From Terriglobales bacterium (GTDB lineage: Bacteria > Acidobacteriota > Terriglobia > Bryobacterales > Bryobacteraceae): a DNA stretch of 64,000 bases. Below are positions 1 to 64,000 of the stretch, in pieces (the first letter of the stretch is position 1; each line of letters begins with the position of its first letter). Below the pieces are notes generated by a model. It saw nothing but the letters and a program-made list of their open reading frames with translations. It did no database searches and was not told where the DNA came from. The translations under genes and the position numbers were made by a program. Location of the stretch: assembly GCA_027485675.1 (NCBI GenBank), contig JAIXQP010000050.1, positions 62,001 to 126,000 on the forward strand, written 5' to 3'.

Positions 1-1061
1 CGCTGCATATGGCGGGGCGGGATGTGGAGGCGGTGGCGGTGCTTGAGCCGGTGACGAAGCAGTTGCCGCAGGCGTTTCCGGCGTTCATTCTGCTGGGTAC
101 TTCGTACATGCGGCTGGGCGAGCCGGCGAAGGCGGCGGCGCCGCTCGAACGGGCGGTGCAGATGGCGCCGCAGGACGTGGAGGCGCGGCGGATTCTGGCC
201 GATGCGCTGTTGGCTTTGAATCGTAATTCCGCGGCGCGGCCTCATTTGGAAGCACTCGCGGCACAGATGCCCAAAGACCCGGCGGTGTGGTTCGGGCTGG
301 GCCGGATTTACGAGGGAATGGCCGGGGACGCCTTCGAGCAGTTGCGGCGGACGGCGCCGGAATCGGCCGGGATGGTGTATTTGCTGGCCCAGACCAGAGA
401 GAAGCAGGGCCGCAAAGCCGCGGCGGAAGCGCTGTATGCCAAGGCGCGCGCGTTGTCGCCCAAGCCGCCGGGATGCCCGTCGGCGTATTGCACGATCCAG
501 GATTACGACGCTAAAGCGCGGGGCGCGTTCGCCAAGCTGGCCGAACTGGGCGATACCGTGGAGTGGCGGCAGACGCGGGCGTCCATTCTGACGAATCAGA
601 ACAAGCATCAGGAAGCGGCGGCGGAGTGGCGAGCGGCGCTGAAGATGGCCAAGGGGCGGCCGGATCTCGAACAGGGGCTGGCGGCCTCGCTCTACGCGGC
701 GCAACAGTTTGACGAAGCGGAAGCGTTGCTGCGGAAGCTGGTGAAGGGGGAGCCGGGGAACGCGGAGCTCCATTTCCTGCTGGGGGATTGTCTGCTGGCA
801 AAGGGCGATGCCGAAGCGGCGGTCCCTTCGCTGCGGCGGGCGTTCACGTTGAACCCGAAGTTTCCTCCGATGCGCGCATCGTTTGGGCGGGCCTTGGCGG
901 CGAGCGGGAAGATGGCGGAGTCGATTCCGCATCTCGAGGCGGCCCTGCCCTATGACGAAGATGGTGCGACGCATTTTCAGTTGAGCCGGGCCTATGCGGC
1001 GACCGGCCAGAAGGCCAAGGCGGAGGCCGCGGCGAAACGATCTCAGGAGTTACGGCAATGA
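1..1061 (+). CDS. TPR-repeat protein, 5'-truncated by window edge
   Basis: The reading frame is open to the left edge, so an in-frame ATG at 9 is probably internal and the true start lies outside the window. The 350 visible residues are wall-to-wall tetratricopeptide-like helical pairs of about 34 residues with the typical small/large alternation (for example LLGTSYMRLGEPAKAAAPLE). No enzymatic domain is visible. TPR arrays are protein-protein scaffolds; in this phylum they are often secreted or periplasmic, but the signal region is missing here. The stop overlaps the start of the M2 peptidase by four bases (ATGA), so the two are very probably co-translated. Partner and role are unknown. Confidence 0.85.
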   Translation, partial: LHMAGRDVEAVAVLEPVTKQLPQAFPAFILLGTSYMRLGEPAKAAAPLERAVQMAPQDVEARRILADALLALNRNSAARPHLEALAAQMPKDPAVWFGLGRIYEGMAGDAFEQLRRTAPESAGMVYLLAQTREKQGRKAAAEALYAKARALSPKPPGCPSAYCTIQDYDAKARGAFAKLAELGDTVEWRQTRASILTNQNKHQEAAAEWRAALKMAKGRPDLEQGLAASLYAAQQFDEAEALLRKLVKGEPGNAELHFLLGDCLLAKGDAEAAVPSLRRAFTLNPKFPPMRASFGRALAASGKMAESIPHLEAALPYDEDGATHFQLSRAYAATGQKAKAEAAAKRSQELRQ

Positions 1062-2833
1062 AGTCCTTCCTTTTTCTCTTGGCGCTGCCCCTGGCGGCGC
1101 AGACGGTTCCCGAGGCGCTCTCCTTTCTCGAACGCGCCGAGAAGGAGCTGCTGGCGGCATCGAACTACGCCAACCGGGCGGGATGGCTCCAGTCCACCTA
1201 CATCAACGAAGACTCGGAGACGCAGGCGGCGCTGGCCAATGAGCAGTACATCAAGAAAGTGATCGCCCTGTCGCGGGAGGCGAACCGTTTCGACAAAGTG
1301 ACGCTGCCGGCAGAGGCGGCGCGGAAGATGCGGCTGCTGAAGTTGAATCTGACGATGGTGACGCCGTCGAATGACGCCGAGAGCTCGGAGCTGACGAAGC
1401 TGGTGGCGCGGATGGAGTCGACGTACGGTTCGGGCAAGTACTGCCGGGACGCCGCCGCGGACAAGGGCAAGTGCCTGGATCTCGTGCAGATCTCAAACAT
1501 CATGGCGACGAGCCGGGACCCGAAGGAGTTGGCCGATGTGTGGCAGGGCTGGCACCGGGTGGGGCAGCCGATGCGGAAGGACTATACGCGGTTTGTGCAA
1601 CTGGCGAACAAGGGCGCACGGGAGCTGGGCTTCCCGGATTCGGGTGCTATGTGGCGGTCCAAGTACGATATGCCGCCGGACGAGTTCGCCAAGGAAGTGG
1701 ACCGGCTGTGGGAGCAGGTGAAGCCGCTCTATGTTTCGCTGCATGCCTATGTCCGGAACAAGTTGCGGGAGAAGTACGGGGCGGACGTGGTGCCGGCGCG
1801 GGGGCCGATTCCGGCGCATCTGCTGGGTAACATGTGGGGCCAGAGCTGGGAGAACATCTACGACATTTTGGCGCCGGCGAACGCGGCGAAGGCCTACGAT
1901 CTGACGAAGATTCTGAAAGAGCGGAAGATTGATGAATTGGAGATGGTGCGGTACGGGGAGCGGTTCTTCAGCTCACTCGGCTTTGCGCCGCTGCCGAAGT
2001 CCTTCTGGCAGCGGAGCCTGTTTGTGAAGCCGGGCGACCGCGAGGTTGTGTGTCACGCGAGCGCGTGGGACGTGGATAACGACGAAGACCTGCGGATCAA
2101 GATGTGCATTCAGATTTCGGAGGAGGAGTTTGGCGTCATCCATCATGAGTTGGGCCACAACTACTATCAGCGGGCGTACAAGAGCAAGCCGTACCTGTTC
2201 CGGGATTCCGCCAATGACGGGTTCCACGAGGCCGTGGGGGATACGATCGCGCTGTCGATTACGCCGGAGTATCTGGTGCAGATCGGGTTGCTCGACAAGG
2301 CGACGGATCCGTCGGGGGACATCGGGTTGTTGATGAAGCAGGCGCTCGCGAAGATTGCGTTCCTGCCGTTTGGGCTGATGATTGACCAGTGGCGGTGGCA
2401 GGTGTTTTCGGGCCAGATCACGCCGGCGCAGTACAACCAGAAATGGTGGGAGCTGCGGCGGAAGTATCAGGGCCTTGATGGCGGGCCGCGGGGCGAGGAG
2501 TTCTTTGATCCGTTCGGCAAGTATCACGTGGCGGCGAATGTGCCGTACACGCGGTACTTTCTCGCTCATATTCTGCAGTTCCAGTTTCACCGGGCGCTGG
2601 CGCAGACGGCGGGATGCAAGAGTCCGCTGCACCGGTGTTCCATCTATAACTCGAAGGAAGCCGGGGCGAAGCTGAACGCGATGCTCGAAATGGGAACGAG
2701 TAAGCCGTGGCCCGATGCGCTCCAGGCGATCAGCGGGAAGCGGGAGATGGACGCGACAGCGGTGGTGGACTACTTCGCTCCGCTGAAGAAGTGGCTGGAC
2801 GAACAGAACGCGGGGAAACCGGTGGGTTGGTAA
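1058..2833 (+). CDS. M2 family peptidyl-dipeptidase (ACE-like zinc peptidase)
   Basis: Zinc metallopeptidase of family M2 (angiotensin-converting-enzyme type), expected to remove C-terminal dipeptides from peptides outside the cytoplasm. Residues 1-15 form a short signal peptide (FLFLLALPLAAQ). The zinc site is intact: HEXXH at residues 363-367 (HHELGHNYYQ), third ligand E391 in GFHEAVGD, 24 residues after the second His as in human ACE. The 591-residue length matches one ACE domain. The start overlaps the upstream TPR gene by four bases, indicating translational coupling. Likely role is periplasmic peptide turnover. Sure of the family; the substrate is unknown. Confidence 0.95.
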   Translation: MKSFLFLLALPLAAQTVPEALSFLERAEKELLAASNYANRAGWLQSTYINEDSETQAALANEQYIKKVIALSREANRFDKVTLPAEAARKMRLLKLNLTMVTPSNDAESSELTKLVARMESTYGSGKYCRDAAADKGKCLDLVQISNIMATSRDPKELADVWQGWHRVGQPMRKDYTRFVQLANKGARELGFPDSGAMWRSKYDMPPDEFAKEVDRLWEQVKPLYVSLHAYVRNKLREKYGADVVPARGPIPAHLLGNMWGQSWENIYDILAPANAAKAYDLTKILKERKIDELEMVRYGERFFSSLGFAPLPKSFWQRSLFVKPGDREVVCHASAWDVDNDEDLRIKMCIQISEEEFGVIHHELGHNYYQRAYKSKPYLFRDSANDGFHEAVGDTIALSITPEYLVQIGLLDKATDPSGDIGLLMKQALAKIAFLPFGLMIDQWRWQVFSGQITPAQYNQKWWELRRKYQGLDGGPRGEEFFDPFGKYHVAANVPYTRYFLAHILQFQFHRALAQTAGCKSPLHRCSIYNSKEAGAKLNAMLEMGTSKPWPDALQAISGKREMDATAVVDYFAPLKKWLDEQNAGKPVGW

Positions 2834-2873
2834 GCAGGGCTCCCGTGGCAGACTATTGTTACGGGAGTTTTAC

Positions 2874-5708
2874 ATGCGCCTTGTTCTTTCTGCTCTCCTT
2901 ATCTTTGCCGGTGTGCCCTCTGTGTATGGACAGGCCTCGGCGATTAACGGCCAAATTCTAGGGGTGATCACGGACCCGGCGGGCGCCACAGTCGCCAGCG
3001 CCAAGGTGAAGGTGACGAATACGGCGACCGGGTTTACCGCCTCCGCCGAGAGTTCGGCCAGCGGGATCTACCGCTTCAACGTGCTGCCGCTGGGGACGTA
3101 CGAGGTGGCCGTGGACGCGGCCGGGTTTGCGCCGACGCGGCAGACCAACATCGTGCTGAATGCGGGTGCGACGGCGACGATCGACTTCGCTCTGCAGGTT
3201 AAGGGCGTGGCGACGGAGGTGGTGATCACGGCGTCGAACTCCGTGATTGACCCCAGCCGGACGGAGCAGGGATCGTCACTCAGCTACAACGCGATCTCGA
3301 ACTTGCCGCTCGTGTCGCGGAATCCGTTCAACTTCATTCTGCAGCAGCCGAATGTATCCGGGCGCGGGAATACGGAGTTTGGCGTGCCGCGGAAGCTGAA
3401 CGCCAACGGCTTCAACGGACGGATCAACTACCAGTTGGACGGCGCGAACAACGTGCAGAGCGACCGCGCGGGCATTCGGTTGATGCCGGTGTCGAATACC
3501 TGGGTGCAGGAGGTGCAGCAGGTTTCGAACGGCTTCGCGCCGGAGTTCGGGAACACGGTGGGCACGGTGTTCAATACGATTACGCGGAGCGGAGCGAATG
3601 ACCTGCACGGCGAGGGGGCGTTCATCTGGCGGCGAACGCCGTATAGTGCGCGGCCGGCGTTGTTGGCGGCTACATCGCCGACTCCGGAGGTGAACGTGAA
3701 CTCGTATAACGGCAGCGCGGGCGGGGCGTTGAAGAAAGACAAGGTGTTCTACTTTGGGGCGTATGAGAAAGTGAAGCGCGACCTGCCGAATACGGTTTCG
3801 GTGACGCCGGCCAACCTGGCGGCGTTGGGGCTGCCGTCGAGCTTTGCGGACGCGATCCCGTTCCGGCAGAACGTTACCTTTTTCATGACCAAGCTGGACT
3901 GGCAGATCAACGACGCCAACCGGCTTTCGCTGCGCTACAACGGGCACCGGAACGATTCGCCATTCAATGGCGCCGGCGGGCTGTCGACCATCGACCGGAC
4001 GTACAACTTCGTCGACCGGAGCCATGCGGGGGCGGTGCAGTTGATTTCGGTGGTGTCGCCGAAGGCGGTGAATGAGCTGCGGGTGCAGATTCCGTACCGG
4101 ACGCAGCAGCAGCAGGCGTTTGAAGCGACGGGTACGGGGCCGGCGATTACGATTCCGGGCATTGCGCAGTTTGGGAACTCGACGGCCGTGGGCTTCAACT
4201 ATGAGGAGATGACGCCGGAGGTGACGGAGAACTTCTCCTACAACCTGGATAAGCACGCGTTGAAGTTTGGCGGAGCGGTCCGGTCGATCCGGGATACGCA
4301 GGTGTCGGCGACGGCGGCGACGTACACCTTCCCTTCGATTGCGGCATACCTAGCGGCGCGGAACGGGACGAACCCGCGGGGCTATACGAACTTTGTGCAG
4401 ACGGTGGGCGAGCCTTCCATCAGCTACAACTCGCTGTTTACGAGCCTGTATGCGCAGGACGCCTGGAAGCCGCGGGCGAACGTGACGATCAGCTACGGGC
4501 TGCGGTACGACATCTACCGGCCGCCTTCGGCGAACGAGAACTCCCCGTTTGTCGCCTCGCGCTCGTTCCGGACGGACCGGAATAACTTCGCGCCGCGGGT
4601 GGCCGTCGCGGTGGGATTGGGCAAGTGGGTGTTGCGGTCGAGTGCGGGTATCTTCTTCGATCCGTTCCAGACGGATGTGTACCGGCGGGCGTTGCTCAAC
4701 AATGGGTTGCCGCAGTTCTTCAGCCTGAGCGCGACGCCGACGGCGGCATTCGCGCCGGCGTTCCCGAACGTGTTTTCGGGGATTCCGAGCGGGTTTACGC
4801 CTTCGCTGCAGGACATCACGACCGTGTCGCCGGAGTTTGCGAACCTGTACTCCGGGAATGCGAACGTGACTGTGAGCCGCGAGATTACGCCGGACCTGGG
4901 CGTGACGGTGTCGTATCTGTTTACGAAAGGCACCCGGCTGCCGATCTTCCGGAACATCAATCTGGCGCCGGGGCCGAACAGGCTGGCCGACGGGCGGCCT
5001 ATCTTCGCGGGGACACGGCCGATTGCCGGTTTCGGCAACATCATCAGCGCGGAGAGCATGGGGAACTCGAACTACAACGGGATGAACGTGACGGTGACCA
5101 AGCGGTACGCGAAGACGTTTGAGCTGTTCGGGAGCTACACGTGGTCGCACGCGATTGACGATGCGCCGGAGCAGAACAACATCGACAGCGGGGCGTTTTT
5201 GCTGAGCGATTGGAGCAACCGGCGGCGGGACCGCGGGAATTCGCTGACGGACCGGCGGCATGTGTTCAACGGGAATGCGGTGTGGGATCCGCGGGTGAAC
5301 AGCGGGAGTTCGGCGTGGAACTACTTTGTGAACCACAACAAGTTCAGCTTCGCGGTGAACGCGCAGACGGGGGAGAACTTCAACCTGGGTTCGAACCGGG
5401 TGCTGAACGGGGATGCTTCGACGGCGGCGGCGTTCCAGCGGCCGCTGTTCGTGGGGCGGAACACGATTGTGGCGCCGGCGACGTTTGAGGTGAACATGCG
5501 GTACACGCGGGCGATTCCGATCCGGGAACGGTTTGCGGGCGAGTTCTTTGTCGAGTCGACGAACCTGTTTAACCGAACGAACGTGACGGCGCTGAACAGC
5601 ACGGCGCAGGTGGACGTGGCGGGGAACATCACGACGCCGGCGCCGCTGAATTGGACCGGGGCGCTGGATCAGCGATTGATTCAGTTGGGGTTGAAGTTTA
5701 AGTTCTAG
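2874..5708 (+). CDS. Oar-like TonB-dependent outer-membrane protein with carboxypeptidase-regulatory domain
   Basis: Large outer-membrane beta-barrel of 944 residues. The ATG at 2874 is preferred over an in-frame TTG at 2856 because it follows GGGAG at about 7 bases and opens a clean signal peptide (MRLVLSALLIFAGVPSVYGQ). Residues about 28-105 are a transthyretin-like/carboxypeptidase regulatory domain (GVITDPAGATVASAKV), followed by a plug-like region and a long barrel ending in Phe (LGLKFKF), the usual BAM signal. This architecture is the Oar/TonB-dependent family expanded in Acidobacteria; substrates are generally unknown. A hairpin terminator follows at 5720. Codon choice is strongly G-ending, unlike the second homologue at 25373. 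Confidence 0.9.
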   Translation: MRLVLSALLIFAGVPSVYGQASAINGQILGVITDPAGATVASAKVKVTNTATGFTASAESSASGIYRFNVLPLGTYEVAVDAAGFAPTRQTNIVLNAGATATIDFALQVKGVATEVVITASNSVIDPSRTEQGSSLSYNAISNLPLVSRNPFNFILQQPNVSGRGNTEFGVPRKLNANGFNGRINYQLDGANNVQSDRAGIRLMPVSNTWVQEVQQVSNGFAPEFGNTVGTVFNTITRSGANDLHGEGAFIWRRTPYSARPALLAATSPTPEVNVNSYNGSAGGALKKDKVFYFGAYEKVKRDLPNTVSVTPANLAALGLPSSFADAIPFRQNVTFFMTKLDWQINDANRLSLRYNGHRNDSPFNGAGGLSTIDRTYNFVDRSHAGAVQLISVVSPKAVNELRVQIPYRTQQQQAFEATGTGPAITIPGIAQFGNSTAVGFNYEEMTPEVTENFSYNLDKHALKFGGAVRSIRDTQVSATAATYTFPSIAAYLAARNGTNPRGYTNFVQTVGEPSISYNSLFTSLYAQDAWKPRANVTISYGLRYDIYRPPSANENSPFVASRSFRTDRNNFAPRVAVAVGLGKWVLRSSAGIFFDPFQTDVYRRALLNNGLPQFFSLSATPTAAFAPAFPNVFSGIPSGFTPSLQDITTVSPEFANLYSGNANVTVSREITPDLGVTVSYLFTKGTRLPIFRNINLAPGPNRLADGRPIFAGTRPIAGFGNIISAESMGNSNYNGMNVTVTKRYAKTFELFGSYTWSHAIDDAPEQNNIDSGAFLLSDWSNRRRDRGNSLTDRRHVFNGNAVWDPRVNSGSSAWNYFVNHNKFSFAVNAQTGENFNLGSNRVLNGDASTAAAFQRPLFVGRNTIVAPATFEVNMRYTRAIPIRERFAGEFFVESTNLFNRTNVTALNSTAQVDVAGNITTPAPLNWTGALDQRLIQLGLKFKF

Positions 5709-5719
5709 CGGCGGCCGGG

Positions 5720-5747
5720 CTGGGCTCACATAAATTGAGCCCAGTTT
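5720..5747 (+). terminator. intrinsic terminator after the Oar-like gene
   Basis: Perfect 9-bp inverted repeat CTGGGCTCA / TGAGCCCAG with a 7-base loop (5729-5735), followed by TTTAAT. The T-run is short, so efficiency may be modest. It lies 12 bases after the stop codon and argues against the upstream ATG at 5749 as the start of the next gene. Confidence 0.7.
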
Positions 5748-5793
5748 AATGTCAAAGTCGGACGGCCCGCGCCGATATTTTCCTCGAGGGGCA

Positions 5794-7221
5794 ATGGAAA
5801 AGCGGCGAATGAGTTTGGGTTTTCGGATTGGTGGGTTATCGATGGTCCTGGTGGCCTTGTCGATGGGGATTGGGATACCGATGGCGTTTACGCTACGGTC
5901 GGTGAGTGAGCGTCTGGTGCCGATGGCGCAGGCGCATGTGCCGGCGTTGGATGACGCGGCGCGGCTAGAGGCGCTGGCCCGGGAGTTGCGGGTCCAGGTG
6001 TTGCTGCACGGCCATCAGCCGACGCTGGAGATGAAGCTGGCGCCGGAGGCGGAGATTCGCACGCTACGCCAAAAGATTGACAGCCTGTTGCGTGAGTACG
6101 AGCAGATTGACGTCAATGTGCCCGCGATGCGGGCCGCCTATGAGGCGTACCTGCGCATCGTGGACCGGGCGCTTGTATTGAGCCGGGCGGGGAAGCAGGC
6201 GGAGTTGGTGGCGCTGGTGAACAACGAGTGTGCCCCAACGTTCCGGCGCCTGGCTGAAGTGATTGGAGCGGCGCGGGAGAAGTCGCGGGTGACGGCGCTG
6301 GCGGAGGTGGAGGCGGTGTCGGCGGCGGCGGTGTCGGCCAGCGCGCGGAGCGTCTATTTACTGGGATTCGCGATCGTTTTGGGAGCCGGGCTGAGTTACG
6401 GATTGATTCGGATGGTGGGGCTGGTGGACCGGCGGTTGGCTCTGTTGGTTGCGGATCTGGTGGAAGGCTCGCGAAACGTTTCCGGGGCAGCGCACTCGAT
6501 TTCGCAGGCGAGCCAGCAGCTAGCGCAAGGGGCTTCGAATCAGGCCCTCGCGCTGCAACGCTCGGCGGCGGCCGGGGCGCAGGTCAACTCCAACTCGCAA
6601 AGCGCGGCGGATGATGCCCGGGAGGTGGCGGGATGCATGCGGGTAGTGGATACGCAGGTAGAGCATGCCAACGTGACGCTGGGTCGGATGGTGGGGTCCA
6701 TGAAGCAGATCAGCGAATCGAGCGCGCAGATTTCGAAGATCATTCAGTTGATTGAGGGCATTGCGTTCCAGACGAATATTCTGGCGCTGAACGCGGCGGT
6801 GGAGGCGGCCCGGGCGGGCGAGCACGGCATGGGATTCTCCGTGGTGGCGGATGAGGTACGCAATCTGGCGCAGCGGAGTGCGCAGGCGGCGCAGGATTCG
6901 ACGTCGTTGATTGAGGAGTCGATCCAGCGGGCAACGGAGGGCAACGCGCAGGTGGTCGAGGTGGTGAACACGATCCGGGCGATCACCGAAAGTTCGCGCC
7001 AGGCCAAGGGGCTGGCGGAGTCGGTGAACAATGCCAGTGGGGAGCAGGCCCAGGGCATCCAACAGATGGCGGGAGCGGTGGTGGAGTTGGAGCGGTCGAA
7101 CGGGCAGACCGCGGCGCAGGCGGAGGAGTGCGCGGCGGCCAGCGAACAACTGAATGCGCAGGCGGCGAGGATGATGACGATGGTGAGCCACCTGCGCGAG
7201 TTGGTGGGGGCGGCGGCCTAG
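5794..7221 (+). CDS. methyl-accepting chemotaxis protein
   Basis: Transmembrane chemoreceptor of 475 residues. ATG 5794 has GAGGGG just upstream and avoids the terminator that abuts the longer ATG at 5749; ATG 5809 is also possible. Layout: TM1 about residues 12-33, periplasmic four-helix-type sensor about 34-185, TM2 about 186-207, then a short linker without an obvious full HAMP domain, and the cytoplasmic signalling coiled coil. The conserved hairpin tip is plain ([20 protein letters not shown] followed by [18 protein letters not shown]). No CheR-binding pentapeptide ends the protein. No chemotaxis kinase genes are nearby, so it is an orphan receptor; ligand unknown. Confidence 0.93.
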
Positions 7222-8543
7222 ACCTTTTTGGGGTCGGGATGCTGCCAGGGCTTGCGGTAGGGGCGGGTGAGGAGGCGGGTGGCCTCGGGGTCGCCGACTA
7301 CGATGTGTTTCGCCGGGTCGTACTGCAGGGTGCGGCCCGTCTTCATGGCCAGGTTGGCGAGGATGCAACTGGCCGAGGAGATAAAGCCCTGCTCGATGTC
7401 GGCGACGGGCCTTGACCGCTTGTCGATAGCGGCGAGCAGATCCTTCATGTGGCCCCGGATGGCCGGGGCGACGTGGCGTTCGAGATCCTTCTCGGTCCTG
7501 TCAACCGGGTACTCTTCGAGCTCCATTTTGACGTCGCGATGGATGGAGGGTTGCTTCTTGTCGAGGGGTTCGAAGTCGAAGCTGTTCACGCTGGCTTTGA
7601 GGGTTCCCTTCTCACCGTAGAAGGTGGCTCCCCAGGGGTACTTGGGGTCGGGCGGATGGCCCCAACTGCGGTGGGTCCAGTTGACCTTGACTCCGCCGAA
7701 ATCGAAGGTCGCCTCCTGCGTGTCGGGGATGTTGGCGACGCTGGCTCTATCGATGAGGATGCCGCCGGTGGAGGAGATCTTCGTGGGCCAGCCGAGGTCC
7801 ATCATCCAGCGAACCATGTCGAGCATGTGGACGCACATGTCGCCCATGATGCCGTTGCCGTACTCTTCAAACGCCCGCCAGCGGCGGGGATGCTGCAGAC
7901 CGTTCCAGGGGCGCATTGGAGCGGGGCCGGTCCACATCTCGTAGTCGAGTTCGGCGGGGACGGCCGGGGTGGCCGGCTTGTCCTTGGCTCGCATGTGGTA
8001 GTAGCAGTAGATGTCGACGTAGGCGATCTTGCCGAGCTTGCCGGACTTGATGATGTCCTCGCGGGCTTCGATCAGGTGGGGCGTCGAGCGGCGTTGGGTG
8101 CCGATTTGTACGACGCGGTTGTACTTACGCGCGGCGTTGAGCATGGCGAGGCCTTCGGTGACGTCGACGGAGATGGGCTTCTGGCAGTAGATGTCGGCAC
8201 CGGACTTGCAGGCTTCGAGGAAGGGCAGGGCGTGCCAATGGTCGGGGGTGGCGATGAGGACGATGTCGAGATCCTTCTCCTTGAGCATCTCGCGATAGTC
8301 GGCGTAGAGCCGGGGCCGCTTCTTCGAAGCCTGGCGCTCGACGACCATGTCGGCGCAGTTGCTGAGCATGGTCTTGTCGACATCGCAGAGGGAGACGACT
8401 TCGACGGGGGCGACCTGGAGGAGGCGGAAGAGGTCGCTCTTGCCGTACCAGCCGGTGCCGATGAGGCCGACGCGGCGGGGCTTCTGCTGGCCGTAGGCGG
8501 CGAGGGCGGCGGCGCTGAGCGAGAGGAAGTGTCGACGGTTCAT
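7218..8543 (-). CDS. Tat-exported Gfo/Idh/MocA family oxidoreductase
   Basis: Predicted NAD(P)-dependent sugar or inositol dehydrogenase-type protein of 441 residues. It begins with a twin-arginine leader ([17 protein letters not shown]). The Rossmann GTGxxG motif is at residues 29-34 ([10 protein letters not shown]) and a K-P pair corresponding to the family EKP motif is at 122-123 (QKPIS). The C-terminal half carries the alpha/beta domain typical of secreted family members of Planctomycetes and Acidobacteria. The ATG at 8543 is preferred because the longer reading frame upstream has no leader. It overlaps the chemoreceptor stop by four bases (convergent) and its start is only 25 bp from the divergent PSCyt1 gene. 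Substrate unknown. Confidence 0.93.
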
Positions 8544-8550
8544 GACTGGC

Positions 8551-8560
8551 AGTATAAACT
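8551..8560. promoter_or_regulatory. symmetric -10 element, divergent promoter
   Basis: AGTATAAACT lies between start codons 8543 (-) and 8569 (+), which are separated by 25 bp. Rightward it offers TAAACT ending 8 bases before the ATG; leftward TATACT ending 7 bases before the ATG. Both distances would put transcription starts at or beside the start codons. No convincing -35 is visible by eye. Confidence 0.5.
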
Positions 8561-8568
8561 CGGGAGTA

Positions 8569-11500
8569 ATGCGGTGTCTTCTCTTCTTCGTCGCGACAGT
8601 GGCTTGGACTAAGCCGGTGGAGTTTACGCGGGACGTGCGGCCGATTCTGTCCGATGCCTGCTTCCATTGCCACGGGCCGGACGATTCCTCGCGGATGGCG
8701 GGGCTGCGGCTCGATACGAAAGAGGGCGCCTTTGCGAAGGCGATTGTGCCGGGCAAGGCGGCGGAGAGCCTGCTCGTGAAGCGGATCACGCACACCAACA
8801 AGGCGCTGCATATGCCGCCGCTGTCGGCGAAGGTGCAGTTGACCGAAGCGCAGGTGGCGACGCTGAAGCAGTGGATCGACGAGGGCGCCAAGTGGGAGGA
8901 GCATTGGGCCTACCAGAAGCCGGTGAAGCCGGCGGCGAAGTCGATTGATGAGATCGTGAAGGCGCGGCTGTTGAAGGAAGGCCTGGCGCAGAATCCGCCG
9001 GCGGATAAGGCGACGCTGCTACGGCGCGTGACGCTGGACTTGACGGGCTTGCCGCCGACGCCGGCGGAGGTGGATGCGTTCCTGGCGGATAAGTCCGCGA
9101 AGGCTTACGAGAAGGCGGTGGATCGCTTGCTCGCGAGCCCGCACTACGGCGAGAAGCAGGCGATGCACTGGCTGGACCTGGCGCGGTACGCCGATACGCA
9201 TGGCTTCCATATCGACTCGCACCGGGACATGTGGCCGTGGCGGGATTGGTTGATTGGCGCGTTCAACAAGAACATGCCGTATGACCAGTTCACGATCTGG
9301 CAGTTGGCGGGGGATCTGCTGCCGAACGCGACGCGCGAGCAGAAGGTGGCGAGCGGGTTTAACCGCAACCACGTGATCAACTACGAGGGCGGGGCGATTC
9401 CGGAGGAGTATCAGACGGAGTATGTGGTGGACCGGGTGGAGGCGACGTCGACGACGTGGCTGGGGCTGACGATGGGCTGTGCGCGGTGCCATGACCATAA
9501 GTACGATCCGATTAAGCAGAAGGATTTCTACCAGTTCTTCGCCTTCTTCAACAACGTGAACGAAAAGGGGCTGGACGGGCAGCGGGGGAACGCGGCGCCG
9601 GTGTTGACGTTGCCCTCGGAGACGCAGGCGGGCCTGTTGAAAGAGATCAACGAGGCGGTGGCGAGCCGGGAGAAACAACTGGAAGCGGCGGACGTGCCGG
9701 CGCAAATGAAGGCTTGGGAGGCGGAGAAGAGGTTCGAAGCGCCGAGCCGGGCCGGGTTGCTGGCGCACTACGAGTTTGAAGGGAACATGCTCGAGACGAC
9801 TGGGTCGTATAAGCATGGGCGCTATTTGGGGTTGCCGCCGACGCCGCGGGACGGGCCGGTGGGCCAGGCGGCGACGTTCGATTCGACCTCGCAGGCGGAG
9901 GCTCCGGCGGCGCACGATTTCGATGCCACGAAGCCGTTCGCGCTGGCGTTCTGGTTCCGGGGCGGGAACAATCTGGATCCGCTGGTGATTCTGCAGCAGA
10001 AGGGTGAGACGGGTTGGCTGTTCACGCACGATACGATCTTCAGCATCGGGGATTTGCGGCGGGGCGCGCATCTGATTGTGAAGTTCTTTGGGCCGGGCGG
10101 GGCGACGCTCAAGATGCAGACGGTGGCGCCGTTCGGCTACGGCGATTTTGTGCACTTCGCGTTGAACTACGACGGCAAGGGCAAGTTCACGCTGCTGCAG
10201 GATGGCAAGCCGGCGGAGCTGAAGACGCTGAAGAATACGCTGAACGGGGCGAACTTCAAGACCAACGCGCCGTTGACGGTGACGAAGCTGGTGGGTTCGC
10301 TCGATGATTTGCGGATCTATGGCCGGGAGTTGAGCGCGGCGGAGGCGCATCAGTTGGCGGTGGTGGAGCCGGTGCGGTATCTAGTCGAGAACTCGGGGAT
10401 TCGGCGGACCAAGGAGCAGGTGGCGACCGTGCGGGAGTTCTACCTGACGTACGAGGCTCCGGCGGCGACGAAGGCGCTGTATGCGCGCTTGCAGCAGTTG
10501 AAGCGGGAACGGAAGGAGCTCGAAGAGGCCATTCCGACGACGATGGTGATGGCGGAGCGGGAGGAGATGCGGGACACGCATCTGCTGATCCGCGGGGCGT
10601 ACGACCGGAAGGGCGATAAGGTTTCGGCCGCGACGCCGGGCTTCCTGCCGCCGATGCCGGCGGGGGTGGCCAAGAACCGGCTGGGGCTGGCGCAGTGGCT
10701 CGTGAACGGAGAGCATCCGTTGACGGCGCGGGTGGCCGTGAACCGGATGTGGGCGCAGTTCTTCGGCACGGGCCTCGTGAAGACGGTCGAAGATTTTGGC
10801 AGCCAGGGCGAGATGCCTTCGCATCCGGAGTTGCTCGATTATCTGGCGGTGCGGTTTGTGGAGTCGGGTTGGGATATGAAGGCGCTGCAGCGGGAGATTG
10901 TGCTGTCGGCGACGTACCGGCAGGCTTCGAAGGTGTCGCCGGCGCTGCAGGAGCGGGATCCGGAGAACCGGTTACTCGCGCGGATGTCGCGGTTCCGGCT
11001 GCAGGGGGAGAGCGTGCGGGATAACGCGCTGGCGGTGAGCGGGTTGCTGAACACAAAGGTTGGCGGCAAGTCGGTGTCGCCGTACCAGCCGCCGGGGTTG
11101 TGGGAGGACGTGGCGTACGGGGCGCAGTTTACGGCGCAGCGGTACGAACAGTCGCACGGCGAGGACCTGTACCGGCGCGGGATGTACAGCTTCTGGAAGC
11201 GGACGCTGCCGCCGGCGACCTTGTCGACGTTCGACGCGCCGGACCGGGAGAAGTGCGTGGCGCGGCGGGCGACGACGAACACGCCGCTACAGGCGCTGGC
11301 GCTGTGGAACGATCCGACGTTTTTGGAGGCGGCACGGCACTTAGCGGAGAAGACCTTGACGGCGGCGGGGCCGGACCGGACGAAGCGGCTGCGGCATATG
11401 TTCCGGACGGCGACGGCGCGGTATCCGAATGCGGCGGAGCTGGCGCTGCTCGAGAAGGTGACCGGCGAGCAGTTGGCGGAGTACAAGGCGAAGCCGGCCG

Positions 11501-11625
11501 AGGCGGCGAAGCTGGTGGCGATTGGGGAGTCGAAGGCGAAGTATGCGGACGTGGTGGAGTTGGCGGCGTATACGGCGGTGGCCTCGGCGATTCTGAATCT
11601 CGACGAAGTGATTACGAAGGAATAG
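8569..11625 (+). CDS. PSCyt1-DUF1549-DUF1553 protein with internal LamG-like domain
   Basis: Secreted c-type cytochrome-like protein of 1018 residues. The start at ATG 8569 follows GGGAG and gives a signal peptide (MRCLLFFVATVAWT); an upstream in-frame ATG at 8542 is rejected. A single haem-binding CXXCH sits at residues 31-35 (CFHCH), the planctomycete-type cytochrome domain. DUF1549 follows (VTLDLTGLPPTPAEVDAFL; later CARCHDHKYDP, a second CxxCH). A concanavalin/LamG-like module (LAHYEFEGN onward, about residues 395-600) is inserted before the C-terminal DUF1553. The partner DUF1501 gene starts 3 bases downstream. Such pairs are thought to act in extracellular polysaccharide or sulfated-glycan metabolism, but no reaction is established. 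Confidence 0.93.
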   Translation: MRCLLFFVATVAWTKPVEFTRDVRPILSDACFHCHGPDDSSRMAGLRLDTKEGAFAKAIVPGKAAESLLVKRITHTNKALHMPPLSAKVQLTEAQVATLKQWIDEGAKWEEHWAYQKPVKPAAKSIDEIVKARLLKEGLAQNPPADKATLLRRVTLDLTGLPPTPAEVDAFLADKSAKAYEKAVDRLLASPHYGEKQAMHWLDLARYADTHGFHIDSHRDMWPWRDWLIGAFNKNMPYDQFTIWQLAGDLLPNATREQKVASGFNRNHVINYEGGAIPEEYQTEYVVDRVEATSTTWLGLTMGCARCHDHKYDPIKQKDFYQFFAFFNNVNEKGLDGQRGNAAPVLTLPSETQAGLLKEINEAVASREKQLEAADVPAQMKAWEAEKRFEAPSRAGLLAHYEFEGNMLETTGSYKHGRYLGLPPTPRDGPVGQAATFDSTSQAEAPAAHDFDATKPFALAFWFRGGNNLDPLVILQQKGETGWLFTHDTIFSIGDLRRGAHLIVKFFGPGGATLKMQTVAPFGYGDFVHFALNYDGKGKFTLLQDGKPAELKTLKNTLNGANFKTNAPLTVTKLVGSLDDLRIYGRELSAAEAHQLAVVEPVRYLVENSGIRRTKEQVATVREFYLTYEAPAATKALYARLQQLKRERKELEEAIPTTMVMAEREEMRDTHLLIRGAYDRKGDKVSAATPGFLPPMPAGVAKNRLGLAQWLVNGEHPLTARVAVNRMWAQFFGTGLVKTVEDFGSQGEMPSHPELLDYLAVRFVESGWDMKALQREIVLSATYRQASKVSPALQERDPENRLLARMSRFRLQGESVRDNALAVSGLLNTKVGGKSVSPYQPPGLWEDVAYGAQFTAQRYEQSHGEDLYRRGMYSFWKRTLPPATLSTFDAPDREKCVARRATTNTPLQALALWNDPTFLEAARHLAEKTLTAAGPDRTKRLRHMFRTATARYPNAAELALLEKVTGEQLAEYKAKPAEAAKLVAIGESKAKYADVVELAAYTAVASAILNLDEVITKE

Positions 11626-11628
11626 GCG

Positions 11629-12984
11629 ATGACGACACGACGCAATTTTCTCTCGCAGTTGGCGCTGGGTTCGCTGTTGAGCGGGGCGACGCCGACGAAG
11701 GCGAAGTCGATTATCTACCTGCATATGTCGGGCGGGCCGTCGCAGATCGATCTGTTTGACCCGAAGCCGCAGTTGAAGCGGTTTCAGGGGCAGGACCTGC
11801 CGGCGTCGATCCGGATGGGGCAGCGGATTACGGGGATGACGTCGGGGCAGTCGACGCTGCCGGTGGCGAGTTCGGTGTTTTCGTTCGGGAAGTATGGGCA
11901 GTCGGGGGCGGAGTTCTCAGAGTTGCTGCCGTGGCACCAGAAGATCGCCGATGATATCTGTCTGGTGCGGAGCGTGAACACGGACGCGATTAACCATGAC
12001 CCCGCGATTACTTTTATTCAGACGGGATCGCAGCAGCCGGGGCGGCCGTGTATTGGGTCTTGGGTGAACTATGGGCTGGGGAGTGAGAACAAGAACCTGC
12101 CGGCGTTTGTGGTGATGATCAGCCAGAAGAGCGGGATCAATGTGGATCAGCCGCTGTTCAGCCGGCTGTGGTCGAGCGGGTTTCTGCCTTCGAACTATCA
12201 GGGGGTGAAGTTCCGGTCGGGGACGGATCCGGTGCTGTTCTTGAACGATCCGGAGGGGATTACGCCGGCGACGCGGAAGAACATTTTGGATTTGTCGGGG
12301 CAGTTGAATGCGAAGCGGGCGGCCGAGGTGGGCGATCCGGAGATTGAGACGCGGATTGCGCAGTATGAGATGGCGTTTCGGATGCAGAGTTCGGTGCCGG
12401 AGTTGACGGACTTATCGAAGGAGCCGGAGTCGACGTACGCGTTGTACGGGCCGGAGAGCAAGAAGCCGGGGACGTTTGCACAGCAGTGTTTGCTGGCGCG
12501 GCGGTTGGTGGAGCGGGGGGTGCGGTTTGTGCAGTTGTACAACCGGGGTTGGGATCAGCATGGGGATCTGCCGCGGGATTTGGCGCTGCAGGCGCGGGCG
12601 GTGGACCAGCCGTCGGCGGCGCTGGTGATGGACTTGAAGCAGCGGGGGTTACTGAAGGATACGTTGGTGGTGTGGGGCGGGGAGTTTGGGCGGACGGTGT
12701 ACTGTCAGGGGCGGTTGACGGATACGAATTACGGGCGGGATCATCATCCGCGGTGCTTTACGATGTGGTTTGCGGGGGGCGGGATTAAAGGGGGGCAGAC
12801 GATTGGGGAGACGGATGATTACTCGTACAACATCGTGAAGGATCCGGTGCATGTGCATGATATGCAGGCGACGCTGCTGCATTGTTTAGGGGTGGATCAT
12901 TTGAAGCTGACGTATAAGTTTCAGGGGAGATACTTCCGGCTGACGGATGTGCATGGGAATGTGGTGAAGCAGATGGTGGGGTAG
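11629..12984 (+). CDS. DUF1501 family Tat-exported protein
   Basis: 451-residue member of the DUF1501 family, a sulfatase/alkaline-phosphatase-like fold of unknown activity. The leader carries twin arginines ([18 protein letters not shown]), and family motifs are clear ([45 protein letters not shown]). It follows the PSCyt1 gene by three bases, the standard partner arrangement in Planctomycetes and Acidobacteria. Base composition is extremely G-rich on the coding strand compared with genes to the right of about 31 kb. Family certain, function unknown. Confidence 0.93.
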
Positions 12985-13106
12985 GCAGTCCAATTGCTGA
13001 GTACGTTCATACGGAAAACGGGTTGGTGATGGCCGATTCCAATCGCGATGTGCGTGTTGCCACTGCCTCGCCATGGTTACATGGGGCCATAACGATCCGA
13101 GTTGGC

Positions 13107-13299
13107 TCAGTCCTGTGTCAGTTCACTACTTGCCTTCGTGATCTCGTCGATCGAGAGGCCAAGATTGGCGAGGAGCTCTTCCCAGGGGATGCCGTCGTTC
13201 GACTCGAACCAAGCTTTCGAGCGCGACGGCAGCCTCCTCGTCGGATGAGATCATTTCGTCCTCGATGTTTTGTGAATCTTCCGGGGTGCTAGAGTTCAT
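13107..13299 (-). pseudogene. frameshifted small ORF coupled to the DegT-type gene
   Basis: The ATG at 13299 overlaps the TGA of the DegT-type gene by four bases. The first frame gives MNSSTPEDSQNIEDEMISSD and continues to about 13225. The sequence then makes sense only one frame over (SKAWFESNDGIPWEELLANL, LGLSIDEI, ending at the TGA at 13107). The total is 193 bases, one more than 64 codons, so a single inserted base around 13219-13228 would restore a 63-residue acidic protein. The second frame has no start of its own; a stop lies upstream. The IPWEEL stretch recalls small antitoxin-type proteins, but I cannot assign a family. A programmed frameshift or an error in the sequence are alternatives. 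Confidence 0.5.
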
Positions 13300-14582
13300 A
13301 TGGTGGGGTAAACCTTGCGGATCGCCTTGACGATGTCGGCAGTGTCGGCGGCGGTGAACTTGGGGTCCATGAGGACTCCGGCGTAGCGCTGGAGGATGTC
13401 GATGGTGCGGGGGCAGGTGTCGGGGGCGTAGCGAATCGCCTTGCCCCTGGGCGACTGGAAGCTGGGCCAGTTCGGGTGGAGCGACTTCTTCTCCATGATG
13501 TGGGGGAGCGTCGGGAGGATCACGGAGCCTCCCGGTTTGCTGGCGAGGACGTTTTCCGCCTTCATGGCGGCCAGGAACTTGTCGGCGCGGGCCTTCGTTT
13601 GGAGGTCGAGGAAGACTCCGGAACCGAGTTCGCCGGCGGGGTCGGGGAGGTCGCGGAATTTGATGCCGGGGAGATCGCGGATGCCTGCGTAGACCTGCTT
13701 CGCGTTGTGGCGCACGGCGTTGCAGATGCGGTCCAGCTTGCGGAGTTGGGCGAGGAGGACGCCGCCCGTGAACTCGCTCATGCGGTAGTTGGCGCCGAAG
13801 GTCCAGCCGAGATGGGCGCCGCCCACCGCTTCGGCGTGGGGCGCGCGGAAGCCGCCGAGATCCTGGAAACGGGCCGCGCGTTCGAAGAGAATCGGGTCGT
13901 TGGTCACCAGAGCTCCGCCTTCGCCGGCCGTGATGGACTTGTTCATCTGGAGCGAGTAGATGCCGATGTCGCCAAAGGAGCCCAAGGGGCGCCCTTTGTA
14001 GGAAGCACCGACGGACTGAGCGCAATCTTCAAGAACGCGGAGGTTGTGCTGCTTGGCAATCGCGAGGATCCGGTCCAGATGGCAGGGGTTGCCCTGGAGG
14101 TGGACCACCATGATGAGCTTGGTTTGCGGGGTGATAAGGCGTTCGACGGCGTCGGGATCGATGTTGAACGTCTCATCGATTTCGGCGCAGACGGGGAGGG
14201 CGCCGGCGAGGATGACGGCGTTGAAGCAGGAGTGCCAGGTCCAGGCGGGGAGGATGACCTCGTCGCCGGGGCCGATTTCGAAGGCCGCCATGGCGCACTG
14301 GAGAGCGGCGGTGCCGGAGGTGACGCCGAGGGCGTACTTCGACGCCATGCGGGTGGCGAACTCCTTTTCGAACTGCAGGACCTTCTTGGGCGGCTGGGGG
14401 CCATACCAACGGAAGGGAGAGCGGGCTTCGAGCACATCGAGGAGTTCGGCCTTCTCCGTCTCGTCGTAGTATTGGGTGCCCCAGTAGCCGGCTTTGAGGG
14501 GTGTCGAGCGGACGGGGGTGTCGGCGGCTTGGCCAGCGGCGGCGGCGAGGGCGGTGGCGGCAACGAACTTGCGGCGATGCAT
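13296..14582 (-). CDS. Tat-tagged DegT/DnrJ/EryC1-type PLP protein
   Basis: PLP-dependent aminotransferase-fold protein of 428 residues. ATG 14582 has an ideal AGGAG six bases upstream; the longer frame lacks homology. Residues 1-25 form a twin-arginine-like leader (HRRKFVAATALAAAAGQA), unusual for a fold that normally works on nucleotide sugars in the cytoplasm. Motifs include VTSGTAALQCAMAAFEIGPG, AWTWHSCFNAVILAG and the PLP lysine K215 in MNKSITAGEGGALVTND. The family acts on keto-sugars, as aminotransferase or dehydratase. A frameshifted small gene is translationally coupled to its end. Substrate unknown; export is predicted only from the leader. Confidence 0.88.
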   Translation of the reverse strand: MHRRKFVAATALAAAAGQAADTPVRSTPLKAGYWGTQYYDETEKAELLDVLEARSPFRWYGPQPPKKVLQFEKEFATRMASKYALGVTSGTAALQCAMAAFEIGPGDEVILPAWTWHSCFNAVILAGALPVCAEIDETFNIDPDAVERLITPQTKLIMVVHLQGNPCHLDRILAIAKQHNLRVLEDCAQSVGASYKGRPLGSFGDIGIYSLQMNKSITAGEGGALVTNDPILFERAARFQDLGGFRAPHAEAVGGAHLGWTFGANYRMSEFTGGVLLAQLRKLDRICNAVRHNAKQVYAGIRDLPGIKFRDLPDPAGELGSGVFLDLQTKARADKFLAAMKAENVLASKPGGSVILPTLPHIMEKKSLHPNWPSFQSPRGKAIRYAPDTCPRTIDILQRYAGVLMDPKFTAADTADIVKAIRKVYPTI

Positions 14583-14635
14583 GGGGGGCTCCTGGGGAGG
14601 GGTGCCCTTATCGTATTGCAAACTTGGGACGGGAG

Positions 14636-15130
14636 CTAGGCGCGGGGGCGGAGCCCTCGCCGTATGGTGTCGAGAAAGGGAATCGGTTCGACAATGTTCA
14701 AGTGTGGGTGATTTCGCCGGATCGTTGTTCCGGGCTCGCTGTCGCTGAAGGAGAGATCCAGAAGATCCTTGTCGCGGGTAACGAGGTGCGCGGCGTGCGA
14801 CTGACAAGCGAGATTGAGATAGGGTTCGTCCTTAGGATCGCGTTCCAGCCGATACTCTCTTGCCACGGACCCGAAGAGGGTGGAGAAACCCAGCAGACTC
14901 TGTATGAAGTCGTTGACCAGTTGGTCGGTGAGCGTGGAGAATTTCGCGCGCACGGCCGGCCGCTTTAGGATCTGCTCGACCTCGCTCAGGATTTCCGGAC
15001 TGAGGCAGAGATCCACCATTCTTCGTCTGGCCAAATCGAGACAGGCACCGGACGGGCTTTCGCGCCGGGCGGCACCCTGCAGGAAAATCATGCAGTCGAA
15101 TACTGCACGGGACCGCTCTTGACTATCCAT
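14636..15130 (-). CDS. PIN-domain ribonuclease, probable toxin
   Basis: 164-residue PIN-domain protein of the kind found as VapC-like toxins, expected to cleave RNA with acidic residues coordinating Mg. The first acidic residue is in VFDCMIFLQG, a central Glu in EILSEVEQIL, and the last acidic group in DPKDEPYLNLA and VTRDKDLLDL. It overlaps the upstream small gene by eight bases, the usual antitoxin-first toxin-antitoxin arrangement. Activity appears intact because all acidic positions of the fold are present. The target RNA is unknown. Confidence 0.8.
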   Translation of the reverse strand: MDSQERSRAVFDCMIFLQGAARRESPSGACLDLARRRMVDLCLSPEILSEVEQILKRPAVRAKFSTLTDQLVNDFIQSLLGFSTLFGSVAREYRLERDPKDEPYLNLACQSHAAHLVTRDKDLLDLSFSDSEPGTTIRRNHPHLNIVEPIPFLDTIRRGLRPRA

Positions 15131-15359
15131 CAGTGCGGGCGGCGCTGAAGAGATTGGTCAAATCGTCATCGGAGATGCCGCTGGCGGCTACCTCTTCGCG
15201 GAAGGGCCGGAGAATGTCGTCCAGCGTGCGGGGAGATGCCAGATCGCGGTCGACGAGCGCGCGGAGATACTGTTCCCGGTCGAGGCCCGCGCCACGGGCT
15301 TTCTGCTCCAGGAGCGGAACGAGTTCGTCGGGAAGCTCAATCTCGATGGTGACGCTCAT
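15123..15359 (-). CDS. small antitoxin partner of the PIN toxin
   Basis: 78-residue protein with a ribbon-helix-helix-like N-terminus (MSVTIEIELPDELVPLLEQK) and an acidic C-terminus (RTLDDILRPFREEVA), typical of antitoxins that bind operator DNA and wrap the toxin. It ends eight bases inside the PIN gene. Its promoter probably is GATACT at 15366-15371, six bases from the ATG, where AAGGG also lies; autorepression would be expected but no operator palindrome is obvious. Assignment rests on size, order and overlap, not on a recognised named family. Confidence 0.72.
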   Translation of the reverse strand: MSVTIEIELPDELVPLLEQKARGAGLDREQYLRALVDRDLASPRTLDDILRPFREEVAASGISDDDLTNLFSAARTDG

Positions 15360-15365
15360 GCCCTT

Positions 15366-15371
15366 AGTATC
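15366..15371 (-). promoter_or_regulatory. -10-like element of the toxin-antitoxin operon
   Basis: Reads GATACT on the minus strand and ends six bases before the ATG at 15359 (intervening AAGGGC). If used as a -10 hexamer the transcript would begin at the start codon. Confidence 0.4.
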
Positions 15372-15395
15372 GCTGGATTTTGGGCCGTTGTGGCG

Positions 15396-17147
15396 TTACT
15401 GGACGCGCAGGATGAGGATGGTCTGATCGTCAAACTGCGGGGCGTCGCCGACGTGTTGCTGGACGTCCTCGAAAATGCGGTCCACAATGTCGCGGACCTT
15501 GTCGCGGGAGTGCCTCTTGATGGCGACGCCGAGGCGCTCGCGGCCGTACTCCACACCCGCGGCGTTAAACGCATCCTGGATGCCATCCGAGGTCAGGACA
15601 ATCAGGTCGCCGGACTGCAGTTGCATCACGGTCTCGTCGTAACTGCGGTCGTCGAGCAGGCCGACGGGAACTCCCGAAGTGGCGGGCTTCAGCAGTTCGT
15701 CGCCGCGGCAGATGATGGGCGGCGTTCCGCCAGCGTTTGCCATCGTCAGGCGGTGCGTCCGGGCGTCCCAAAGGAGCGCGAGCAGGGTGGCGTACTGGGC
15801 TTGGGCCTTGCGCTCGGCGAGGCTCTGATTGAGTTGGCGCAGCAGGTCGGCGGGTCCGCGCTTGCGGCGGGCCAGGGACCGGAGGAGGCCGCCGACGAGG
15901 GCCGCATAGAGGGCCGCCGCAGCGCCTTTGCCGGAAGAGTCGCCGAAGACAATGGCCATCTGGCCGTTATCGTAGTCGAAGAAATCGAACAGGTCGCCGG
16001 AGATCTCGCGGGCGGGTTTGAGGCCGACGGCGATCTCGAGGCCTTCCACATCGGGCGGATCGCTGGGCAGGAGAATCGACTGGAGCTTGCGGGCAGCCTG
16101 GAGATCGTCTTCCATGCGCTTTTCGCGCTGGGCGATCTCTTCGTAGAGCCGGGCGTTTTCAATCGCGCTGGCGATGGTGGGGGCGAGGAGCGTGAGGGTA
16201 CGGGTGTGCTCGAGCGTGAAGTTGTTGAGGCGGATGCTTTCGAGGTCGAGGACGCCGATGACGCGGTCGCGGAGGAGGAGCGGGACGGCAACTTCGGAGT
16301 GGATGTTGGGATGGGCGGCGATGTAGCGGGGGTCGGTGTCGGTATCCTCAATCAACACGGGCTGACGGGTGCGGGCAGCCGCGCCGGTGATGCCTTCGCC
16401 GAGCGGGATGGCGTCCGGATTCACCTCCTCGTCATAACGAATGGAGAAGGTGTGGCGGAGCACCTGATTGGGCTCGTCGATGAGCAGAATGGAAAAGGCG
16501 TCGTAGTTGATGAGGCCGCGGATGATTTCGGCGAGTTTGCGCAGTAGGTCGTCGAGATCGAGGATGGAGGAGAACTCCTGCGAGACGCGAGCGAGGGTCC
16601 GCATGGTGCGGTGGGCGGTGTCGACGCGGCGGTAGAGCCGGGCGTTGTCGATGGAGATGCCGACGCGGGAGGCGAGGAGGCGCACGAGCATCTTGTCGTA
16701 CTCGCTGTAGGCGTTGAGCGAGGTGGACTGGAGATCGATCACGCCGACGAGGCGGCCGCGGGCGATCATGGGCGCGGCGAGTTCGCTGCGGACGGCGTCG
16801 AGGGCGGGGAGATAGTTGGGATCGCGGCGGACGTCGTTCGACAGGATGGTCTCGCGGGTTTGTCCGGCGATGCCGGTGATGCCCTCGCCCAAAGGGATGA
16901 GAAGATTCTGGACGATTTCGCGGCGGTGGCCGACGGAGTAGCGGATCCGGAGGCCTTTGCGGCGCTCGCTGTAGAGCAGAATGGCGAAGAGCTGGGAGGG
17001 GATGACCCGGGTGACGATGTTGGCGACGTTGGCGAGGATCCGGTCGAGGTCAAGGGTCTCCTGGGTGACGGAGGCGACTTCGAGAAGGAAATCGAGGATC
17101 TCGGTGCGGTCCTTAAACCGGACTTCGGGTGGACCGGAGAGGCTCAT
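15396..17147 (-). CDS. GAF-GAF-SpoIIE (PP2C) serine phosphatase, RsbU-like
   Basis: 583-residue cytoplasmic signalling phosphatase. Two GAF domains (about residues 10-165 and 185-340; [14 protein letters not shown] and [14 protein letters not shown] are matching segments) are followed by a coiled linker ([20 protein letters not shown]) and a PPM/SpoIIE phosphatase domain to the end. Metal-binding acidic motifs are intact: [37 protein letters not shown] and FDDQTILIL. Such proteins usually dephosphorylate an anti-anti-sigma factor in partner-switching control. No STAS or anti-sigma gene is next to it. Its start overlaps deoC by four bases, so it is the last gene of a coupled rpiB-deoC-phosphatase operon, an odd metabolic/signalling mix. 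Confidence 0.92.
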
Positions 17148-18031
17148 TTTTGGCCTGCCTGTTCGAGGATCTGCACGGAGGCGGAGGCGCCGATGCGGCT
17201 GGCCCCGGCGGCGGCCATCGCCTTCAGGTCGTCATACGAGCGGATGCCGCCCGAGGCCTTCACGCCGATGTGAGGGCCGACGGTCGCGCGCATCAGGGCG
17301 ATGTCGGCCGCGGTGGCGCCGGCCTTGGCGAAGCCGGTGGACGTTTTGACGAAGTCGGCGCCGGCCCGTTTGGAGGCCTGGCAGGCGGCCACTTTCTGCT
17401 GGTCATCGAGCAGGGCGGTTTCGAGGATGACCTTCAGAATGGCGCCGCCGCGGTGGCAGGTTTCGGCGACGGCGCGGATATCGGCTTCCACGGTGGGAAG
17501 GTCGCCGGACTTGAGGGCGCCGACATTGAGCACCATGTCGACTTCGGTGGCTCCGTGGGCGATGGCTTCGGCGGCTTCGGCGCACTTGTTGGCCGTGGTG
17601 GTGGCGCCGAGCGGGAAGCCGACGACCGTGCAGACCTTGACGGGGGAGCCGCGGAGTTCGCGGGCGACCAGGGGGACCCAGTAGGGATTCACACAGACGG
17701 AGGCGAAGACGTATTTCCGGGCCTCGGCGCAGATCTTCCGGACATCGGCTTCCGTGGCATCGGGGCGGAGGATGGTGTGGTCGATCAGCGAAGAGAGGCT
17801 ACTGTCGATGCGGGTGAGTTTTTCGCTGGCAGAGACGCGGCAGGCGCCGGCGGCGACGATCTCTTTGGTCTTCTTTTCGCAGGTCTGGGCGCAGCGGCCG
17901 GTGCAATCCGGGCAGACGAGGGAGGGGATGTTGAGGCCTTCGCCGCGCTGGGCGGGAGCGGCGGCGGGAACGCGGGAGAGGATCTCCTCGGCGATCTGGG
18001 CGACGAGTTGTTCGAGTTCGGCTTCAGTCAC
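17144..18031 (-). CDS. deoC: deoxyribose-phosphate aldolase with N-terminal extension
   Basis: Class I aldolase cleaving 2-deoxyribose-5-phosphate to acetaldehyde and glyceraldehyde-3-phosphate. The catalytic core (about residues 78-295) has the Schiff-base lysine K229 in [10 protein letters not shown], the proton-relay Asp D165 in [10 protein letters not shown] and [12 protein letters not shown]. Residues 1-70 are extra: an amphipathic helix ([20 protein letters not shown]) resembling the encapsulation peptides of bacterial microcompartment cargo, then a Cys cluster C40-x2-C43-x3-C47-x3-C51 that could bind a metal. It overlaps both neighbours by four bases (rpiB upstream, phosphatase downstream). 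No shell-protein gene is in the window. Confidence 0.92.
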
Positions 18032-18663
18032 TGGGAGTACTTCTTTTCAAGGGCGGTGATCTTGTCGATGCGGGCCTGATGGCGGCCGGCGACGTAGGGC
18101 GTCGAGAGCCAGGTGCGGAGGACCTCTTCGGCCTGCGAGGCGGTGAGCAGGCGGCTGCCGAGGGTGAGCACGTTGGCGGCGTTATGTTCGCGGGCGTTGC
18201 GGGCGGAAGCGCGATCGTAGCAAAGCGACGCGCGGATGCCGGGGAGTTTGTTGGCGGCCATGGCCGAGCCGATGCCGGCGCCGTCGATCATGACGCCGAG
18301 GGCGGCGTTGCCTTGCGAGACGGCGAGGGCGACTTGCTCGGCGAGGTCGGGATAGTCGGCCGGCTGCTCGGAATGGACGCCGACGTCGGTGACGAGGTAG
18401 CCGAGTTCGATGAGAACGGGCGTGAGGATTTCCTTGAGACGGTAGCCGCCGTGGTCGGCGCCGATGGCGACGGTGCGGGCAGGGTTGACGGCGGGGCGGA
18501 TCTGCGAGGCGGGGCGTTCGACGATGGCGACGCCGCGTTCGCGGGCCAGATCCCGGGCGGCGGGAGTTACAATTGTCCCTGTGGCTACCTCGAGATGTCC
18601 GTGCGAGGGGATGTCCTGGGCGGTGATGACTGGGGGCATCAGGGGAATTGGCGCAGGAACCAT
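18028..18663 (-). CDS. rpiB: RpiB/LacAB-family sugar-phosphate isomerase with N-terminal module
   Basis: 211-residue protein. Residues about 64-211 are the ribose-5-phosphate isomerase B fold: substrate-site [26 protein letters not shown] with the conserved His, and GGRH-like AGRHQARI near the end. The segment that carries the catalytic Cys in the E. coli enzyme (ICGTGIG) reads MIDGAGIG, so Cys is replaced by Asp. Residues 12-50 (VITAQDIP, then [20 protein letters not shown]) resemble a short module seen in microcompartment-associated proteins. The start at ATG 18663 is supported by TAGACA five bases upstream; ATG 18639 is possible. The stop overlaps deoC by four bases. Substrate may not be ribose-5-phosphate. 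Confidence 0.82.
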
Positions 18664-18665
18664 TG

Positions 18666-18674
18666 TAATGTCTA
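18666..18674. promoter_or_regulatory. overlapping divergent -10-like elements, rpiB / nicO
   Basis: TAATGTCTA sits between the rpiB start (18663, -) and the transporter start (18694, +). Leftward it gives TAGACA ending five bases before the rpiB ATG; rightward TAATGT. The start codons are 30 bp apart. No -35 is recognised. Confidence 0.35.
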
Positions 18675-18693
18675 TGCCGGGGGGCTGGCGCGA

Positions 18694-19377
18694 TTGGATT
18701 ATTTGAGGCAGTTGCTGGGTCAGGGTGAGCTCGGGCCGGGATTGTGGCTGGCGGCGTTGGCGGTGGCGTTTGGACTGGGAGCGATGCATGCCTTGTCGCC
18801 GGGACACGGCAAGACGATTGTGGCGGCGTACCTGGTGGGGAGCCGGGGGACGTGGCGGCATGCGTTGTTTCTGGGCGGGGTGGTGACGGCGACGCATACG
18901 GTGAGCGTGTTCGCGTTAGGGATGGCGACGCTGTACCTCACGGCGTATGTACGGGCGGATCAGTTGGCGAAGACGATGGGGGTGGTGGCCGGGGCTTCGA
19001 TTGTGCTGGTGGGGCTGTGGCTGTTGTTGCAGCGGACCGGAGTGCTGGAGCACGGCCATAGTCACGAGGTGGATAGCACGGGAGGGTTGGTGGCGTTGGC
19101 GGTGAGCGGGGGCCTGGTGCCTTGTCCTTCGGCGCTGGTGCTGCTGTTGACGGCGATCTCGTTGCAGCGGGTGGCGTTGGGGATGGTGCTGCTGGTGGCG
19201 TTTAGCGCGGGGCTTGCGGTGGTGCTCGTGGCGATCGGGCTGGGGGTGGTGTACGGGAAGGAGCGGATTTCGATGGAGGGGATAGCAGGGGGTGCGGTGG
19301 GTCGGTGGGCGCCGATTGTTTCGGCGTTGGTGATTGTTTTGGTAGGGGTGGGGATGACTTGGCAGGCGTTGGGATGA
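18694..19377 (+). CDS. NicO-family nickel/cobalt transporter
   Basis: About 227-residue polytopic membrane protein of the NicO/RcnA-like group, moving Ni or Co ions across the inner membrane. The signature GAMHALSPGHGKTIVAAYL is in the first helix region, followed by TATHTVSVFALG, a His-rich loop (LEHGHSHE) and the second half with GLVPCPSALVLLLTAISL. About six hydrophobic segments are visible. The start is uncertain: no ATG precedes the conserved region except one at 18595 inside rpiB, so I choose TTG 18694, which has a G-run upstream. It is divergent from rpiB. Direction (import or efflux) cannot be read from the sequence. Confidence 0.8.
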   Translation: MDYLRQLLGQGELGPGLWLAALAVAFGLGAMHALSPGHGKTIVAAYLVGSRGTWRHALFLGGVVTATHTVSVFALGMATLYLTAYVRADQLAKTMGVVAGASIVLVGLWLLLQRTGVLEHGHSHEVDSTGGLVALAVSGGLVPCPSALVLLLTAISLQRVALGMVLLVAFSAGLAVVLVAIGLGVVYGKERISMEGIAGGAVGRWAPIVSALVIVLVGVGMTWQALG

Positions 19378-19382
19378 GGCTT

Positions 19383-19410
19383 CCCGCGGAGCCCCAACCG
19401 GCTCCGCGGG
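19383..19410. terminator. bidirectional hairpin between convergent genes
   Basis: Perfect 11-bp inverted repeat CCCGCGGAGCC / GGCTCCGCGGG with a 6-base loop, centred between the stop of the transporter (19377, +) and the stop of the small secreted protein (19426, -). It lacks a T-run on either strand, so termination efficiency is uncertain. Confidence 0.5.
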
Positions 19411-19425
19411 CATGGCGAGCCTGGA

Positions 19426-19584
19426 CTACTGCGGCGGCTTGGGGGCCGGCTTCTTCTCGTCCTTCTTTTCGTCCTTCTTCTCTTCCTTCTTGGGCTGGTC
19501 CTGGAAGTTGTCGAACGGGGAAGCAACGGCGGACATCGAGAAGGTGAACAGGGCGGCAAGCGCCAAGATCGCAATCTTCTTCAT
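19426..19584 (-). CDS. small secreted Lys/Glu-rich protein
   Basis: 52-residue protein from ATG 19584, which has AAAGGAG eight bases upstream. Residues 1-21 are a signal peptide (MKKIAILALAALFTFSMSAV, cleavage near ASP). The mature part is about 30 residues, very rich in charge, with the repeated unit KKDE (KKEEKKDEKKDEKKPAPKPP). No cysteine and no family recognised. It may be a cell-surface or periplasmic polycationic peptide, but the role is unknown. The longer in-frame start upstream is rejected because it puts the signal peptide internally. Confidence 0.7.
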   Translation of the reverse strand: MKKIAILALAALFTFSMSAVASPFDNFQDQPKKEEKKDEKKDEKKPAPKPPQ

Positions 19585-19748
19585 TGTGGGATCTCCTTTG
19601 GGTTGCGTTACCGGCATGCGGTCGACCGGCTTCACCTCCTCAGAATGGGCCAAGAGGGGGCGGAACGCGCATAGCCTGGAGGGGCTAATGTGGGATCCGA
19701 AATTGGGTTAACGGCCAAATGATTGATTTATTTGGAGTTGTGTTGCGC

Positions 19749-19754
19749 TAGGCT
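19749..19754 (+). promoter_or_regulatory. -10-like element of the two-component operon
   Basis: TAGGCT ends six bases before ATG 19761, with GGGGAT between. As a -10 hexamer it would start the transcript at the start codon. Confidence 0.35.
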
Positions 19755-19760
19755 GGGGAT

Positions 19761-21077
19761 ATGTTCGAAAGAATCACGGATCGGAGTATTTTACTGGTCC
19801 TGACGTCCGGGTTTGGGCTAGTGATTCTGATGTTCTTGGCGTCGGGCTCGGTGAGCCTGCGCAACGCGCGGACGATTCAGGCGTCGGCGGAGCGGTTAGT
19901 GGGAGAGCAGGGCGTAACGGCACGTTTGGTGCGCGAAGTCAGCCGGGAGCAGGCAGCGCTGCAGGCGATTCTGAACTCGCTTAGTCAGGATCTGGCGCCG
20001 GCTGAGCGCAACGAGGTTCACTGGCGGATCAATGAGGCCGAGGCGGCGATGGGACTTGTCGTGGCGGCGGCCCGAAGCCGCGAGGATGCGGTTTTGTGGC
20101 GGGAGTTGGGGAAGGCGTCGGCGGAGTTTGCCGAGGAGGCGCGGCGATTGGTGGAGTTGGAAGGGGAGGACCGCGTTTCCTTCACCGAGGTGCTGTTTGC
20201 TAGACACCGGGAGGTGATCGAGATTTCGCAGCAGCTGATCGCGAACGGATCGCTGCGGAGTGCGCAGCAAGGGGAGGTGCTGGAGGCGCGGTCGGCCACG
20301 GTGTTGGAGCAGGCGATGGTGCTGCTGGGCGCGGGGTTGGCGCTCGCATTAGTGATTGCGATTCTGACAGTGCGGATGACGGCGAAGATGTCGCGCCGGC
20401 TGGAATGGCAGGCGGAGGAGTTAAGCCGGGTGAGTTGGCACATGATGGAGACGCAGGAGACGGCCGCCCGGCGCTTCTCGCATGAGTTACACGATGAGTT
20501 GGGGCAATCGTTGACGGCGGTGAAGGCGAACCTGGCGGCGCTGCAAAGTGAAGCTCCGGGGGCGCGGGTGGCGGACTGTCTGCAACTGGTGGACGAATCC
20601 ATGAAGAACGTCCGGGAGATGGCGCAATTGCTGCGTCCGACGATGCTCGACGATTTCGGGTTGGACGCGAGTCTGCGCTGGCTGGCGGAGCGGTTTCAAC
20701 AGCGAACCGGGATTGTGGTGACGTGCCAGGTGGAGATGAAGGAGCGGCTGCCGGATGAGACGGAGACGCAACTGTTCCGCGTGGCGCAGGAGGCCCTGAC
20801 GAACGTGGCGCGACATTCGCGAGCTCAACAGGTGACAATCTGGCTGGGGCGGAGCGGCGGCGATGTGCGGCTGCGGATTACGGATGATGGAGTGGGGTTG
20901 GGCGGCGAGAAACAGGGCCGGGGCATGGGACTGACCGGGATGCGCGCGCGGATGCGGGGGATTGGCGGGGAATTGAAGATCCGGGACAGCGAGTCGGGCG
21001 GAGTGGCGGTGGAAGCGTGGGCACCAGCGGTGGGAGTGGAGACGGAGGACGATGATTCGCATCTTGTTAGTCGATGA
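19761..21077 (+). CDS. sensor histidine kinase, NarL-type (HisKA_3)
   Basis: 438-residue membrane sensor. TM1 about residues 9-31, an extracytoplasmic helical sensor of about 150 residues (33-185), TM2 about 188-208, then the dimerisation helix with the phospho-acceptor H244 in FSHELHDELGQSLTAVK, and a HATPase_c domain (RVAQEALTNVARHSRA N-box; DDGVGLGG; GMGLTGMRARMRGIGG). The X-region MLDDFGLDASLRWL is the HisKA_3 subfamily hallmark. It overlaps its response regulator by 26 bases, so they form one two-component system. Signal unknown; no target operon can be named. Confidence 0.94.
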   Translation: MFERITDRSILLVLTSGFGLVILMFLASGSVSLRNARTIQASAERLVGEQGVTARLVREVSREQAALQAILNSLSQDLAPAERNEVHWRINEAEAAMGLVVAAARSREDAVLWRELGKASAEFAEEARRLVELEGEDRVSFTEVLFARHREVIEISQQLIANGSLRSAQQGEVLEARSATVLEQAMVLLGAGLALALVIAILTVRMTAKMSRRLEWQAEELSRVSWHMMETQETAARRFSHELHDELGQSLTAVKANLAALQSEAPGARVADCLQLVDESMKNVREMAQLLRPTMLDDFGLDASLRWLAERFQQRTGIVVTCQVEMKERLPDETETQLFRVAQEALTNVARHSRAQQVTIWLGRSGGDVRLRITDDGVGLGGEKQGRGMGLTGMRARMRGIGGELKIRDSESGGVAVEAWAPAVGVETEDDDSHLVSR

Positions 21078-21681
21078 CCATGCGGTGGTGCGGCAGGGCT
21101 TCCGGATGATTCTGGGCGCGCAGCCCGATATGGAGATTGTGGGCGAGGCGGGGAACGGGCGGGAGGCGATCAGCCAGGCGGCGGAGTTGCAGCCGGATGT
21201 GGTGGTGATGGACGTGGCGATGCCGGAACTGAACGGGATTGAAGCGACGAGGCGGATCGCCGAGAGTTCGCCGCGGGCGCGGGTGCTGGCGCTGAGTATG
21301 CACAAGGATTCGGTCTATGTCCGCGAGATATTGCGGGCCGGAGCGAAGGGGTATCTGCTGAAGGAGTCGATTGACGTGGACCTTCTGACGGCGGTACGGG
21401 CGCTGGCAAAGGGTGAGGGGTATCTGAGTCCGGCGGTGAGCGAGGCGGTGCTTAGCGACTATCGGAAGCATGTGACGGATCCGCTGGATCTGCTGAGCAG
21501 CCGGGAGCGAGAGGTGCTGCAGTTGATTGCGGAGGGAAAGACAAACAAGGAGATCGCGGGGGCGTTGAATCTCAGCGTGTACACGGTGGACGCACACCGG
21601 GGCCGCATTATGGAGAAGCTGAATCTCCATTCGGCGGGGGAGCTTGTCCGGTTTGCGGTGCGGAAGGGATTGATCGACTAG
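21052..21681 (+). CDS. NarL/LuxR-family response regulator
   Basis: 209-residue DNA-binding response regulator. Receiver domain residues 1-120 with acidic pocket D8/D9, phospho-acceptor D54 (VVMDVAMPEL) and K in LLKESIDVD; C-terminal LuxR-type helix-turn-helix about 145-205 (LLSSREREVLQLIAEGKTNK, LNLSVYTVDAHRGRIMEKL). It is the output of the kinase whose 3' end it overlaps. Its stop overlaps that of the convergent cyclophilin gene (21678) by four bases. Confidence 0.95.
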   Translation: MIRILLVDDHAVVRQGFRMILGAQPDMEIVGEAGNGREAISQAAELQPDVVVMDVAMPELNGIEATRRIAESSPRARVLALSMHKDSVYVREILRAGAKGYLLKESIDVDLLTAVRALAKGEGYLSPAVSEAVLSDYRKHVTDPLDLLSSREREVLQLIAEGKTNKEIAGALNLSVYTVDAHRGRIMEKLNLHSAGELVRFAVRKGLID

Positions 21682-22724
21682 GGCAGGATCGTCGCTTCGA
21701 GGAGGAAGAGCGGCCGCTTCGGCGTCTCGCCATCGACCGGCTCCTTTTCGAAGGCTTCCAGGATTTCGAGGCCCTCGACGATGCGGCCGAAAGCCGAATA
21801 TTGGCCGTCGAGATGCGGGGCGTCGCCGAGCATGAGGAAGAAAGACGTGGAGGCCGAATCCTGGTCGTCGCCGCGCGCCATGGAGACGATGCCGCGGACG
21901 TGCTTGCGTTCGGCGTTGAACTCGCCTTTGAGGTTGCGGACCCAACGGTCGGCGCTGTGAGCGCGGCCGGCGGACATGCCGCCCTGGACGACGAAGCCGG
22001 GGACGATGCGGTGGAAGGGCGTCCCGTTGTACCAACCGGTGGCGGTGAGCTTGAGGAAGTTGCGGACGTGTTCGGGCGCCCAGGTGGGTTCGAGGGCGAT
22101 CTTCAGGTTGCCGAGGGTAGTTTTGAGTTCGACCGTGCGGGCGAGTTCGGCGGGCGTGGCGGTGAGGAAGGGTTCGACCTTCTTCGGCTCGATGGTGACG
22201 GACAGGATTTTCACCGGGTTGGTGGTGATGCCGTTCTTGTCCGCTTGAGTTTGGGAGATCTTTTCGACCACGTCCATGCCTTCGGTGACGCGGCCAAAGG
22301 CCGAGAACTGGCCGTCGAGGGCGGTTTGCGGGCCGATGCAGATGAAGAATTGGGCGCCATCGGAGTTGGGCTTGCCGGGAATGCGGACGGTGGAGACGAC
22401 GCCGCGTTCGTGTTTGAGGTCGGAGAACTCGTCCGGCGTGAGGTTGAGGCCGCCGGTGCCCCAGAGGGTACGGGGTGTTTTCGGGTTTTTGATCAGCGGG
22501 TCGCCGCCCTGGATGAGGCCGTAGGGGACGACGCGGAAGAAGGCGCTGCCGTTGTAGTAGCCCTGGCGGGCGCGGGCGAGGAACTGGTCGACGTGCTTGG
22601 GGGCCTTGTCCGGAGCGAAGGCGAAGCGGAAGACGCCGGCGTCGGTGGTGACGACGGCTTCGAGGTCGGCAGGCGACTGGGCATGGGCGGCGAGGGCGAA
22701 CAGGAGTAGGGAAAGGGTGCGCAT
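21678..22724 (-). CDS. secreted tandem-domain cyclophilin (peptidyl-prolyl isomerase)
   Basis: 348 residues: signal peptide (MRTLSLLLFALAAHAQ) and two cyclophilin domains. The first runs about 20-175 (YYNGSAFFRVVPYGLIQGGD; DGAQFFICIGPQTALDGQFS; FGRVTEGMDVV), the second about 190-345 (YNGTPFHRIVPGFVVQGG; STSFFLMLGDAPHLDGQYS; FGRIVEGLEIL). The catalytic Arg is present in both (FFRVVP, FHRIVP). It would catalyse prolyl isomerisation during folding of exported proteins. The start 22724 is one base after the stop of the upstream secreted protein, so the two form an operon. The extra N-terminal frame upstream is antisense-type noise. Confidence 0.92.
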   Translation of the reverse strand: MRTLSLLLFALAAHAQSPADLEAVVTTDAGVFRFAFAPDKAPKHVDQFLARARQGYYNGSAFFRVVPYGLIQGGDPLIKNPKTPRTLWGTGGLNLTPDEFSDLKHERGVVSTVRIPGKPNSDGAQFFICIGPQTALDGQFSAFGRVTEGMDVVEKISQTQADKNGITTNPVKILSVTIEPKKVEPFLTATPAELARTVELKTTLGNLKIALEPTWAPEHVRNFLKLTATGWYNGTPFHRIVPGFVVQGGMSAGRAHSADRWVRNLKGEFNAERKHVRGIVSMARGDDQDSASTSFFLMLGDAPHLDGQYSAFGRIVEGLEILEAFEKEPVDGETPKRPLFLLEATILP

Positions 22725-22725
22725 G

Positions 22726-23340
22726 TTAGCGGGTGATTCGGAGGTTCGAAAAATGCGACTGGCTACCGGGGCCGATCCAGAGAGCGAGGGCGCCGGTGGG
22801 GTTGCCGGTGAGCAGGTCGTTGACGAGGAGCGTGGGTTGGGAGGCGCCGTTGACGAAGAGCTTGGCGGTTTTGCCACGGACCTCGATTTTGACGCTGGTC
22901 CAGACGCCGGGGACGAGGTCGACGTAGGACTCATACATCTTGGGAAACTTTTCGCGGAGTGGGGCCCAGTCGTAGCCGGGGATGGCGATGTACTGCGCGG
23001 AGTGGTTCCGCTGCACCTGGTTCGAGGAGCGGCCGTTATAGGGGCGGAGGTAGAAGGCGTTGTAGGGCTGGCCGCCGGGGCCGACACGGAAGGCGAGGCC
23101 CGTGAAGCCGCGGGCGGTTTCGGGCGCCGAGGGGAGGCGGTCGCCGGCGAAATCGAATTCGATCGTGCCGTCGGTGAAGGAGGAGCCTTTGAGAATGGCG
23201 AGGCGTTCGGGGGCGACGAGATCGGGTGAGGCAATATCGGTAAGGCGAATGCAGGGGCGGCCCTGGTAGGTTACCTCTTCGACCTTGACGTTATGGGGTT
23301 CGAGATTGGCAACGAGGAGCAGCAGCGGAAGGAGTTGCAT
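22726..23340 (-). CDS. secreted concanavalin-like (DUF1080-like) domain protein
   Basis: 204-residue protein with a short signal peptide (MQLLPLLLLVANLEP) and one beta-sandwich domain. The layout (FTDGTIEFDFAGDR, GFTGLAFRVG, NAFYLRPYNGR, WTSVKIEVRGKTAKLFVNG) matches the laminin-G/DUF1080 jelly-roll used by bacterial glycan-binding or glycoside-hydrolase-associated proteins. No catalytic residues can be identified. It is cotranscribed with the cyclophilin and divergent from a ThuA-like gene whose start is 20 bp away. Likely extracellular; ligand unknown. Confidence 0.75.
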   Translation of the reverse strand: MQLLPLLLLVANLEPHNVKVEEVTYQGRPCIRLTDIASPDLVAPERLAILKGSSFTDGTIEFDFAGDRLPSAPETARGFTGLAFRVGPGGQPYNAFYLRPYNGRSSNQVQRNHSAQYIAIPGYDWAPLREKFPKMYESYVDLVPGVWTSVKIEVRGKTAKLFVNGASQPTLLVNDLLTGNPTGALALWIGPGSQSHFSNLRITR

Positions 23341-23343
23341 TGC

Positions 23344-23351
23344 AGTAGACT
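23344..23351. promoter_or_regulatory. symmetric -10 element, divergent promoter
   Basis: AGTAGACT lies in the 20-bp gap between start codons 23340 (-) and 23361 (+). Rightward TAGACT ends nine bases before the ATG; leftward TCTACT-type hexamer is three bases from the ATG. No separate Shine-Dalgarno is evident for the leftward gene. Confidence 0.4.
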
Positions 23352-23360
23352 GGGGTCGCT

Positions 23361-24167
23361 ATGCGGATGATCTTGTGTTTCATTGTAGGCGCCGTGATGG
23401 CCTTGGCGCAGACGCCAGCGGCGGGGAAGAAGCGGATTCTGGTGATCGGCCAGTCGAAGGGGTGGCAGCACGATTCGACTTCTGAGGGGATGGCGACCAT
23501 CTGGAAGCTCGGGAAGGAGACGGGTCTGTGGGAGACCTACATCCGGACGGATACGCAGTTGATCACCAAAAAGAAGCTGGGGGCGAACGCGAAGAACCTC
23601 GACTATTTCGACGCGGTGTTTTTCTACACGTCGGGGGAGTTGGATTTGGATGAGGAGCAGAAGACCTCGCTGCTTGACTTCATCCGGAAGGAGGGCAAGG
23701 GGTTTATGGTGGCGCATAGCGGGGTGGATACGCTGTACCAGTGGCCGGAGTACGGCGAACTGGTGGGCGGATACTTCGATCTGCACCCGTGGAATCAGTT
23801 CCAGGCGAAGCTGGTGACGGAGGACCCGGCGCATCCGGCGACAAGCCATTTTCCGAAGGACTTCTTCCTGTTCGATGAGATCTACCAGTTGAAAAACTAC
23901 TCGCGCGACCGGGTGCGCGTCCTGATGCGGTTGGATACGGCGGGGGTAGACCTGAAAAAGCAGGGGGTGCACCGGACAGACGGCGACTTCGCGGTCTCCT
24001 GGGTGCGGGACTACGGGGCCGGACGGGTGTTCGTTTCGACGTTGGGGCATACCGTGCAGGCGTGGGAGCATCCGCAGGTGCAAAAGATGTGGGTGGAAGC
24101 CGCCAAATGGGTGATGCGCATCACGAAGGAGGGCGAGGCGGCGCCGCGTCCGAAGCCCGCCAACTAA
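23361..24167 (+). CDS. secreted ThuA-like domain protein
   Basis: 268 residues with a signal peptide (MILCFIVGAVMALAQTP) and a ThuA/trehalose-utilisation-type class I amidotransferase-like fold. Recognisable segments: KRILVIGQSKGWQHDS near the start, FFYTSGELDLDEEQKTSLL, GKGFMVAHSGVDTLYQWPEY, GGYFDLHPW, FDEIYQLKNYSRDRV, and the terminal RVFVSTLGHTVQAWEHP. This family is abundant in secreted carbohydrate loci of Acidobacteria and Planctomycetes; its reaction is not established. It is divergent from the concanavalin-like gene and stands alone. Confidence 0.88.
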   Translation: MRMILCFIVGAVMALAQTPAAGKKRILVIGQSKGWQHDSTSEGMATIWKLGKETGLWETYIRTDTQLITKKKLGANAKNLDYFDAVFFYTSGELDLDEEQKTSLLDFIRKEGKGFMVAHSGVDTLYQWPEYGELVGGYFDLHPWNQFQAKLVTEDPAHPATSHFPKDFFLFDEIYQLKNYSRDRVRVLMRLDTAGVDLKKQGVHRTDGDFAVSWVRDYGAGRVFVSTLGHTVQAWEHPQVQKMWVEAAKWVMRITKEGEAAPRPKPAN

Positions 24168-24227
24168 GCGGTCTGACGAGGCCCTAGGTTACACTGGAGG
24201 GGTCACTACCCACTTCAGGAGAAATGA

Positions 24228-25241
<1,014 letters not shown>

Positions 25242-25261
25242 AGTATTGTTAAAAACAGAGC

Positions 25262-25296
25262 AGGCCTGCCGCTGAGCGATCAGAGGCAGGCCTTTT
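25262..25296 (+). terminator. intrinsic terminator of gap
   Basis: 9-bp perfect inverted repeat AGGCCTGCC / GGCAGGCCT around a 14-base loop, followed by TTTT. Located 20 bases after the gap stop codon. Confidence 0.85.
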
Positions 25297-25372
25297 CTGT
25301 CCCCCAAAGGCTTGCGTTTGCCGAAACGGTTCTGTAATGTTGGTGGCAGTCCGATTTCAGGGGGAACTTCCA

Positions 25373-28300
25373 TTGCGAACCAAGTACGTCGCATTGCTGT
25401 GTCTATTTTTCAGTCTGGGCCTGAGCGTTTTCGGCCAGACTTTTGGTGATTTGTCGGGAGAGGTCCGCGACACCTCCGGCGCTGTGGTTGCCGGAGCGAA
25501 AGTATCACTGATCAACAGCGCCACGGGCGCCACTCGCGACACCGTCACGAGCGAATCCGGAACCTACGCTTTTCCGTCGTTGCAGCCCGGTAGCTACACG
25601 ATGAAGGTGGAGAAAGCAGGCTTCAAGGCTGCTACGCGCACCGCACTCGAAATTCAGGTGCAGCAGAGCCGCCGCGAAGACATCGATCTGCAGATTGGCA
25701 ACGTCACCGAGACGATCGAGGTGGCCGCCTCCGCGCTCTCGCTGCAGACGGAAAACGCCACGATCGGCACCGTCATTGACAACAAGCGGATCGTCGAAAT
25801 GCCTTTGAACGGCCGCAACTATCTCCAACTGGTTTCGCTGGCCCCGAACGTGAGCTTCGGCTTCCCTTCGGCCGGTCAGGCCGGTTCGCGGCAGGGCGGC
25901 ATTCGGGCCGACCAGAGCATCTCCATCGGTGGCCAGCGGGCGCAGTTTAACCGCTTCACGCTGGACGGCATCGAGAACACCGACCCGAACTTCAACACCT
26001 ACATCTCCCAGCCGTCGATCGACGCGATCCAGGAGTTCAAGGTGCAAAGCGGCGTTTACCCGGCTGAATACGGCCGCGCCGCCTCGCAGATTAACGTGTT
26101 GACGAAGGGCGGCGGCAACGACTACCACGCCACCCTCTTCGAGTTCCTGCGCAACGAAAAGTTCGATGCCAAGAACTACGCCTTCACCTCCAACCGGCCG
26201 CCGAAAGACCCGTTCAAGTGGAACCAGTACGGCTTCACGTTGACCGGTCCCGTCGTGATTCCGAAAGTCTTCAACGGCAAGAACAAGTTGTTCTTCATGA
26301 CGAACTACGAATGGTTCCGGCAGCGCCGCGCCCAGCAGGGTGTTTACAACCTGCCGAGCGAAGCCATGCGGTCCGGGAACTTCGCCGGTGTCAACTCCGT
26401 GTTTGATCCGTTGACCCGCGCCCCGGGCGCCAACGGCGTCGTGGCGGCCGTGCCGTTCCCAAATAACGCGATTCCTTCGAGCCGCTTCCATCCCACGTCG
26501 GTGAAGCTCCTCGAGTTCTACCCGACGCCGAACGTCGCGGGCGCCGGCCTGCGGAACAACCGGGCGCAGGCCTTGGGGCGTCCCATTGACCGTGACCAGT
26601 TGACGGTTCGTGGTGACTTCAACGAGTCGTCCAAGTCCACCTGGTTCGGCCGCTACAGCTGGGGCGACGAAAACCAGTTGACCGAGCAGCTGCGGCTGAA
26701 CGGCGACAAGATCATCACCAACTTTGATCAGTACATGGTGTCGAACACGCGCGTGCTTTCGCCGACCATCGTGAACGAAGCGCGCTTTGGCTTAAGCCGC
26801 TTCTACAACACGACGGGTCCGGAGTTGGCCTTTTCTCGCGACGTCGTCAGCGAACTGGCGATTCCGGGCTTGAACGCGGGTCCGGGCGTGCAGTGGGGCA
26901 TCCCCGCCATCGGTTTCGGCGGCACCTATTCCGGCTTCGGCAACGGTTCGGAAGGTCCCTACGAGAACAACAACCGGGTGATTCAGATCAACAACAATCT
27001 CTCGATTATCCGGGGCAAACACACCTTCCGGATGGGCGGAGAGATGCGTTGGGACAACTACTTCCAGGTGGGCAACCAGTTTGCCCGCGGCGAATTCCTG
27101 TTCATCCCGAACGCCACCAATAACCCGGGAGTTGCGGGTACCGGCGATGGCTTTGCGGACTTCCTGCTCGGGCAGACGAACCAGGCCGAAGCGGCCGTTT
27201 CGATTGCCCGTGCCCGCTTCCAGGCCGTGAACTTCGCCCTGTACTTTGACGACACGTGGAAGATCTCCTCGAAGTTCACCTTGAACTGGGGCATCCGCTA
27301 CGAGAACAACCCGCCGTGGGAAGACCAGACGGGAACGCTGTTCAACGCAATTGTCCGTCAGGACATCCGGCCGGCCAGCTTCCAGAATGCGAATGTGGCG
27401 GATCGGAGTCTCTATCCGTTCTTCATGCGGCAGGGCACGGGCTCGGATCCCTACGAGGGCATCAATCTGCGGTGGCCGAACATTGAAGTGGCGCGGAACG
27501 GCTCGCTGGGCAACCGGCTGGTGGCGCGCGACAACAACGACTGGGCGCCCCGCATCGGCCTGAGCTGGAATCCGACCTCGAAGTGGGTCATCCGCGCCGG
27601 CACCGGCATGTTCTATAACCAGGACACCGGCAACCCCCGGTTCGACATGGCGCGGAACCTGGCGGGCCGCCTGCGGTTCAACTCGAATACGGTGACGCCG
27701 AACCTGACGTGGAACAACGCCCTGGCGGCCGCCGCGGGCGGTATCGCTCAGGTGCCGACGCCCTATGCGTTCGCCAATCCCTACAACCGGCGGACGCCCT
27801 ACTCGGCGCAATACTTGCTGAACGTGCAGCGGGAACTCCCGGGCCAGATCCTGTTTGAGGTCAGCTACCTCGGCAGCATCAGCCGGAAGCTGGAGGCGTT
27901 GCGCGCGGTGAACGAAGCGATGCCGGCGCCGCGTACGGCGGGCTTGACCCTCGCCCAGCGGTCTCCGTTCCCGAACTTCGGCCGGATTCAGTTAGTCGAC
28001 AACGGCGGCACGGGCAACTACAACTCGTTGGGTATGAAGCTGACCAAGCGGTACTCGGCGGGTTTGACGTTCCTGACGGCCTACACCTGGGCGAAGTCGC
28101 TCGATACGGCGACGGCGATCCGGAATCAGGGTGGCGACACGTTGTTCCCGCAGAACAGCTATTGCCGTCTGTGCGAGTACGCCCGCTCTTCCTTCGATAC
28201 CCGGCACCGGTTTACCACGTCGATTTCGTGGGATCTGCCGTTTGGCAAGGGCAAGCGCTTTGCGATCGAAAACGGATTTGCCAACGCTGTCCTTGGGGGC

Positions 28301-28780
28301 TGGCAGATGGGTTCCATCGTGACGGTGCAGTCGGGCTTCCCGATGACGATTACGGTGGGTGGCGATCCGTCGAACACGGGTGGTCAGTTTGACCGGCCGA
28401 ACTCGACTGGCGTGGACGGCCAGATTGAAAACGGTACGCCGTCGCAGTGGTTTGATTGGCGGGCGTTCACGCGTCCGGTGGACGGAACGTTTGGCAATGT
28501 CGGCCGCAATACGATGAACAGCCCGGGAATCGTGGCGTGGGACTTCTCCACGTTCAAGAACTTCACGATGCCGTTCAGCGAAAAGCATGTGTTGCAGTTC
28601 CGGTTTGAAGGGTTCAACATCATGAACCATCCGGTGTGGGGCAACCCGAACACGAACCTGGCCTCGGCCACGTTCGCGGCGGGTTCTCTGGCGCCGGCGG
28701 CGCAAGGAAACTTCGCGACGATTACCGGTACCCGCACCAACATGCGGAACCTGCAGTTTGGTCTGAAGTACAACTTCTAG
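25373..28780 (+). CDS. Oar-like TonB-dependent outer-membrane protein with carboxypeptidase-regulatory domain
   Basis: 1135-residue outer-membrane protein. I choose TTG 25373: it follows AGGGGGAA at about seven bases and gives a regular signal peptide (RTKYVALLCLFFSLGLSVFG). The in-frame ATG at 25337 would place extra residues ahead of it and sits against a TAATGT -10-like hexamer. Domains: carboxypeptidase-regulatory/transthyretin-like about 25-105 (GEVRDTSGAVVAGAKVSL), plug (MPLNGRNYLQLVSLAPNV; SIGGQRAQFNRFTLDGIEN), then a barrel ending FGLKYNF. Same family as the protein at 2874 but with clearly different codon choice. Substrate unknown. A strong terminator follows. Confidence 0.9.
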   Translation: MRTKYVALLCLFFSLGLSVFGQTFGDLSGEVRDTSGAVVAGAKVSLINSATGATRDTVTSESGTYAFPSLQPGSYTMKVEKAGFKAATRTALEIQVQQSRREDIDLQIGNVTETIEVAASALSLQTENATIGTVIDNKRIVEMPLNGRNYLQLVSLAPNVSFGFPSAGQAGSRQGGIRADQSISIGGQRAQFNRFTLDGIENTDPNFNTYISQPSIDAIQEFKVQSGVYPAEYGRAASQINVLTKGGGNDYHATLFEFLRNEKFDAKNYAFTSNRPPKDPFKWNQYGFTLTGPVVIPKVFNGKNKLFFMTNYEWFRQRRAQQGVYNLPSEAMRSGNFAGVNSVFDPLTRAPGANGVVAAVPFPNNAIPSSRFHPTSVKLLEFYPTPNVAGAGLRNNRAQALGRPIDRDQLTVRGDFNESSKSTWFGRYSWGDENQLTEQLRLNGDKIITNFDQYMVSNTRVLSPTIVNEARFGLSRFYNTTGPELAFSRDVVSELAIPGLNAGPGVQWGIPAIGFGGTYSGFGNGSEGPYENNNRVIQINNNLSIIRGKHTFRMGGEMRWDNYFQVGNQFARGEFLFIPNATNNPGVAGTGDGFADFLLGQTNQAEAAVSIARARFQAVNFALYFDDTWKISSKFTLNWGIRYENNPPWEDQTGTLFNAIVRQDIRPASFQNANVADRSLYPFFMRQGTGSDPYEGINLRWPNIEVARNGSLGNRLVARDNNDWAPRIGLSWNPTSKWVIRAGTGMFYNQDTGNPRFDMARNLAGRLRFNSNTVTPNLTWNNALAAAAGGIAQVPTPYAFANPYNRRTPYSAQYLLNVQRELPGQILFEVSYLGSISRKLEALRAVNEAMPAPRTAGLTLAQRSPFPNFGRIQLVDNGGTGNYNSLGMKLTKRYSAGLTFLTAYTWAKSLDTATAIRNQGGDTLFPQNSYCRLCEYARSSFDTRHRFTTSISWDLPFGKGKRFAIENGFANAVLGGWQMGSIVTVQSGFPMTITVGGDPSNTGGQFDRPNSTGVDGQIENGTPSQWFDWRAFTRPVDGTFGNVGRNTMNSPGIVAWDFSTFKNFTMPFSEKHVLQFRFEGFNIMNHPVWGNPNTNLASATFAAGSLAPAAQGNFATITGTRTNMRNLQFGLKYNF

Positions 28781-28804
28781 CTGACTGCTCCGTTTGAGCC
28801 TCCC

Positions 28805-28843
28805 AAGCCTCCCGTCCTCCCGGACGGGAGGCTTGCGCTTTTT
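28805..28843 (+). terminator. intrinsic terminator after second Oar-like gene
   Basis: 13-bp perfect stem AAGCCTCCCGTCC / GGACGGGAGGCTT with a four-base loop (28818-28821), followed after GCGC by TTTTT. Very stable. Confidence 0.85.
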
Positions 28844-28923
28844 GCGGGTGGGAAATCTTGGCGTCTCCGGCCTAAACCTTAGACGAGATCCGGCCGATGA
28901 CTTAGTTGAGGTCCGAAAAGTCT

Positions 28924-30495
28924 ATGGCACTCCCCCTGATTGCCCTGCCCGGCAGTGGAATTGAAGTCGTTCTCGGCGCGCCGTCGCCGGCAGTGAAGGA
29001 AAACGGTGGTTGGAACGGTACTCTGGCCGGGTCTTTGGCCAGTGCGCTCACGGCCTCCGGACTGGCTCGCCAGCGCATGCAGTTCCCTTGGACGTGGCTG
29101 GCGCGGCTCGAAGACCTGCCGCTTCCCTCCCCGATGATTACCTCGCTGACCGCGGGGGGGATTGTTTATGCGCTCCAACTGGCCGAGATGCTGGGGCGAA
29201 GCGTGCCGCTGGCGCCGCGCGTGCGGGAGCGCCTGGAAGCCTGTTGCCATCAACTGGGCATCGACCCAGGGGAAAGGGCGCCGGCCTGGTGGACGGAGAA
29301 TTTGGACAGCCTGGAGACTGCATTCGGCGACGTGGTGCGCCGTAGAGTGATGGAGCATGTTGCCTGGGAGCTGCCGCTCGGGGCGGTCCAGCCGGCGCTT
29401 ACGCCTCCCGCCGAGCCGGCGAGAGCACGACGGCCGTTGGCTGAACCGGAGTGGCGCAGTTTGCCTACCGGACTCGCCGTGCCGGCGATGCGCCGGCCGC
29501 TGAGCGTTTTCGCACCATCGCAACCCATCGACGCGGTCGCCGGCTTTTCAGTGACGGCCGTGGGCACGGTCCAGCTCAAGATGGCGTATGCCCTCCCCTT
29601 ATTGGAAGACGACCGGGCGTGGCTCTGGCAGGCGAACGACTCCGGGCCGACCTGTTACCGGATCAGCCGGGCCGAGGAGCAGACCTGGTGGGTAAATGGG
29701 GTGGCGGGCGCCCATCGGGTGGTTGGCGTATCTGTAGAACGGGCTGGGGAATGCCTGGGTACGGCGTTCCGGTCCACGTCGGATGTTGCGGAGGTTGTGC
29801 TCGCCGCGGAGGGTTGGGAGTGCGCGGCCGCATGGCTGCGGTGGTGCCGGGTGCCTGTGCTCGAGGGTTTGGTGCGGCGCGCGGTGGCCCGGCGGGTCAA
29901 GGCGGAACCGGAAGCCACCCTGGCGGCCTGGTTAGCCCCGGAGGGCCCGGAGGGTCTGGCCGTCCCGGGGGACGCCGGGACAGCGGAGCTCCTGCAGGAG
30001 TTCTTCGGCAATTGGTGGGCGAGCGCGGAGGAGGCGGACGCCATCCTGCGGGCGGCGTCCTTGCAGGGAAAGGATGCGGACGCCTGGGTGCGTCTGGCCA
30101 AGGCGCATCCCGCGCTGCTGGGGCAGATTCTGGCGGCAGGTTGGCAGAACAGGCCAATGCGGGAGCGGAAAGCGCTTCTGGTGGCGGTGTGCGACCGGCT
30201 CTCGTCCTGGATTGTGCCGGAAGGCCGCGGAGGGGAGGTGCATTGGGAACTGGCCGAGCAGACGGCGTTGGCGCGGGCGGCTGCCGAGTGGGGCGTGGGA
30301 GAGTGGATGTTCACGTCGAGCGGGCAGGCGGGCGCGCTGATGGACTGGGTGGCTGGCCGGGCGGTCCCGCCCGAGATGCGCGGGCGCTGGATCAGCGCGT
30401 GGGCAAGCGCCGGGGCTTGCCAGTGGACCGCTCTGCATGTGGTGCGAAGAATCCTGGCTACCGTGGGAGCGCCCGCCGAGCGCACGGAACCGTAG
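28924..30495 (+). CDS. hypothetical protein, 523 residues, unknown family
   Basis: I do not recognise this protein. ATG 28924 is preferred; a TTG at 28906 is in frame. No signal peptide and no clear transmembrane segment. The first 190 residues are mixed, with a Pro-rich stretch (LTPPAEPARARRPLAEPEWR) acting as a linker; residues about 200-320 look like a compact alpha/beta domain rich in Trp (DDRAWLWQANDSGPT, EEQTWWVNGVAG); the rest is alanine-rich helices (NWWASAEEADAILRAASLQG). It sits between a strong terminator and the convergent thiG, three bases from its stop, so it is transcribed alone. It is probably a cytoplasmic protein specific to this lineage. Confidence 0.75.
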   Translation: MALPLIALPGSGIEVVLGAPSPAVKENGGWNGTLAGSLASALTASGLARQRMQFPWTWLARLEDLPLPSPMITSLTAGGIVYALQLAEMLGRSVPLAPRVRERLEACCHQLGIDPGERAPAWWTENLDSLETAFGDVVRRRVMEHVAWELPLGAVQPALTPPAEPARARRPLAEPEWRSLPTGLAVPAMRRPLSVFAPSQPIDAVAGFSVTAVGTVQLKMAYALPLLEDDRAWLWQANDSGPTCYRISRAEEQTWWVNGVAGAHRVVGVSVERAGECLGTAFRSTSDVAEVVLAAEGWECAAAWLRWCRVPVLEGLVRRAVARRVKAEPEATLAAWLAPEGPEGLAVPGDAGTAELLQEFFGNWWASAEEADAILRAASLQGKDADAWVRLAKAHPALLGQILAAGWQNRPMRERKALLVAVCDRLSSWIVPEGRGGEVHWELAEQTALARAAAEWGVGEWMFTSSGQAGALMDWVAGRAVPPEMRGRWISAWASAGACQWTALHVVRRILATVGAPAERTEP

Positions 30496-30498
30496 CGG

Positions 30499-31275
30499 CT
30501 ACTGGCTGATGCCGGTGAGCGGGCTCGACGCGCTGGCGTACAGGCGGCGGGGCATGCGGCCGGCCTGGAACGACAGGCGGCCGGCCTGAACCGCATGGTT
30601 CATCGCGGCGGCCATTCGGGGGGCGTCGGTAGCTTCCGCGATGGCCGTGTTCATTAAGATCCCGTCATAGCCGAGTTCCATCGCAATCGTTGCATCACTG
30701 GCCGTGCCGACCCCGGCGTCGACGATTAAGGGTACCGCGGTGATCTTCTCCCGGAGGATGCGCAGGTTGGTCAGGTTCTGAATACCCAGGCCGGACCCGA
30801 TTGGGGCGGCGAGAGGCATGACGGCCGCGGCGCCGGCGTCGATCAACTTACGGGCGTTGATCAGGTCGTCCGTAGTATAAGGCAGGACGATAAATCCTTC
30901 CTTAGTCAACACCCGAGTCGCTTCGAGGAGGCCTTCGTTATCTGGAAACAGGGTCTCGGGGTCACCAATGACTTCGAGCTTTACCCAATTGGACAGGCCG
31001 ACCTCGCGGCCGAGCCGGGCCGCCCGAATCGCTTCGTCGGCAGTGTAGCAGGCGGCGGTGTTGGGAAGCAGGAAATATTTTTCGCGGGGAATATAGTCGA
31101 GGAGAGACTCCTTCGTGCGATCGGTGAGATTCACGCGCCGCACGGCCACGGTGACCACCTCCGCTCCGGACGCTTCGTGGCAACTGGCCATCTCCTGGGG
31201 CGTTCGGTACTTTCCGGTGCCGACCAATAAGCGGGACCGAAAAGTTCGTCCGGCGATTGTCAATCCGTCGATCAT
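30499..31275 (-). CDS. thiG: thiazole synthase ThiG
   Basis: 258-residue enzyme forming the thiazole phosphate moiety of thiamine from 1-deoxyxylulose-5-phosphate, dehydroglycine and ThiS-thiocarboxylate. The Schiff-base lysine is K99 in [10 protein letters not shown]. Other hallmarks: [53 protein letters not shown] and GILMNTAIA. No thiS, thiF, thiH/thiO or other thi gene is adjacent; these must be elsewhere. The start has TAGAAT six bases upstream rather than a Shine-Dalgarno. Confidence 0.97.
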
Positions 31276-31281
31276 CTTTTC

Positions 31282-31287
31282 ATTCTA
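31282..31287 (-). promoter_or_regulatory. -10-like element of thiG
   Basis: TAGAAT on the minus strand, ending six bases before the thiG ATG (intervening GAAAAG). It would give a leaderless thiG transcript. Confidence 0.4.
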
Positions 31288-31465
31288 CGCGCCAATCTTT
31301 CTCATCGTCGCCCGCGAAACGAATCGAGGGGCCGTCGCACTCTCCTCTGAGCGTGGAGATCGAATAATTTTGCGATTTTTGATCGGAAAATGACACTGAA
31401 TCCGCGTTCCCTACGAGGATCTGCAGGAAAGACTCTGAGCTGGCGGGATCGTTACCTTAGTTCAC

Positions 31466-31494
31466 TTGACTGCCCCCAAGTGCGTGGATATACT
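31466..31494 (+). promoter_or_regulatory. sigma-70-type promoter of the T6SS operon
   Basis: TTGACT at 31466-31471 and TATACT at 31489-31494, with an exact 17-bp spacer. Each hexamer matches the consensus at five of six positions, the best promoter seen in the window. The predicted start near 31501 gives a leader of about 106 bases before tssB. Confidence 0.75.
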
Positions 31495-31606
31495 CCCAGT
31501 GGATCACTAGATCGAGTGGATTCGGGTGCTTTGTGTCTACGCGCCCATTGGCAGTCAGTTTCAGAGATTTTACCGAGCATCGCCTCAGGAGAACTACGAG
31601 GACCTT

Positions 31607-32122
31607 ATGGCAAGAGAGAGCACGCAACACAAATTAGATCGTGTTCGGCCGCCGCGAGTACAGATCACCTATGACGTTGAAATTGGTGATGCCATTGAAC
31701 TCAAAGAGCTGCCGTTCGTAATGGGCGTTTTGGGAGATTTCACGGGCCAGCCCGTTGAGCCCCTGCCCCGACTGCGCGACCGGAAGTTTGTCGAGGTGAA
31801 TCCTGACAACTTCGATCAGGTGCTGGAGGGGATGAAGCCCCACCTGGCCTTCTCGGTCGAGAATAAACTCAGCGAAGACGCCGATGCGGGCCAGCTCAAG
31901 GTCGACTTGAAGTTTGCGAGCATGGACGATTTCAACCCGGAGAACGTCGCGAGGCAGGTGAAGCCGCTTAAGGAGCTTCTCGATCTGCGGACGCGCCTCT
32001 CGGACCTGCGGGGTACTCTCCAGACCAACGAAAAGCTGGAAGAGACCCTGATGGAAACGCTGAAGGACGCCGGTAAGATGGACAAGCTCAAAGCCGAATT
32101 CGGTGCGGGAGGCGATGAATAA
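31607..32122 (+). CDS. tssB: T6SS contractile sheath small subunit TssB
   Basis: 171-residue TssB/VipA, which assembles with TssC into the contractile sheath. ATG 31607 follows GAGGA; the longer frame upstream is unlikely because the promoter lies only about 110 bases away and the family begins at this point (RVRPPRVQITYDVEIGDAIE). Typical motifs: ELPFVMGVLGDFTGQP, RKFVEVNPDNFDQVL, MDDFNPENVARQV, LLDLRTRLSDLR. The stop shares a base with the tssC start (TAATG), so the two are coupled. It opens the T6SS operon. Confidence 0.97.
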   Translation: MARESTQHKLDRVRPPRVQITYDVEIGDAIELKELPFVMGVLGDFTGQPVEPLPRLRDRKFVEVNPDNFDQVLEGMKPHLAFSVENKLSEDADAGQLKVDLKFASMDDFNPENVARQVKPLKELLDLRTRLSDLRGTLQTNEKLEETLMETLKDAGKMDKLKAEFGAGGDE

Positions 32123-33606
32123 TGAGCGACGCACAGAAGGCACAGGCGGCAGCGCAGGAACAAACCCTTGAGCTCGGATTGCTCGATCAGATTGTCGAAC
32201 AAGGCAAGGTCGGGACGGATTCGGCGAGCAAAGAGCGCGGCAAATCGCTGATCAAGGAGTTCGTGCAGCAGGTGCTGCAGGGACAGATGACGGTTTCGCG
32301 CGACACCGAGGCGATGATCAACGCCCGGATTGCGCAGATCGATCACTTGATCTCCATTCAGTTGAATGAAGTCATGCATCACCCGTCGTTCCAGAAGCTG
32401 GAAGGCTCCTGGCGCGGGTTGAAGTACATGATGGATCAGAGCGAAACCAGCGACATGTTGAAGATCAAGGTCCTCAACGTGTCGAAGAAAGAGTTGCTGC
32501 GCGACCTGCAGCGCGCCCCTGAGTTCGATCAGAGTGCGATGTTCAAGAAGGTCTACGAAGAGGAGTTTGGCATCTTCGGCGGCGCTCCGTTCGCGGCTCT
32601 TGTGGGCGACTATGAGTTTGGCAAGCATCCCGAAGACATTGAACTGCTCGAACGGGTGAGCAACGTGGCTGCGGCCGCGCACGCTCCGTTCCTGACTGCC
32701 GCTTCGAACGATCTGTTCAATCTTGAAAGCTACACGAGTCTCGACCAGCCTCGCGACCTCGGCAAGATCTTCGATACGACGGAATACGCCAAGTGGAAGA
32801 GCTTCCGGGCTTCGGAGGACTCGCGCTATGTTGGCATGTGTCTGCCGCGGATTCTGGGCCGTTTGCCGTATGGTCCGGACACCAAGCCGGTGGAAGCGTT
32901 CAACTATCAGGAAGGCGTGGATGGCACCGAGCACAACAAATACTTGTGGTCGAACGCTGCTTACGCCCTGGGCGCGCGCCTCACCAACAGCTTTGCCAAG
33001 CACCACTGGTGCGCGGCGATTCGTGGCGTGGAAGGCGGCGGCCTGGTCGACGGCCTTGCCGTGCACAACTTCCGCACCGACGACGGTGACGTGGCGATGA
33101 AGTGCCCGACGGAAGTGCCGATCACCGACCGGCGCGAGAAGGAACTGGCCGATCTGGGCTTCATTCCGCTGGTGCACTGCAAAGGCACCGACTACGCGGC
33201 GTTCTTCAGCGTGCAGTCGGCACAGAAGCCGAAGCTGTACGATAAGGACGCGGCGAACGCCAATGCTCGTCTGTCGGCGCAGTTGCCCTATATCCTTGCC
33301 GTTAGCCGCTTCGCCCACTACCTCAAGGCGATGATGCGCGACAAGATTGGCAGCTTCATGTCCCGTTCGCAATGCGAGACGTTCCTCAACCAGTGGATCT
33401 CGCAGTATGTGCTGCTCGATGACGATGCCTCGGCGGAAATGAAGTCGAAGTTCCCCCTCCGCGAAGCCCGCATCGATGTTTCCGAGATTCCGGGCAAGCC
33501 GGGGGCATACCGCGCTGTCTCGTTCCTGAAGCCGCACTTCCAGCTGGATGAACTGAGTGTCTCGTTGCGTCTGGTTGCCGACCTGCCGCCGCCGGCCAAG
33601 GGCTAA
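32122..33606 (+). CDS. tssC: T6SS contractile sheath large subunit TssC
   Basis: 494-residue TssC/VipB, the outer sheath subunit that pairs with TssB. Hallmarks: LEGSWRGLKYMMDQSETSDM, VYEEEFGIFGGAPFAALVGD, YVGMCLPRILGRLPYGPDT, FAHYLKAMMRDKIGSF and the C-terminal PGAYRAVSFLKPHFQLDEL. Length is normal. It is coupled to tssB (TAATG) and followed by a hairpin before hcp, a likely point where the transcript is partly terminated. Confidence 0.98.
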   Translation: MSDAQKAQAAAQEQTLELGLLDQIVEQGKVGTDSASKERGKSLIKEFVQQVLQGQMTVSRDTEAMINARIAQIDHLISIQLNEVMHHPSFQKLEGSWRGLKYMMDQSETSDMLKIKVLNVSKKELLRDLQRAPEFDQSAMFKKVYEEEFGIFGGAPFAALVGDYEFGKHPEDIELLERVSNVAAAAHAPFLTAASNDLFNLESYTSLDQPRDLGKIFDTTEYAKWKSFRASEDSRYVGMCLPRILGRLPYGPDTKPVEAFNYQEGVDGTEHNKYLWSNAAYALGARLTNSFAKHHWCAAIRGVEGGGLVDGLAVHNFRTDDGDVAMKCPTEVPITDRREKELADLGFIPLVHCKGTDYAAFFSVQSAQKPKLYDKDAANANARLSAQLPYILAVSRFAHYLKAMMRDKIGSFMSRSQCETFLNQWISQYVLLDDDASAEMKSKFPLREARIDVSEIPGKPGAYRAVSFLKPHFQLDELSVSLRLVADLPPPAKG

Positions 33607-33611
33607 TTTCT

Positions 33612-33653
33612 CGCGGGGGTTGATGGTTTTTTGCCCCAACCCCCGCGTTATTT
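33612..33653 (+). terminator. hairpin between tssC and hcp
   Basis: 11-bp perfect stem CGCGGGGGTTG / CAACCCCCGCG around a 14-base loop, followed by TTATTT. It could act as a partial terminator or as a 3' stabiliser, setting sheath and tube-protein levels separately. A clear hcp promoter was not found in the rest of the 163-bp gap. Confidence 0.6.
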
Positions 33654-33769
33654 AGTGAACCGGCTTTGAGAACAAGCTGACTTAGCGAAGACCTTACGGT
33701 GGAACAACCGGGATTTTTCGCTCACCACTAACACAAGTTTCTAGTAAGAGTTACTCAGGAGATAAGACA

Positions 33770-34267
33770 ATGGCATTTGATGCTTTTTTGAGACTGGACG
33801 GGGTCCCGGGCGAGTCGCAGGACGACAAGCATAAAGAGTGGATCGAAATTCATAGCTTTTCGATGGGGGTCACGCAGATCTTGGGCGGGCAGCGCTCGAC
33901 GACGGGCGCGGCGTCGGCCGGCCGGTGTGACCACGCCGATCTGGCGATTGTGAAGAGCCTCGACAAGACCACCCCGAAGCTGAACCTGTTCTGCAGCAAC
34001 GGCACGCACATCAAGAAGGTGGAGATGGAGCTCTGCCGCGCGACGGGCGACAAGCAGCTGTACTACAAGGTCACCTTAGCCGACTGCTTGATCACCGGGA
34101 TTCGTCCGGGCGGTTCGTCCAAAGGCGGCGAGGCCCTTCCGATGGAAGAGGTCACCATCAACTACGGCGAAGTGAATTGGGAATACACGCAGCACGACCA
34201 CAAGACGGGCAAGCCTGCCGGTAAGGTCGCCGCGAAGTGGAGCCTGGTCCAGAACAAGGGCGGCTAA
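33770..34267 (+). CDS. hcp: T6SS inner-tube protein Hcp
   Basis: 165-residue Hcp (TssD), which forms hexameric rings stacked into the needle tube and can carry effectors. The start follows AGGAG at eight bases. Segments: MAFDAFLRLDGVPGESQDDK, WIEIHSFSMGVTQ, CDHADLAIVKSLDKTTPKL, KVTLADCLITGIRPGG, VTINYGEVNWEYTQ. It is separated from tssC by a 163-bp gap with a hairpin, the only sizeable gap in the first half of the T6SS operon, which suits the much higher Hcp demand. Confidence 0.97.
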   Translation: MAFDAFLRLDGVPGESQDDKHKEWIEIHSFSMGVTQILGGQRSTTGAASAGRCDHADLAIVKSLDKTTPKLNLFCSNGTHIKKVEMELCRATGDKQLYYKVTLADCLITGIRPGGSSKGGEALPMEEVTINYGEVNWEYTQHDHKTGKPAGKVAAKWSLVQNKGG

Positions 34268-34304
34268 TCCCATTCCTGCCTTCCGCGGCATAGCCTTCTA
34301 ACCA

Positions 34305-35045
34305 ATGACAGCCAAGGATTTGTATCAGGCAGGAAAGCTGAAGGAAGCGATTCAGGCGCTGAACGGAGAGGTGCGGGACAACCCGGCCGACGTTCGGCGC
34401 CGAACGTTTCTATTTGAATTGCTGACTTTCGCGGGCGAGTACGATCGCGCGCAGAAGCAGCTGCAAGTACTGGCGGATGCGAGCGGGGACTCCAAGTTGG
34501 GTACGGTGTTGTACCTGTCCGCTCTGCATGCCGAAAAGACCCGGAAAGAGACCTTCGCCAAGGGAGATTACCCGACGCATGCCGGCGACGGCGCGGACGC
34601 TCCTTTGACCGGGACTCTGAACGGAAAAAGATTCACTACCGTCGTCGATGCCGATCCCCGGATCGGTCCGCGTCTTGAATGCTATGCCGCCGGGGCCTAC
34701 ATCTGGATCCCCTTCAAACACATTGAAGAGATCGAGGCGATGCCGCCCAAGCGGGTGCGGGACTTGATCTGGATTCCGGCGATTGTTCGGACCGGTCCGT
34801 CGTTCAAGGCGATGGAACTCGGTGAAGTGTTATTGCCGGCTCTGACCTGGGACGCCAGCAGTGACGAAGACGACAACGTCAAGCTGGGCCGCGTCAGCGA
34901 GTGGTACGAGAACGACAAAGGAGAAGTCTGCCCCATCGGGCAGAAAATGCTTCTGGTGGACGGGGAGGAGTTGCCGATCCTCGAACTGCGCAAGCTGGTA
35001 TTTGACCAGCCCGAAGAGCAGGCCCCCGAAGCTACCGACGAATAA
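34305..35045 (+). CDS. tagJ: T6SS accessory protein TagJ (ImpE family)
   Basis: 246-residue ImpE-type protein. The N-terminal half is helical and TPR-like (AKDLYQAGKLKEAIQALNGE); the C-terminal half has the ImpE beta domain (CYAAGAYIWIPFKHIEEIEA, PKRVRDLIWIPAIVRT, GEVLLPALTW). In Pseudomonas the homologue binds the TssB sheath subunit and aids sheath disassembly by ClpV; both partners are encoded here. It lies between hcp and tssA. Confidence 0.93.
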   Translation: MTAKDLYQAGKLKEAIQALNGEVRDNPADVRRRTFLFELLTFAGEYDRAQKQLQVLADASGDSKLGTVLYLSALHAEKTRKETFAKGDYPTHAGDGADAPLTGTLNGKRFTTVVDADPRIGPRLECYAAGAYIWIPFKHIEEIEAMPPKRVRDLIWIPAIVRTGPSFKAMELGEVLLPALTWDASSDEDDNVKLGRVSEWYENDKGEVCPIGQKMLLVDGEELPILELRKLVFDQPEEQAPEATDE

Positions 35046-35048
35046 ACG

Positions 35049-36881
35049 ATGCCTCTCCGCGAAGACCTGCTCAATCCGATACCCGGAGACAATCCGAGCG
35101 GAGAGTATCTTTATTACGCTCCCGTCTACGACAAGATCAAGGAAGCCCGCCGCGAGGACGACGAAGGGCCCGTCGGCGAATGGCAGCGCGAACGGAAGCT
35201 GGCCGATTGGAACACCGTCATTAAGCTGGCCGGCGAGTCCCTGGCCACCAAGAGCAAGGACCTGCAACTGGCCGCCTGGCTCGCTGAAGCCCATCTGCGC
35301 AAGGAAGGCTTCGGCGAGTTCCGAAAATCCCTCGACATGATCAAGGGGCTGGTGGAGAACTTCTGGGATACCCTGTACCCGGAGTTGGAGGACGGCGACG
35401 CCGAATTCCGCGCCACACCGCTGCAGTGGCTCGGCAACTTCAACCTGCAGATCCACATGATCCCGATCGTGAAGACCTCGGCGGGATACAGCGACATCCG
35501 ATATCAGGAGTCGCGGAAGGTCGGCTACAAGGCCGATGCCGAAAACGACAGCACCAAGCTCGAACCGTTCCTCGAGAAAACCCGCGAAGGCAAGATCAGC
35601 GCCGACGACTTCGACAAAGAGTTCAACGCGACCCCGAAGGCCTGGTATGTAACCCTCCTCGAGAGTATGGACGGTTGTCTCGAGTCGCTCGAAGCGCTGC
35701 AAATCGCCTGCGAGGAGAAATTCAGCGATATGGCGCCGGGCTGGACCAGCCTGCGCGGGGCGCTCGAGAAGGTTCGACAGACCGTCAATATCCTGCTGAA
35801 CCGGAAACGCGAGAAAGAACCGGACGAGCCGGTCGACGGCGGGTACGTTGAAGAGACGGTAGTGGAGGAGGAGGTCACCTACGAAGAGACCTCCTATGCG
35901 GCGGCGCCGGTGGCGCGGCCGGTCAAAAAGGGCGGACCGCTGGCCGCGGAGCCCGTGGACCGCGACGACGCCATTCAACGAGTGGTGTCGGCCGCCAAGT
36001 TTCTACGCACCGAGGATGCCTATTCCCCGGCGCCTTACCTGATGCTGATGGCCTTCCGGCACGGCGAAGTGCGGGCCGGGGGCGATACGCTGGACGCGCG
36101 CCTGCTGGAGCCGCCGCCCACCGAAATCCGCCAACAGCTCAAGCAACACGCGCTCGACTTTAACTGGCAGGGCGTGCTGGACACGGCCGAGATGGCGATT
36201 GCGCTGCCGTGCGGACGTGGCTGGCTGGATGTGCACCGGTATGCCGTGCAGGCGTGCGGGGAACTGGGCTACTACTACGCCGGACTACAGACGGGCATCA
36301 AGGCCGGTCTGCGCGGCCTATTGGCCGACTATCCGAGTCTGCTGGAAATGACGATGATGGACGACACGCCGACGGCGAACGCGGAAACCATGAACTGGTT
36401 GAAGGCGGAAGTGCTGACGAGCGCGGGGTCCTATGCCGCGCCGGAAGCCTCCTACGCGCCGCCGCCGGCCGAAGATTCGAGCGGCGAGACCGAAGCGGGA
36501 GAGGCGCCGCCGCCCGATACCTGGGAACTGGCGCGGCAGGCCGCACGCGGGGGCCGGGCCCGCGAGGCGATGGATCTTCTGTCGCGCGAAGCGGCGATGG
36601 AGCGCAGCGGGCGAGGCCGTTTCTTGCGGAAGACGCAACTGGCTTCCATCTGCATGGAGACCGGCAACGAACTCATCGCGCAGTCGATTCTCGAACAGCT
36701 GGCCGCGGAGATTGAAGCGCGCCATCTAGAAGATTGGGAGCCGGTCGAGTCCGTGGCGCATCCGCTGCTGCTGCTCTACCGCTGCCAGATCCGGCAGGAC
36801 CGGGAGAGTCCCGCGGCGAAGGCCCTCTTTACCAAGATTTGCCGCCTCGACCCGGGCCAGGCGTTAAGCGTAAGCCGGTAA
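35049..36881 (+). CDS. tssA: T6SS cap protein TssA (ImpA_N domain)
   Basis: 610-residue TssA, the star-shaped protein that primes baseplate assembly and caps the growing sheath. The N-terminal ImpA_N domain covers about residues 1-130 (LLNPIPGDNPSGEYL; VENFWDTLYPELEDGDAEF). An acidic low-complexity linker (about 258-285, VEETVVEEEVTYEETSYA) joins it to the middle helical domain (DDAIQRVVSAAKFLRTEDAY) and a C-terminal Ala-rich region with TPR-like helices. The start is three bases after tagJ. The long form is near the upper end of family lengths. Confidence 0.94.
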   Translation: MPLREDLLNPIPGDNPSGEYLYYAPVYDKIKEARREDDEGPVGEWQRERKLADWNTVIKLAGESLATKSKDLQLAAWLAEAHLRKEGFGEFRKSLDMIKGLVENFWDTLYPELEDGDAEFRATPLQWLGNFNLQIHMIPIVKTSAGYSDIRYQESRKVGYKADAENDSTKLEPFLEKTREGKISADDFDKEFNATPKAWYVTLLESMDGCLESLEALQIACEEKFSDMAPGWTSLRGALEKVRQTVNILLNRKREKEPDEPVDGGYVEETVVEEEVTYEETSYAAAPVARPVKKGGPLAAEPVDRDDAIQRVVSAAKFLRTEDAYSPAPYLMLMAFRHGEVRAGGDTLDARLLEPPPTEIRQQLKQHALDFNWQGVLDTAEMAIALPCGRGWLDVHRYAVQACGELGYYYAGLQTGIKAGLRGLLADYPSLLEMTMMDDTPTANAETMNWLKAEVLTSAGSYAAPEASYAPPPAEDSSGETEAGEAPPPDTWELARQAARGGRAREAMDLLSREAAMERSGRGRFLRKTQLASICMETGNELIAQSILEQLAAEIEARHLEDWEPVESVAHPLLLLYRCQIRQDRESPAAKALFTKICRLDPGQALSVSR

Positions 36882-36887
36882 CCCCCG

Positions 36888-37385
36888 ATGGCCAAAGGTG
36901 ACTTCGATCAGAACGTAACGCTCTCCGTCCTCGACCGGCTCATCGATCGGGAGCCCAAGAATCCGACCGCCGAAGGCCGCATGTCGCGCGCCCAGTCGAT
37001 CCGGCTCTTGAAAGCCTCTGTCAAGCGCGATCTCGAGTGGCTGTTGAACTCCCGGCGCATCAAGGAAGAGTCGGTGGATGCCAAGTCCGAACTCACCCGC
37101 TCGCTGTTCAACTACGGCTTGCCCGACCTCACCAATTTCGGTCTGCACTCATCGCGCGATCAGAACCGGTTGACCTGGATGCTGGAGGCCACCGTGGCCA
37201 TGTTCGAACCGCGGTTACTCAACCCGAAGGTCTTCATGGAGCCCGTTGAGCCTGGTTCGAAGCAATTGCGGTTCCGGATTGACGGGATGCTGCAGATGGA
37301 CCCGGCGCCCGAGCGCGTTACGTTCGATACGATGCTGGATCTGACGAGCCAGGCCTACATCGTCAAGGGAGACGGCGGTGCGTGA
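36888..37385 (+). CDS. tssE: T6SS baseplate wedge protein TssE (gp25-like)
   Basis: 165-residue TssE, homologue of phage T4 gp25, linking the baseplate wedges to the first sheath ring. Family features: VLDRLIDREPK at the start, SVKRDLEWLLNSRRIKE, SLFNYGLPDLTNFGL, TVAMFEPRLLNPKV. Overlaps tssF by eight bases. Confidence 0.96.
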   Translation: MAKGDFDQNVTLSVLDRLIDREPKNPTAEGRMSRAQSIRLLKASVKRDLEWLLNSRRIKEESVDAKSELTRSLFNYGLPDLTNFGLHSSRDQNRLTWMLEATVAMFEPRLLNPKVFMEPVEPGSKQLRFRIDGMLQMDPAPERVTFDTMLDLTSQAYIVKGDGGA

Positions 37386-39219
37386 CGAACTGCTGTACTA
37401 CTATGAACGCGAATTGACGTTTCTGCGCCAGATGGGCGCGGAGTTCGCCGACAAGTATCCGAAGATCGCCAGCCGGCTCACGCTCGAGCCGACCCAATGC
37501 GAAGACCCACACGTCGAACGCATGATCGAAGCGTTCGCTTTTCTGGCGGGCCGCGTCCATCTCAAAATCGACGACGAGTTTCCGGAGATCACCGAAGCGC
37601 TGCTCGGTGTCATCTATCCCCACTTCGTGCGGCCCGTGCCGTCGATGTCGGTGGCCGAGCTGTTCTCGGACCCGGAGAACGCGGCGCTGATCACCGGCTT
37701 CCCGGTGCCTCGCCAAGCGGTTCTCAGTTCGCGCCCGATCGATGGTCTGCCCCTGCGCTTCCGCACCTGCTTCGATGTCACTCTCTGGCCGGTTATTCTG
37801 GGGGGCACGGCGTGGAAGACCCCGGACCGGCTCAGTCCCGCGCCGAAGTCCAGCGGCGCCACGGCGGCGCTGCGGACGGAGGTCCGGTTTGCTCCCGGCG
37901 TGCAGGCCGACAAGCTGAACATGCGTTCGCTGCGGTTCTTTCTGAACGGCGAAGCGTCGATGATCCATTCTCTGTATGAGCTGTTGTGCAACAACACCAT
38001 GCAGATCCTGTTGCGGGACCTGACCCCGAACTCGCGCAAGGCGCCGATCTCCTTGCCGGCCAGTTGTCTGCAGCCGGTGGGATTTGATGAAAAAGAGGCG
38101 CTGATCCCTTATCCCCGGCGGAGCTTTGAAGGCTATCGCCTCATTCAGGAGTTCTTCTACTTCCCCGAAAAGTTCTTCTTCGTCGAACTCTCCGGGCTCG
38201 AAGCTCTCATCGGCTCCGGGTTCAAAGCGGGCTTCGAGATCGTCATCCTCATCAGCCGCTTTGAGCGTCCCGACCGGATGCAGCAGCTTGAAGTGGGCGT
38301 CGGGCCGGCCACGTTGAAGCTGAACTGCACCCCGATCATCAATCTGTTCAAGCATACGGCCGAGCCGATTCTGCTCTCGCACAACAAGACGGAGTACAAC
38401 ATCGTGCCGGACGTCCGGCGTCCCATGGCCATGGAGATCTTCTCGATTGAGGAGGTGCTGAGCTCGAACCCCTCGACCGGCGATATCACCTACTTCGATC
38501 CCTTCTACTCCTACCGTCACGGCGCCATGCGGGACCAGAAGCAGACGTTCTGGCAGGCGGTCCGCCGGCAGAGCACGCGGCGCAATGACGACGGCACGGA
38601 GATGTCGCTTTCGCTCGTTGATCTCTCCGGGCGGCCCATGCGGCCGGACTTTGACGCCATCACGGTCCGCACCATTTGTTCGAACCGCGATTTGCCCTCC
38701 CGCATGCCGATCGGCAATGAGATGGGCGACCTCGAACCGCAGGGCCTGGCGCCCATTCGCAAGGTGACGGTGCTGCGGAAGATGACGGCGCCCGTGCGAC
38801 CCCCCGTCGGCAAAGGGGCGCTCTGGCGTCTGATCTCGCATCTTTCGCTGAACTATCTCTCGCTCGTCGAAGATGGCAAGGAGAGTTTTCAGGAGATTCT
38901 CCGGCTGTACGACTTTGAGAATTCGCCCGCGCTGCAGAAGCAGATTCTCGGCATCTCCTCCATCACCAGTCAGCGGCATTTCGCGCGTCTGGTCTCCGAG
39001 AACGGAATCTCGTTCGCCCGCGGCTTGAAGATCGATGTCGAACTGGATGAAGAGCAGTTCGTCGGCGCCGGGGCCTATCTGTTTGCCAGCATGATGGACC
39101 GGTTTCTGGCTCTCTACGTCACCATGAATAGCTTTAGCCAGCTCACGGTGCGCACGAAGCAGCGGAAGGAGGTATTAGGCGCATGGCCACCGAGAACCGG
39201 CCACCAGATCCTCCTGTAG
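37378..39219 (+). CDS. tssF: T6SS baseplate protein TssF
   Basis: 613-residue TssF (VasA/ImpG), the major wedge protein of the baseplate. The start is GTG 37378, eight bases inside tssE, giving the canonical MRDELLYYYERELTFLRQMG. Other hallmarks: KYPKIASRLTLEP, DEFPEITEALLGVIYPHFVR, FFYFPEKFFFVEL, PLPEDTLNY-type VRRPMAMEIFSIEEV and LSLNYLSL near the end. It overlaps tssG by 37 bases. Confidence 0.97.
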   Translation: MRDELLYYYERELTFLRQMGAEFADKYPKIASRLTLEPTQCEDPHVERMIEAFAFLAGRVHLKIDDEFPEITEALLGVIYPHFVRPVPSMSVAELFSDPENAALITGFPVPRQAVLSSRPIDGLPLRFRTCFDVTLWPVILGGTAWKTPDRLSPAPKSSGATAALRTEVRFAPGVQADKLNMRSLRFFLNGEASMIHSLYELLCNNTMQILLRDLTPNSRKAPISLPASCLQPVGFDEKEALIPYPRRSFEGYRLIQEFFYFPEKFFFVELSGLEALIGSGFKAGFEIVILISRFERPDRMQQLEVGVGPATLKLNCTPIINLFKHTAEPILLSHNKTEYNIVPDVRRPMAMEIFSIEEVLSSNPSTGDITYFDPFYSYRHGAMRDQKQTFWQAVRRQSTRRNDDGTEMSLSLVDLSGRPMRPDFDAITVRTICSNRDLPSRMPIGNEMGDLEPQGLAPIRKVTVLRKMTAPVRPPVGKGALWRLISHLSLNYLSLVEDGKESFQEILRLYDFENSPALQKQILGISSITSQRHFARLVSENGISFARGLKIDVELDEEQFVGAGAYLFASMMDRFLALYVTMNSFSQLTVRTKQRKEVLGAWPPRTGHQILL

Positions 39220-40292
39220 CCGCGGACTCGCCGATGGAGCCGCCGCCCGCCTATCGTCCCGGTATGGCGCTGCTGCAGCAACGGCTGGCGGACCGTGGCT
39301 ACGAGTTCGAGTTTTTCCAAGCCGTCCGCCTGCTCGAACGGCTCTCGCCGGGCCGGTCGCCGGTGGGCCTGTTCAGCGTGCCGTCCACGGAAGTGGCGCG
39401 TTTTGAGGTGAACCAGGAGATGGGGTTCCCGGCGAGCGCCATTGAAGGCATCGAGTTCGTCCAGGGCCAACCGGCCCGCGTAAAAGTGAACTTCATGGGC
39501 CTCACCGGGCCCCAGGGCGTCCTGCCGCTTTACTACACCGAGTTGATGCGGGAGAGGCTGCGGGCGCGGGACCACTCCCCCGCCTCGTTCCTCGATATCT
39601 TCAACCACCGGATGATTTCCCTGTTCTATCAGGCGTGGGAGAAGTACCGTTTTCCCATCGCCTATGAGCGCGGAGATCGCGACCGGTTCTCGCATCACCT
39701 GCTCGATCTGATCGGCCTGGGGACGAAGGGCCTCGACAACCGCCAGCCGTTGCCCGACGACTCGCTCATCTTCTACACGGGTTTGTTGAGCCCGCGGGCG
39801 CGGTCCGCCTCGGCGTTGCGCAATCTGGTGGCGGACTACTTTGATGTGCCCTGCGAAGTCGAACAGTTTATTGGCGGATGGTATCCGCTCATCGAAGACA
39901 CCCAGTGTTGTCTCGATGCCGAGGATGTGACGATCTCCGAGCAGTTAGGATTTGGAGCCGTCGTGGGCGACGAGGTCTACGACCAGCAATCCGCCGTGCG
40001 GATTGTGCTGGGCCCCTTGTCGCTTGAGCAGTACTGTGGTTTCCTACCCAATGGCGAGGGCCATGAGCCGTTGAAGGCGCTGGTCCGGCTGTTTGGCGGT
40101 CCGACGGTTGATTTTGAAGTGAAGCTAATTCTCGCCAAGGCGGAAGTGCCCGAGTGCCATTTGGGGCCCCGGCCTGCCGCCGTGCGCGAGGAAGAAGAGT
40201 TTACCCTCGACAACATCCAACTCGGATGGACCTCCTGGGTCAAGACGGCGCCGCGCCATGCCGATGCGGCCGATGCAATACTTCGTTTCTAG
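39183..40292 (+). CDS. tssG: T6SS baseplate protein TssG
   Basis: 369-residue TssG (VasB/ImpH). Conserved elements are YEFEFFQAVRLLERLSPGRS, VNFMGLTGPQGVLPLYYTEL, FLDIFNHRMISLFYQAWEKY and PRARSASALRNLVADYF-type SPRARSASAL. The N-terminal 25 residues are a Pro-rich extension. It overlaps tssF by 37 bases and ends eight bases before tssH, keeping the baseplate and ATPase genes under one translation unit. Confidence 0.96.
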   Translation: MATENRPPDPPVAADSPMEPPPAYRPGMALLQQRLADRGYEFEFFQAVRLLERLSPGRSPVGLFSVPSTEVARFEVNQEMGFPASAIEGIEFVQGQPARVKVNFMGLTGPQGVLPLYYTELMRERLRARDHSPASFLDIFNHRMISLFYQAWEKYRFPIAYERGDRDRFSHHLLDLIGLGTKGLDNRQPLPDDSLIFYTGLLSPRARSASALRNLVADYFDVPCEVEQFIGGWYPLIEDTQCCLDAEDVTISEQLGFGAVVGDEVYDQQSAVRIVLGPLSLEQYCGFLPNGEGHEPLKALVRLFGGPTVDFEVKLILAKAEVPECHLGPRPAAVREEEEFTLDNIQLGWTSWVKTAPRHADAADAILRF

Positions 40293-40300
40293 GTGAGCAC

Positions 40301-42943
40301 ATGAGCGTAAATCTAAAGAGCCTGATTGGCAAACTAAACCAGACAACCCGCGCCGCGCTCGAAGGCGCCGCCGGCTTGGCGCTGTCCCGGACGCACTACG
40401 ATATCGAGATCGAGCACTTCCTGCGGAAGTTGCTCGACGCCACCGATAGCGATGCGGCGCACATCATGCGCCACTTCGGTGTCGACGCCTCCCGCCTGAC
40501 GCAGGAGCTGGACCGGAGTCTGGACCGTCTCAAGACGGGCAACGCGCGGACCCCGGCGATCTCGCCGTCGCTGCTGAAGATGTTCACCGAAGCGTGGACC
40601 ATCGGCTCGATCGAGTTCGGTGACGGACAGATCCGCACCGGACTCTCCCTGCTGGCCTTGCTCAGCAATGAAGAACTCGCCCGCATGGTGCGGGATATCT
40701 CGAAGGAGTTGCAGAAGATCAATGCCGACGGACTCAAGAAAGAGTTCTCGGCGATCGCCGATGCCTCCAATGAGTCGGTGGCGCCGTTGGCCGCCGCCGG
40801 TCCCGCCAGTGGTGGCGCTGGTGGCCCGGCGAAGGCCGGCAGCGGCAAGCAGCCGAACCTCGACGCTTACACCGAGAACCTGACCGAAAAGGCGCGCAAG
40901 GGCAAGATCGATCCGGTGCTGGGCCGCGACGGCGAGATCCGCCAGGTCATCGACATCCTGCTGCGCCGCCGCCAGAACAACCCGATTCTCACCGGCGAAC
41001 CGGGCGTCGGCAAAACGGCCGTCGTCGAAGGCTTCGCCCTGCGGATTGCCCAGGGGGATGTTCCCGGGCCGCTCAAGAACGTCGAAATCCACTCGCTCGA
41101 TCTGGCGCTTCTGCAGGCCGGCGCCGGCATCAAAGGCGAGTTCGAAAACCGTTTGAAAGGGCTGATTGAAGAGGTGAAGTCGAGCCCCAAGCCCATCATC
41201 CTCTTCATCGACGAAGCGCACACCATGATCGGCGCCGGGGGCCAGGCGGGCCAGGGCGACGCGGCCAATCTGCTGAAGCCAGCGCTGGCGCGCGGCGAGA
41301 TGCGGACTGTGGCGGCCACCACCTGGAGCGAGTACAAGAAGTACTTTGAAAAGGATCCGGCGCTGGCCCGCCGCTTCCAGGTCGTCAAAGTGGAAGAGCC
41401 CACCGAAGAGGTCTGCATGGTGATGATGCGCGGCATCGTCGGCATGCTCGAAAAGCACCACCAGGTGCGCATTCTCGATGAAGGCCTGGAGGCCGCCGTG
41501 CGCCTGTCGCACCGCTACGTCGCTGGCCGCCAGTTGCCGGACAAAGCCGTCAGCGTGCTCGATACGGCGTGCGCCAAGCTGGCCCTGGGTCAGAACTCGA
41601 CGCCCGCCGCCATTGAAGACCTGACCCGGCGCATCGATGACCTCGAAGTGCAGAAGCGCGTCCTGACCCGCGAGCAGGCCGTGGGTACCGACCACGCCAA
41701 GCGGCTGGCCGCCATCGAGGAAGAGCTCGCCACGTCGAAGGTCGACGTGGAGGCGCTCAAGGCCAGATTCGAGAAAGAAACCGCTCTCGTCATGAAGCTG
41801 CGCGAACTGCGCGGGCAGATTGAAGAGAAGGCGCACGAAGCCAACGCCGCGGCCGAACTCGGTCCGATGCGCGAAGAGCTCGCCAAACTCGACGAGGAAT
41901 TGAAGACGCTGCAGGGCGAGACGCCGTTGATGGGCGTGTGCCTCGACGGCCAGGCCGTCAGCGAAATCATCTCCTCCTGGACCGGCATCCCCGTCGGCAA
42001 GATGTTGAAGGACGAGATTGAGAACACCCTGAATCTCACGGCCCAGTTGACACAGCGCGTCATCGGCCAGGACCACGCGCTCGATACGATTGCCCAGCGC
42101 ATCAAGGTGACCAAGGCCAAGATGGAAGATCCGAACAAGCCCATCGGCGTCTTCATGCTGGTCGGCCCGTCGGGTGTCGGTAAAACCGAAACGGCGCTCA
42201 CGCTGGCGGATCTGCTCTACGGTGGCGAACGGAACATGATCACCATCAATATGAGCGAGTTCCAGGAAGCGCATACGGTGTCGACACTGAAAGGTTCGCC
42301 TCCCGGATATGTTGGTTATGGCGAAGGCGGTGTGCTCACCGAAGCGGTGCGCCGGCGGCCCTACTCGGTCGTCCTGCTCGACGAAGTCGAAAAGGCGCAT
42401 CCGGACGTGCTGGAGCTCTTCTTCCAGGTGTTTGACAAAGGGCAGATGGAAGACGGCGAGGGCCGGGAGATCGACTTCAAGAACACGATCATCATCCTGA
42501 CCACGAACGCGGCCACCGATCAGATCATGAAGCTGACGGCGGATCCGGAGACCGCTCCGTCCCCGGCCGGTATCGTGAAGACGATCAAGCCGGAGCTCGA
42601 CAAGGTCTTCAAGCCGGCGTTCCTTGGCCGCATGGTGATCATCCCGTACTACCCGGTTCGCGATGCGGCGCTCAAGCAGATCATCCGTCTGAAGCTCGGC
42701 AAGATTCAACGGCGGCTCAAAGAGAACCACGCGATGGCGCTGCACTACGACGACAAGGTGCTCGACGCCGTGGCCGCCCGTTGTACCGAAGTGGAAAGCG
42801 GCGCCCGCAACGTGGACAACATTCTGACGAACTCGCTGCTGCCGGATATCTCCAATCAGATTTTGGCGATGATGGCGGCCGGCGAACACAAAGAGGCGAT
42901 CAACGTCACCATGAGTGACGATGGCGCCTTCCTTTACTCCTAA
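40301..42943 (+). CDS. tssH: T6SS sheath-recycling ATPase TssH/ClpV
   Basis: 880-residue AAA+ disaggregase that unfolds contracted TssB/TssC sheaths. The start is ATG 40301 (MSVNLKSLIGKLNQTTRAAL); the longer frame runs through tssG. The N-domain is followed by a Gly/Ala linker (about 168-185), AAA1 with Walker A GEPGVGKT at 232-239 and Walker B ILFIDEAHTMIGAGG, a coiled middle domain, and AAA2 with Walker A GPSGVGKT at 622-629 and VLLDEVEKAHPDVLELFF. A terminator follows before vgrG. Confidence 0.97.
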   Translation: MSVNLKSLIGKLNQTTRAALEGAAGLALSRTHYDIEIEHFLRKLLDATDSDAAHIMRHFGVDASRLTQELDRSLDRLKTGNARTPAISPSLLKMFTEAWTIGSIEFGDGQIRTGLSLLALLSNEELARMVRDISKELQKINADGLKKEFSAIADASNESVAPLAAAGPASGGAGGPAKAGSGKQPNLDAYTENLTEKARKGKIDPVLGRDGEIRQVIDILLRRRQNNPILTGEPGVGKTAVVEGFALRIAQGDVPGPLKNVEIHSLDLALLQAGAGIKGEFENRLKGLIEEVKSSPKPIILFIDEAHTMIGAGGQAGQGDAANLLKPALARGEMRTVAATTWSEYKKYFEKDPALARRFQVVKVEEPTEEVCMVMMRGIVGMLEKHHQVRILDEGLEAAVRLSHRYVAGRQLPDKAVSVLDTACAKLALGQNSTPAAIEDLTRRIDDLEVQKRVLTREQAVGTDHAKRLAAIEEELATSKVDVEALKARFEKETALVMKLRELRGQIEEKAHEANAAAELGPMREELAKLDEELKTLQGETPLMGVCLDGQAVSEIISSWTGIPVGKMLKDEIENTLNLTAQLTQRVIGQDHALDTIAQRIKVTKAKMEDPNKPIGVFMLVGPSGVGKTETALTLADLLYGGERNMITINMSEFQEAHTVSTLKGSPPGYVGYGEGGVLTEAVRRRPYSVVLLDEVEKAHPDVLELFFQVFDKGQMEDGEGREIDFKNTIIILTTNAATDQIMKLTADPETAPSPAGIVKTIKPELDKVFKPAFLGRMVIIPYYPVRDAALKQIIRLKLGKIQRRLKENHAMALHYDDKVLDAVAARCTEVESGARNVDNILTNSLLPDISNQILAMMAAGEHKEAINVTMSDDGAFLYS

Positions 42944-42956
42944 CGCGGTCCGCTAC

Positions 42957-42995
42957 CAGGCAGGGGTCGCCAAGCGGCTCCTGCCTGATGTTTTT
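42957..42995 (+). terminator. intrinsic terminator between tssH and vgrG
   Basis: 8-bp stem CAGGCAGG / CCTGCCTG (42957-42964, 42980-42987) followed after ATG by TTTTT. It separates the structural T6SS genes from the spike/effector module. Confidence 0.75.
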
Positions 42996-43039
42996 CGCGG
43001 CTGCATTGCGCGCTATCTTGTGGGAACGGAAGAATCGGA

Positions 43040-45448
43040 ATGCCAAAAATAACGCAAGCGAACCGCCGGCTGGTATTGAGTACCCCTCTCGGCGAGGATG
43101 TCCTGTTAATTCGCTCCGTTCGGGGCCGCGAAGCGGTGTCGTCGCTGTTCTCCTATGAGATTGAGGCGTTTACGGGAAACGACACGGAAGTCGATTTTTC
43201 GAAGCTCATCGGCAAGCCGATGACCGTCTCCATCGCCCTCGATAACGACGGTGTCCGCTATCTGAATGGGATTGTGGTCCGCTGCGCCCGCGGGGCGCGG
43301 GGATTCGACTTCACGGCATACCGGTTCGAGATTGTCCCGAAGCTGTGGCTGCTCACGAAAATCCAGCAAAGCCGCATCTTCCAGCAGTTGACCGTACCCG
43401 ACATCCTCAAGTCTGTCCTGGCGGGCATCGACGTCTCCTACGAAATCCAAGGGACTTTCGACAAGCGCGACTACTGTGTGCAGTACCGCGAAACCGATTT
43501 TGCCTTCGCCTCCCGGCTCATGGAAGAGGAAGGCATTTTCTACTACTTCAAGTTCACCGACGGCGCCCACAAAATGGTTGTGGCCAACGCTTCCGTGGCG
43601 CACGCCGACATGCCGCACATGACCGAGTTGACCTACGACGAAGTCGGGGGCGGCACCGATACCCAGGAACGGATTATGTACTGGGAGAAGGTGCAGTCCC
43701 TGCGCAGCGGCAAAGTCACGCTGTGGGATCACTGCTTTGAATTGCCGCACAAGAACCTCGAAACGCAAGAGACCATCACCGAGACCGTGCAAGTCGGCAC
43801 GGTGGCGCATAAGCTCAATGTCGCCAACGACAATCTGGAAATCTTCGACTACCCGGGCGCCTACGCGCAACGCTACGACGGCATCGCCCCGGGTGGCGGG
43901 GAGCAGGCCAGCGAGATCCAGAAGATCTACCAGGATAATGCTCGTACGGTCGGCATTCGCATGCAGCAGGAGGCTTTGCCCGGGCTCGTGATCGAGGCGC
44001 GCACCGACTTCGGCGGGATTACCGCCGGCCATAAGTTCACGCTGGGCCGACACTTCAGTGACGACGGCGAATACGTGGTCACCGAAGCCGACCTGGTGTT
44101 CACGCAAGGTGGCGATTACGTCACCGGCGGCGATAATTCCGACGAAAGCTTCGAAGAAGTGAGCTTTCGTTGTATTCCCTCGCCGCTACCCTTCCGTCCG
44201 CTGCAGTTGACGCCGAAACCGGTGATTCATGGCACCCAGACCGCCGTCGTCTGCGGACCGAGCGGTGAGGAGGTCTTCACCGACAAGTACGGCCGCATCA
44301 AGGTGCAGTTTCACTGGGACCGCCAAGGCACGTACGACGCCAACAGCTCCTGCTGGATCCGCGTGGCGACGCTGTGGGCGGGCAAGAACTTCGGCACCGT
44401 GTTCCTGCCCCGCGTGGGCATGGAGGTGGTCGTGGCGTTCGAGGAAGGCGACCCCGACCGGCCCATCGTCGTCGGCTGCGTCTATAACTCCGACTGCATG
44501 CCGCCCCATGTGCTGCCCGACAACAAGACCATGTCCGGCATCAAGACGCGGAGTTCGCCGCAGGCCGGTGGCGACAATCTGAACGAACTGCGTTTTGAAG
44601 ACAAGAAGGGCGAGGAGATGATCTTTCTCAACGGCGAGAAGGATGTCGACTTCCGGACCAAGAACGACTACAAAGCCAATATCGGGCACGACTTCCACGA
44701 GAAGGTGGTCGGCGATGTAAGAATCGGCTACGACACGAACTTTGACTCGAAGATCGGTGTGAACAGCTCAACCGAGGTCGGGGCCGATTACAGCCTCAAG
44801 ATCAAAGGCAAGTCGGCTACGGATATCAGCGGCGGGCATACGCTCAAAGTTGGCTCCGACTCCCTGTTTCAGGCGGGCGGCAATACGCATCTCAACTCTG
44901 GGGGCACGATCAAGATCGATAGCAAGGGCGCGATTGAGATCAATAGTCCTGCTGGGGTGACGCTCAAGTGCGGCGGCAACTTTGTCACCGTGGACCCGGG
45001 CGGCGTAGCGATCAAGGGCAGCATGGTGCTCATTAACTCGGGCGGCGCGGCGCTGAGTGCGCCGGCCGTTTCGGCTCTCTCGCCGACGGCGCCGAATGCC
45101 CCCATCGCTCCGTTGGAGCCCGGCACCACCGCGCTGCCTAAGGTCATGTCCGGCGGTGGCGGCGCGGCGGCCGGCTTGGCCGCGGAGAGTTCGCAAGTCG
45201 ACTCGGCGAAAAAGCATAAGCCGGAGTCGGAAGAGAACAAAGAGAAGAAAAACTGGGTGGAAGTCCATCTGGTGGATGAGTCCGGCGCCGATGTCCCGAA
45301 CGAAGCGGTCCGGGTCACGTTGCCCGACGGTACCGTCGCCGAGGGCACCACGAACGAAAAGGGTAAGTACCGGGTAGATGGCATTGACCCTGGCAACTGC
45401 ACCGTGACCTTCCCGAACTTGGACCAGGATGCCTGGAAGGAGAAATAG
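43040..45448 (+). CDS. vgrG: T6SS spike protein VgrG with C-terminal transthyretin-like domain
   Basis: 802-residue TssI. The gp27-like part spans about residues 10-380 (VRGREAVSSLFSYEIEAF; RETDFAFASRLMEEEGIFYY), the OB-fold about 385-470 (DKYGRIKVQFHWDRQGTYDA; SCWIRVATLWAGKNFGT; MEVVVAFEEGDPDRPIVVG) and a gp5-type beta-helix to about 680 (KGEEMIFLNGEKDVDFR). An Ala/Pro linker and Lys-rich stretch (KKHKPESEENKEKKN) lead to residues 738-802, a small beta domain resembling transthyretin/carboxypeptidase-regulatory folds (WVEVHLVDESGADVPNEAVR). Such tips are effector-loading sites. The LysM protein starts three bases after its stop. Confidence 0.95.
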   Translation: MPKITQANRRLVLSTPLGEDVLLIRSVRGREAVSSLFSYEIEAFTGNDTEVDFSKLIGKPMTVSIALDNDGVRYLNGIVVRCARGARGFDFTAYRFEIVPKLWLLTKIQQSRIFQQLTVPDILKSVLAGIDVSYEIQGTFDKRDYCVQYRETDFAFASRLMEEEGIFYYFKFTDGAHKMVVANASVAHADMPHMTELTYDEVGGGTDTQERIMYWEKVQSLRSGKVTLWDHCFELPHKNLETQETITETVQVGTVAHKLNVANDNLEIFDYPGAYAQRYDGIAPGGGEQASEIQKIYQDNARTVGIRMQQEALPGLVIEARTDFGGITAGHKFTLGRHFSDDGEYVVTEADLVFTQGGDYVTGGDNSDESFEEVSFRCIPSPLPFRPLQLTPKPVIHGTQTAVVCGPSGEEVFTDKYGRIKVQFHWDRQGTYDANSSCWIRVATLWAGKNFGTVFLPRVGMEVVVAFEEGDPDRPIVVGCVYNSDCMPPHVLPDNKTMSGIKTRSSPQAGGDNLNELRFEDKKGEEMIFLNGEKDVDFRTKNDYKANIGHDFHEKVVGDVRIGYDTNFDSKIGVNSSTEVGADYSLKIKGKSATDISGGHTLKVGSDSLFQAGGNTHLNSGGTIKIDSKGAIEINSPAGVTLKCGGNFVTVDPGGVAIKGSMVLINSGGAALSAPAVSALSPTAPNAPIAPLEPGTTALPKVMSGGGGAAAGLAAESSQVDSAKKHKPESEENKEKKNWVEVHLVDESGADVPNEAVRVTLPDGTVAEGTTNEKGKYRVDGIDPGNCTVTFPNLDQDAWKEK

Positions 45449-45451
45449 CCG

Positions 45452-46072
45452 ATGCCGATGCATACCGTCAGCCAAGGCGACAGCATTCCCAGCCTCGCCC
45501 ATGATCACGGCCACTTTTGGGAAACGCTGTGGAACCATCCACAGAACGCCGAACTGAAGGCGCTGCGCAAAACACCCAACATTCTCAACCCCGGCGACGA
45601 GGTGTTCATCCCGGAGCTGCGCTTGAAGGATGTCAGCAAGGGTACCGACGCGACGCATAAGTTCGAACGCAAGGGTGTACCCGCCAAAATCCGCATGCAG
45701 TTGATGATGCTGGGCGAGCCCCGGAAAAACGAGCCATATACCCTCGTGCTCGACGACAAAACCATCGAAGGCACCACGGACGGGGACGGCTTTCTCGAAG
45801 CGTTCATCCGGCCCAACTGCCCCGGCGGCACACTGATTCTGACGAACACCGGCGAAGAGATTCCCATCGCCCTTGGCCACCTCAATCCCATTGACACCGT
45901 TTCCGGCGTACGGCAACGGCTCAGCAACCTGGGCTACTACTGCGGCGACGGAGACGAGGTGGACGAGGCGACCAAGATCGCCCTCACCCAGTTCCAAGGC
46001 GCCAACGGCCTGCCGAAAACCGGCGAGATCGACGATGCCACCCGCAGCAAACTGCAGTCCCTGCACCCCTAG
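45452..46072 (+). CDS. LysM and peptidoglycan-binding domain protein of the T6SS spike module
   Basis: 206 residues, no signal peptide. Residues 3-57 are a LysM-like module (HTVSQGDSIPSLAHDHGHFW; NILNPGDEVFIP), about 60-138 a small beta domain (YTLVLDDKTIEGTTDGDGFL) and 142-206 a peptidoglycan-binding type 1 domain (TVSGVRQRLSNLGYYCGDGD; TKIALTQFQGANGLPKTGEI). Lack of an export signal and its place three bases after vgrG suggest delivery or loading through the T6SS needle, as spike extension, adaptor or effector partner. No hydrolase active site is visible. Confidence 0.85.
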   Translation: MPMHTVSQGDSIPSLAHDHGHFWETLWNHPQNAELKALRKTPNILNPGDEVFIPELRLKDVSKGTDATHKFERKGVPAKIRMQLMMLGEPRKNEPYTLVLDDKTIEGTTDGDGFLEAFIRPNCPGGTLILTNTGEEIPIALGHLNPIDTVSGVRQRLSNLGYYCGDGDEVDEATKIALTQFQGANGLPKTGEIDDATRSKLQSLHP

Positions 46073-46093
46073 CCATTCTTTGGAGACGGCAAC

Positions 46094-48115
46094 ATGTTAG
46101 ATGCAGTCAGTTCTGGTCTTGATGCCGCCAGCAGCGCGCTAGGCGGAGCCGTTCCGGGCGCTCCCGGCGGTCCGGCCGCCATGACCTTCACCAAGGGCGA
46201 TCAACTGGGCGAAACCGCGGAAGAGGCGCCCGGGTTTCAATCGCCGAACGAGACGCGGCCCCGCGATAGCGGCGCCCCCATCGAGTTCATTCACATGGGC
46301 TACGCTCATCCGGATAGCTCGCTCAACTTTCATCATCCCGCCCTCAAGGACGATACCAACCTCGAGTTCGGCCCGGCTTCCAAGTCCCACGGCATCATGT
46401 TTCGCGCCGGGCTCGAACGGGAAGCCCTGCTGCTTTCGAGCTTCATGACGGCAACCCAGTCGGTGATGGCCGATCTCGAAAGGACCAAGGGCGGCGCCGG
46501 AGAACTGATGTCGATGGGCGCGGACCTGATCGGCGGCGCCGGCGGAACCGCTGCGCCCAAGGCCGCGGATGTAAACGCCTTCGGCGAAGCCGTCAAGGCC
46601 GCCGTCCAACCGGTCAACGCCGCGGTCATCACCTACAAGAATGTCCACAAGGCCGGCCTCGATCTCCATCAGGCGCGCGCCAACTACCGGGCTTTCCTCG
46701 AAAAACTGCTCGCTCCCCCGGCCAACGATCCCGCCGGCGGCATCATGGGCGGCTTGAGCAACTCCATCTCCATGATCCCCGGCATCCCGCCGGCGGTGAA
46801 GGACATCCTCAACTTCGTACAGGGCCTGGCCTTCAAGCCATTAGACGTGTATCTCGGTTTCTATGTCCGTTTGGCCAAGGATCTGGAGCCTGTCATCGAG
46901 AAGGCCGTGCGGCAGTACACCGTCCAGGCGATTCTCGAACAGAACAGCCCGGTCTTCTACCTCTGGTATCCCAAACCCGAGTCCCCGGCGGTGCCGATGG
47001 CGGGGGACGCTCCGGAAGGAACCGGCATCGGGTTCCTCGATGAAGCCAGGCAACGGTTTGAGGAAGCCCGTTCGACCGTCGAGGATACCGTTGATCAAGC
47101 CATGGACTTCCTGAGCGCCGGCGCGCCGCCGGAGCCGCCCCCCGGCGCTGCGTATCTCGATCAAGCCCTGCAGATCGAAACGCCACCGCCCGCCCCGGGC
47201 GCCCCGCCCGCTCCCCCCAAAGAGGTGACGGCCACCATCGTGAACGGCTTCAAAGCTGCGCTCGGCATGTCGAGCATGCCGGGCTTCATTGAGCGCGTCA
47301 TCAGTGAAATCACGCTGATGAACAACGAGTTCCTCCGTGAGGTCTACCTGAAGCTGATGGAGCGGCCCGCCGTCGAACCGATCCAGCAGGGCGCCATGTA
47401 CCGAGCCGCCCGGGCCCGCATGCTCGAGAAACTTGTGGCCCTGGTCATGGAGAATATCGGTTTCCTCCAGCGCGCTAAAGAGTTTGCCATCAATGTCCAG
47501 GGTAAGTCGGTCTCCCCGGGCGCCGCGTTGCTCGAAAGCGGCAAGGATGAGTTAAACGATGAAGTGCTGCGGCACATGAACGTCGCCCTCCAGTTGACGA
47601 TGGGCGAACTGGTCGACAAACTCGAAGGCGCCCGCCAGCAGGCCGTCAGGGAGAACGCCATCGCCATGGAGGTCTACCTCGGCATGTTCCCGTGGCTGCT
47701 CGCTCTCAACTTCCGCAATACCTTCTTCCCCGTTTGGGACCTGATCATGGACAACACCTACGGCAAGGTCAGCGGCCCCCTGGGGGATGTCGTCAAACAG
47801 GCCAAGGACGCCATGGCCGAAGCCAAGAAGAAAGTGGATGAGGGCCGCGAAACCGCCATGCGCCTGAAGAAGATCAAGGACCGCGCGTCGAGCCAGGGCC
47901 TCCAGGCCGGCAGTGGAGGCCAGAACCTGACCGGCTTCAAGGACGACTGGGAGTCGGACCTCCCGCCCGACCAGGCGCCGGCCGTACCGATGGTCGTCGC
48001 CTTCTTCCCGCTGACTGCCCGGTTGAATGAGGGGAGCGCCGAGCAGATCCGATTGGCGGCGTACAACGAGGTGAAGGGGAACCACAAGTACCCCGGCGCC
48101 GGCAACCAGCCCTAG
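46094..48115 (+). CDS. unknown 673-residue T6SS-linked protein, candidate cargo
   Basis: Unrecognised family. GGAGA lies upstream of ATG 46094. The N-terminus is Ala/Gly-rich (LDAVSSGLDAASSALGGAVP); residues about 55-110 hold a compact motif-rich segment (APIEFIHMGYAHPDSSLNFH). A long helical region follows, then a Pro-rich linker (about 340-385, ETPPPAPGAPPAPPKE), further helices (MPGFIERVISEITLMNNEFL) and a Lys-rich coiled segment (AKDAMAEAKKKVDEGRETAM). No signal peptide or strong transmembrane span. It sits between the LysM protein and PAAR, where toxins, adaptors or immunity genes usually lie. No known nuclease, lipase or pore-forming motif is seen. Confidence 0.8.
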   Translation: MLDAVSSGLDAASSALGGAVPGAPGGPAAMTFTKGDQLGETAEEAPGFQSPNETRPRDSGAPIEFIHMGYAHPDSSLNFHHPALKDDTNLEFGPASKSHGIMFRAGLEREALLLSSFMTATQSVMADLERTKGGAGELMSMGADLIGGAGGTAAPKAADVNAFGEAVKAAVQPVNAAVITYKNVHKAGLDLHQARANYRAFLEKLLAPPANDPAGGIMGGLSNSISMIPGIPPAVKDILNFVQGLAFKPLDVYLGFYVRLAKDLEPVIEKAVRQYTVQAILEQNSPVFYLWYPKPESPAVPMAGDAPEGTGIGFLDEARQRFEEARSTVEDTVDQAMDFLSAGAPPEPPPGAAYLDQALQIETPPPAPGAPPAPPKEVTATIVNGFKAALGMSSMPGFIERVISEITLMNNEFLREVYLKLMERPAVEPIQQGAMYRAARARMLEKLVALVMENIGFLQRAKEFAINVQGKSVSPGAALLESGKDELNDEVLRHMNVALQLTMGELVDKLEGARQQAVRENAIAMEVYLGMFPWLLALNFRNTFFPVWDLIMDNTYGKVSGPLGDVVKQAKDAMAEAKKKVDEGRETAMRLKKIKDRASSQGLQAGSGGQNLTGFKDDWESDLPPDQAPAVPMVVAFFPLTARLNEGSAEQIRLAAYNEVKGNHKYPGAGNQP

Positions 48116-48146
48116 CCGTTTCGCGTTAGCATGAAGGAGATTCCGT

Positions 48147-48644
48147 ATGCCTAAAGGTCCCGCCGCTCGACTCACGGACAGCGTTTCCCATCCTCTGCCG
48201 CCCGTACTATCTCCCGGACCGGGGTCCCACTCGGTACTCATCGGGTTCGTGCCGGCGTGGCGCGGCATGCCGTTGGCTGCGGCAGCCGCGCTGCAAGTCG
48301 CTCAAAAGGCCGCCGATACGGCGATCAAGGCCGCCGAGCAGGTCACCAAGGCTGCTGTAGGTCCCGCTGCGCCGGTCGCTTTGGCCGCCGAGCAGACTCT
48401 GAAGGCTTCTCTCCTGGCCTCGATGAGCAGCATGGTCACCAGTGCGTCCGGTGGCGCCGATATCCACATGTGTTCCGTACCCACTCCGGTGCCGCCGCAC
48501 GGCCCCGGCGTCGTCATCGACGGCTCGGCCACCGTCCTTATCAACAACCTCCCCGCCTGCCGGCAAGGCGATACCGTCCTCGAAGCGATCGGCGGCCCCA
48601 ACAAAATCGTCAAGGGCGAAACGACCGTCATCATTGGGGGCTAA
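48147..48644 (+). CDS. PAAR-type spike-tip protein with helical insertion
   Basis: 165-residue PAAR-like protein sharpening the VgrG spike. AAGGAGA precedes the ATG. The fold is split: N-terminal PAARLTDSVSHPLPPVLSPG (residues 5-24), an insertion of about 55 residues that is nearly all helix (AAAALQVAQKAADTAIKAAE and further), then the C-terminal half with the metal-site residues (GADIHMCSVPTPVPPHGPGV; LINNLPACRQGDTVLEAIGG). The alanine-rich insertion could be a membrane-inserting or docking hairpin. It closes the T6SS block; a serine hydrolase gene starts six bases after its stop. Confidence 0.88.
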   Translation: MPKGPAARLTDSVSHPLPPVLSPGPGSHSVLIGFVPAWRGMPLAAAAALQVAQKAADTAIKAAEQVTKAAVGPAAPVALAAEQTLKASLLASMSSMVTSASGGADIHMCSVPTPVPPHGPGVVIDGSATVLINNLPACRQGDTVLEAIGGPNKIVKGETTVIIGG

Positions 48645-48650
48645 GCCGGG

Positions 48651-49733
48651 GTGCGCCGCCGGTCGTTTCTGCTTTTCGGCGCCGGAGCGGGCCTTTACGC
48701 GGGTCCCCTCGAAGACCGCATCCGCCGCATCGAGCAGCGTTGGCTGCCGGTAACCTCCATGGCCGGAGAGCGTGTGCCCGCGGTCAGCATCGCCGTCTTC
48801 CGCGATGGGCACATTGAATGGGCGCGCGCCTACGGCGTGGCCACCACCACCGGAACCCTGTTTCAGGCGGCCTCCGTCTCAAAGCCGCTCGCCGCCATGG
48901 CCGCTCTCCACATGGCGCAGCACGGCAACTTCACCCTCGACGAGGATGTCAACGCCAAACTGAAAAGCTGGCAGGTCCCCGATAGTGAGTTCACCGCCTC
49001 CGCCAAAGTCACCGTGCGCGGCCTCCTCAGCCACACCGCCGGACTCACCGTCCACGGCTTTCCCGGCTACGATGAGGATGACGACGTCCCCAGCGTCCTC
49101 GAGATCCTCGACGGCAAACTGCCCGCCCGCACCCTCCCCGTCCGCGTGGACCAGCCTCCCGGAACGAAGTTCCGCTACTCCGGCGGCGGCTACACCGTCC
49201 TGCAGGTCCTCCTCGAAGATCGCTTCGGCAAAGCGTTTCCCGAACTGATGCGGCGCATCGTCCTGCAACGTCTGTCGCTCTACACCAGCACCTTCGAACA
49301 GCCGCTCCCCGCCGAATCCGCCGCTCGCGCCGCCGTCGGTTTCCATGAAAACGGCCGCAGCTACACCGGCGGCTGGCACACCTACCCGGAAATGGCCGCC
49401 GCTGGCCTGTGGACCACCCCCATCGACCTCGCTAAGTTCGCCATCGAAGTCCAGCATGCGCTCGCCGGAAAATCGAACAAAGTCATTGAAAAGTCCTCCG
49501 CCGAGTTAATGGTCACTCCGCACGTCGGCCCCTATGGCCTGGGCTTTGAAACCCTACCCGGCTGGTTCGGCCACGGCGGCGCGAACGCCGGCTACCGCTG
49601 CCGGCTTTGGGCCGCCACTGACGGCTCCCATGGCGCCGCCGTCATGACCAACTCCGACAACGGAGCGCTGCTCGTGAAGCGCATCTTCGCCGCGATCGCC
49701 GCCGAGTCCGCCTGGCCGCCGGGTTTGACCTAG
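48651..49733 (+). CDS. serine hydrolase, beta-lactamase class C/PBP-like family
   Basis: 360 residues from GTG 48651, six bases after the PAAR stop. An RRRSFLLFGAGAGLYAG leader resembles a Tat signal. The SxxK nucleophile motif is S75-V-S-K78 (ASVSKPLAAM), the second motif is Y176-S-G rather than YxN, and HGGANAGYR supplies the third element; LLSHTAGLTVHGFPGY is the family signature. Such proteins hydrolyse beta-lactams, esters or D-Ala peptides. Spacing implies cotranscription with the spike genes, so it may protect the cell wall or simply trail the operon. Its stop overlaps the convergent gene by four bases. Confidence 0.9.
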   Translation: MRRRSFLLFGAGAGLYAGPLEDRIRRIEQRWLPVTSMAGERVPAVSIAVFRDGHIEWARAYGVATTTGTLFQAASVSKPLAAMAALHMAQHGNFTLDEDVNAKLKSWQVPDSEFTASAKVTVRGLLSHTAGLTVHGFPGYDEDDDVPSVLEILDGKLPARTLPVRVDQPPGTKFRYSGGGYTVLQVLLEDRFGKAFPELMRRIVLQRLSLYTSTFEQPLPAESAARAAVGFHENGRSYTGGWHTYPEMAAAGLWTTPIDLAKFAIEVQHALAGKSNKVIEKSSAELMVTPHVGPYGLGFETLPGWFGHGGANAGYRCRLWAATDGSHGAAVMTNSDNGALLVKRIFAAIAAESAWPPGLT

Positions 49734-50149
49734 TTCAGGCGCGTCGCCAGCACCCGGGCTTCGGCATCCGCCTCTTTCTCGGTCAGGCCGACCGTGCCCG
49801 CCATCCAGACGCCCTTCGTAAACACGAACGTCGGCTGCCCGCCGTCCGTGCCAAAGTAGCCGCCAAAGCTGGGCACCAGCTTCGCGCCCGCCAACGCCTT
49901 CTTCCAATCGAGCAACAGAATGGCCGCCGTCGTCGGATCCTTCAACTTCGTCACGAAAACGCGGTACTCCTTCGCGCCCTTCTTGTAAGTCGCCAGAGTC
50001 CCGCCCGGCATGAACGGTTTACCCAGCAGGGCCTTCGGAACCACCTCCGACTTAGTCCGGTTGGCCGCCGGGAGCCGCCGGGATTCATCGGCGGGCTGGG
50101 CCAATAGCGGCAGCAGGCAAAAGGCAAGAGAAAAGCAGAGTCTCAGCAT
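49730..50149 (-). CDS. secreted hypothetical protein
   Basis: 139 residues with a signal peptide (RLCFSLAFCLLPLLAQPAD). The mature domain is small and basic (VTKLKDPTTAAILLLDWKKA; TFVFTKGVWMAGTVGLTEKE). No family recognised; the pattern of a short alternating alpha/beta domain with TFVF and a final helix recalls DUF4340/DUF6599-like secreted proteins of this phylum, but I cannot assign it. Divergent from the esterase gene with 25 bp between start codons. Confidence 0.72.
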   Translation of the reverse strand: MLRLCFSLAFCLLPLLAQPADESRRLPAANRTKSEVVPKALLGKPFMPGGTLATYKKGAKEYRVFVTKLKDPTTAAILLLDWKKALAGAKLVPSFGGYFGTDGGQPTFVFTKGVWMAGTVGLTEKEADAEARVLATRLN

Positions 50150-50152
50150 GGC

Positions 50153-50165
50153 AGTATCGTTTACT
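50153..50165. promoter_or_regulatory. overlapping divergent -10-like elements
   Basis: AGTATCGTTTACT fills the 25-bp gap between start codons 50149 (-) and 50175 (+). Rightward TTTACT ends nine bases before the ATG; leftward GATACT ends three bases before the ATG. Confidence 0.4.
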
Positions 50166-50174
50166 CTAATCCAT

Positions 50175-51176
50175 ATGCTTCGTCTCGCGGTACTGTTGGT
50201 GCCACTTGCCCTCTCCGCGCAAGTTCCGTTGTTGGAAGAAGACCTCCAGAAATCGCGGCCCTATCGCGAGCAAGGCTACCGGCAGTTCGACGAGTACCTC
50301 AAAAAGCTGCCGCCGGCCGAAATCCTCCGGCAGCAGTTCCGGACCAAGATCGGCTTTCCGCCCCCGGGCTTTACGGAGACGCCCGCCATGCGCTGCGAGG
50401 CGATGGGCGAAGACTCCATCGCCACCTACTCGCGCTGCTGGGTCACCGTGGCGGCCGGCCTCGAAACCTACGGTCTCTATCTGGTCCCGAAACAACGCCA
50501 GGCCCGGACGCCGCTCGTTGTCTCTCTCCACGGCGGCGGCGGGTTTCCGGAAATGGCGCTCTTCAAAGGCGGCTCGAACTATCACGATCAGATCCGCGGA
50601 GCCGCGCGCGAAGGCTATATCGTATGGGCCCCCCTGTTCGTCATGTATCCCTTCCGCGACCGCGATACCGGAACCCCCATCCCTGCCGAGGTCCGGGCCG
50701 ACCTCGATCTGAAGCTGCGCAACGCCGGCACCAGCCTGATGGCCCTCGAGTCGATGAAGGTCATCCGCTCCCTCGATGCCGTGCTCGCCCGGCCGGAAGT
50801 CGATCCCAGCCGCGTGGCTATGATCGGCCTCTCCTTCGGCGGCTACTATTCGCTCTATATCGCCGCGCTCGATCCGCGGATCCATGTCGTGGTCGCCTCC
50901 GGATGCTTCCGCGAAGCCCCGCTCGTCCGCGAATCCATCATGGCCGGCCGGCCGGTTGACCTCACCTCGCCCCAGCAGGTCGCGCTCATCGCGCCACGGC
51001 CCTTGCAGATCCAGACCGGGGTGAAAGATCCCGCCGCGCCCATCGAGAGCGTCCGGCGGACGTTGGCGGAGGCGCGGGTCTACCACCCCACCCTCGACTA
51101 TCAGGAATTTGACGGCGGCCACGAATGGCGCGGAGATATTGCATGGACCTTTCTCAGGCAACACTTGCGGAAATAG
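50175..51176 (+). CDS. secreted alpha/beta hydrolase (esterase or peptidase-like)
   Basis: 333 residues; ATG 50175 gives a signal peptide (MLRLAVLLVPLALSAQVP). Alpha/beta-hydrolase fold with the oxyanion HGGGGFPEMALF, the nucleophile S220 in MIGLSFGGYY, an acidic residue in LQIQTGVKDPAAP and the final His in EFDGGHEWRGD. This resembles dienelactone hydrolase / acetyl xylan esterase-type secreted esterases. Its 3' end overlaps the MFS carrier gene by 34 bases. Substrate unknown, plausibly acylated sugars or peptides. Confidence 0.88.
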   Translation: MLRLAVLLVPLALSAQVPLLEEDLQKSRPYREQGYRQFDEYLKKLPPAEILRQQFRTKIGFPPPGFTETPAMRCEAMGEDSIATYSRCWVTVAAGLETYGLYLVPKQRQARTPLVVSLHGGGGFPEMALFKGGSNYHDQIRGAAREGYIVWAPLFVMYPFRDRDTGTPIPAEVRADLDLKLRNAGTSLMALESMKVIRSLDAVLARPEVDPSRVAMIGLSFGGYYSLYIAALDPRIHVVVASGCFREAPLVRESIMAGRPVDLTSPQQVALIAPRPLQIQTGVKDPAAPIESVRRTLAEARVYHPTLDYQEFDGGHEWRGDIAWTFLRQHLRK

Positions 51177-52474
51177 AGCGGAAGAAAGAACAGGGCGCCT
51201 GGTACTTCTACGATTGGGCGAACTCCGCCTTCGCCTCCACGGTCCTGACCCTCTTCCTCGGCCCCTATCTCACCTCGGTCGCTAAGAACGCCGCGGGCGC
51301 CGACGGCATGGTGCACCCGTTTGGCCTGAACGTGGACCCGCGCGCCTTCTGGGGCTACTGCGTCTCGCTCTCCGTCATCGGCCAGGTGCTCGTGCTGCCG
51401 CTCGTGGGCGCGCTGGCCGACTACAAGCGGAGCAAACGCGAATTCCTCGGCTTCTTCGCCTATCTCGGCGCCCTCGCCACCATGGCAATGTTCTTCGTGC
51501 AGGGGGATCTGTACCTGCTCGGCGGCGGCCTGTTCATCTTCGCCAATGTCGCCTTTGGCGCCGCGAACGTCGTCTCTAACTCGTTCCTCTCCGAGCTGTC
51601 GACCCCGGAGGAGCGGGACGCCGTCAGCTCCCGCGGATGGGGCTTCGGCTATCTCGGCGGCGGCTTGCTGCTCCTGCTGAACCTGCTGTTCTTCTCAAAC
51701 GCGGAGTCCCTCGGCTTCACGGAGGCCTTCGCCGTGCGCGTCAGCCTCTGCTCGGCCGGCATCTGGTGGGCCGCCTTTACGCTCATCCCCGTGGCCCGCC
51801 TCAAGAATCGTGGCACCCCCCAGGCCCTGCCCCCGGGCGATAGCATCCTCTCGGTCGGCTTCCGCCAGTTCCTCCACACCGTCAAGGAGCTGCGCCACTA
51901 TCCGCAAACGATGCTTTACCTGGCGGCGTATCTCATCTACAACGACGCCATCCAGACCGTCATCGCCCTCGCCGGCCAGTTCGGCAGCGACGAGTTGAAA
52001 ATGCCCATGTCCCAGCTCACCATCGCCATTCTAATGGTGCAGTTCGTCGCCTTCCTCGGCGCCACCCTGTTCGGCTATATCGCCTCCCGCATCGGCGCGC
52101 AAAAGACGATTTTGGTGGCCCTGGTCACCTGGGCCCTGACGCTGGGCTATATCTATGTGGCCGTCACCACCCACGAGGAGTTCTTCATCATGTCGTTCCT
52201 CGTCGGCATGGTGATGGGCGGCACCCAGGCCCTCAGCCGCTCGCTCTTCTCGCTGATGATCCCCGTCGGCAAGGAAGCCGAGTACTTCAGCGTCTATGAG
52301 ATCAGCGATAAGGGGACCAGTTGGCTCGGTCCCCTTATCTTCGCCCTGGCCTTGCAGAGCACCGGGAGCTATCGGACGGCGATCCTTTCGCTCGTGGTGT
52401 TCTTCGTGGTTGGCTTCGTTTTGTTAAGTCGAGTCGATGTGGCGAAGGCCGCCGCTACCGCCCGAAATAATTGA
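51143..52474 (+). CDS. MFS transporter, UMF1 / Atg22-like family
   Basis: 443-residue polytopic membrane protein with about twelve hydrophobic segments. The N-terminal EQGAWYFYDWANSAFASTVL is the signature of the UMF1 group (vacuole effluxer Atg22-like), and VLVLPLVGALADYKRSKREF is the MFS loop motif. ATG 51143 follows GGAG at seven bases and overlaps the hydrolase by 34 bases. The substrate is unknown; fungal relatives export amino acids. Its 3' end overlaps the convergent propeller gene by 20 bases. Confidence 0.92.
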   Translation: MDLSQATLAEIERKKEQGAWYFYDWANSAFASTVLTLFLGPYLTSVAKNAAGADGMVHPFGLNVDPRAFWGYCVSLSVIGQVLVLPLVGALADYKRSKREFLGFFAYLGALATMAMFFVQGDLYLLGGGLFIFANVAFGAANVVSNSFLSELSTPEERDAVSSRGWGFGYLGGGLLLLLNLLFFSNAESLGFTEAFAVRVSLCSAGIWWAAFTLIPVARLKNRGTPQALPPGDSILSVGFRQFLHTVKELRHYPQTMLYLAAYLIYNDAIQTVIALAGQFGSDELKMPMSQLTIAILMVQFVAFLGATLFGYIASRIGAQKTILVALVTWALTLGYIYVAVTTHEEFFIMSFLVGMVMGGTQALSRSLFSLMIPVGKEAEYFSVYEISDKGTSWLGPLIFALALQSTGSYRTAILSLVVFFVVGFVLLSRVDVAKAAATARNN

Positions 52475-54278
52475 TGGTCACCGTCGACGTGCTCCTCGCC
52501 CCGGTCGCGTCCGTCACCGTCAACTCGAAGGTGTACGCGCCCTGGCCCTGCCCGAACTGCACCGTCACCTTCGGGGTGTTGGCCGCGGCGGGGAACAGCG
52601 CCGCCGTCGGACCCGTGGAGCGCCACTGATACGTCAGCGGGGCCACGCCCGTCGAGGTGCTGCCATCGAGACCCATCTCCCGGGCAAACGAGTCCCGGCC
52701 CTGGGCCACAATCCGGGCGGCCACGCTCACCGCCGGGGCGGGAACCGTCATTTCGTACAGCGCGATGGAGCCGCTGGTTTCGTTCGAAGTGACAAGCAGC
52801 GGTTTGCCGTTCGGGCTCTGCGCGGCCGTCAGCGCCAGAACGCCTTCCGGACCTAAATCACCCGCCGTGCCGGCTTCGGGATTGCCGCGGAAGTCCCGCG
52901 AGTTCGTATAGGTGACATACACCGGCTTTTCCGGGTCTGTGATGTCATAAACCATCACACCGCCGATCCGTTCGAGGCCGATGAACGCATACAACCGCCC
53001 GTTCAGCTCCGTCACCGCCAGGCCTTCCGGCTCCGGGCCCTTGTTGTCGCTACGGTCGTCGCGCGTGTTGTTTGCGTTGCTGGCATTGAAGTTATCGGGA
53101 AACAGGCGCGCCGTGATCTGCTCGAATTGGTCGCCGCTATCGAAGACCAGCTTGCCGCTCGTGTCCCAGATCGAGAAGCTGCGGCCGCCCAGCACATAGA
53201 GTGCGTCAAAGTCGCCGTCGCCGTCGGTGTCGCCGGTGGCGCGGGTGACGGTTAAGCGGCCCAGGTTGCCCGCCTGCTGCAGGGTGGAGGCGTTCGGGAA
53301 CTTGGCGGGGTCCAGGCGCAGAGCGCTCACGCGAGCCTCTTCGGCGTAGCCCGTGTATTCGCGCGCGTCGCCTTCGTTGGCGGTGATCAGATACGTCTTG
53401 CCCTTGGCCTGAAACGCCACAATGGCGTCCGGCTGGTACATGCCGAAAACCGGCCAGTTCGCGATGTTAACCCGGTTGTCCCGGTCGCTCGCGTCCAGAC
53501 CATTGCCCGGCAGGCTGTGATCCTTAAAGCCCAAGCCCACGATGGCCGTGATCCGGCCCTGCTCGATGTCCAGCACGCCCAGAGCGTTATTCTCCTGCAA
53601 CACGACCCACGCGGTCTTCGAGTCCGGGGAAACCGCAATGTACTCCGGCTCCACGTCCTGCGCCACGGTGGCGCGGGGCCCATAGATCCGGACGCTCGGG
53701 TCGAGCGTTGCGCCGTTGAACGCCTTGAAGTCGGCCGTCCGCACATCCGCCTGCGTCACGTTGCGAGCGCCCTTGCTGAGGTCGACGATCGAGACCGTGC
53801 CCTCCGGGTCCACCGAGTAGTTCGCGTTCGGTTCGCCTTCGTTCGCCACCAGCAGCTTCTTGCCATCCGGAGTAAAGATCAGCATGTCCGGCAGCGCGCC
53901 CACTCGTACAGCGCTCAGAAAGTTGCCGTTCAGGTCATAGAACACCACCGAACCCGGATCGGTCTTGGGGTTTCCTTCGACGGCCGCCGCCAGCACCCCA
54001 TCGTTCACCGCCACGCTATTTACCGCCGCGCCGTACAACGACGAAATGAAGAGGCGGAAGATCGGCCGGGGGGCGCTCGGGTTGGCTACGTCCAGACCTT
54101 CAATGACATTGGCCTGCGCATTCACGAAAAACAGGCGCTTGGTGCCGGCATCATACGCCGCAATCTCGGCCCCCGCCTGGTTGAACAGGTTCGTGGTGTA
54201 GCCGCCAACCTTACTTATTCTAAAGTCCTGCGCAAACGCAGCGCCGGCTAGCGCCAGCAAGAGTAGTGTTTTTTTCAT
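52455..54278 (-). CDS. secreted choice-of-anchor I type beta-propeller protein
   Basis: 607 residues with a signal peptide (MKKTLLLLALAGAAFAQ). The body is a beta-propeller of the choice-of-anchor I family: NSVAVNDGVLAAAVEG, PDMLIFTPDGKKLLVANEGE, PDAIVAFQAKGKTYLITANE and GDAREYTGY, GPEPEGLAVTELNGRLYAFI. A C-terminal Ig/PKD-like domain of about 80 residues (GSTSTGVAPLTYQWRSTG; YTFELTVTDATGARSTSTVT) takes the place of a sorting anchor. Alkaline-phosphatase/phytase-like relatives exist, but catalysis is not evident. The ATG 54278 has AGGAGG very close; TTG 54296 is an alternative. Confidence 0.88.
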   Translation of the reverse strand: MKKTLLLLALAGAAFAQDFRISKVGGYTTNLFNQAGAEIAAYDAGTKRLFFVNAQANVIEGLDVANPSAPRPIFRLFISSLYGAAVNSVAVNDGVLAAAVEGNPKTDPGSVVFYDLNGNFLSAVRVGALPDMLIFTPDGKKLLVANEGEPNANYSVDPEGTVSIVDLSKGARNVTQADVRTADFKAFNGATLDPSVRIYGPRATVAQDVEPEYIAVSPDSKTAWVVLQENNALGVLDIEQGRITAIVGLGFKDHSLPGNGLDASDRDNRVNIANWPVFGMYQPDAIVAFQAKGKTYLITANEGDAREYTGYAEEARVSALRLDPAKFPNASTLQQAGNLGRLTVTRATGDTDGDGDFDALYVLGGRSFSIWDTSGKLVFDSGDQFEQITARLFPDNFNASNANNTRDDRSDNKGPEPEGLAVTELNGRLYAFIGLERIGGVMVYDITDPEKPVYVTYTNSRDFRGNPEAGTAGDLGPEGVLALTAAQSPNGKPLLVTSNETSGSIALYEMTVPAPAVSVAARIVAQGRDSFAREMGLDGSTSTGVAPLTYQWRSTGPTAALFPAAANTPKVTVQFGQGQGAYTFELTVTDATGARSTSTVTINYFGR

Positions 54279-54319
54279 GCCTCCTAGCGATAACAATCGC
54301 AGGTGACGGGGGCGTGAAC

Positions 54320-55306
54320 TTACAATGACTTTTCAATGACAACGACGATTCGGCCCGGCACATCCCCTTCCAGAATCGCCGGCGCGTACAGCGGCACCCG
54401 CTCGAGTGCTATTTCGGTCGTCAGGCTGTCGAGTTTATCCACCGGCATCGTCTCGGCTAACCGCTGCCAAATCCGGCGGCGTTCCGCGTTGGGCACCTCC
54501 ACGGAATTAATACCCAGCAAGTTCACGCCGCGGAGGATGAACGGCAGCACCGTGGTGGAAAGCTCCGTCCCACCGGCTAAACCGCACACCGCCACCGAAG
54601 CGTTCGCCCGCAGTTGCCGGATCAGACCGGCCAGCGTCGTCCCGCCCACCGTATCCACGGCCCCGCCCCAGCGCTCCTTCTCGAGCGGCTTCGCCGATTC
54701 CGCGCTCAGCACCTGCCGGTCAATAATCTCGCTCGCGCCCAGTCCCCGGAGATAGTCGCCCAGCGCGGGCCGCCCGGTGGAGGCCGTCACGCGAAACCCA
54801 CGCGCCGCCAGCAGCGCCACGGCCACGCTCCCCACCCCGCCCGCCGCGCCCGTCACCGCGATCTCCGCGCCGTCCGGCCGCGCCCCGTGGCGCTCCAACG
54901 CATCCACGCACTGCATCGCCGTAAATCCCGCGGTCCCAATCGCCATCGCCTGGCGCAGACTGAACGGAGCCGGCACCGGCACACACCATTCCGCCTGCAC
55001 CCGGGCGTAACCGGCATACCCGCCCCAATGCCTCTCCCCGAGGCCGCAGCCGGTCACTACTACCTCGGTGCCGGCGGGTAGATCCGCCACACTCGATTCG
55101 ACCACGCTCCCGGCCAGGTCGATCCCGGGGACCATCGGGAACTTCCGCACCACGCCCGGCTTGCCTGTGATCGCCAAGCCATCTTTGTAATTCAAGCTGG
55201 AGTAAGCAACTTTGACGAGCACTTCGCCGGGCGGCAACTCGTCCGTACTCAGCCGGACGAGCTTGCCACCCGTTTCAGTCTGCAGCAGGGCGCGGAATTC
55301 AGGCAT
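54320..55306 (-). CDS. YhdH/AcuI-type zinc-independent quinone oxidoreductase
   Basis: 328-residue NADPH-dependent medium-chain reductase, AcuI-like (acrylyl-CoA reductase). Features: SSLNYKDGLAITGKPGVVRK, PMVPGIDLAGSV, GTAGFTAMQCVDALERHG, the nucleotide site VTGAAGGVGSVAVALLAARG, and GVNLLGINSVEVPNAERRRI at the substrate end. It is cytoplasmic, and starts only three bases after the NIPSNAP gene stop, so both are cotranscribed. The exact enoyl-CoA substrate is inferred, not shown. Confidence 0.93.
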   Translation of the reverse strand: MPEFRALLQTETGGKLVRLSTDELPPGEVLVKVAYSSLNYKDGLAITGKPGVVRKFPMVPGIDLAGSVVESSVADLPAGTEVVVTGCGLGERHWGGYAGYARVQAEWCVPVPAPFSLRQAMAIGTAGFTAMQCVDALERHGARPDGAEIAVTGAAGGVGSVAVALLAARGFRVTASTGRPALGDYLRGLGASEIIDRQVLSAESAKPLEKERWGGAVDTVGGTTLAGLIRQLRANASVAVCGLAGGTELSTTVLPFILRGVNLLGINSVEVPNAERRRIWQRLAETMPVDKLDSLTTEIALERVPLYAPAILEGDVPGRIVVVIEKSL

Positions 55307-55309
55307 AGG

Positions 55310-55732
55310 TTATTTAGCAGTGAAGTAGTTCACTTCACCCATCATGACGGATTCCACCTTGTCCGTCAGCTTGCCATTCACTTCGCTCGCCTTGCGGGCC
55401 GCCACCCATTCCGGATCGGCGCCGAACGCCTTCCACGCCTTCTCGCGGGCTTCGCGGCTCGGGTACTTCAAAACATAGATCAAGGTGTTGTCAGAACCCT
55501 TTTCTTTGTCCGTCGGGCCCCAGAAACCAATCACGTTGATCCCGTGCTTGGCGAAAAGCTTCATGGTGTGGTTCCGGAACCGGTTATGGAGATCCTCCAT
55601 CTTGCCCGGCGCGGCAACATAAGTCCGCAATTCGTAGCAAGTGGCTTCTTTCTTCAGGGAGGGAGAGGGAGCGGGCGTCTGGGCCAGGCTCGCTACCGCG
55701 GTGGCCACCAGGGCCAGGAGGAGTGTGCGCAT
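55310..55732 (-). CDS. secreted NIPSNAP-family protein
   Basis: 140 residues: signal peptide ([18 protein letters not shown]) and a NIPSNAP ferredoxin-like domain ([60 protein letters not shown]). Function of bacterial NIPSNAP proteins is unknown. Longer upstream frames lack homology. Its start is 31 bp from the divergent AddB-like gene, with TAAACT seven bases upstream. Confidence 0.9.
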
Positions 55733-55739
55733 GGGCCCC

Positions 55740-55749
55740 AGTTTACAAT
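55740..55749. promoter_or_regulatory. symmetric -10 element, divergent promoter
   Basis: AGTTTACAAT lies between start codons 55732 (-) and 55764 (+). Leftward TAAACT ends seven bases before the ATG (then GGGGCCC); rightward TACAAT ends 14 bases before the ATG, leaving room for GGAGAG. Confidence 0.45.
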
Positions 55750-55763
55750 GGAGAGTCCCTGCG

Positions 55764-58187
55764 ATGAGAGAACGCGTTCTATCCGCCCTGGCGTTAGGCG
55801 CCACCTTGGTCACGGCCAACCGTCGCCTGCGGCGCAAATGGCGGGCGGATTTCGACGCCGCCCAGCAGGCCGCGGGCCATCGCGCCTGGCCCTCTCCGGC
55901 GATTCTGAGCTGGGACGAATGGCTCCTCCAGGCCCATGAGGAGAGCTTTTCCCCGCAGTTGCTGCTGACGGACTTCGCCGAACGATACCTCTGGGAACAG
56001 ATCATCCCCGACCAGGTCCTGCTCGACCGTCCCGCCACCGCCAAGATGGCCTCCCAAGCCTGGGCCCTCCTCTGCGCCTGGCGCGTGCCGCTCGATCATC
56101 CCGGGTTGCGGGAAACGGAAGACGCGCAGGTCTTCGCCAGCTGGGCGCGCACTTTCGCCCGGCAATGCGCCCAGCGGGGCTGGCTCTCCCCGGCCGCTCT
56201 GGCCGATACGGTAGATCCTGTCGCCGCCGAACTCTGGCTGACGGGCTTCGACGAACTCACACCCCAGCAGGATGCCCTGCTCGCCCGCCGGGGGCGTCCC
56301 TATTTCACCGCCGACGCTCCCACTGGCCCGGCCGGCGAAGCCGCCGTCGCCGCCTATCCGGACGCCGCCGCCGAGTTGCGCGCCGCCGCCGCCTGGGCGC
56401 GGCAGGCTATCGAAGAGCAAGGCGCCACCTCCGTCGGCATCGTTGTGCAGGACCTGGCGGCGCGGCAGCCCATGGTGGATGCGATCTTCCGGGAAACGCT
56501 CGGCGGCCCGCTGGCCAACGTCTCCCTCGGCCAGCCGCTCGTCAACTATCCGATCATTGAAGCCGCCATCCGCCTGCTGCGCCTCTCGCTCGGTCCCCTC
56601 ACCCTTCGCGAAGCCGGTCAATTGCTTCTCTCGCCCTTTCTTTTGGGTGGGGAATCCGAGTATCCGGCGCGCGCCCGCCTCGATGCCAAACTGCGCCGCC
56701 AAAAAACCCTCCGCGTCGGTCTCGCCGAGCTGGCCAGTGAGGACTGCCCCCGGTTGGCGGCCGCGCTTGCCAACCTGCGGACCCCTGAAGGCGCGCAACC
56801 GCCCTCGGCCTGGGCCGCGGCCTATCTGCAACTGCTCGGCGGGGCCGGATGGCCCGGGGAGCGGACGCTGTCGAGCGAGGAGCGGCAGACGGAACGCCGC
56901 TGGCAGCGGGTCCTGAGCTCCTTCGCCGCGCTCGATCCCTTGACCGGAGCCCTCGGGGCCGGGGCGGCGCTCCATCTGTTCCGGCGTCTCCTCGAAGAGG
57001 AGGTGTTTCAACCCGAAACCGCCATGCTGCCCGTGCAGATTCTGGAGGCGCTGCAGGCGGCCGGCGCGCAGTTCGATGCGTTATGGGTGCAGGGGGTTGA
57101 TGATCGCGCCTGGCCCTCCCCGGCGCGCCCGAATCCATTCCTGCCCTACCGGCTGCAGCGGGAATGGCGGCTGCCCCACTCCTCGGCCGAGCGCGAAATG
57201 GAGTTCAGCCGGAAGATCCTCGGCCGCCTGCAGCAGACGGCGCCCCGCGTTGTCTTCAGCTACGCCCGGCGCGAAGAAGAGTCCGAGCTGCGTCCCAGCC
57301 GTTTGATCCGTCATCTGCCAGCCTTCTCCGAGTCATTGAAAAACTATCCCACATGGGCGGGCGCCATCCGCGCCGCTGCGGTCCTCGAAACGTTTGAGGA
57401 CGCGGAGGGGCCGGCTCTCCCGGAAGGCATGGCCGTGCGGTCCGGCACCCAGGCCATCAAGTGGCAGGCGCAGTGTCCGTTTCAAGCCTTCGCCCGGACG
57501 CAGTTGCGCGCGGATCCGCTCGAACAGCCGGAAGACGGCATCGACCTGCGGGATCGCGGCACGATGCTGCACCAGGCCTTGGAGCAGTTCTGGCGGGAGT
57601 GCCAGGATCAGGCGACCCTGCGATCTACCGATTGCACGGAAATGCTGGAACGGGCCGTGGATGCGGCGGTGGCCGAACTGAGTGGCGCCATGCGGCAGTT
57701 GGAACGGGACCGGCTCTTGCTGCTGCTGCGCGAGTGGCTGGAGGTGGAAGCGCAGCAGCGGGAGCCTTTCCGCGTAGTCCAGTTGGAGACCCGGTTAACA
57801 CCCCAATTCGCCGGTCTCCGCTTTGAAGCGAGGGCCGACCGCATCGACCGGATGGCGGACGGCAGCACGGTGATCGTCGACTACAAAACCGGGCTCGTCT
57901 CGAAGAAGAGTTGGGAGGGGGAGCGGCCGGAGGAGCCCCAGCTTCCCATTTACGCGGTGACGGCCGACCCCACCCCGGCCGCCGTGGCGTTTGCTCAGGT
58001 GCGGCGTGGGGACTGCCAGTGGGTGGCGGCCCCGGCGCAAGTGGACGAGTGGGGCGCGGTGATTGAGAAACTGGCCCAGGAGCTCCGCGACGGCCGGGCG
58101 GCCGTGGATCCGAAAGATGGGGGCAAACCCTGCGAGTACTGCCATTTGCAGACGCTCTGCCGCATTGCCGAGGTGACGAATGACTGA
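55764..58187 (+). CDS. AddB-like recombination nuclease subunit (TIGR03623-type)
   Basis: 807-residue probable DNA-repair protein, the AddB-like partner of an AddAB helicase-nuclease. ATG 55764 follows GGAGAG. No Walker A motif is seen in the N-terminus ([17 protein letters not shown]), as in this subtype. The C-terminal PD-(D/E)XK nuclease has D706 and K708 ([10 protein letters not shown]), and four cysteines spaced as in the AddB iron-sulfur clamp: C571, C790, C793 and C799 ([10 protein letters not shown]). Its stop at 58185-58187 is inside ATGACTGA, the start of a micro-ORF chain leading to the AddA-like gene. Role: double-strand-break end processing. Confidence 0.88.
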
Positions 58188-58248
58188 CGCGGTTCAGGGC
58201 TCCCGTCCCCAGACGCTCCGCCGCACCACCGAGGTGACCCATGCCTGA
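58180..58248 (+). CDS. micro-ORF A of the junction array, 22 residues
   Basis: Shortest unit: [20 protein letters not shown] then HA. It overlaps the AddB-like stop by eight bases and unit B by eight. The AddA-derived part is reduced to four or five residues; the tail corresponds to the AddB-like C-terminus with Cys changed to Arg. Probably not a functional peptide; expression untested. Confidence 0.35.
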   Translation: MTDAVQGSRPQTLRRTTEVTHA

Positions 58249-58369
58249 TGCCGTCCGGCGGGCGCTCAATCCGCACGGCGCACCGGAGCAACCCGCCGCC
58301 AGGTCCAACGCGGTTCAGGGCTCCCGTCCCCAGACGCTCCGCCGCATCGCCGAGGTGACCCATGCCTGA
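58241..58369 (+). CDS. micro-ORF B of the junction array, 42 residues
   Basis: Starts MPDAVRRALNPHGAPEQPAA and ends RPQTLRRIAEVTHA. Compared with units C and D it lacks 14 codons (the stretch ELITQRFLARSVRA). It overlaps units A and C by eight bases each. Confidence 0.35.
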   Translation: MPDAVRRALNPHGAPEQPAARSNAVQGSRPQTLRRIAEVTHA

Positions 58370-58532
58370 TGCCGTCCTGCGAGTGTCCAATCCGCACGGC
58401 GTACCGGAGCTTATAACCCAGCGATTCCTCGCCCGATCGGTCCGCGCGGAGCAACCCGACGCCAGGTCCAAAGCACCTAAGGATTCGCATCGCCAGACGC
58501 TCTGCCGCATCGCCGAGGTGACCCATGCCTGA
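58362..58532 (+). CDS. micro-ORF C of the junction array, 56 residues
   Basis: Complete unit. MPDAVLRVSNPHG followed by PELITQRFLARSVRAEQPDA aligns with the AddA-like N-terminus, but the segment carrying the P-loop (APAGSGKT) is missing in frame. The end, [20 protein letters not shown], aligns with the AddB-like tail (VDPKD then [11 protein letters not shown]), with the CEYC pair missing. Overlaps units B and D by eight bases. Confidence 0.4.
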   Translation: MPDAVLRVSNPHGVPELITQRFLARSVRAEQPDARSKAPKDSHRQTLCRIAEVTHA

Positions 58533-58695
58533 TGCCGTCCTGCGAGTGTCCAATCCGCACGGCGCACCGGAGCTCATAACCCCGCGATTCCTCGCCCGAT
58601 CGGTCCACGCGGAGCAACCCGACGCCCGGTCCAACGCGGTTCAGGACTCCCGTCCCCAGACGCTCCGCCGCACCACCGAGGTGACCCATGCCTGA
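58525..58695 (+). CDS. micro-ORF D of the junction array, 56 residues
   Basis: Complete unit nearly identical to C (MPDAVLRVSNPHGAPELITP) with a tail like units A and B (DSRPQTLRRTTEVTHA), so the tails have been shuffled among units. Its stop overlaps the AddA-like start by eight bases. Confidence 0.4.
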   Translation: MPDAVLRVSNPHGAPELITPRFLARSVHAEQPDARSNAVQDSRPQTLRRTTEVTHA

Positions 58696-61576
58696 TGCCG
58701 TCCGGCGGCGGGTGCTGGACCCGCACGCCTCGTTTCTCGTCCAAGCTCCAGCCGGGTCCGGCAAGACGGAGCTCCTAACCCAGCGCTTCCTCGCCCTCTT
58801 GGCCCGCGTCGAACAACCGGAAGCCGTCGTCGCCATTACCTTCACCAAAAAAGCCGCCGGCGAAATGCGCGCCCGGCTCGTCCATGCGCTCGAAGTGGCC
58901 CTGGGCCCGGAGCCGGACGAACCACACAAACGAAAAACCTGGGAACTGGCCGCCGCCGTCAACCAGCGCGGCTGGGACCTCATCGATAATCCCTCCCGGC
59001 TCCGCATCCAAACCTTCGACGGCTTCTGCCGCTCCCTCACCGAACAGATGCCCTGGCTCTGCCGGCTGGGCGCGCCCCCGCAGATCGCCGACGATCCCAA
59101 CACCCTCCACTACGCCGCGGCCCTCGCCGCCGTGCGCGCCGTCGAACGCGGAGACCCCGCCGTCGCCCGGCTGCTGGCCCACCTCGATAATCAGTTCGGC
59201 CGCGTGGCGGAGAAGTTGGCCGAAATGCTGGCGAAGCGGGACCAATGGCTCCGCCATCTCCACGCGGATCGCGAAAGCATCGAACGCGCCCTCAGCGTCC
59301 TGGCCCAGCGCCACTTCTCCCTGCTCGCCGCCAAAGCCCCCAGCGGCGTAACCGGCGACTGGGCCGCCGTACAAGCCGCCGCCCTCACCAAGTCGGGAAC
59401 GGTGAGCCGGAAATGGGCCAAAGCCTTCGGCCCCTCCGAGGAGTTCGAAGAACTGATCGCCAAGCCGCTGCCGCCCGAGAGCGTCACCGACGCCCAGTGG
59501 GAAGTGATCGCGACCATCCTCGATGTCCTGAAACTCGCGGCCGCCGAACTGAAGCTGCTCTTCCAGGAACGGCGCCAGACCGACTACGCCGAAGTCCCCC
59601 TCGCCGCCATGCAGGCGCTCGGCCCCCCTGACTCCCCCACCCCGCTCGCCGAAGCGCTCTACTACCGAATCGAACACCTGCTGGTCGACGAGTTCCAAGA
59701 TACCTCCGCCTCCCAGTACGAAATCCTCCGCCGCCTGACCGCCGAGTGGGTGCCGGGCGACGGCCGGACCCTCTTCATGGTCGGCGATCCCATGCAGTCC
59801 ATCTATGGCTTTCGCGAAGCCGACGTGGGCCTCTTCCTCCGCGCCGCCGCCGAAGGCCTGGGCCACCTGCCGGTGGAGTTCGTCCAACTGAACCGGAACT
59901 TCCGCTCCGACCGCGAACTCATCGGCTGGTTCAATGCCGTCTTCCCCTCGGTGCTGGCCCCCGCCGTCGAAGTCGAAACCGGAGCCGTACCCTACGCGCC
60001 CAGCGAGCCGACGCGGGAGTATCCCGATTGCCGCGTCGAGCCGCGGTGGGGCGGCGCGGTTGAAATTGCCGGCATCGTCGAATCGCATCCCGAACAGTCC
60101 ATCGCCATCCTCGTCCGCAACAAGAGCCATGCCGCGCCGGTGATGGCCGAACTGCAGCGGCGCGGCATTCGCTTCCAAGCCGTCGATCTCGATACCCTCG
60201 GCGAACGGAGCGCCGTACGCGATATCGAAGCCCTAACGCGGGCGCTGCTCCATCCCGAGGACCGGACCGCCTTGCTGGCGGTCTGCCGCGCCCCCTGGGC
60301 CGGGGCCACGCTGGCGCAACTGGCCGCCGGGGAGCTGCCGGAGCGCGTCATCACCGCTCTCGACGCCGCGCGCCGCGAACGCCAGCGGGAGCCCCTGCGA
60401 CGGCAGGTGGAGCAGCTCTGGCTGCAGTTGGGTGGTCCGGCCACCCTGACGACGGACCAGGAGCAGGAGGATACCGCGGCGTTCTTCGCCCTGCTCGATA
60501 CCTTCGATCCCTCGACCGATCTAACGGCCGCTCTGGGCGGACTCTTCGCGCGGCCGGATCCACTCGCCGACGGCCGCATTCAAATCCTGTCCATGCACAA
60601 GGCTAAGGGCCTCGAGTTCGATGTCGTCATCCTGCCCGAACTGCACCGTTCGAGCGGCAACGATCAACCGAGCCTGCTGCGCTGGCGCATGGCGGAAGGG
60701 GAACTGCTCCTCGGCTGCATCCGCGAAACGGGGGCCGACCGGGATCCCGTCTACGAATACCTGCGCGAGCACGATAAGACCCGCGCCAGCCACGAGATGG
60801 CCCGCCTGCTCTATGTCGCCTGCACCCGGGCCAAACGGCGCCTCTACCTCTTCGTGCACGGCAAGCTGAAACGCGGAACCCTGGGCCATCTTCTCGAAGC
60901 GACCTTGGCCCCGGTCGTGCAATCCGCCGGCGATACGGAGCCCCGGCCGGCCCGGCAACTCCTCCGGCGGCTGCCGGCGTCCTGGGTCACCCCGGCGCAG
61001 CCGCCTGAGATGGCGTGGCCGAAGGTGGAAGAAGTCGATGCGGTGGAAGAGGCGGTCGAAGAGCCAGGCGAGTGGGAGACGCGGGCCGTCGGCACGCTAA
61101 CGCATCGCCTGCTGCAGCGCATCGCCCGGGAGGGACTCTCCGCCTGGCCGCTGGGGCGTCTGCCTGAGGCCGCGCCCTTCCTGCGGGCGCACCTGCCGGA
61201 AGAGGGGGTAGCCCGGTGCCTGGCGGCCCTGCGGGCGGCCTTGTTGAGCGAGCGGGGCCAATGGATCCTGAGCCAGCACAGCGAAGCCCGCAACGAATGG
61301 GCGGTGACGGGGATGCTGGGCGGCCAACTCGTCAGCGGCGTGCTGGACCGCACGTTCGTCGACAGCGAAGGGACACGCTGGATCATCGACTATAAGACCG
61401 GCACGGCAATGGCCGAATACAAGGAGCAGTTGCAGCGCTACGGCGAGTTGCTCGCGGCGCTTGAAGGCCGGCCCATTCGCCTGGGGCTCTACTACCCGTT
61501 GAACGGCGCCTGGGACGAGTGGGAGTTCACCGCTTCTCGGCCAGCAGAATCAGCGACTGGCCAAGCGGGAGAGTGA
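58688..61576 (+). CDS. AddA-like UvrD-family helicase/exonuclease
   Basis: 962-residue superfamily 1A helicase with a C-terminal nuclease, partner of the AddB-like protein. Helicase motifs: Walker A APAGSGKT at 20-27, Ia AITFTKKAAGEMRARL, II HLLVDEFQDTSASQYEIL, III MVGDPMQSIYGFREADVGLF, IV LNRNFRSDRELI, V ILSMHKAKGLEFDVVILP, VI LLYVACTRAKRRLYLF. The nuclease has LDRTFVDSEGTRWIIDYKTG. The ATG 58688 is inside the last ATGCCTGA of the micro-ORF array. It would unwind and degrade DNA ends to load recombinase. Its end overlaps the convergent methyltransferase by 50 bases. Confidence 0.93.
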   Translation: MPDAVRRRVLDPHASFLVQAPAGSGKTELLTQRFLALLARVEQPEAVVAITFTKKAAGEMRARLVHALEVALGPEPDEPHKRKTWELAAAVNQRGWDLIDNPSRLRIQTFDGFCRSLTEQMPWLCRLGAPPQIADDPNTLHYAAALAAVRAVERGDPAVARLLAHLDNQFGRVAEKLAEMLAKRDQWLRHLHADRESIERALSVLAQRHFSLLAAKAPSGVTGDWAAVQAAALTKSGTVSRKWAKAFGPSEEFEELIAKPLPPESVTDAQWEVIATILDVLKLAAAELKLLFQERRQTDYAEVPLAAMQALGPPDSPTPLAEALYYRIEHLLVDEFQDTSASQYEILRRLTAEWVPGDGRTLFMVGDPMQSIYGFREADVGLFLRAAAEGLGHLPVEFVQLNRNFRSDRELIGWFNAVFPSVLAPAVEVETGAVPYAPSEPTREYPDCRVEPRWGGAVEIAGIVESHPEQSIAILVRNKSHAAPVMAELQRRGIRFQAVDLDTLGERSAVRDIEALTRALLHPEDRTALLAVCRAPWAGATLAQLAAGELPERVITALDAARRERQREPLRRQVEQLWLQLGGPATLTTDQEQEDTAAFFALLDTFDPSTDLTAALGGLFARPDPLADGRIQILSMHKAKGLEFDVVILPELHRSSGNDQPSLLRWRMAEGELLLGCIRETGADRDPVYEYLREHDKTRASHEMARLLYVACTRAKRRLYLFVHGKLKRGTLGHLLEATLAPVVQSAGDTEPRPARQLLRRLPASWVTPAQPPEMAWPKVEEVDAVEEAVEEPGEWETRAVGTLTHRLLQRIAREGLSAWPLGRLPEAAPFLRAHLPEEGVARCLAALRAALLSERGQWILSQHSEARNEWAVTGMLGGQLVSGVLDRTFVDSEGTRWIIDYKTGTAMAEYKEQLQRYGELLAALEGRPIRLGLYYPLNGAWDEWEFTASRPAESATGQAGE

Positions 61577-62276
61577 CGCCGCTGTACAGCAGCTTCGCCT
61601 CCGCCGCGAGCGGGGCGTAGAGCAGGCGGTCGAGCCACGGAGCGACGGGTTGGACCCCGCTCTCCGGCTCCCCGCCGAAAAGTGGCTCCACCACGCGAAA
61701 CTTGAAAAGCGCCACGGGCATCAGCAACGAGTTGGCATAGGAGCAGCGCAGCACCCGAAATCCGTGCCGTTCGGCCAGGGCGAGCAGGCGGCTCTTGCTG
61801 AACCGTTGCCGTTCGTGCGCGAAGGCCGAATGGTGGCTCCGCAGGATATCGAGCGCCGAGACCCGCAGCGCCAGGAACCCGCCGCGCGGCAGTACCCGGG
61901 CGAACTCCGCCATCGGTTCGTCCTCCTTGCCCCGGGGCAGGTGAACGATCACATCCATCGAAACCACAGCATCAAAGGCTTCGGCTCGATAGGGAAGCTG
62001 GCACATGTCGGCTTGGACCATCCGGTCGACGCCGAGCGTCTTGCCATACTCCAATCCCTCCCAGCCGAGGTCCAGCGGAAACATCGGCCAGCCATAGCGC
62101 TCCTGCAAAGCCAGTGCAAAGTGGCCCGTGCCGGCGCCAATCTCGGCCACCCGGCGGAACTTTCGTTCGCGGGCCGTCTGGTCCAGCAGGCCAAACATGA
62201 TCTGCCGCATGCCGCGATACCACCAGAAGGCGTTCTCCGCCTTGGCGATGTTGGCAAACTCGGCAGCGTTCATCAT
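61527..62276 (-). CDS. class I SAM-dependent methyltransferase
   Basis: 249-residue methyltransferase. SAM-binding motif I is RVAEIGAGTGHFALAL, followed by MFPLDLGWEGLEYGK, QADMCQLPYRAEAFDAVVSM (motif II/post I region) and FARVLPRGGFLALRVSA. The N-terminus (ENAFWWYRGMRQIM) resembles methyltransferases acting in polysaccharide or lipid loci. I choose ATG 62276; AAGGG is upstream. Convergent overlap of 50 bases with the AddA-like gene. Substrate unknown. Confidence 0.88.
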   Translation of the reverse strand: MMNAAEFANIAKAENAFWWYRGMRQIMFGLLDQTARERKFRRVAEIGAGTGHFALALQERYGWPMFPLDLGWEGLEYGKTLGVDRMVQADMCQLPYRAEAFDAVVSMDVIVHLPRGKEDEPMAEFARVLPRGGFLALRVSALDILRSHHSAFAHERQRFSKSRLLALAERHGFRVLRCSYANSLLMPVALFKFRVVEPLFGGEPESGVQPVAPWLDRLLYAPLAAEAKLLYSGVTLPLGQSLILLAEKR

Positions 62277-62316
62277 GAGCGGGACCCTTTGGTATCGCAG
62301 ATCGGCAAAGCCAGTG

Positions 62317-63276
62317 TCAAGCCGCCTTGTGCTCGAACTCGGCCTGCGCCTCTTCCATCGCATTCGTCAGCACGATCACCAACATCCGCATAATCGTCTC
62401 CACATCGCCATGCGGAATGATCCGCCGCAGGCGCGCCTCCACCGTGGCGAAGGTCCGCTCCACGCTCCGCTCCACCTCGATGGCCACGAGACGGGGTTGC
62501 CGCTCGGCTTTCGTACGGAACTTCGGCGTGGCCGCCACCAGCTTAACGAGTTGGGTGATGATGTCCTCTTCGGCTTTCAGAATCATCTGAAACCCCCGCT
62601 GCGCTCGCCGCAGCCGGAGCAGAATCCGATTGGCGTTGCGCGCGTCAAAGAATCCCCGGCGGCTAGAATCGAGCTTCTCCGTGACCGGGCGAAGCGAACT
62701 CAGGATCGGCCGGATGTTCCGGTCCACCCAGAAGAAGCAACGGGTCATCATCTCCGGATCGAGGATGTCGTGGCTCAACCGGTCCACATGCTCGCCCACG
62801 ATCGGACGCGAAGCCCGCCACGCCAACATGCCCTGCGCCAGATCAAGATCTTCAAAGCGGTTGGGGCCGTCGAAGTAGAGCGACGGAATCCATTCCCGCA
62901 TCGCGGTCTGCAAGGCCATCGAAACCCGGGGATAGACGGCGGTGTACCGGGCGCTGCGCTCGGAAGGAGCCACGGACCAGCCACCGCGGGGGCGCCATTC
63001 GCGCGGCTCCGGATCGCGTAACAGGCTGCCAGTCCGCGGACGGGCGTTGCAGGCCAGCGGCAGCGGCTGGTTGAACACTGCGTGATTCATCACTTGCAGA
63101 GCGACGTCCGCGGCCGAAGCGGGCGGCGGACCCATCGGGACATCGGCCATCGCACGGCCGCCAAGGATCGCGGGCGGGATGTCTCCCCATTGGGTGACAC
63201 CAAAGGAGGACGACGCCCCCGGCTGAGCATTGGGCAGGAAGAGCGGCTGCGAAGCGGTTAAGGAAATGAGATTCAT
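62317..63276 (-). CDS. hypothetical protein, 319 residues
   Basis: No family recognised and no signal peptide. The first 100 residues are Pro/Gly-rich and low complexity (DIPPAILGGRAMADVPMGPP); the rest is helical with many Arg (RNANRILLRLRRAQRGFQMI; TFATVEARLRRIIPHGDVET). The start is ATG 63276, after TACATT-type hexamer nine bases upstream; GTG 63279 is possible. Neighbours downstream are also unrecognised small helical proteins on the same strand, which suggests a lineage-specific group. Confidence 0.7.
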   Translation of the reverse strand: MNLISLTASQPLFLPNAQPGASSSFGVTQWGDIPPAILGGRAMADVPMGPPPASAADVALQVMNHAVFNQPLPLACNARPRTGSLLRDPEPREWRPRGGWSVAPSERSARYTAVYPRVSMALQTAMREWIPSLYFDGPNRFEDLDLAQGMLAWRASRPIVGEHVDRLSHDILDPEMMTRCFFWVDRNIRPILSSLRPVTEKLDSSRRGFFDARNANRILLRLRRAQRGFQMILKAEEDIITQLVKLVAATPKFRTKAERQPRLVAIEVERSVERTFATVEARLRRIIPHGDVETIMRMLVIVLTNAMEEAQAEFEHKAA

Positions 63277-63285
63277 CACGCCCCG

Positions 63286-63291
63286 AATGTA
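63286..63291 (-). promoter_or_regulatory. -10-like element of the 319-residue gene
   Basis: TACATT on the minus strand, ending nine bases before ATG 63276, with CGGGGCGTG between. Confidence 0.35.
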
Positions 63292-63454
63292 GCAACCGGA
63301 ACCTCAATTCCGAACCATGGGTTCGTTTTCCGAGGCCCGGAGAACAAGTTTAAGTGCTTCCCTGACAATCGCTTGCAAGGAAAATTCACTTTTCTTGAAT
63401 GGGTTGTGAACGACTTTCGGCCACCGCGCCGTTTGGTACTGTTTGGGAAAGGTA

Positions 63455-63775
63455 CTAGGCGAGTAAACGGCCGCCCGTCGCGACGGGCTCTAACGAATCG
63501 GCCAACGTTTCGAGGAACTGCCGGTGAGATCCGGACTCGCCGATCTCGGTGGCGAGCAGCCGGCGGATATGACCGTATCGGTCCTGAAGAGCTCCGGTTG
63601 ATTCCCGCACCGTCTCGAGTGCCGCGTAGTGCTCGGCGGGAACCGGCGAAGCCCCCAGCAAGGCGACCAGTTCTCCGCGCCGGACAATCAACGGCACGGC
63701 CTCCAGTTCGGCACCCATGGGGAGGGCGCGTAACTGCTCGTCAAGCGCGGCAATCTGTGCGAACAAGCCGTCCAT
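63455..63775 (-). CDS. small helical hypothetical protein
   Basis: 106 residues, mostly helix (MDGLFAQIAALDEQLRALPM; AALETVRESTGALQDRYGHI). No signal peptide or membrane span. Size and helix pattern recall FlgN/FliT-type chaperones, but there is no sequence signature and no flagellar gene nearby, so I leave it unassigned. It starts six bases after the stop of the next upstream gene and is likely cotranscribed with it. Confidence 0.6.
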   Translation of the reverse strand: MDGLFAQIAALDEQLRALPMGAELEAVPLIVRRGELVALLGASPVPAEHYAALETVRESTGALQDRYGHIRRLLATEIGESGSHRQFLETLADSLEPVATGGRLLA

Positions 63776-63781
63776 CTCCCG

Positions 63782-64000
63782 TTAGCCCTCGTTCTTGCCG
63801 AAGGTCACGAGTTGCAGGCTCTTCACGCTCGCCTCGACGATGTTTTTCTGCGAGTCCAGGCCACCCAGAATCGCATCCACGGCTTGCAACCGTTCGGCGG
63901 CCACCCGCTGCATCAATTCGAGGCGAGTGGTAAGGATCTCCACCTGTTCGGCCAACCGTTTATCCGTCGCGTCAATCCGTGCCGTCTCATTGGCGATCAG
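63782..64000 (-). CDS. coiled-coil protein, 5'-truncated by window edge
   Basis: The frame runs off the right end; the last 72 codons are visible, stop TAA at 63784-63782. The visible part is a heptad-like coiled coil (RLAEQVEILTTRLELMQRVA; LQAVDAILGGLDSQKNIVEA) ending SLQLVTFGKNEG. Family unknown. It precedes the 106-residue gene by six bases on the same strand, so they probably form an operon with a start outside the window. Confidence 0.65.
   Translation of the reverse strand: MIANETARIDATDKRLAEQVEILTTRLELMQRVAAERLQAVDAILGGLDSQKNIVEASVKSLQLVTFGKNEG

Follow-up and report, generated by a model that had tools for sequence, protein, structure and literature searches.

Between the addB-like and addA-like genes of the window (the whole stretch of 64,000 bases that was analysed), we found an array of four short ORFs that probably arose by tandem duplication of a segment spanning the boundary of these two overlapping genes, its copies carrying the signals for translational coupling along passively. 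The original prediction had described four such ORFs of 22, 42, 56 and 56 codons, which was confirmed, and had proposed a tandem amplification of the gene-overlap junction, which is supported by the absence of the array from the relatives in which both genes could be placed (0/12) and by similar cases in the same genome.

AddA and AddB are subunits of one enzyme. The two flanking genes correspond to an AddAB operon, as AddB-type and AddA-type nuclease/helicase genes adjoin (TIGR03623, UvrD-helicase, PDDEXK_1). The addB-like product matches TIGR03623 with 742.7 bits (cut-off 299.6) from residue 53 onward, and its true start, judged by eye, may be the ATG near 55764. For the addA-like product, the top NCBIfam match is TIGR02784 with 200.1 bits, under its cut-off of 860.75. 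The features of the locus are as follows:

55641..58187, plus strand: addB-like gene, probable DNA repair protein (TIGR03623, PDDEXK_1)
58170..58176, plus strand: GAGGTGA, Shine-Dalgarno-like, inside the addB tail ahead of micro-ORF 1
58180..58248, plus strand: micro-ORF 1, 22 codons, ATGACTGA overlap with the addB stop
58231..58237, plus strand: GAGGTGA ahead of micro-ORF 2
58241..58369, plus strand: micro-ORF 2, 42 codons, 42 bases shorter than units 3 and 4
58352..58358, plus strand: GAGGTGA ahead of micro-ORF 3
58362..58532, plus strand: micro-ORF 3, 56 codons, AddA-like head and AddB-like tail
58515..58521, plus strand: GAGGTGA ahead of micro-ORF 4
58525..58695, plus strand: micro-ORF 4, 56 codons, ATGCCTGA overlap with addA
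58678..58684, plus strand: GAGGTGA ahead of addA
58688..61576, plus strand: addA-like helicase-nuclease gene (UvrD-helicase, UvrD_C, PDDEXK_1)

The ATG codons of the junctions are located at 58180, 58241, 58362, 58525 and 58688, the last one being addA's own, and are spaced by 61, 121, 163 and 163 bases. As predicted, stop and start codons overlap at every junction, both flanking genes included (5/5, 8 bases each); the overlap reads ATGACTGA at 58180 and ATGCCTGA at the other four junctions. GAGGTGA begins ten bases 5' of each ATG at all five junctions, forming a 7-bp duplex with the anti-Shine-Dalgarno sequence. The predicted unit-length differences were also found, 42 bases (163-121) and 102 bases (163-61), each divisible by three, and the four spacings are all 1 modulo 3, so that a head in the AddA frame can read into a tail in the AddB frame.

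The copies contain addB tail and addA head sequence, and outside the array both genes are intact. The claim that each unit is AddA-like at its start and AddB-like at its end holds in general but fails for unit 1, which is AddA-like in its first codons only. From ACGCGGTTCAGG onward, the DNA of unit 1 corresponds to the spacer in units 2 and 4, which makes its 'MTDAV' mostly a recombination joint. Compared to the addA head, the units lack one codon, for Arg (seen in units 2-4), and 33 bases of the P-loop part, and two units are short of a further 42 and 102 bases. Neither the P-loop (GSGKT) nor CEYC is present in any of the four micro-ORF translations, in agreement with the predicted loss, and the third cysteine of the AddB tail is kept in unit 3 only. 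Units 3 and 4 show 17 differences over 163 bases. No sigma-70-type promoter or terminator was found within 58000-58900, no Rfam match at gathering score within 55000-62500, no tRNA in the 64-kb window, and no Pfam match above cut-off for units 2-4. A dispersed repeat element was also considered and ruled out, the array occurring at one place in its own genome (E 0.001).

We then looked at the constraint on the hybrid peptides. The dN/dS values are 0.109/0.124 for units 3 and 4, 0.098/0.064 for units 2 and 4, and 0.178/0.138 for units 2 and 3, giving ratios of 0.88-1.53, about 1, from 17, 10 and 18 differences, respectively, in pairs that are not independent. The 17 differences between units 3 and 4 fall 5, 7 and 5 times on the three codon positions. 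Neither dN/dS nor codon positions showed silent changes to be in excess among the units, and the ratio of about 1 indicates that the peptides look free of constraint. Between units and parents, dN/dS is 0.28-0.51 for the AddA segments and 0.21-0.55 for the AddB tail; since these values mix the unit and parent branches, we ascribe them to the constrained parent branch, although the units themselves may be under some constraint. Open frames were rejected as proof of selection, as they are likely under neutrality: a 168-base body is still open with probability 0.42 after 50 neutral substitutions (0.30-0.49 after 40-80). We take the hybrid peptides to be drifting freely, as these sequence comparisons suggest.

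Comparing the junction across relatives, as the original prediction had suggested, showed no array in the 12 other genomes of the genus with both genes placed, and no repeats near their addB/addA junction either; 6 of the 18 relatives could not be judged (3 without an AddB match, 3 without an AddA match), and the three genomes without an AddB match have no repeats in the bases examined. A gain in this lineage is therefore the simplest account of the array, which, by its presence in relatives (0/12 placed genomes), does not qualify as a conserved leader or upstream ORF. In 8 close relatives, the addB stop and the addA start overlap as NTGCCTGA, with ATG (2), GTG (2) or CTG (4) at the addA start position. 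CTG occurs in L027, L028, L029 and L030 (G011, G006, G012 and G009), three of these four showing the extended GGAGGTGA, and is possibly a non-standard start there. In 4 distant relatives, the addB stop keeps this position with respect to the aligned AddA M1, where a CCT or CCG codon stands, which puts their addA start elsewhere. At one locus, L057, the last AddB match ends ~2.5 kb ahead of addA, unlike at the other loci having both genes. The dS between units and AddA is 0.42-0.56 (10-15 silent sites) versus 0.73 for addA codons 1-200 compared to L025, the nearest relative by dS, which roughly fits a gain of the array after that split.

Direct repeats were surveyed over 2.80 Mb of the 6.59-Mb genome, in 141 stretches that include the window. 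Self-BLAST gave 31 local direct-repeat clusters in these 2.80 Mb (11.1 per Mb), against 0 in one Markov-1 shuffle of the same bases, so the array is not due to chance. E. coli K-12 has 2 clusters in 300 kb (6.7 per Mb), and other loci gave 1 cluster in 109 kb (14 loci with Acidobacteria-type titles) and 1 in 518 kb (66 others), these 14 and 66 being the best 80 of a longer list. The idea of an exceptionally repeat-rich genome was left unsupported, 11.1 per Mb not being clearly above E. coli K-12. Once the 12 of the 31 clusters that lie near stretch ends were dropped, 15 of the remaining 19 lay at gene boundaries, compared with 8.5 expected for the same spans (4/2000 simulations as high) or 4.7 using unit lengths (0/2000 as high). 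Among spacers of 30-1200 bases, taken from 373 convergent, 1400 co-directional and 370 divergent adjacent pairs, copies of gene edges were found in 14/111 convergent, 8/435 co-directional and 0/234 divergent spacers. Several convergent spacers hold copies of both 3' edges, as boundary-spanning duplication must give. Genes were called in this survey with a crude ORF/GC-position caller, which misfiled locus L155 as a convergent pair and called a false gene within the L157 array. L155 is also missing from the self-BLAST clusters; a tandem-repeat finder detected it.

Two other operon junctions of this genome carry copies of the gene 2 head and the gene 1 tail, as at addB/addA. At L155 6799-7086 (G000:C9:46799-47086), the genes overlap by ATGGTGA and the 114-base units combine the gene 2 head and the gene 1 tail; there are two 29-codon frames, the last one ending in an overlap with gene 2, and head and tail are not joined in frame. 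By eye, this gene pair looks permease-like. At L217 4479-4851 (G000:C3:124479-124851), the genes overlap by ATGA, and a single 60-codon hybrid has ATGA overlaps at both ends. In the sister species (G017), the junctions orthologous to L155 and L217 are both single. In another genome, G011, the 3' end of addA is itself tandemly repeated (117 bases, 3 copies; L038 6585-7105) before a convergent neighbour that looks methyltransferase-like by eye. On the minus strand of L250 (9906-10741; G000:C6:49906-50741), the gene 1 tail is copied over 101 bases (92%) and the gene 2 head, without mismatch, over 53 bases, both within the 836-base spacer of a co-directional pair. Arrays between convergent genes contain copies of the flanking 3' regions, some with both edges:

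L157, 10644-11453: convergent-gene array
L215, 12335-13116: convergent-gene array
L145, 9792-10022: convergent-gene array
L233, 7818-8368: convergent-gene array
L187, 4394-5222: convergent-gene array
L118, 8564-9092: convergent-gene array

Since repeats seem to break the assembly, arrays may be undercounted; those at or near contig ends are:

L130, 1-802: tandem array
L217, 17688-18176: tandem array
L245, 11553-12076: tandem array
L196, 12028-12510: tandem array
L126, 1-281: tandem array
L233, 12922-13407: tandem array

The conserved coupling proposed in the original prediction is suggested, rather than proven, by an invariant run at the junction and by in-frame indels. Units 2-4 are invariant over 28 bases at the junction, a result matched by 315 of 20000 shuffles, and gene conversion could be the source of this run. 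In the three operon arrays, 6/6 indels are divisible by three versus 15/56 in ten convergent arrays (Fisher p 0.0009), a contrast that is uneven, since the control is machine-only and the operon list partly hand-read. The operon indels are 3, 33, 42 and 102 (window), 45 (L217) and 39 (L155), of which only the 42 and the 3 in the window came from the machine, with no indel detected by it in L217 or L155; the values 33, 102, 45 and 39 were taken manually from the offsets between repeats. The CEYC loss was left out of this count because its alignment is ambiguous, and so at first was L216, because its genes do not overlap; adding L216 (indels 1 and 21) to the hand list gives 7/8 multiples of three (p 0.0017). 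The machine-only count over all four co-directional arrays is 3/4 (p 0.077), which is not significant. Restricting the contrast to indels of at least 9 bases gives p 0.08, and removing two poorly aligned control arrays gives p 0.012. In 2 of the 3 operon cases the first joint is in the correct frame, no better than chance. Active selection keeping the chain closed is plausible, with about an even chance of being right.

Tandem duplication across the overlapping addB/addA boundary would have left a hybrid segment between intact genes, with the addA head joined in frame to the addB tail. This hybrid would have shed one codon for Arg and the parts with the P-loop and CEYC before being amplified to four copies, two of which would later have shrunk by 42 and 102 bases; we infer this order of duplications and losses from the units. 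A boundary duplication of any length would be tolerated, because gene 1 stays whole in the first copy and gene 2 in the last. Each copy would bring a ribosome-binding motif, a start and an overlapping stop, so that ribosomes leaving addB could reinitiate at every micro-ORF in turn and arrive at addA. According to a review (PMC12548453), untranslated RNA is where Rho loads. A closed chain would keep the RNA translated and spare it from Rho loading. The micro-ORF chain is presumably translated, which would keep addA coupled and avoid a 500-base untranslated gap open to Rho. As a tentative extension, its chance being well under even, we suggest that boundary-spanning duplication recurs in this lineage and that, at overlapping operon junctions, selection keeps a closed ribosome relay, with frames, ribosome-binding motif and stop/start overlaps maintained while the peptides drift.

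The same origin could also have left neutral debris only, with no selection on the chain, the frames being open by chance and recency and addA staying coupled simply since the last junction is intact. We give this a substantial chance, if short of an even one: it agrees with the inter-unit dN/dS of about 1, the computed probability of an open 168-base body (0.30-0.49 after 40-80 neutral substitutions), the similar arrays between convergent genes, where coupling is impossible, and the machine-only indel contrast, but is at odds with the partly hand-read operon indels (6/6 vs 15/56 convergent) and with the inner copies, which keep the ribosome-binding motif and the start/stop overlap unchanged. 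A regulatory role, in which the micro-ORFs would set the AddA:AddB ratio or their copy number would act as a slippage-prone expression switch, seems unlikely to us. Every unit does have its own ribosome-binding motif and overlap, and the copies do vary in length, as seen from the spacings of 61, 121 and 163, but an array missing in 12 placed relatives is not a conserved regulator, and the lack of promoter- or terminator-like sites in 58000-58900 and of Rfam gathering-score matches in 55000-62500 also argues against this role.

Draft metagenome assemblies commonly miss 16S rRNA, and here the lack of a 16S match in the genome together with its 54 contigs suggests a draft, perhaps metagenomic, assembly, in which at least 6 arrays of the genome are at contig ends. 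An assembly artefact is nevertheless very improbable, given that units 3 and 4 differ at 17/163 bases, that the other units differ by 42 and 102 bases, and that the array is interior to a 259,620-base contig. It is also hard to credit that the units encode selected peptides, AddAB inhibitors for example: their AddA- and AddB-like ends and open frames are kept and their dN/dS against the parents is below 1, but silent changes are not in excess among units, the P-loop and CEYC are lost, and units 2-4 have no Pfam match above cut-off.

The genome offers natural constructs with 1 (L217), 2 (L155) or 4 (addB/addA) micro-ORFs between overlapping genes, the L155 and L217 junctions being single in G017. 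Such ladders could gauge the efficiency of serial termination-reinitiation and the protection from Rho. They also suggest a rule by which short tandem duplications persist where they span gene boundaries, yielding hybrid micro-ORFs that may give rise to small genes, either spurious or new.

Duplicated gene-overlap junctions were not described in the literature searched, which consisted of titles and abstract openings from a collection with few subscription papers. In gene content and order, the locus is the same as an AddAB helicase-nuclease operon, except for the inserted array, which is missing in the relatives examined. Regulatory leader peptides and upstream ORFs are short frames ahead of a gene; short frames are shared here, but they derive from the neighbouring genes and are absent in the relatives examined. 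Bacterial tandem duplication and amplification places copies of a segment head to tail, and these then diverge and acquire indels. The copies are likewise head-to-tail and diverging here, the difference being that the 61-163-base unit spans a gene boundary, so that they are hybrids of the gene 2 head and the gene 1 tail. Finally, in the review (PMC12548453), -8 overlaps are described as an enriched spacing among gene pairs, and coupled overlapping pairs with -8 spacing (NTGNNTGA) have the same 8-base overlap, their ribosome-binding motif likewise lying within the upstream gene; at addB/addA, by comparison with such pairs, the overlap recurs at five junctions and the two genes are separated by four hybrid micro-ORFs.
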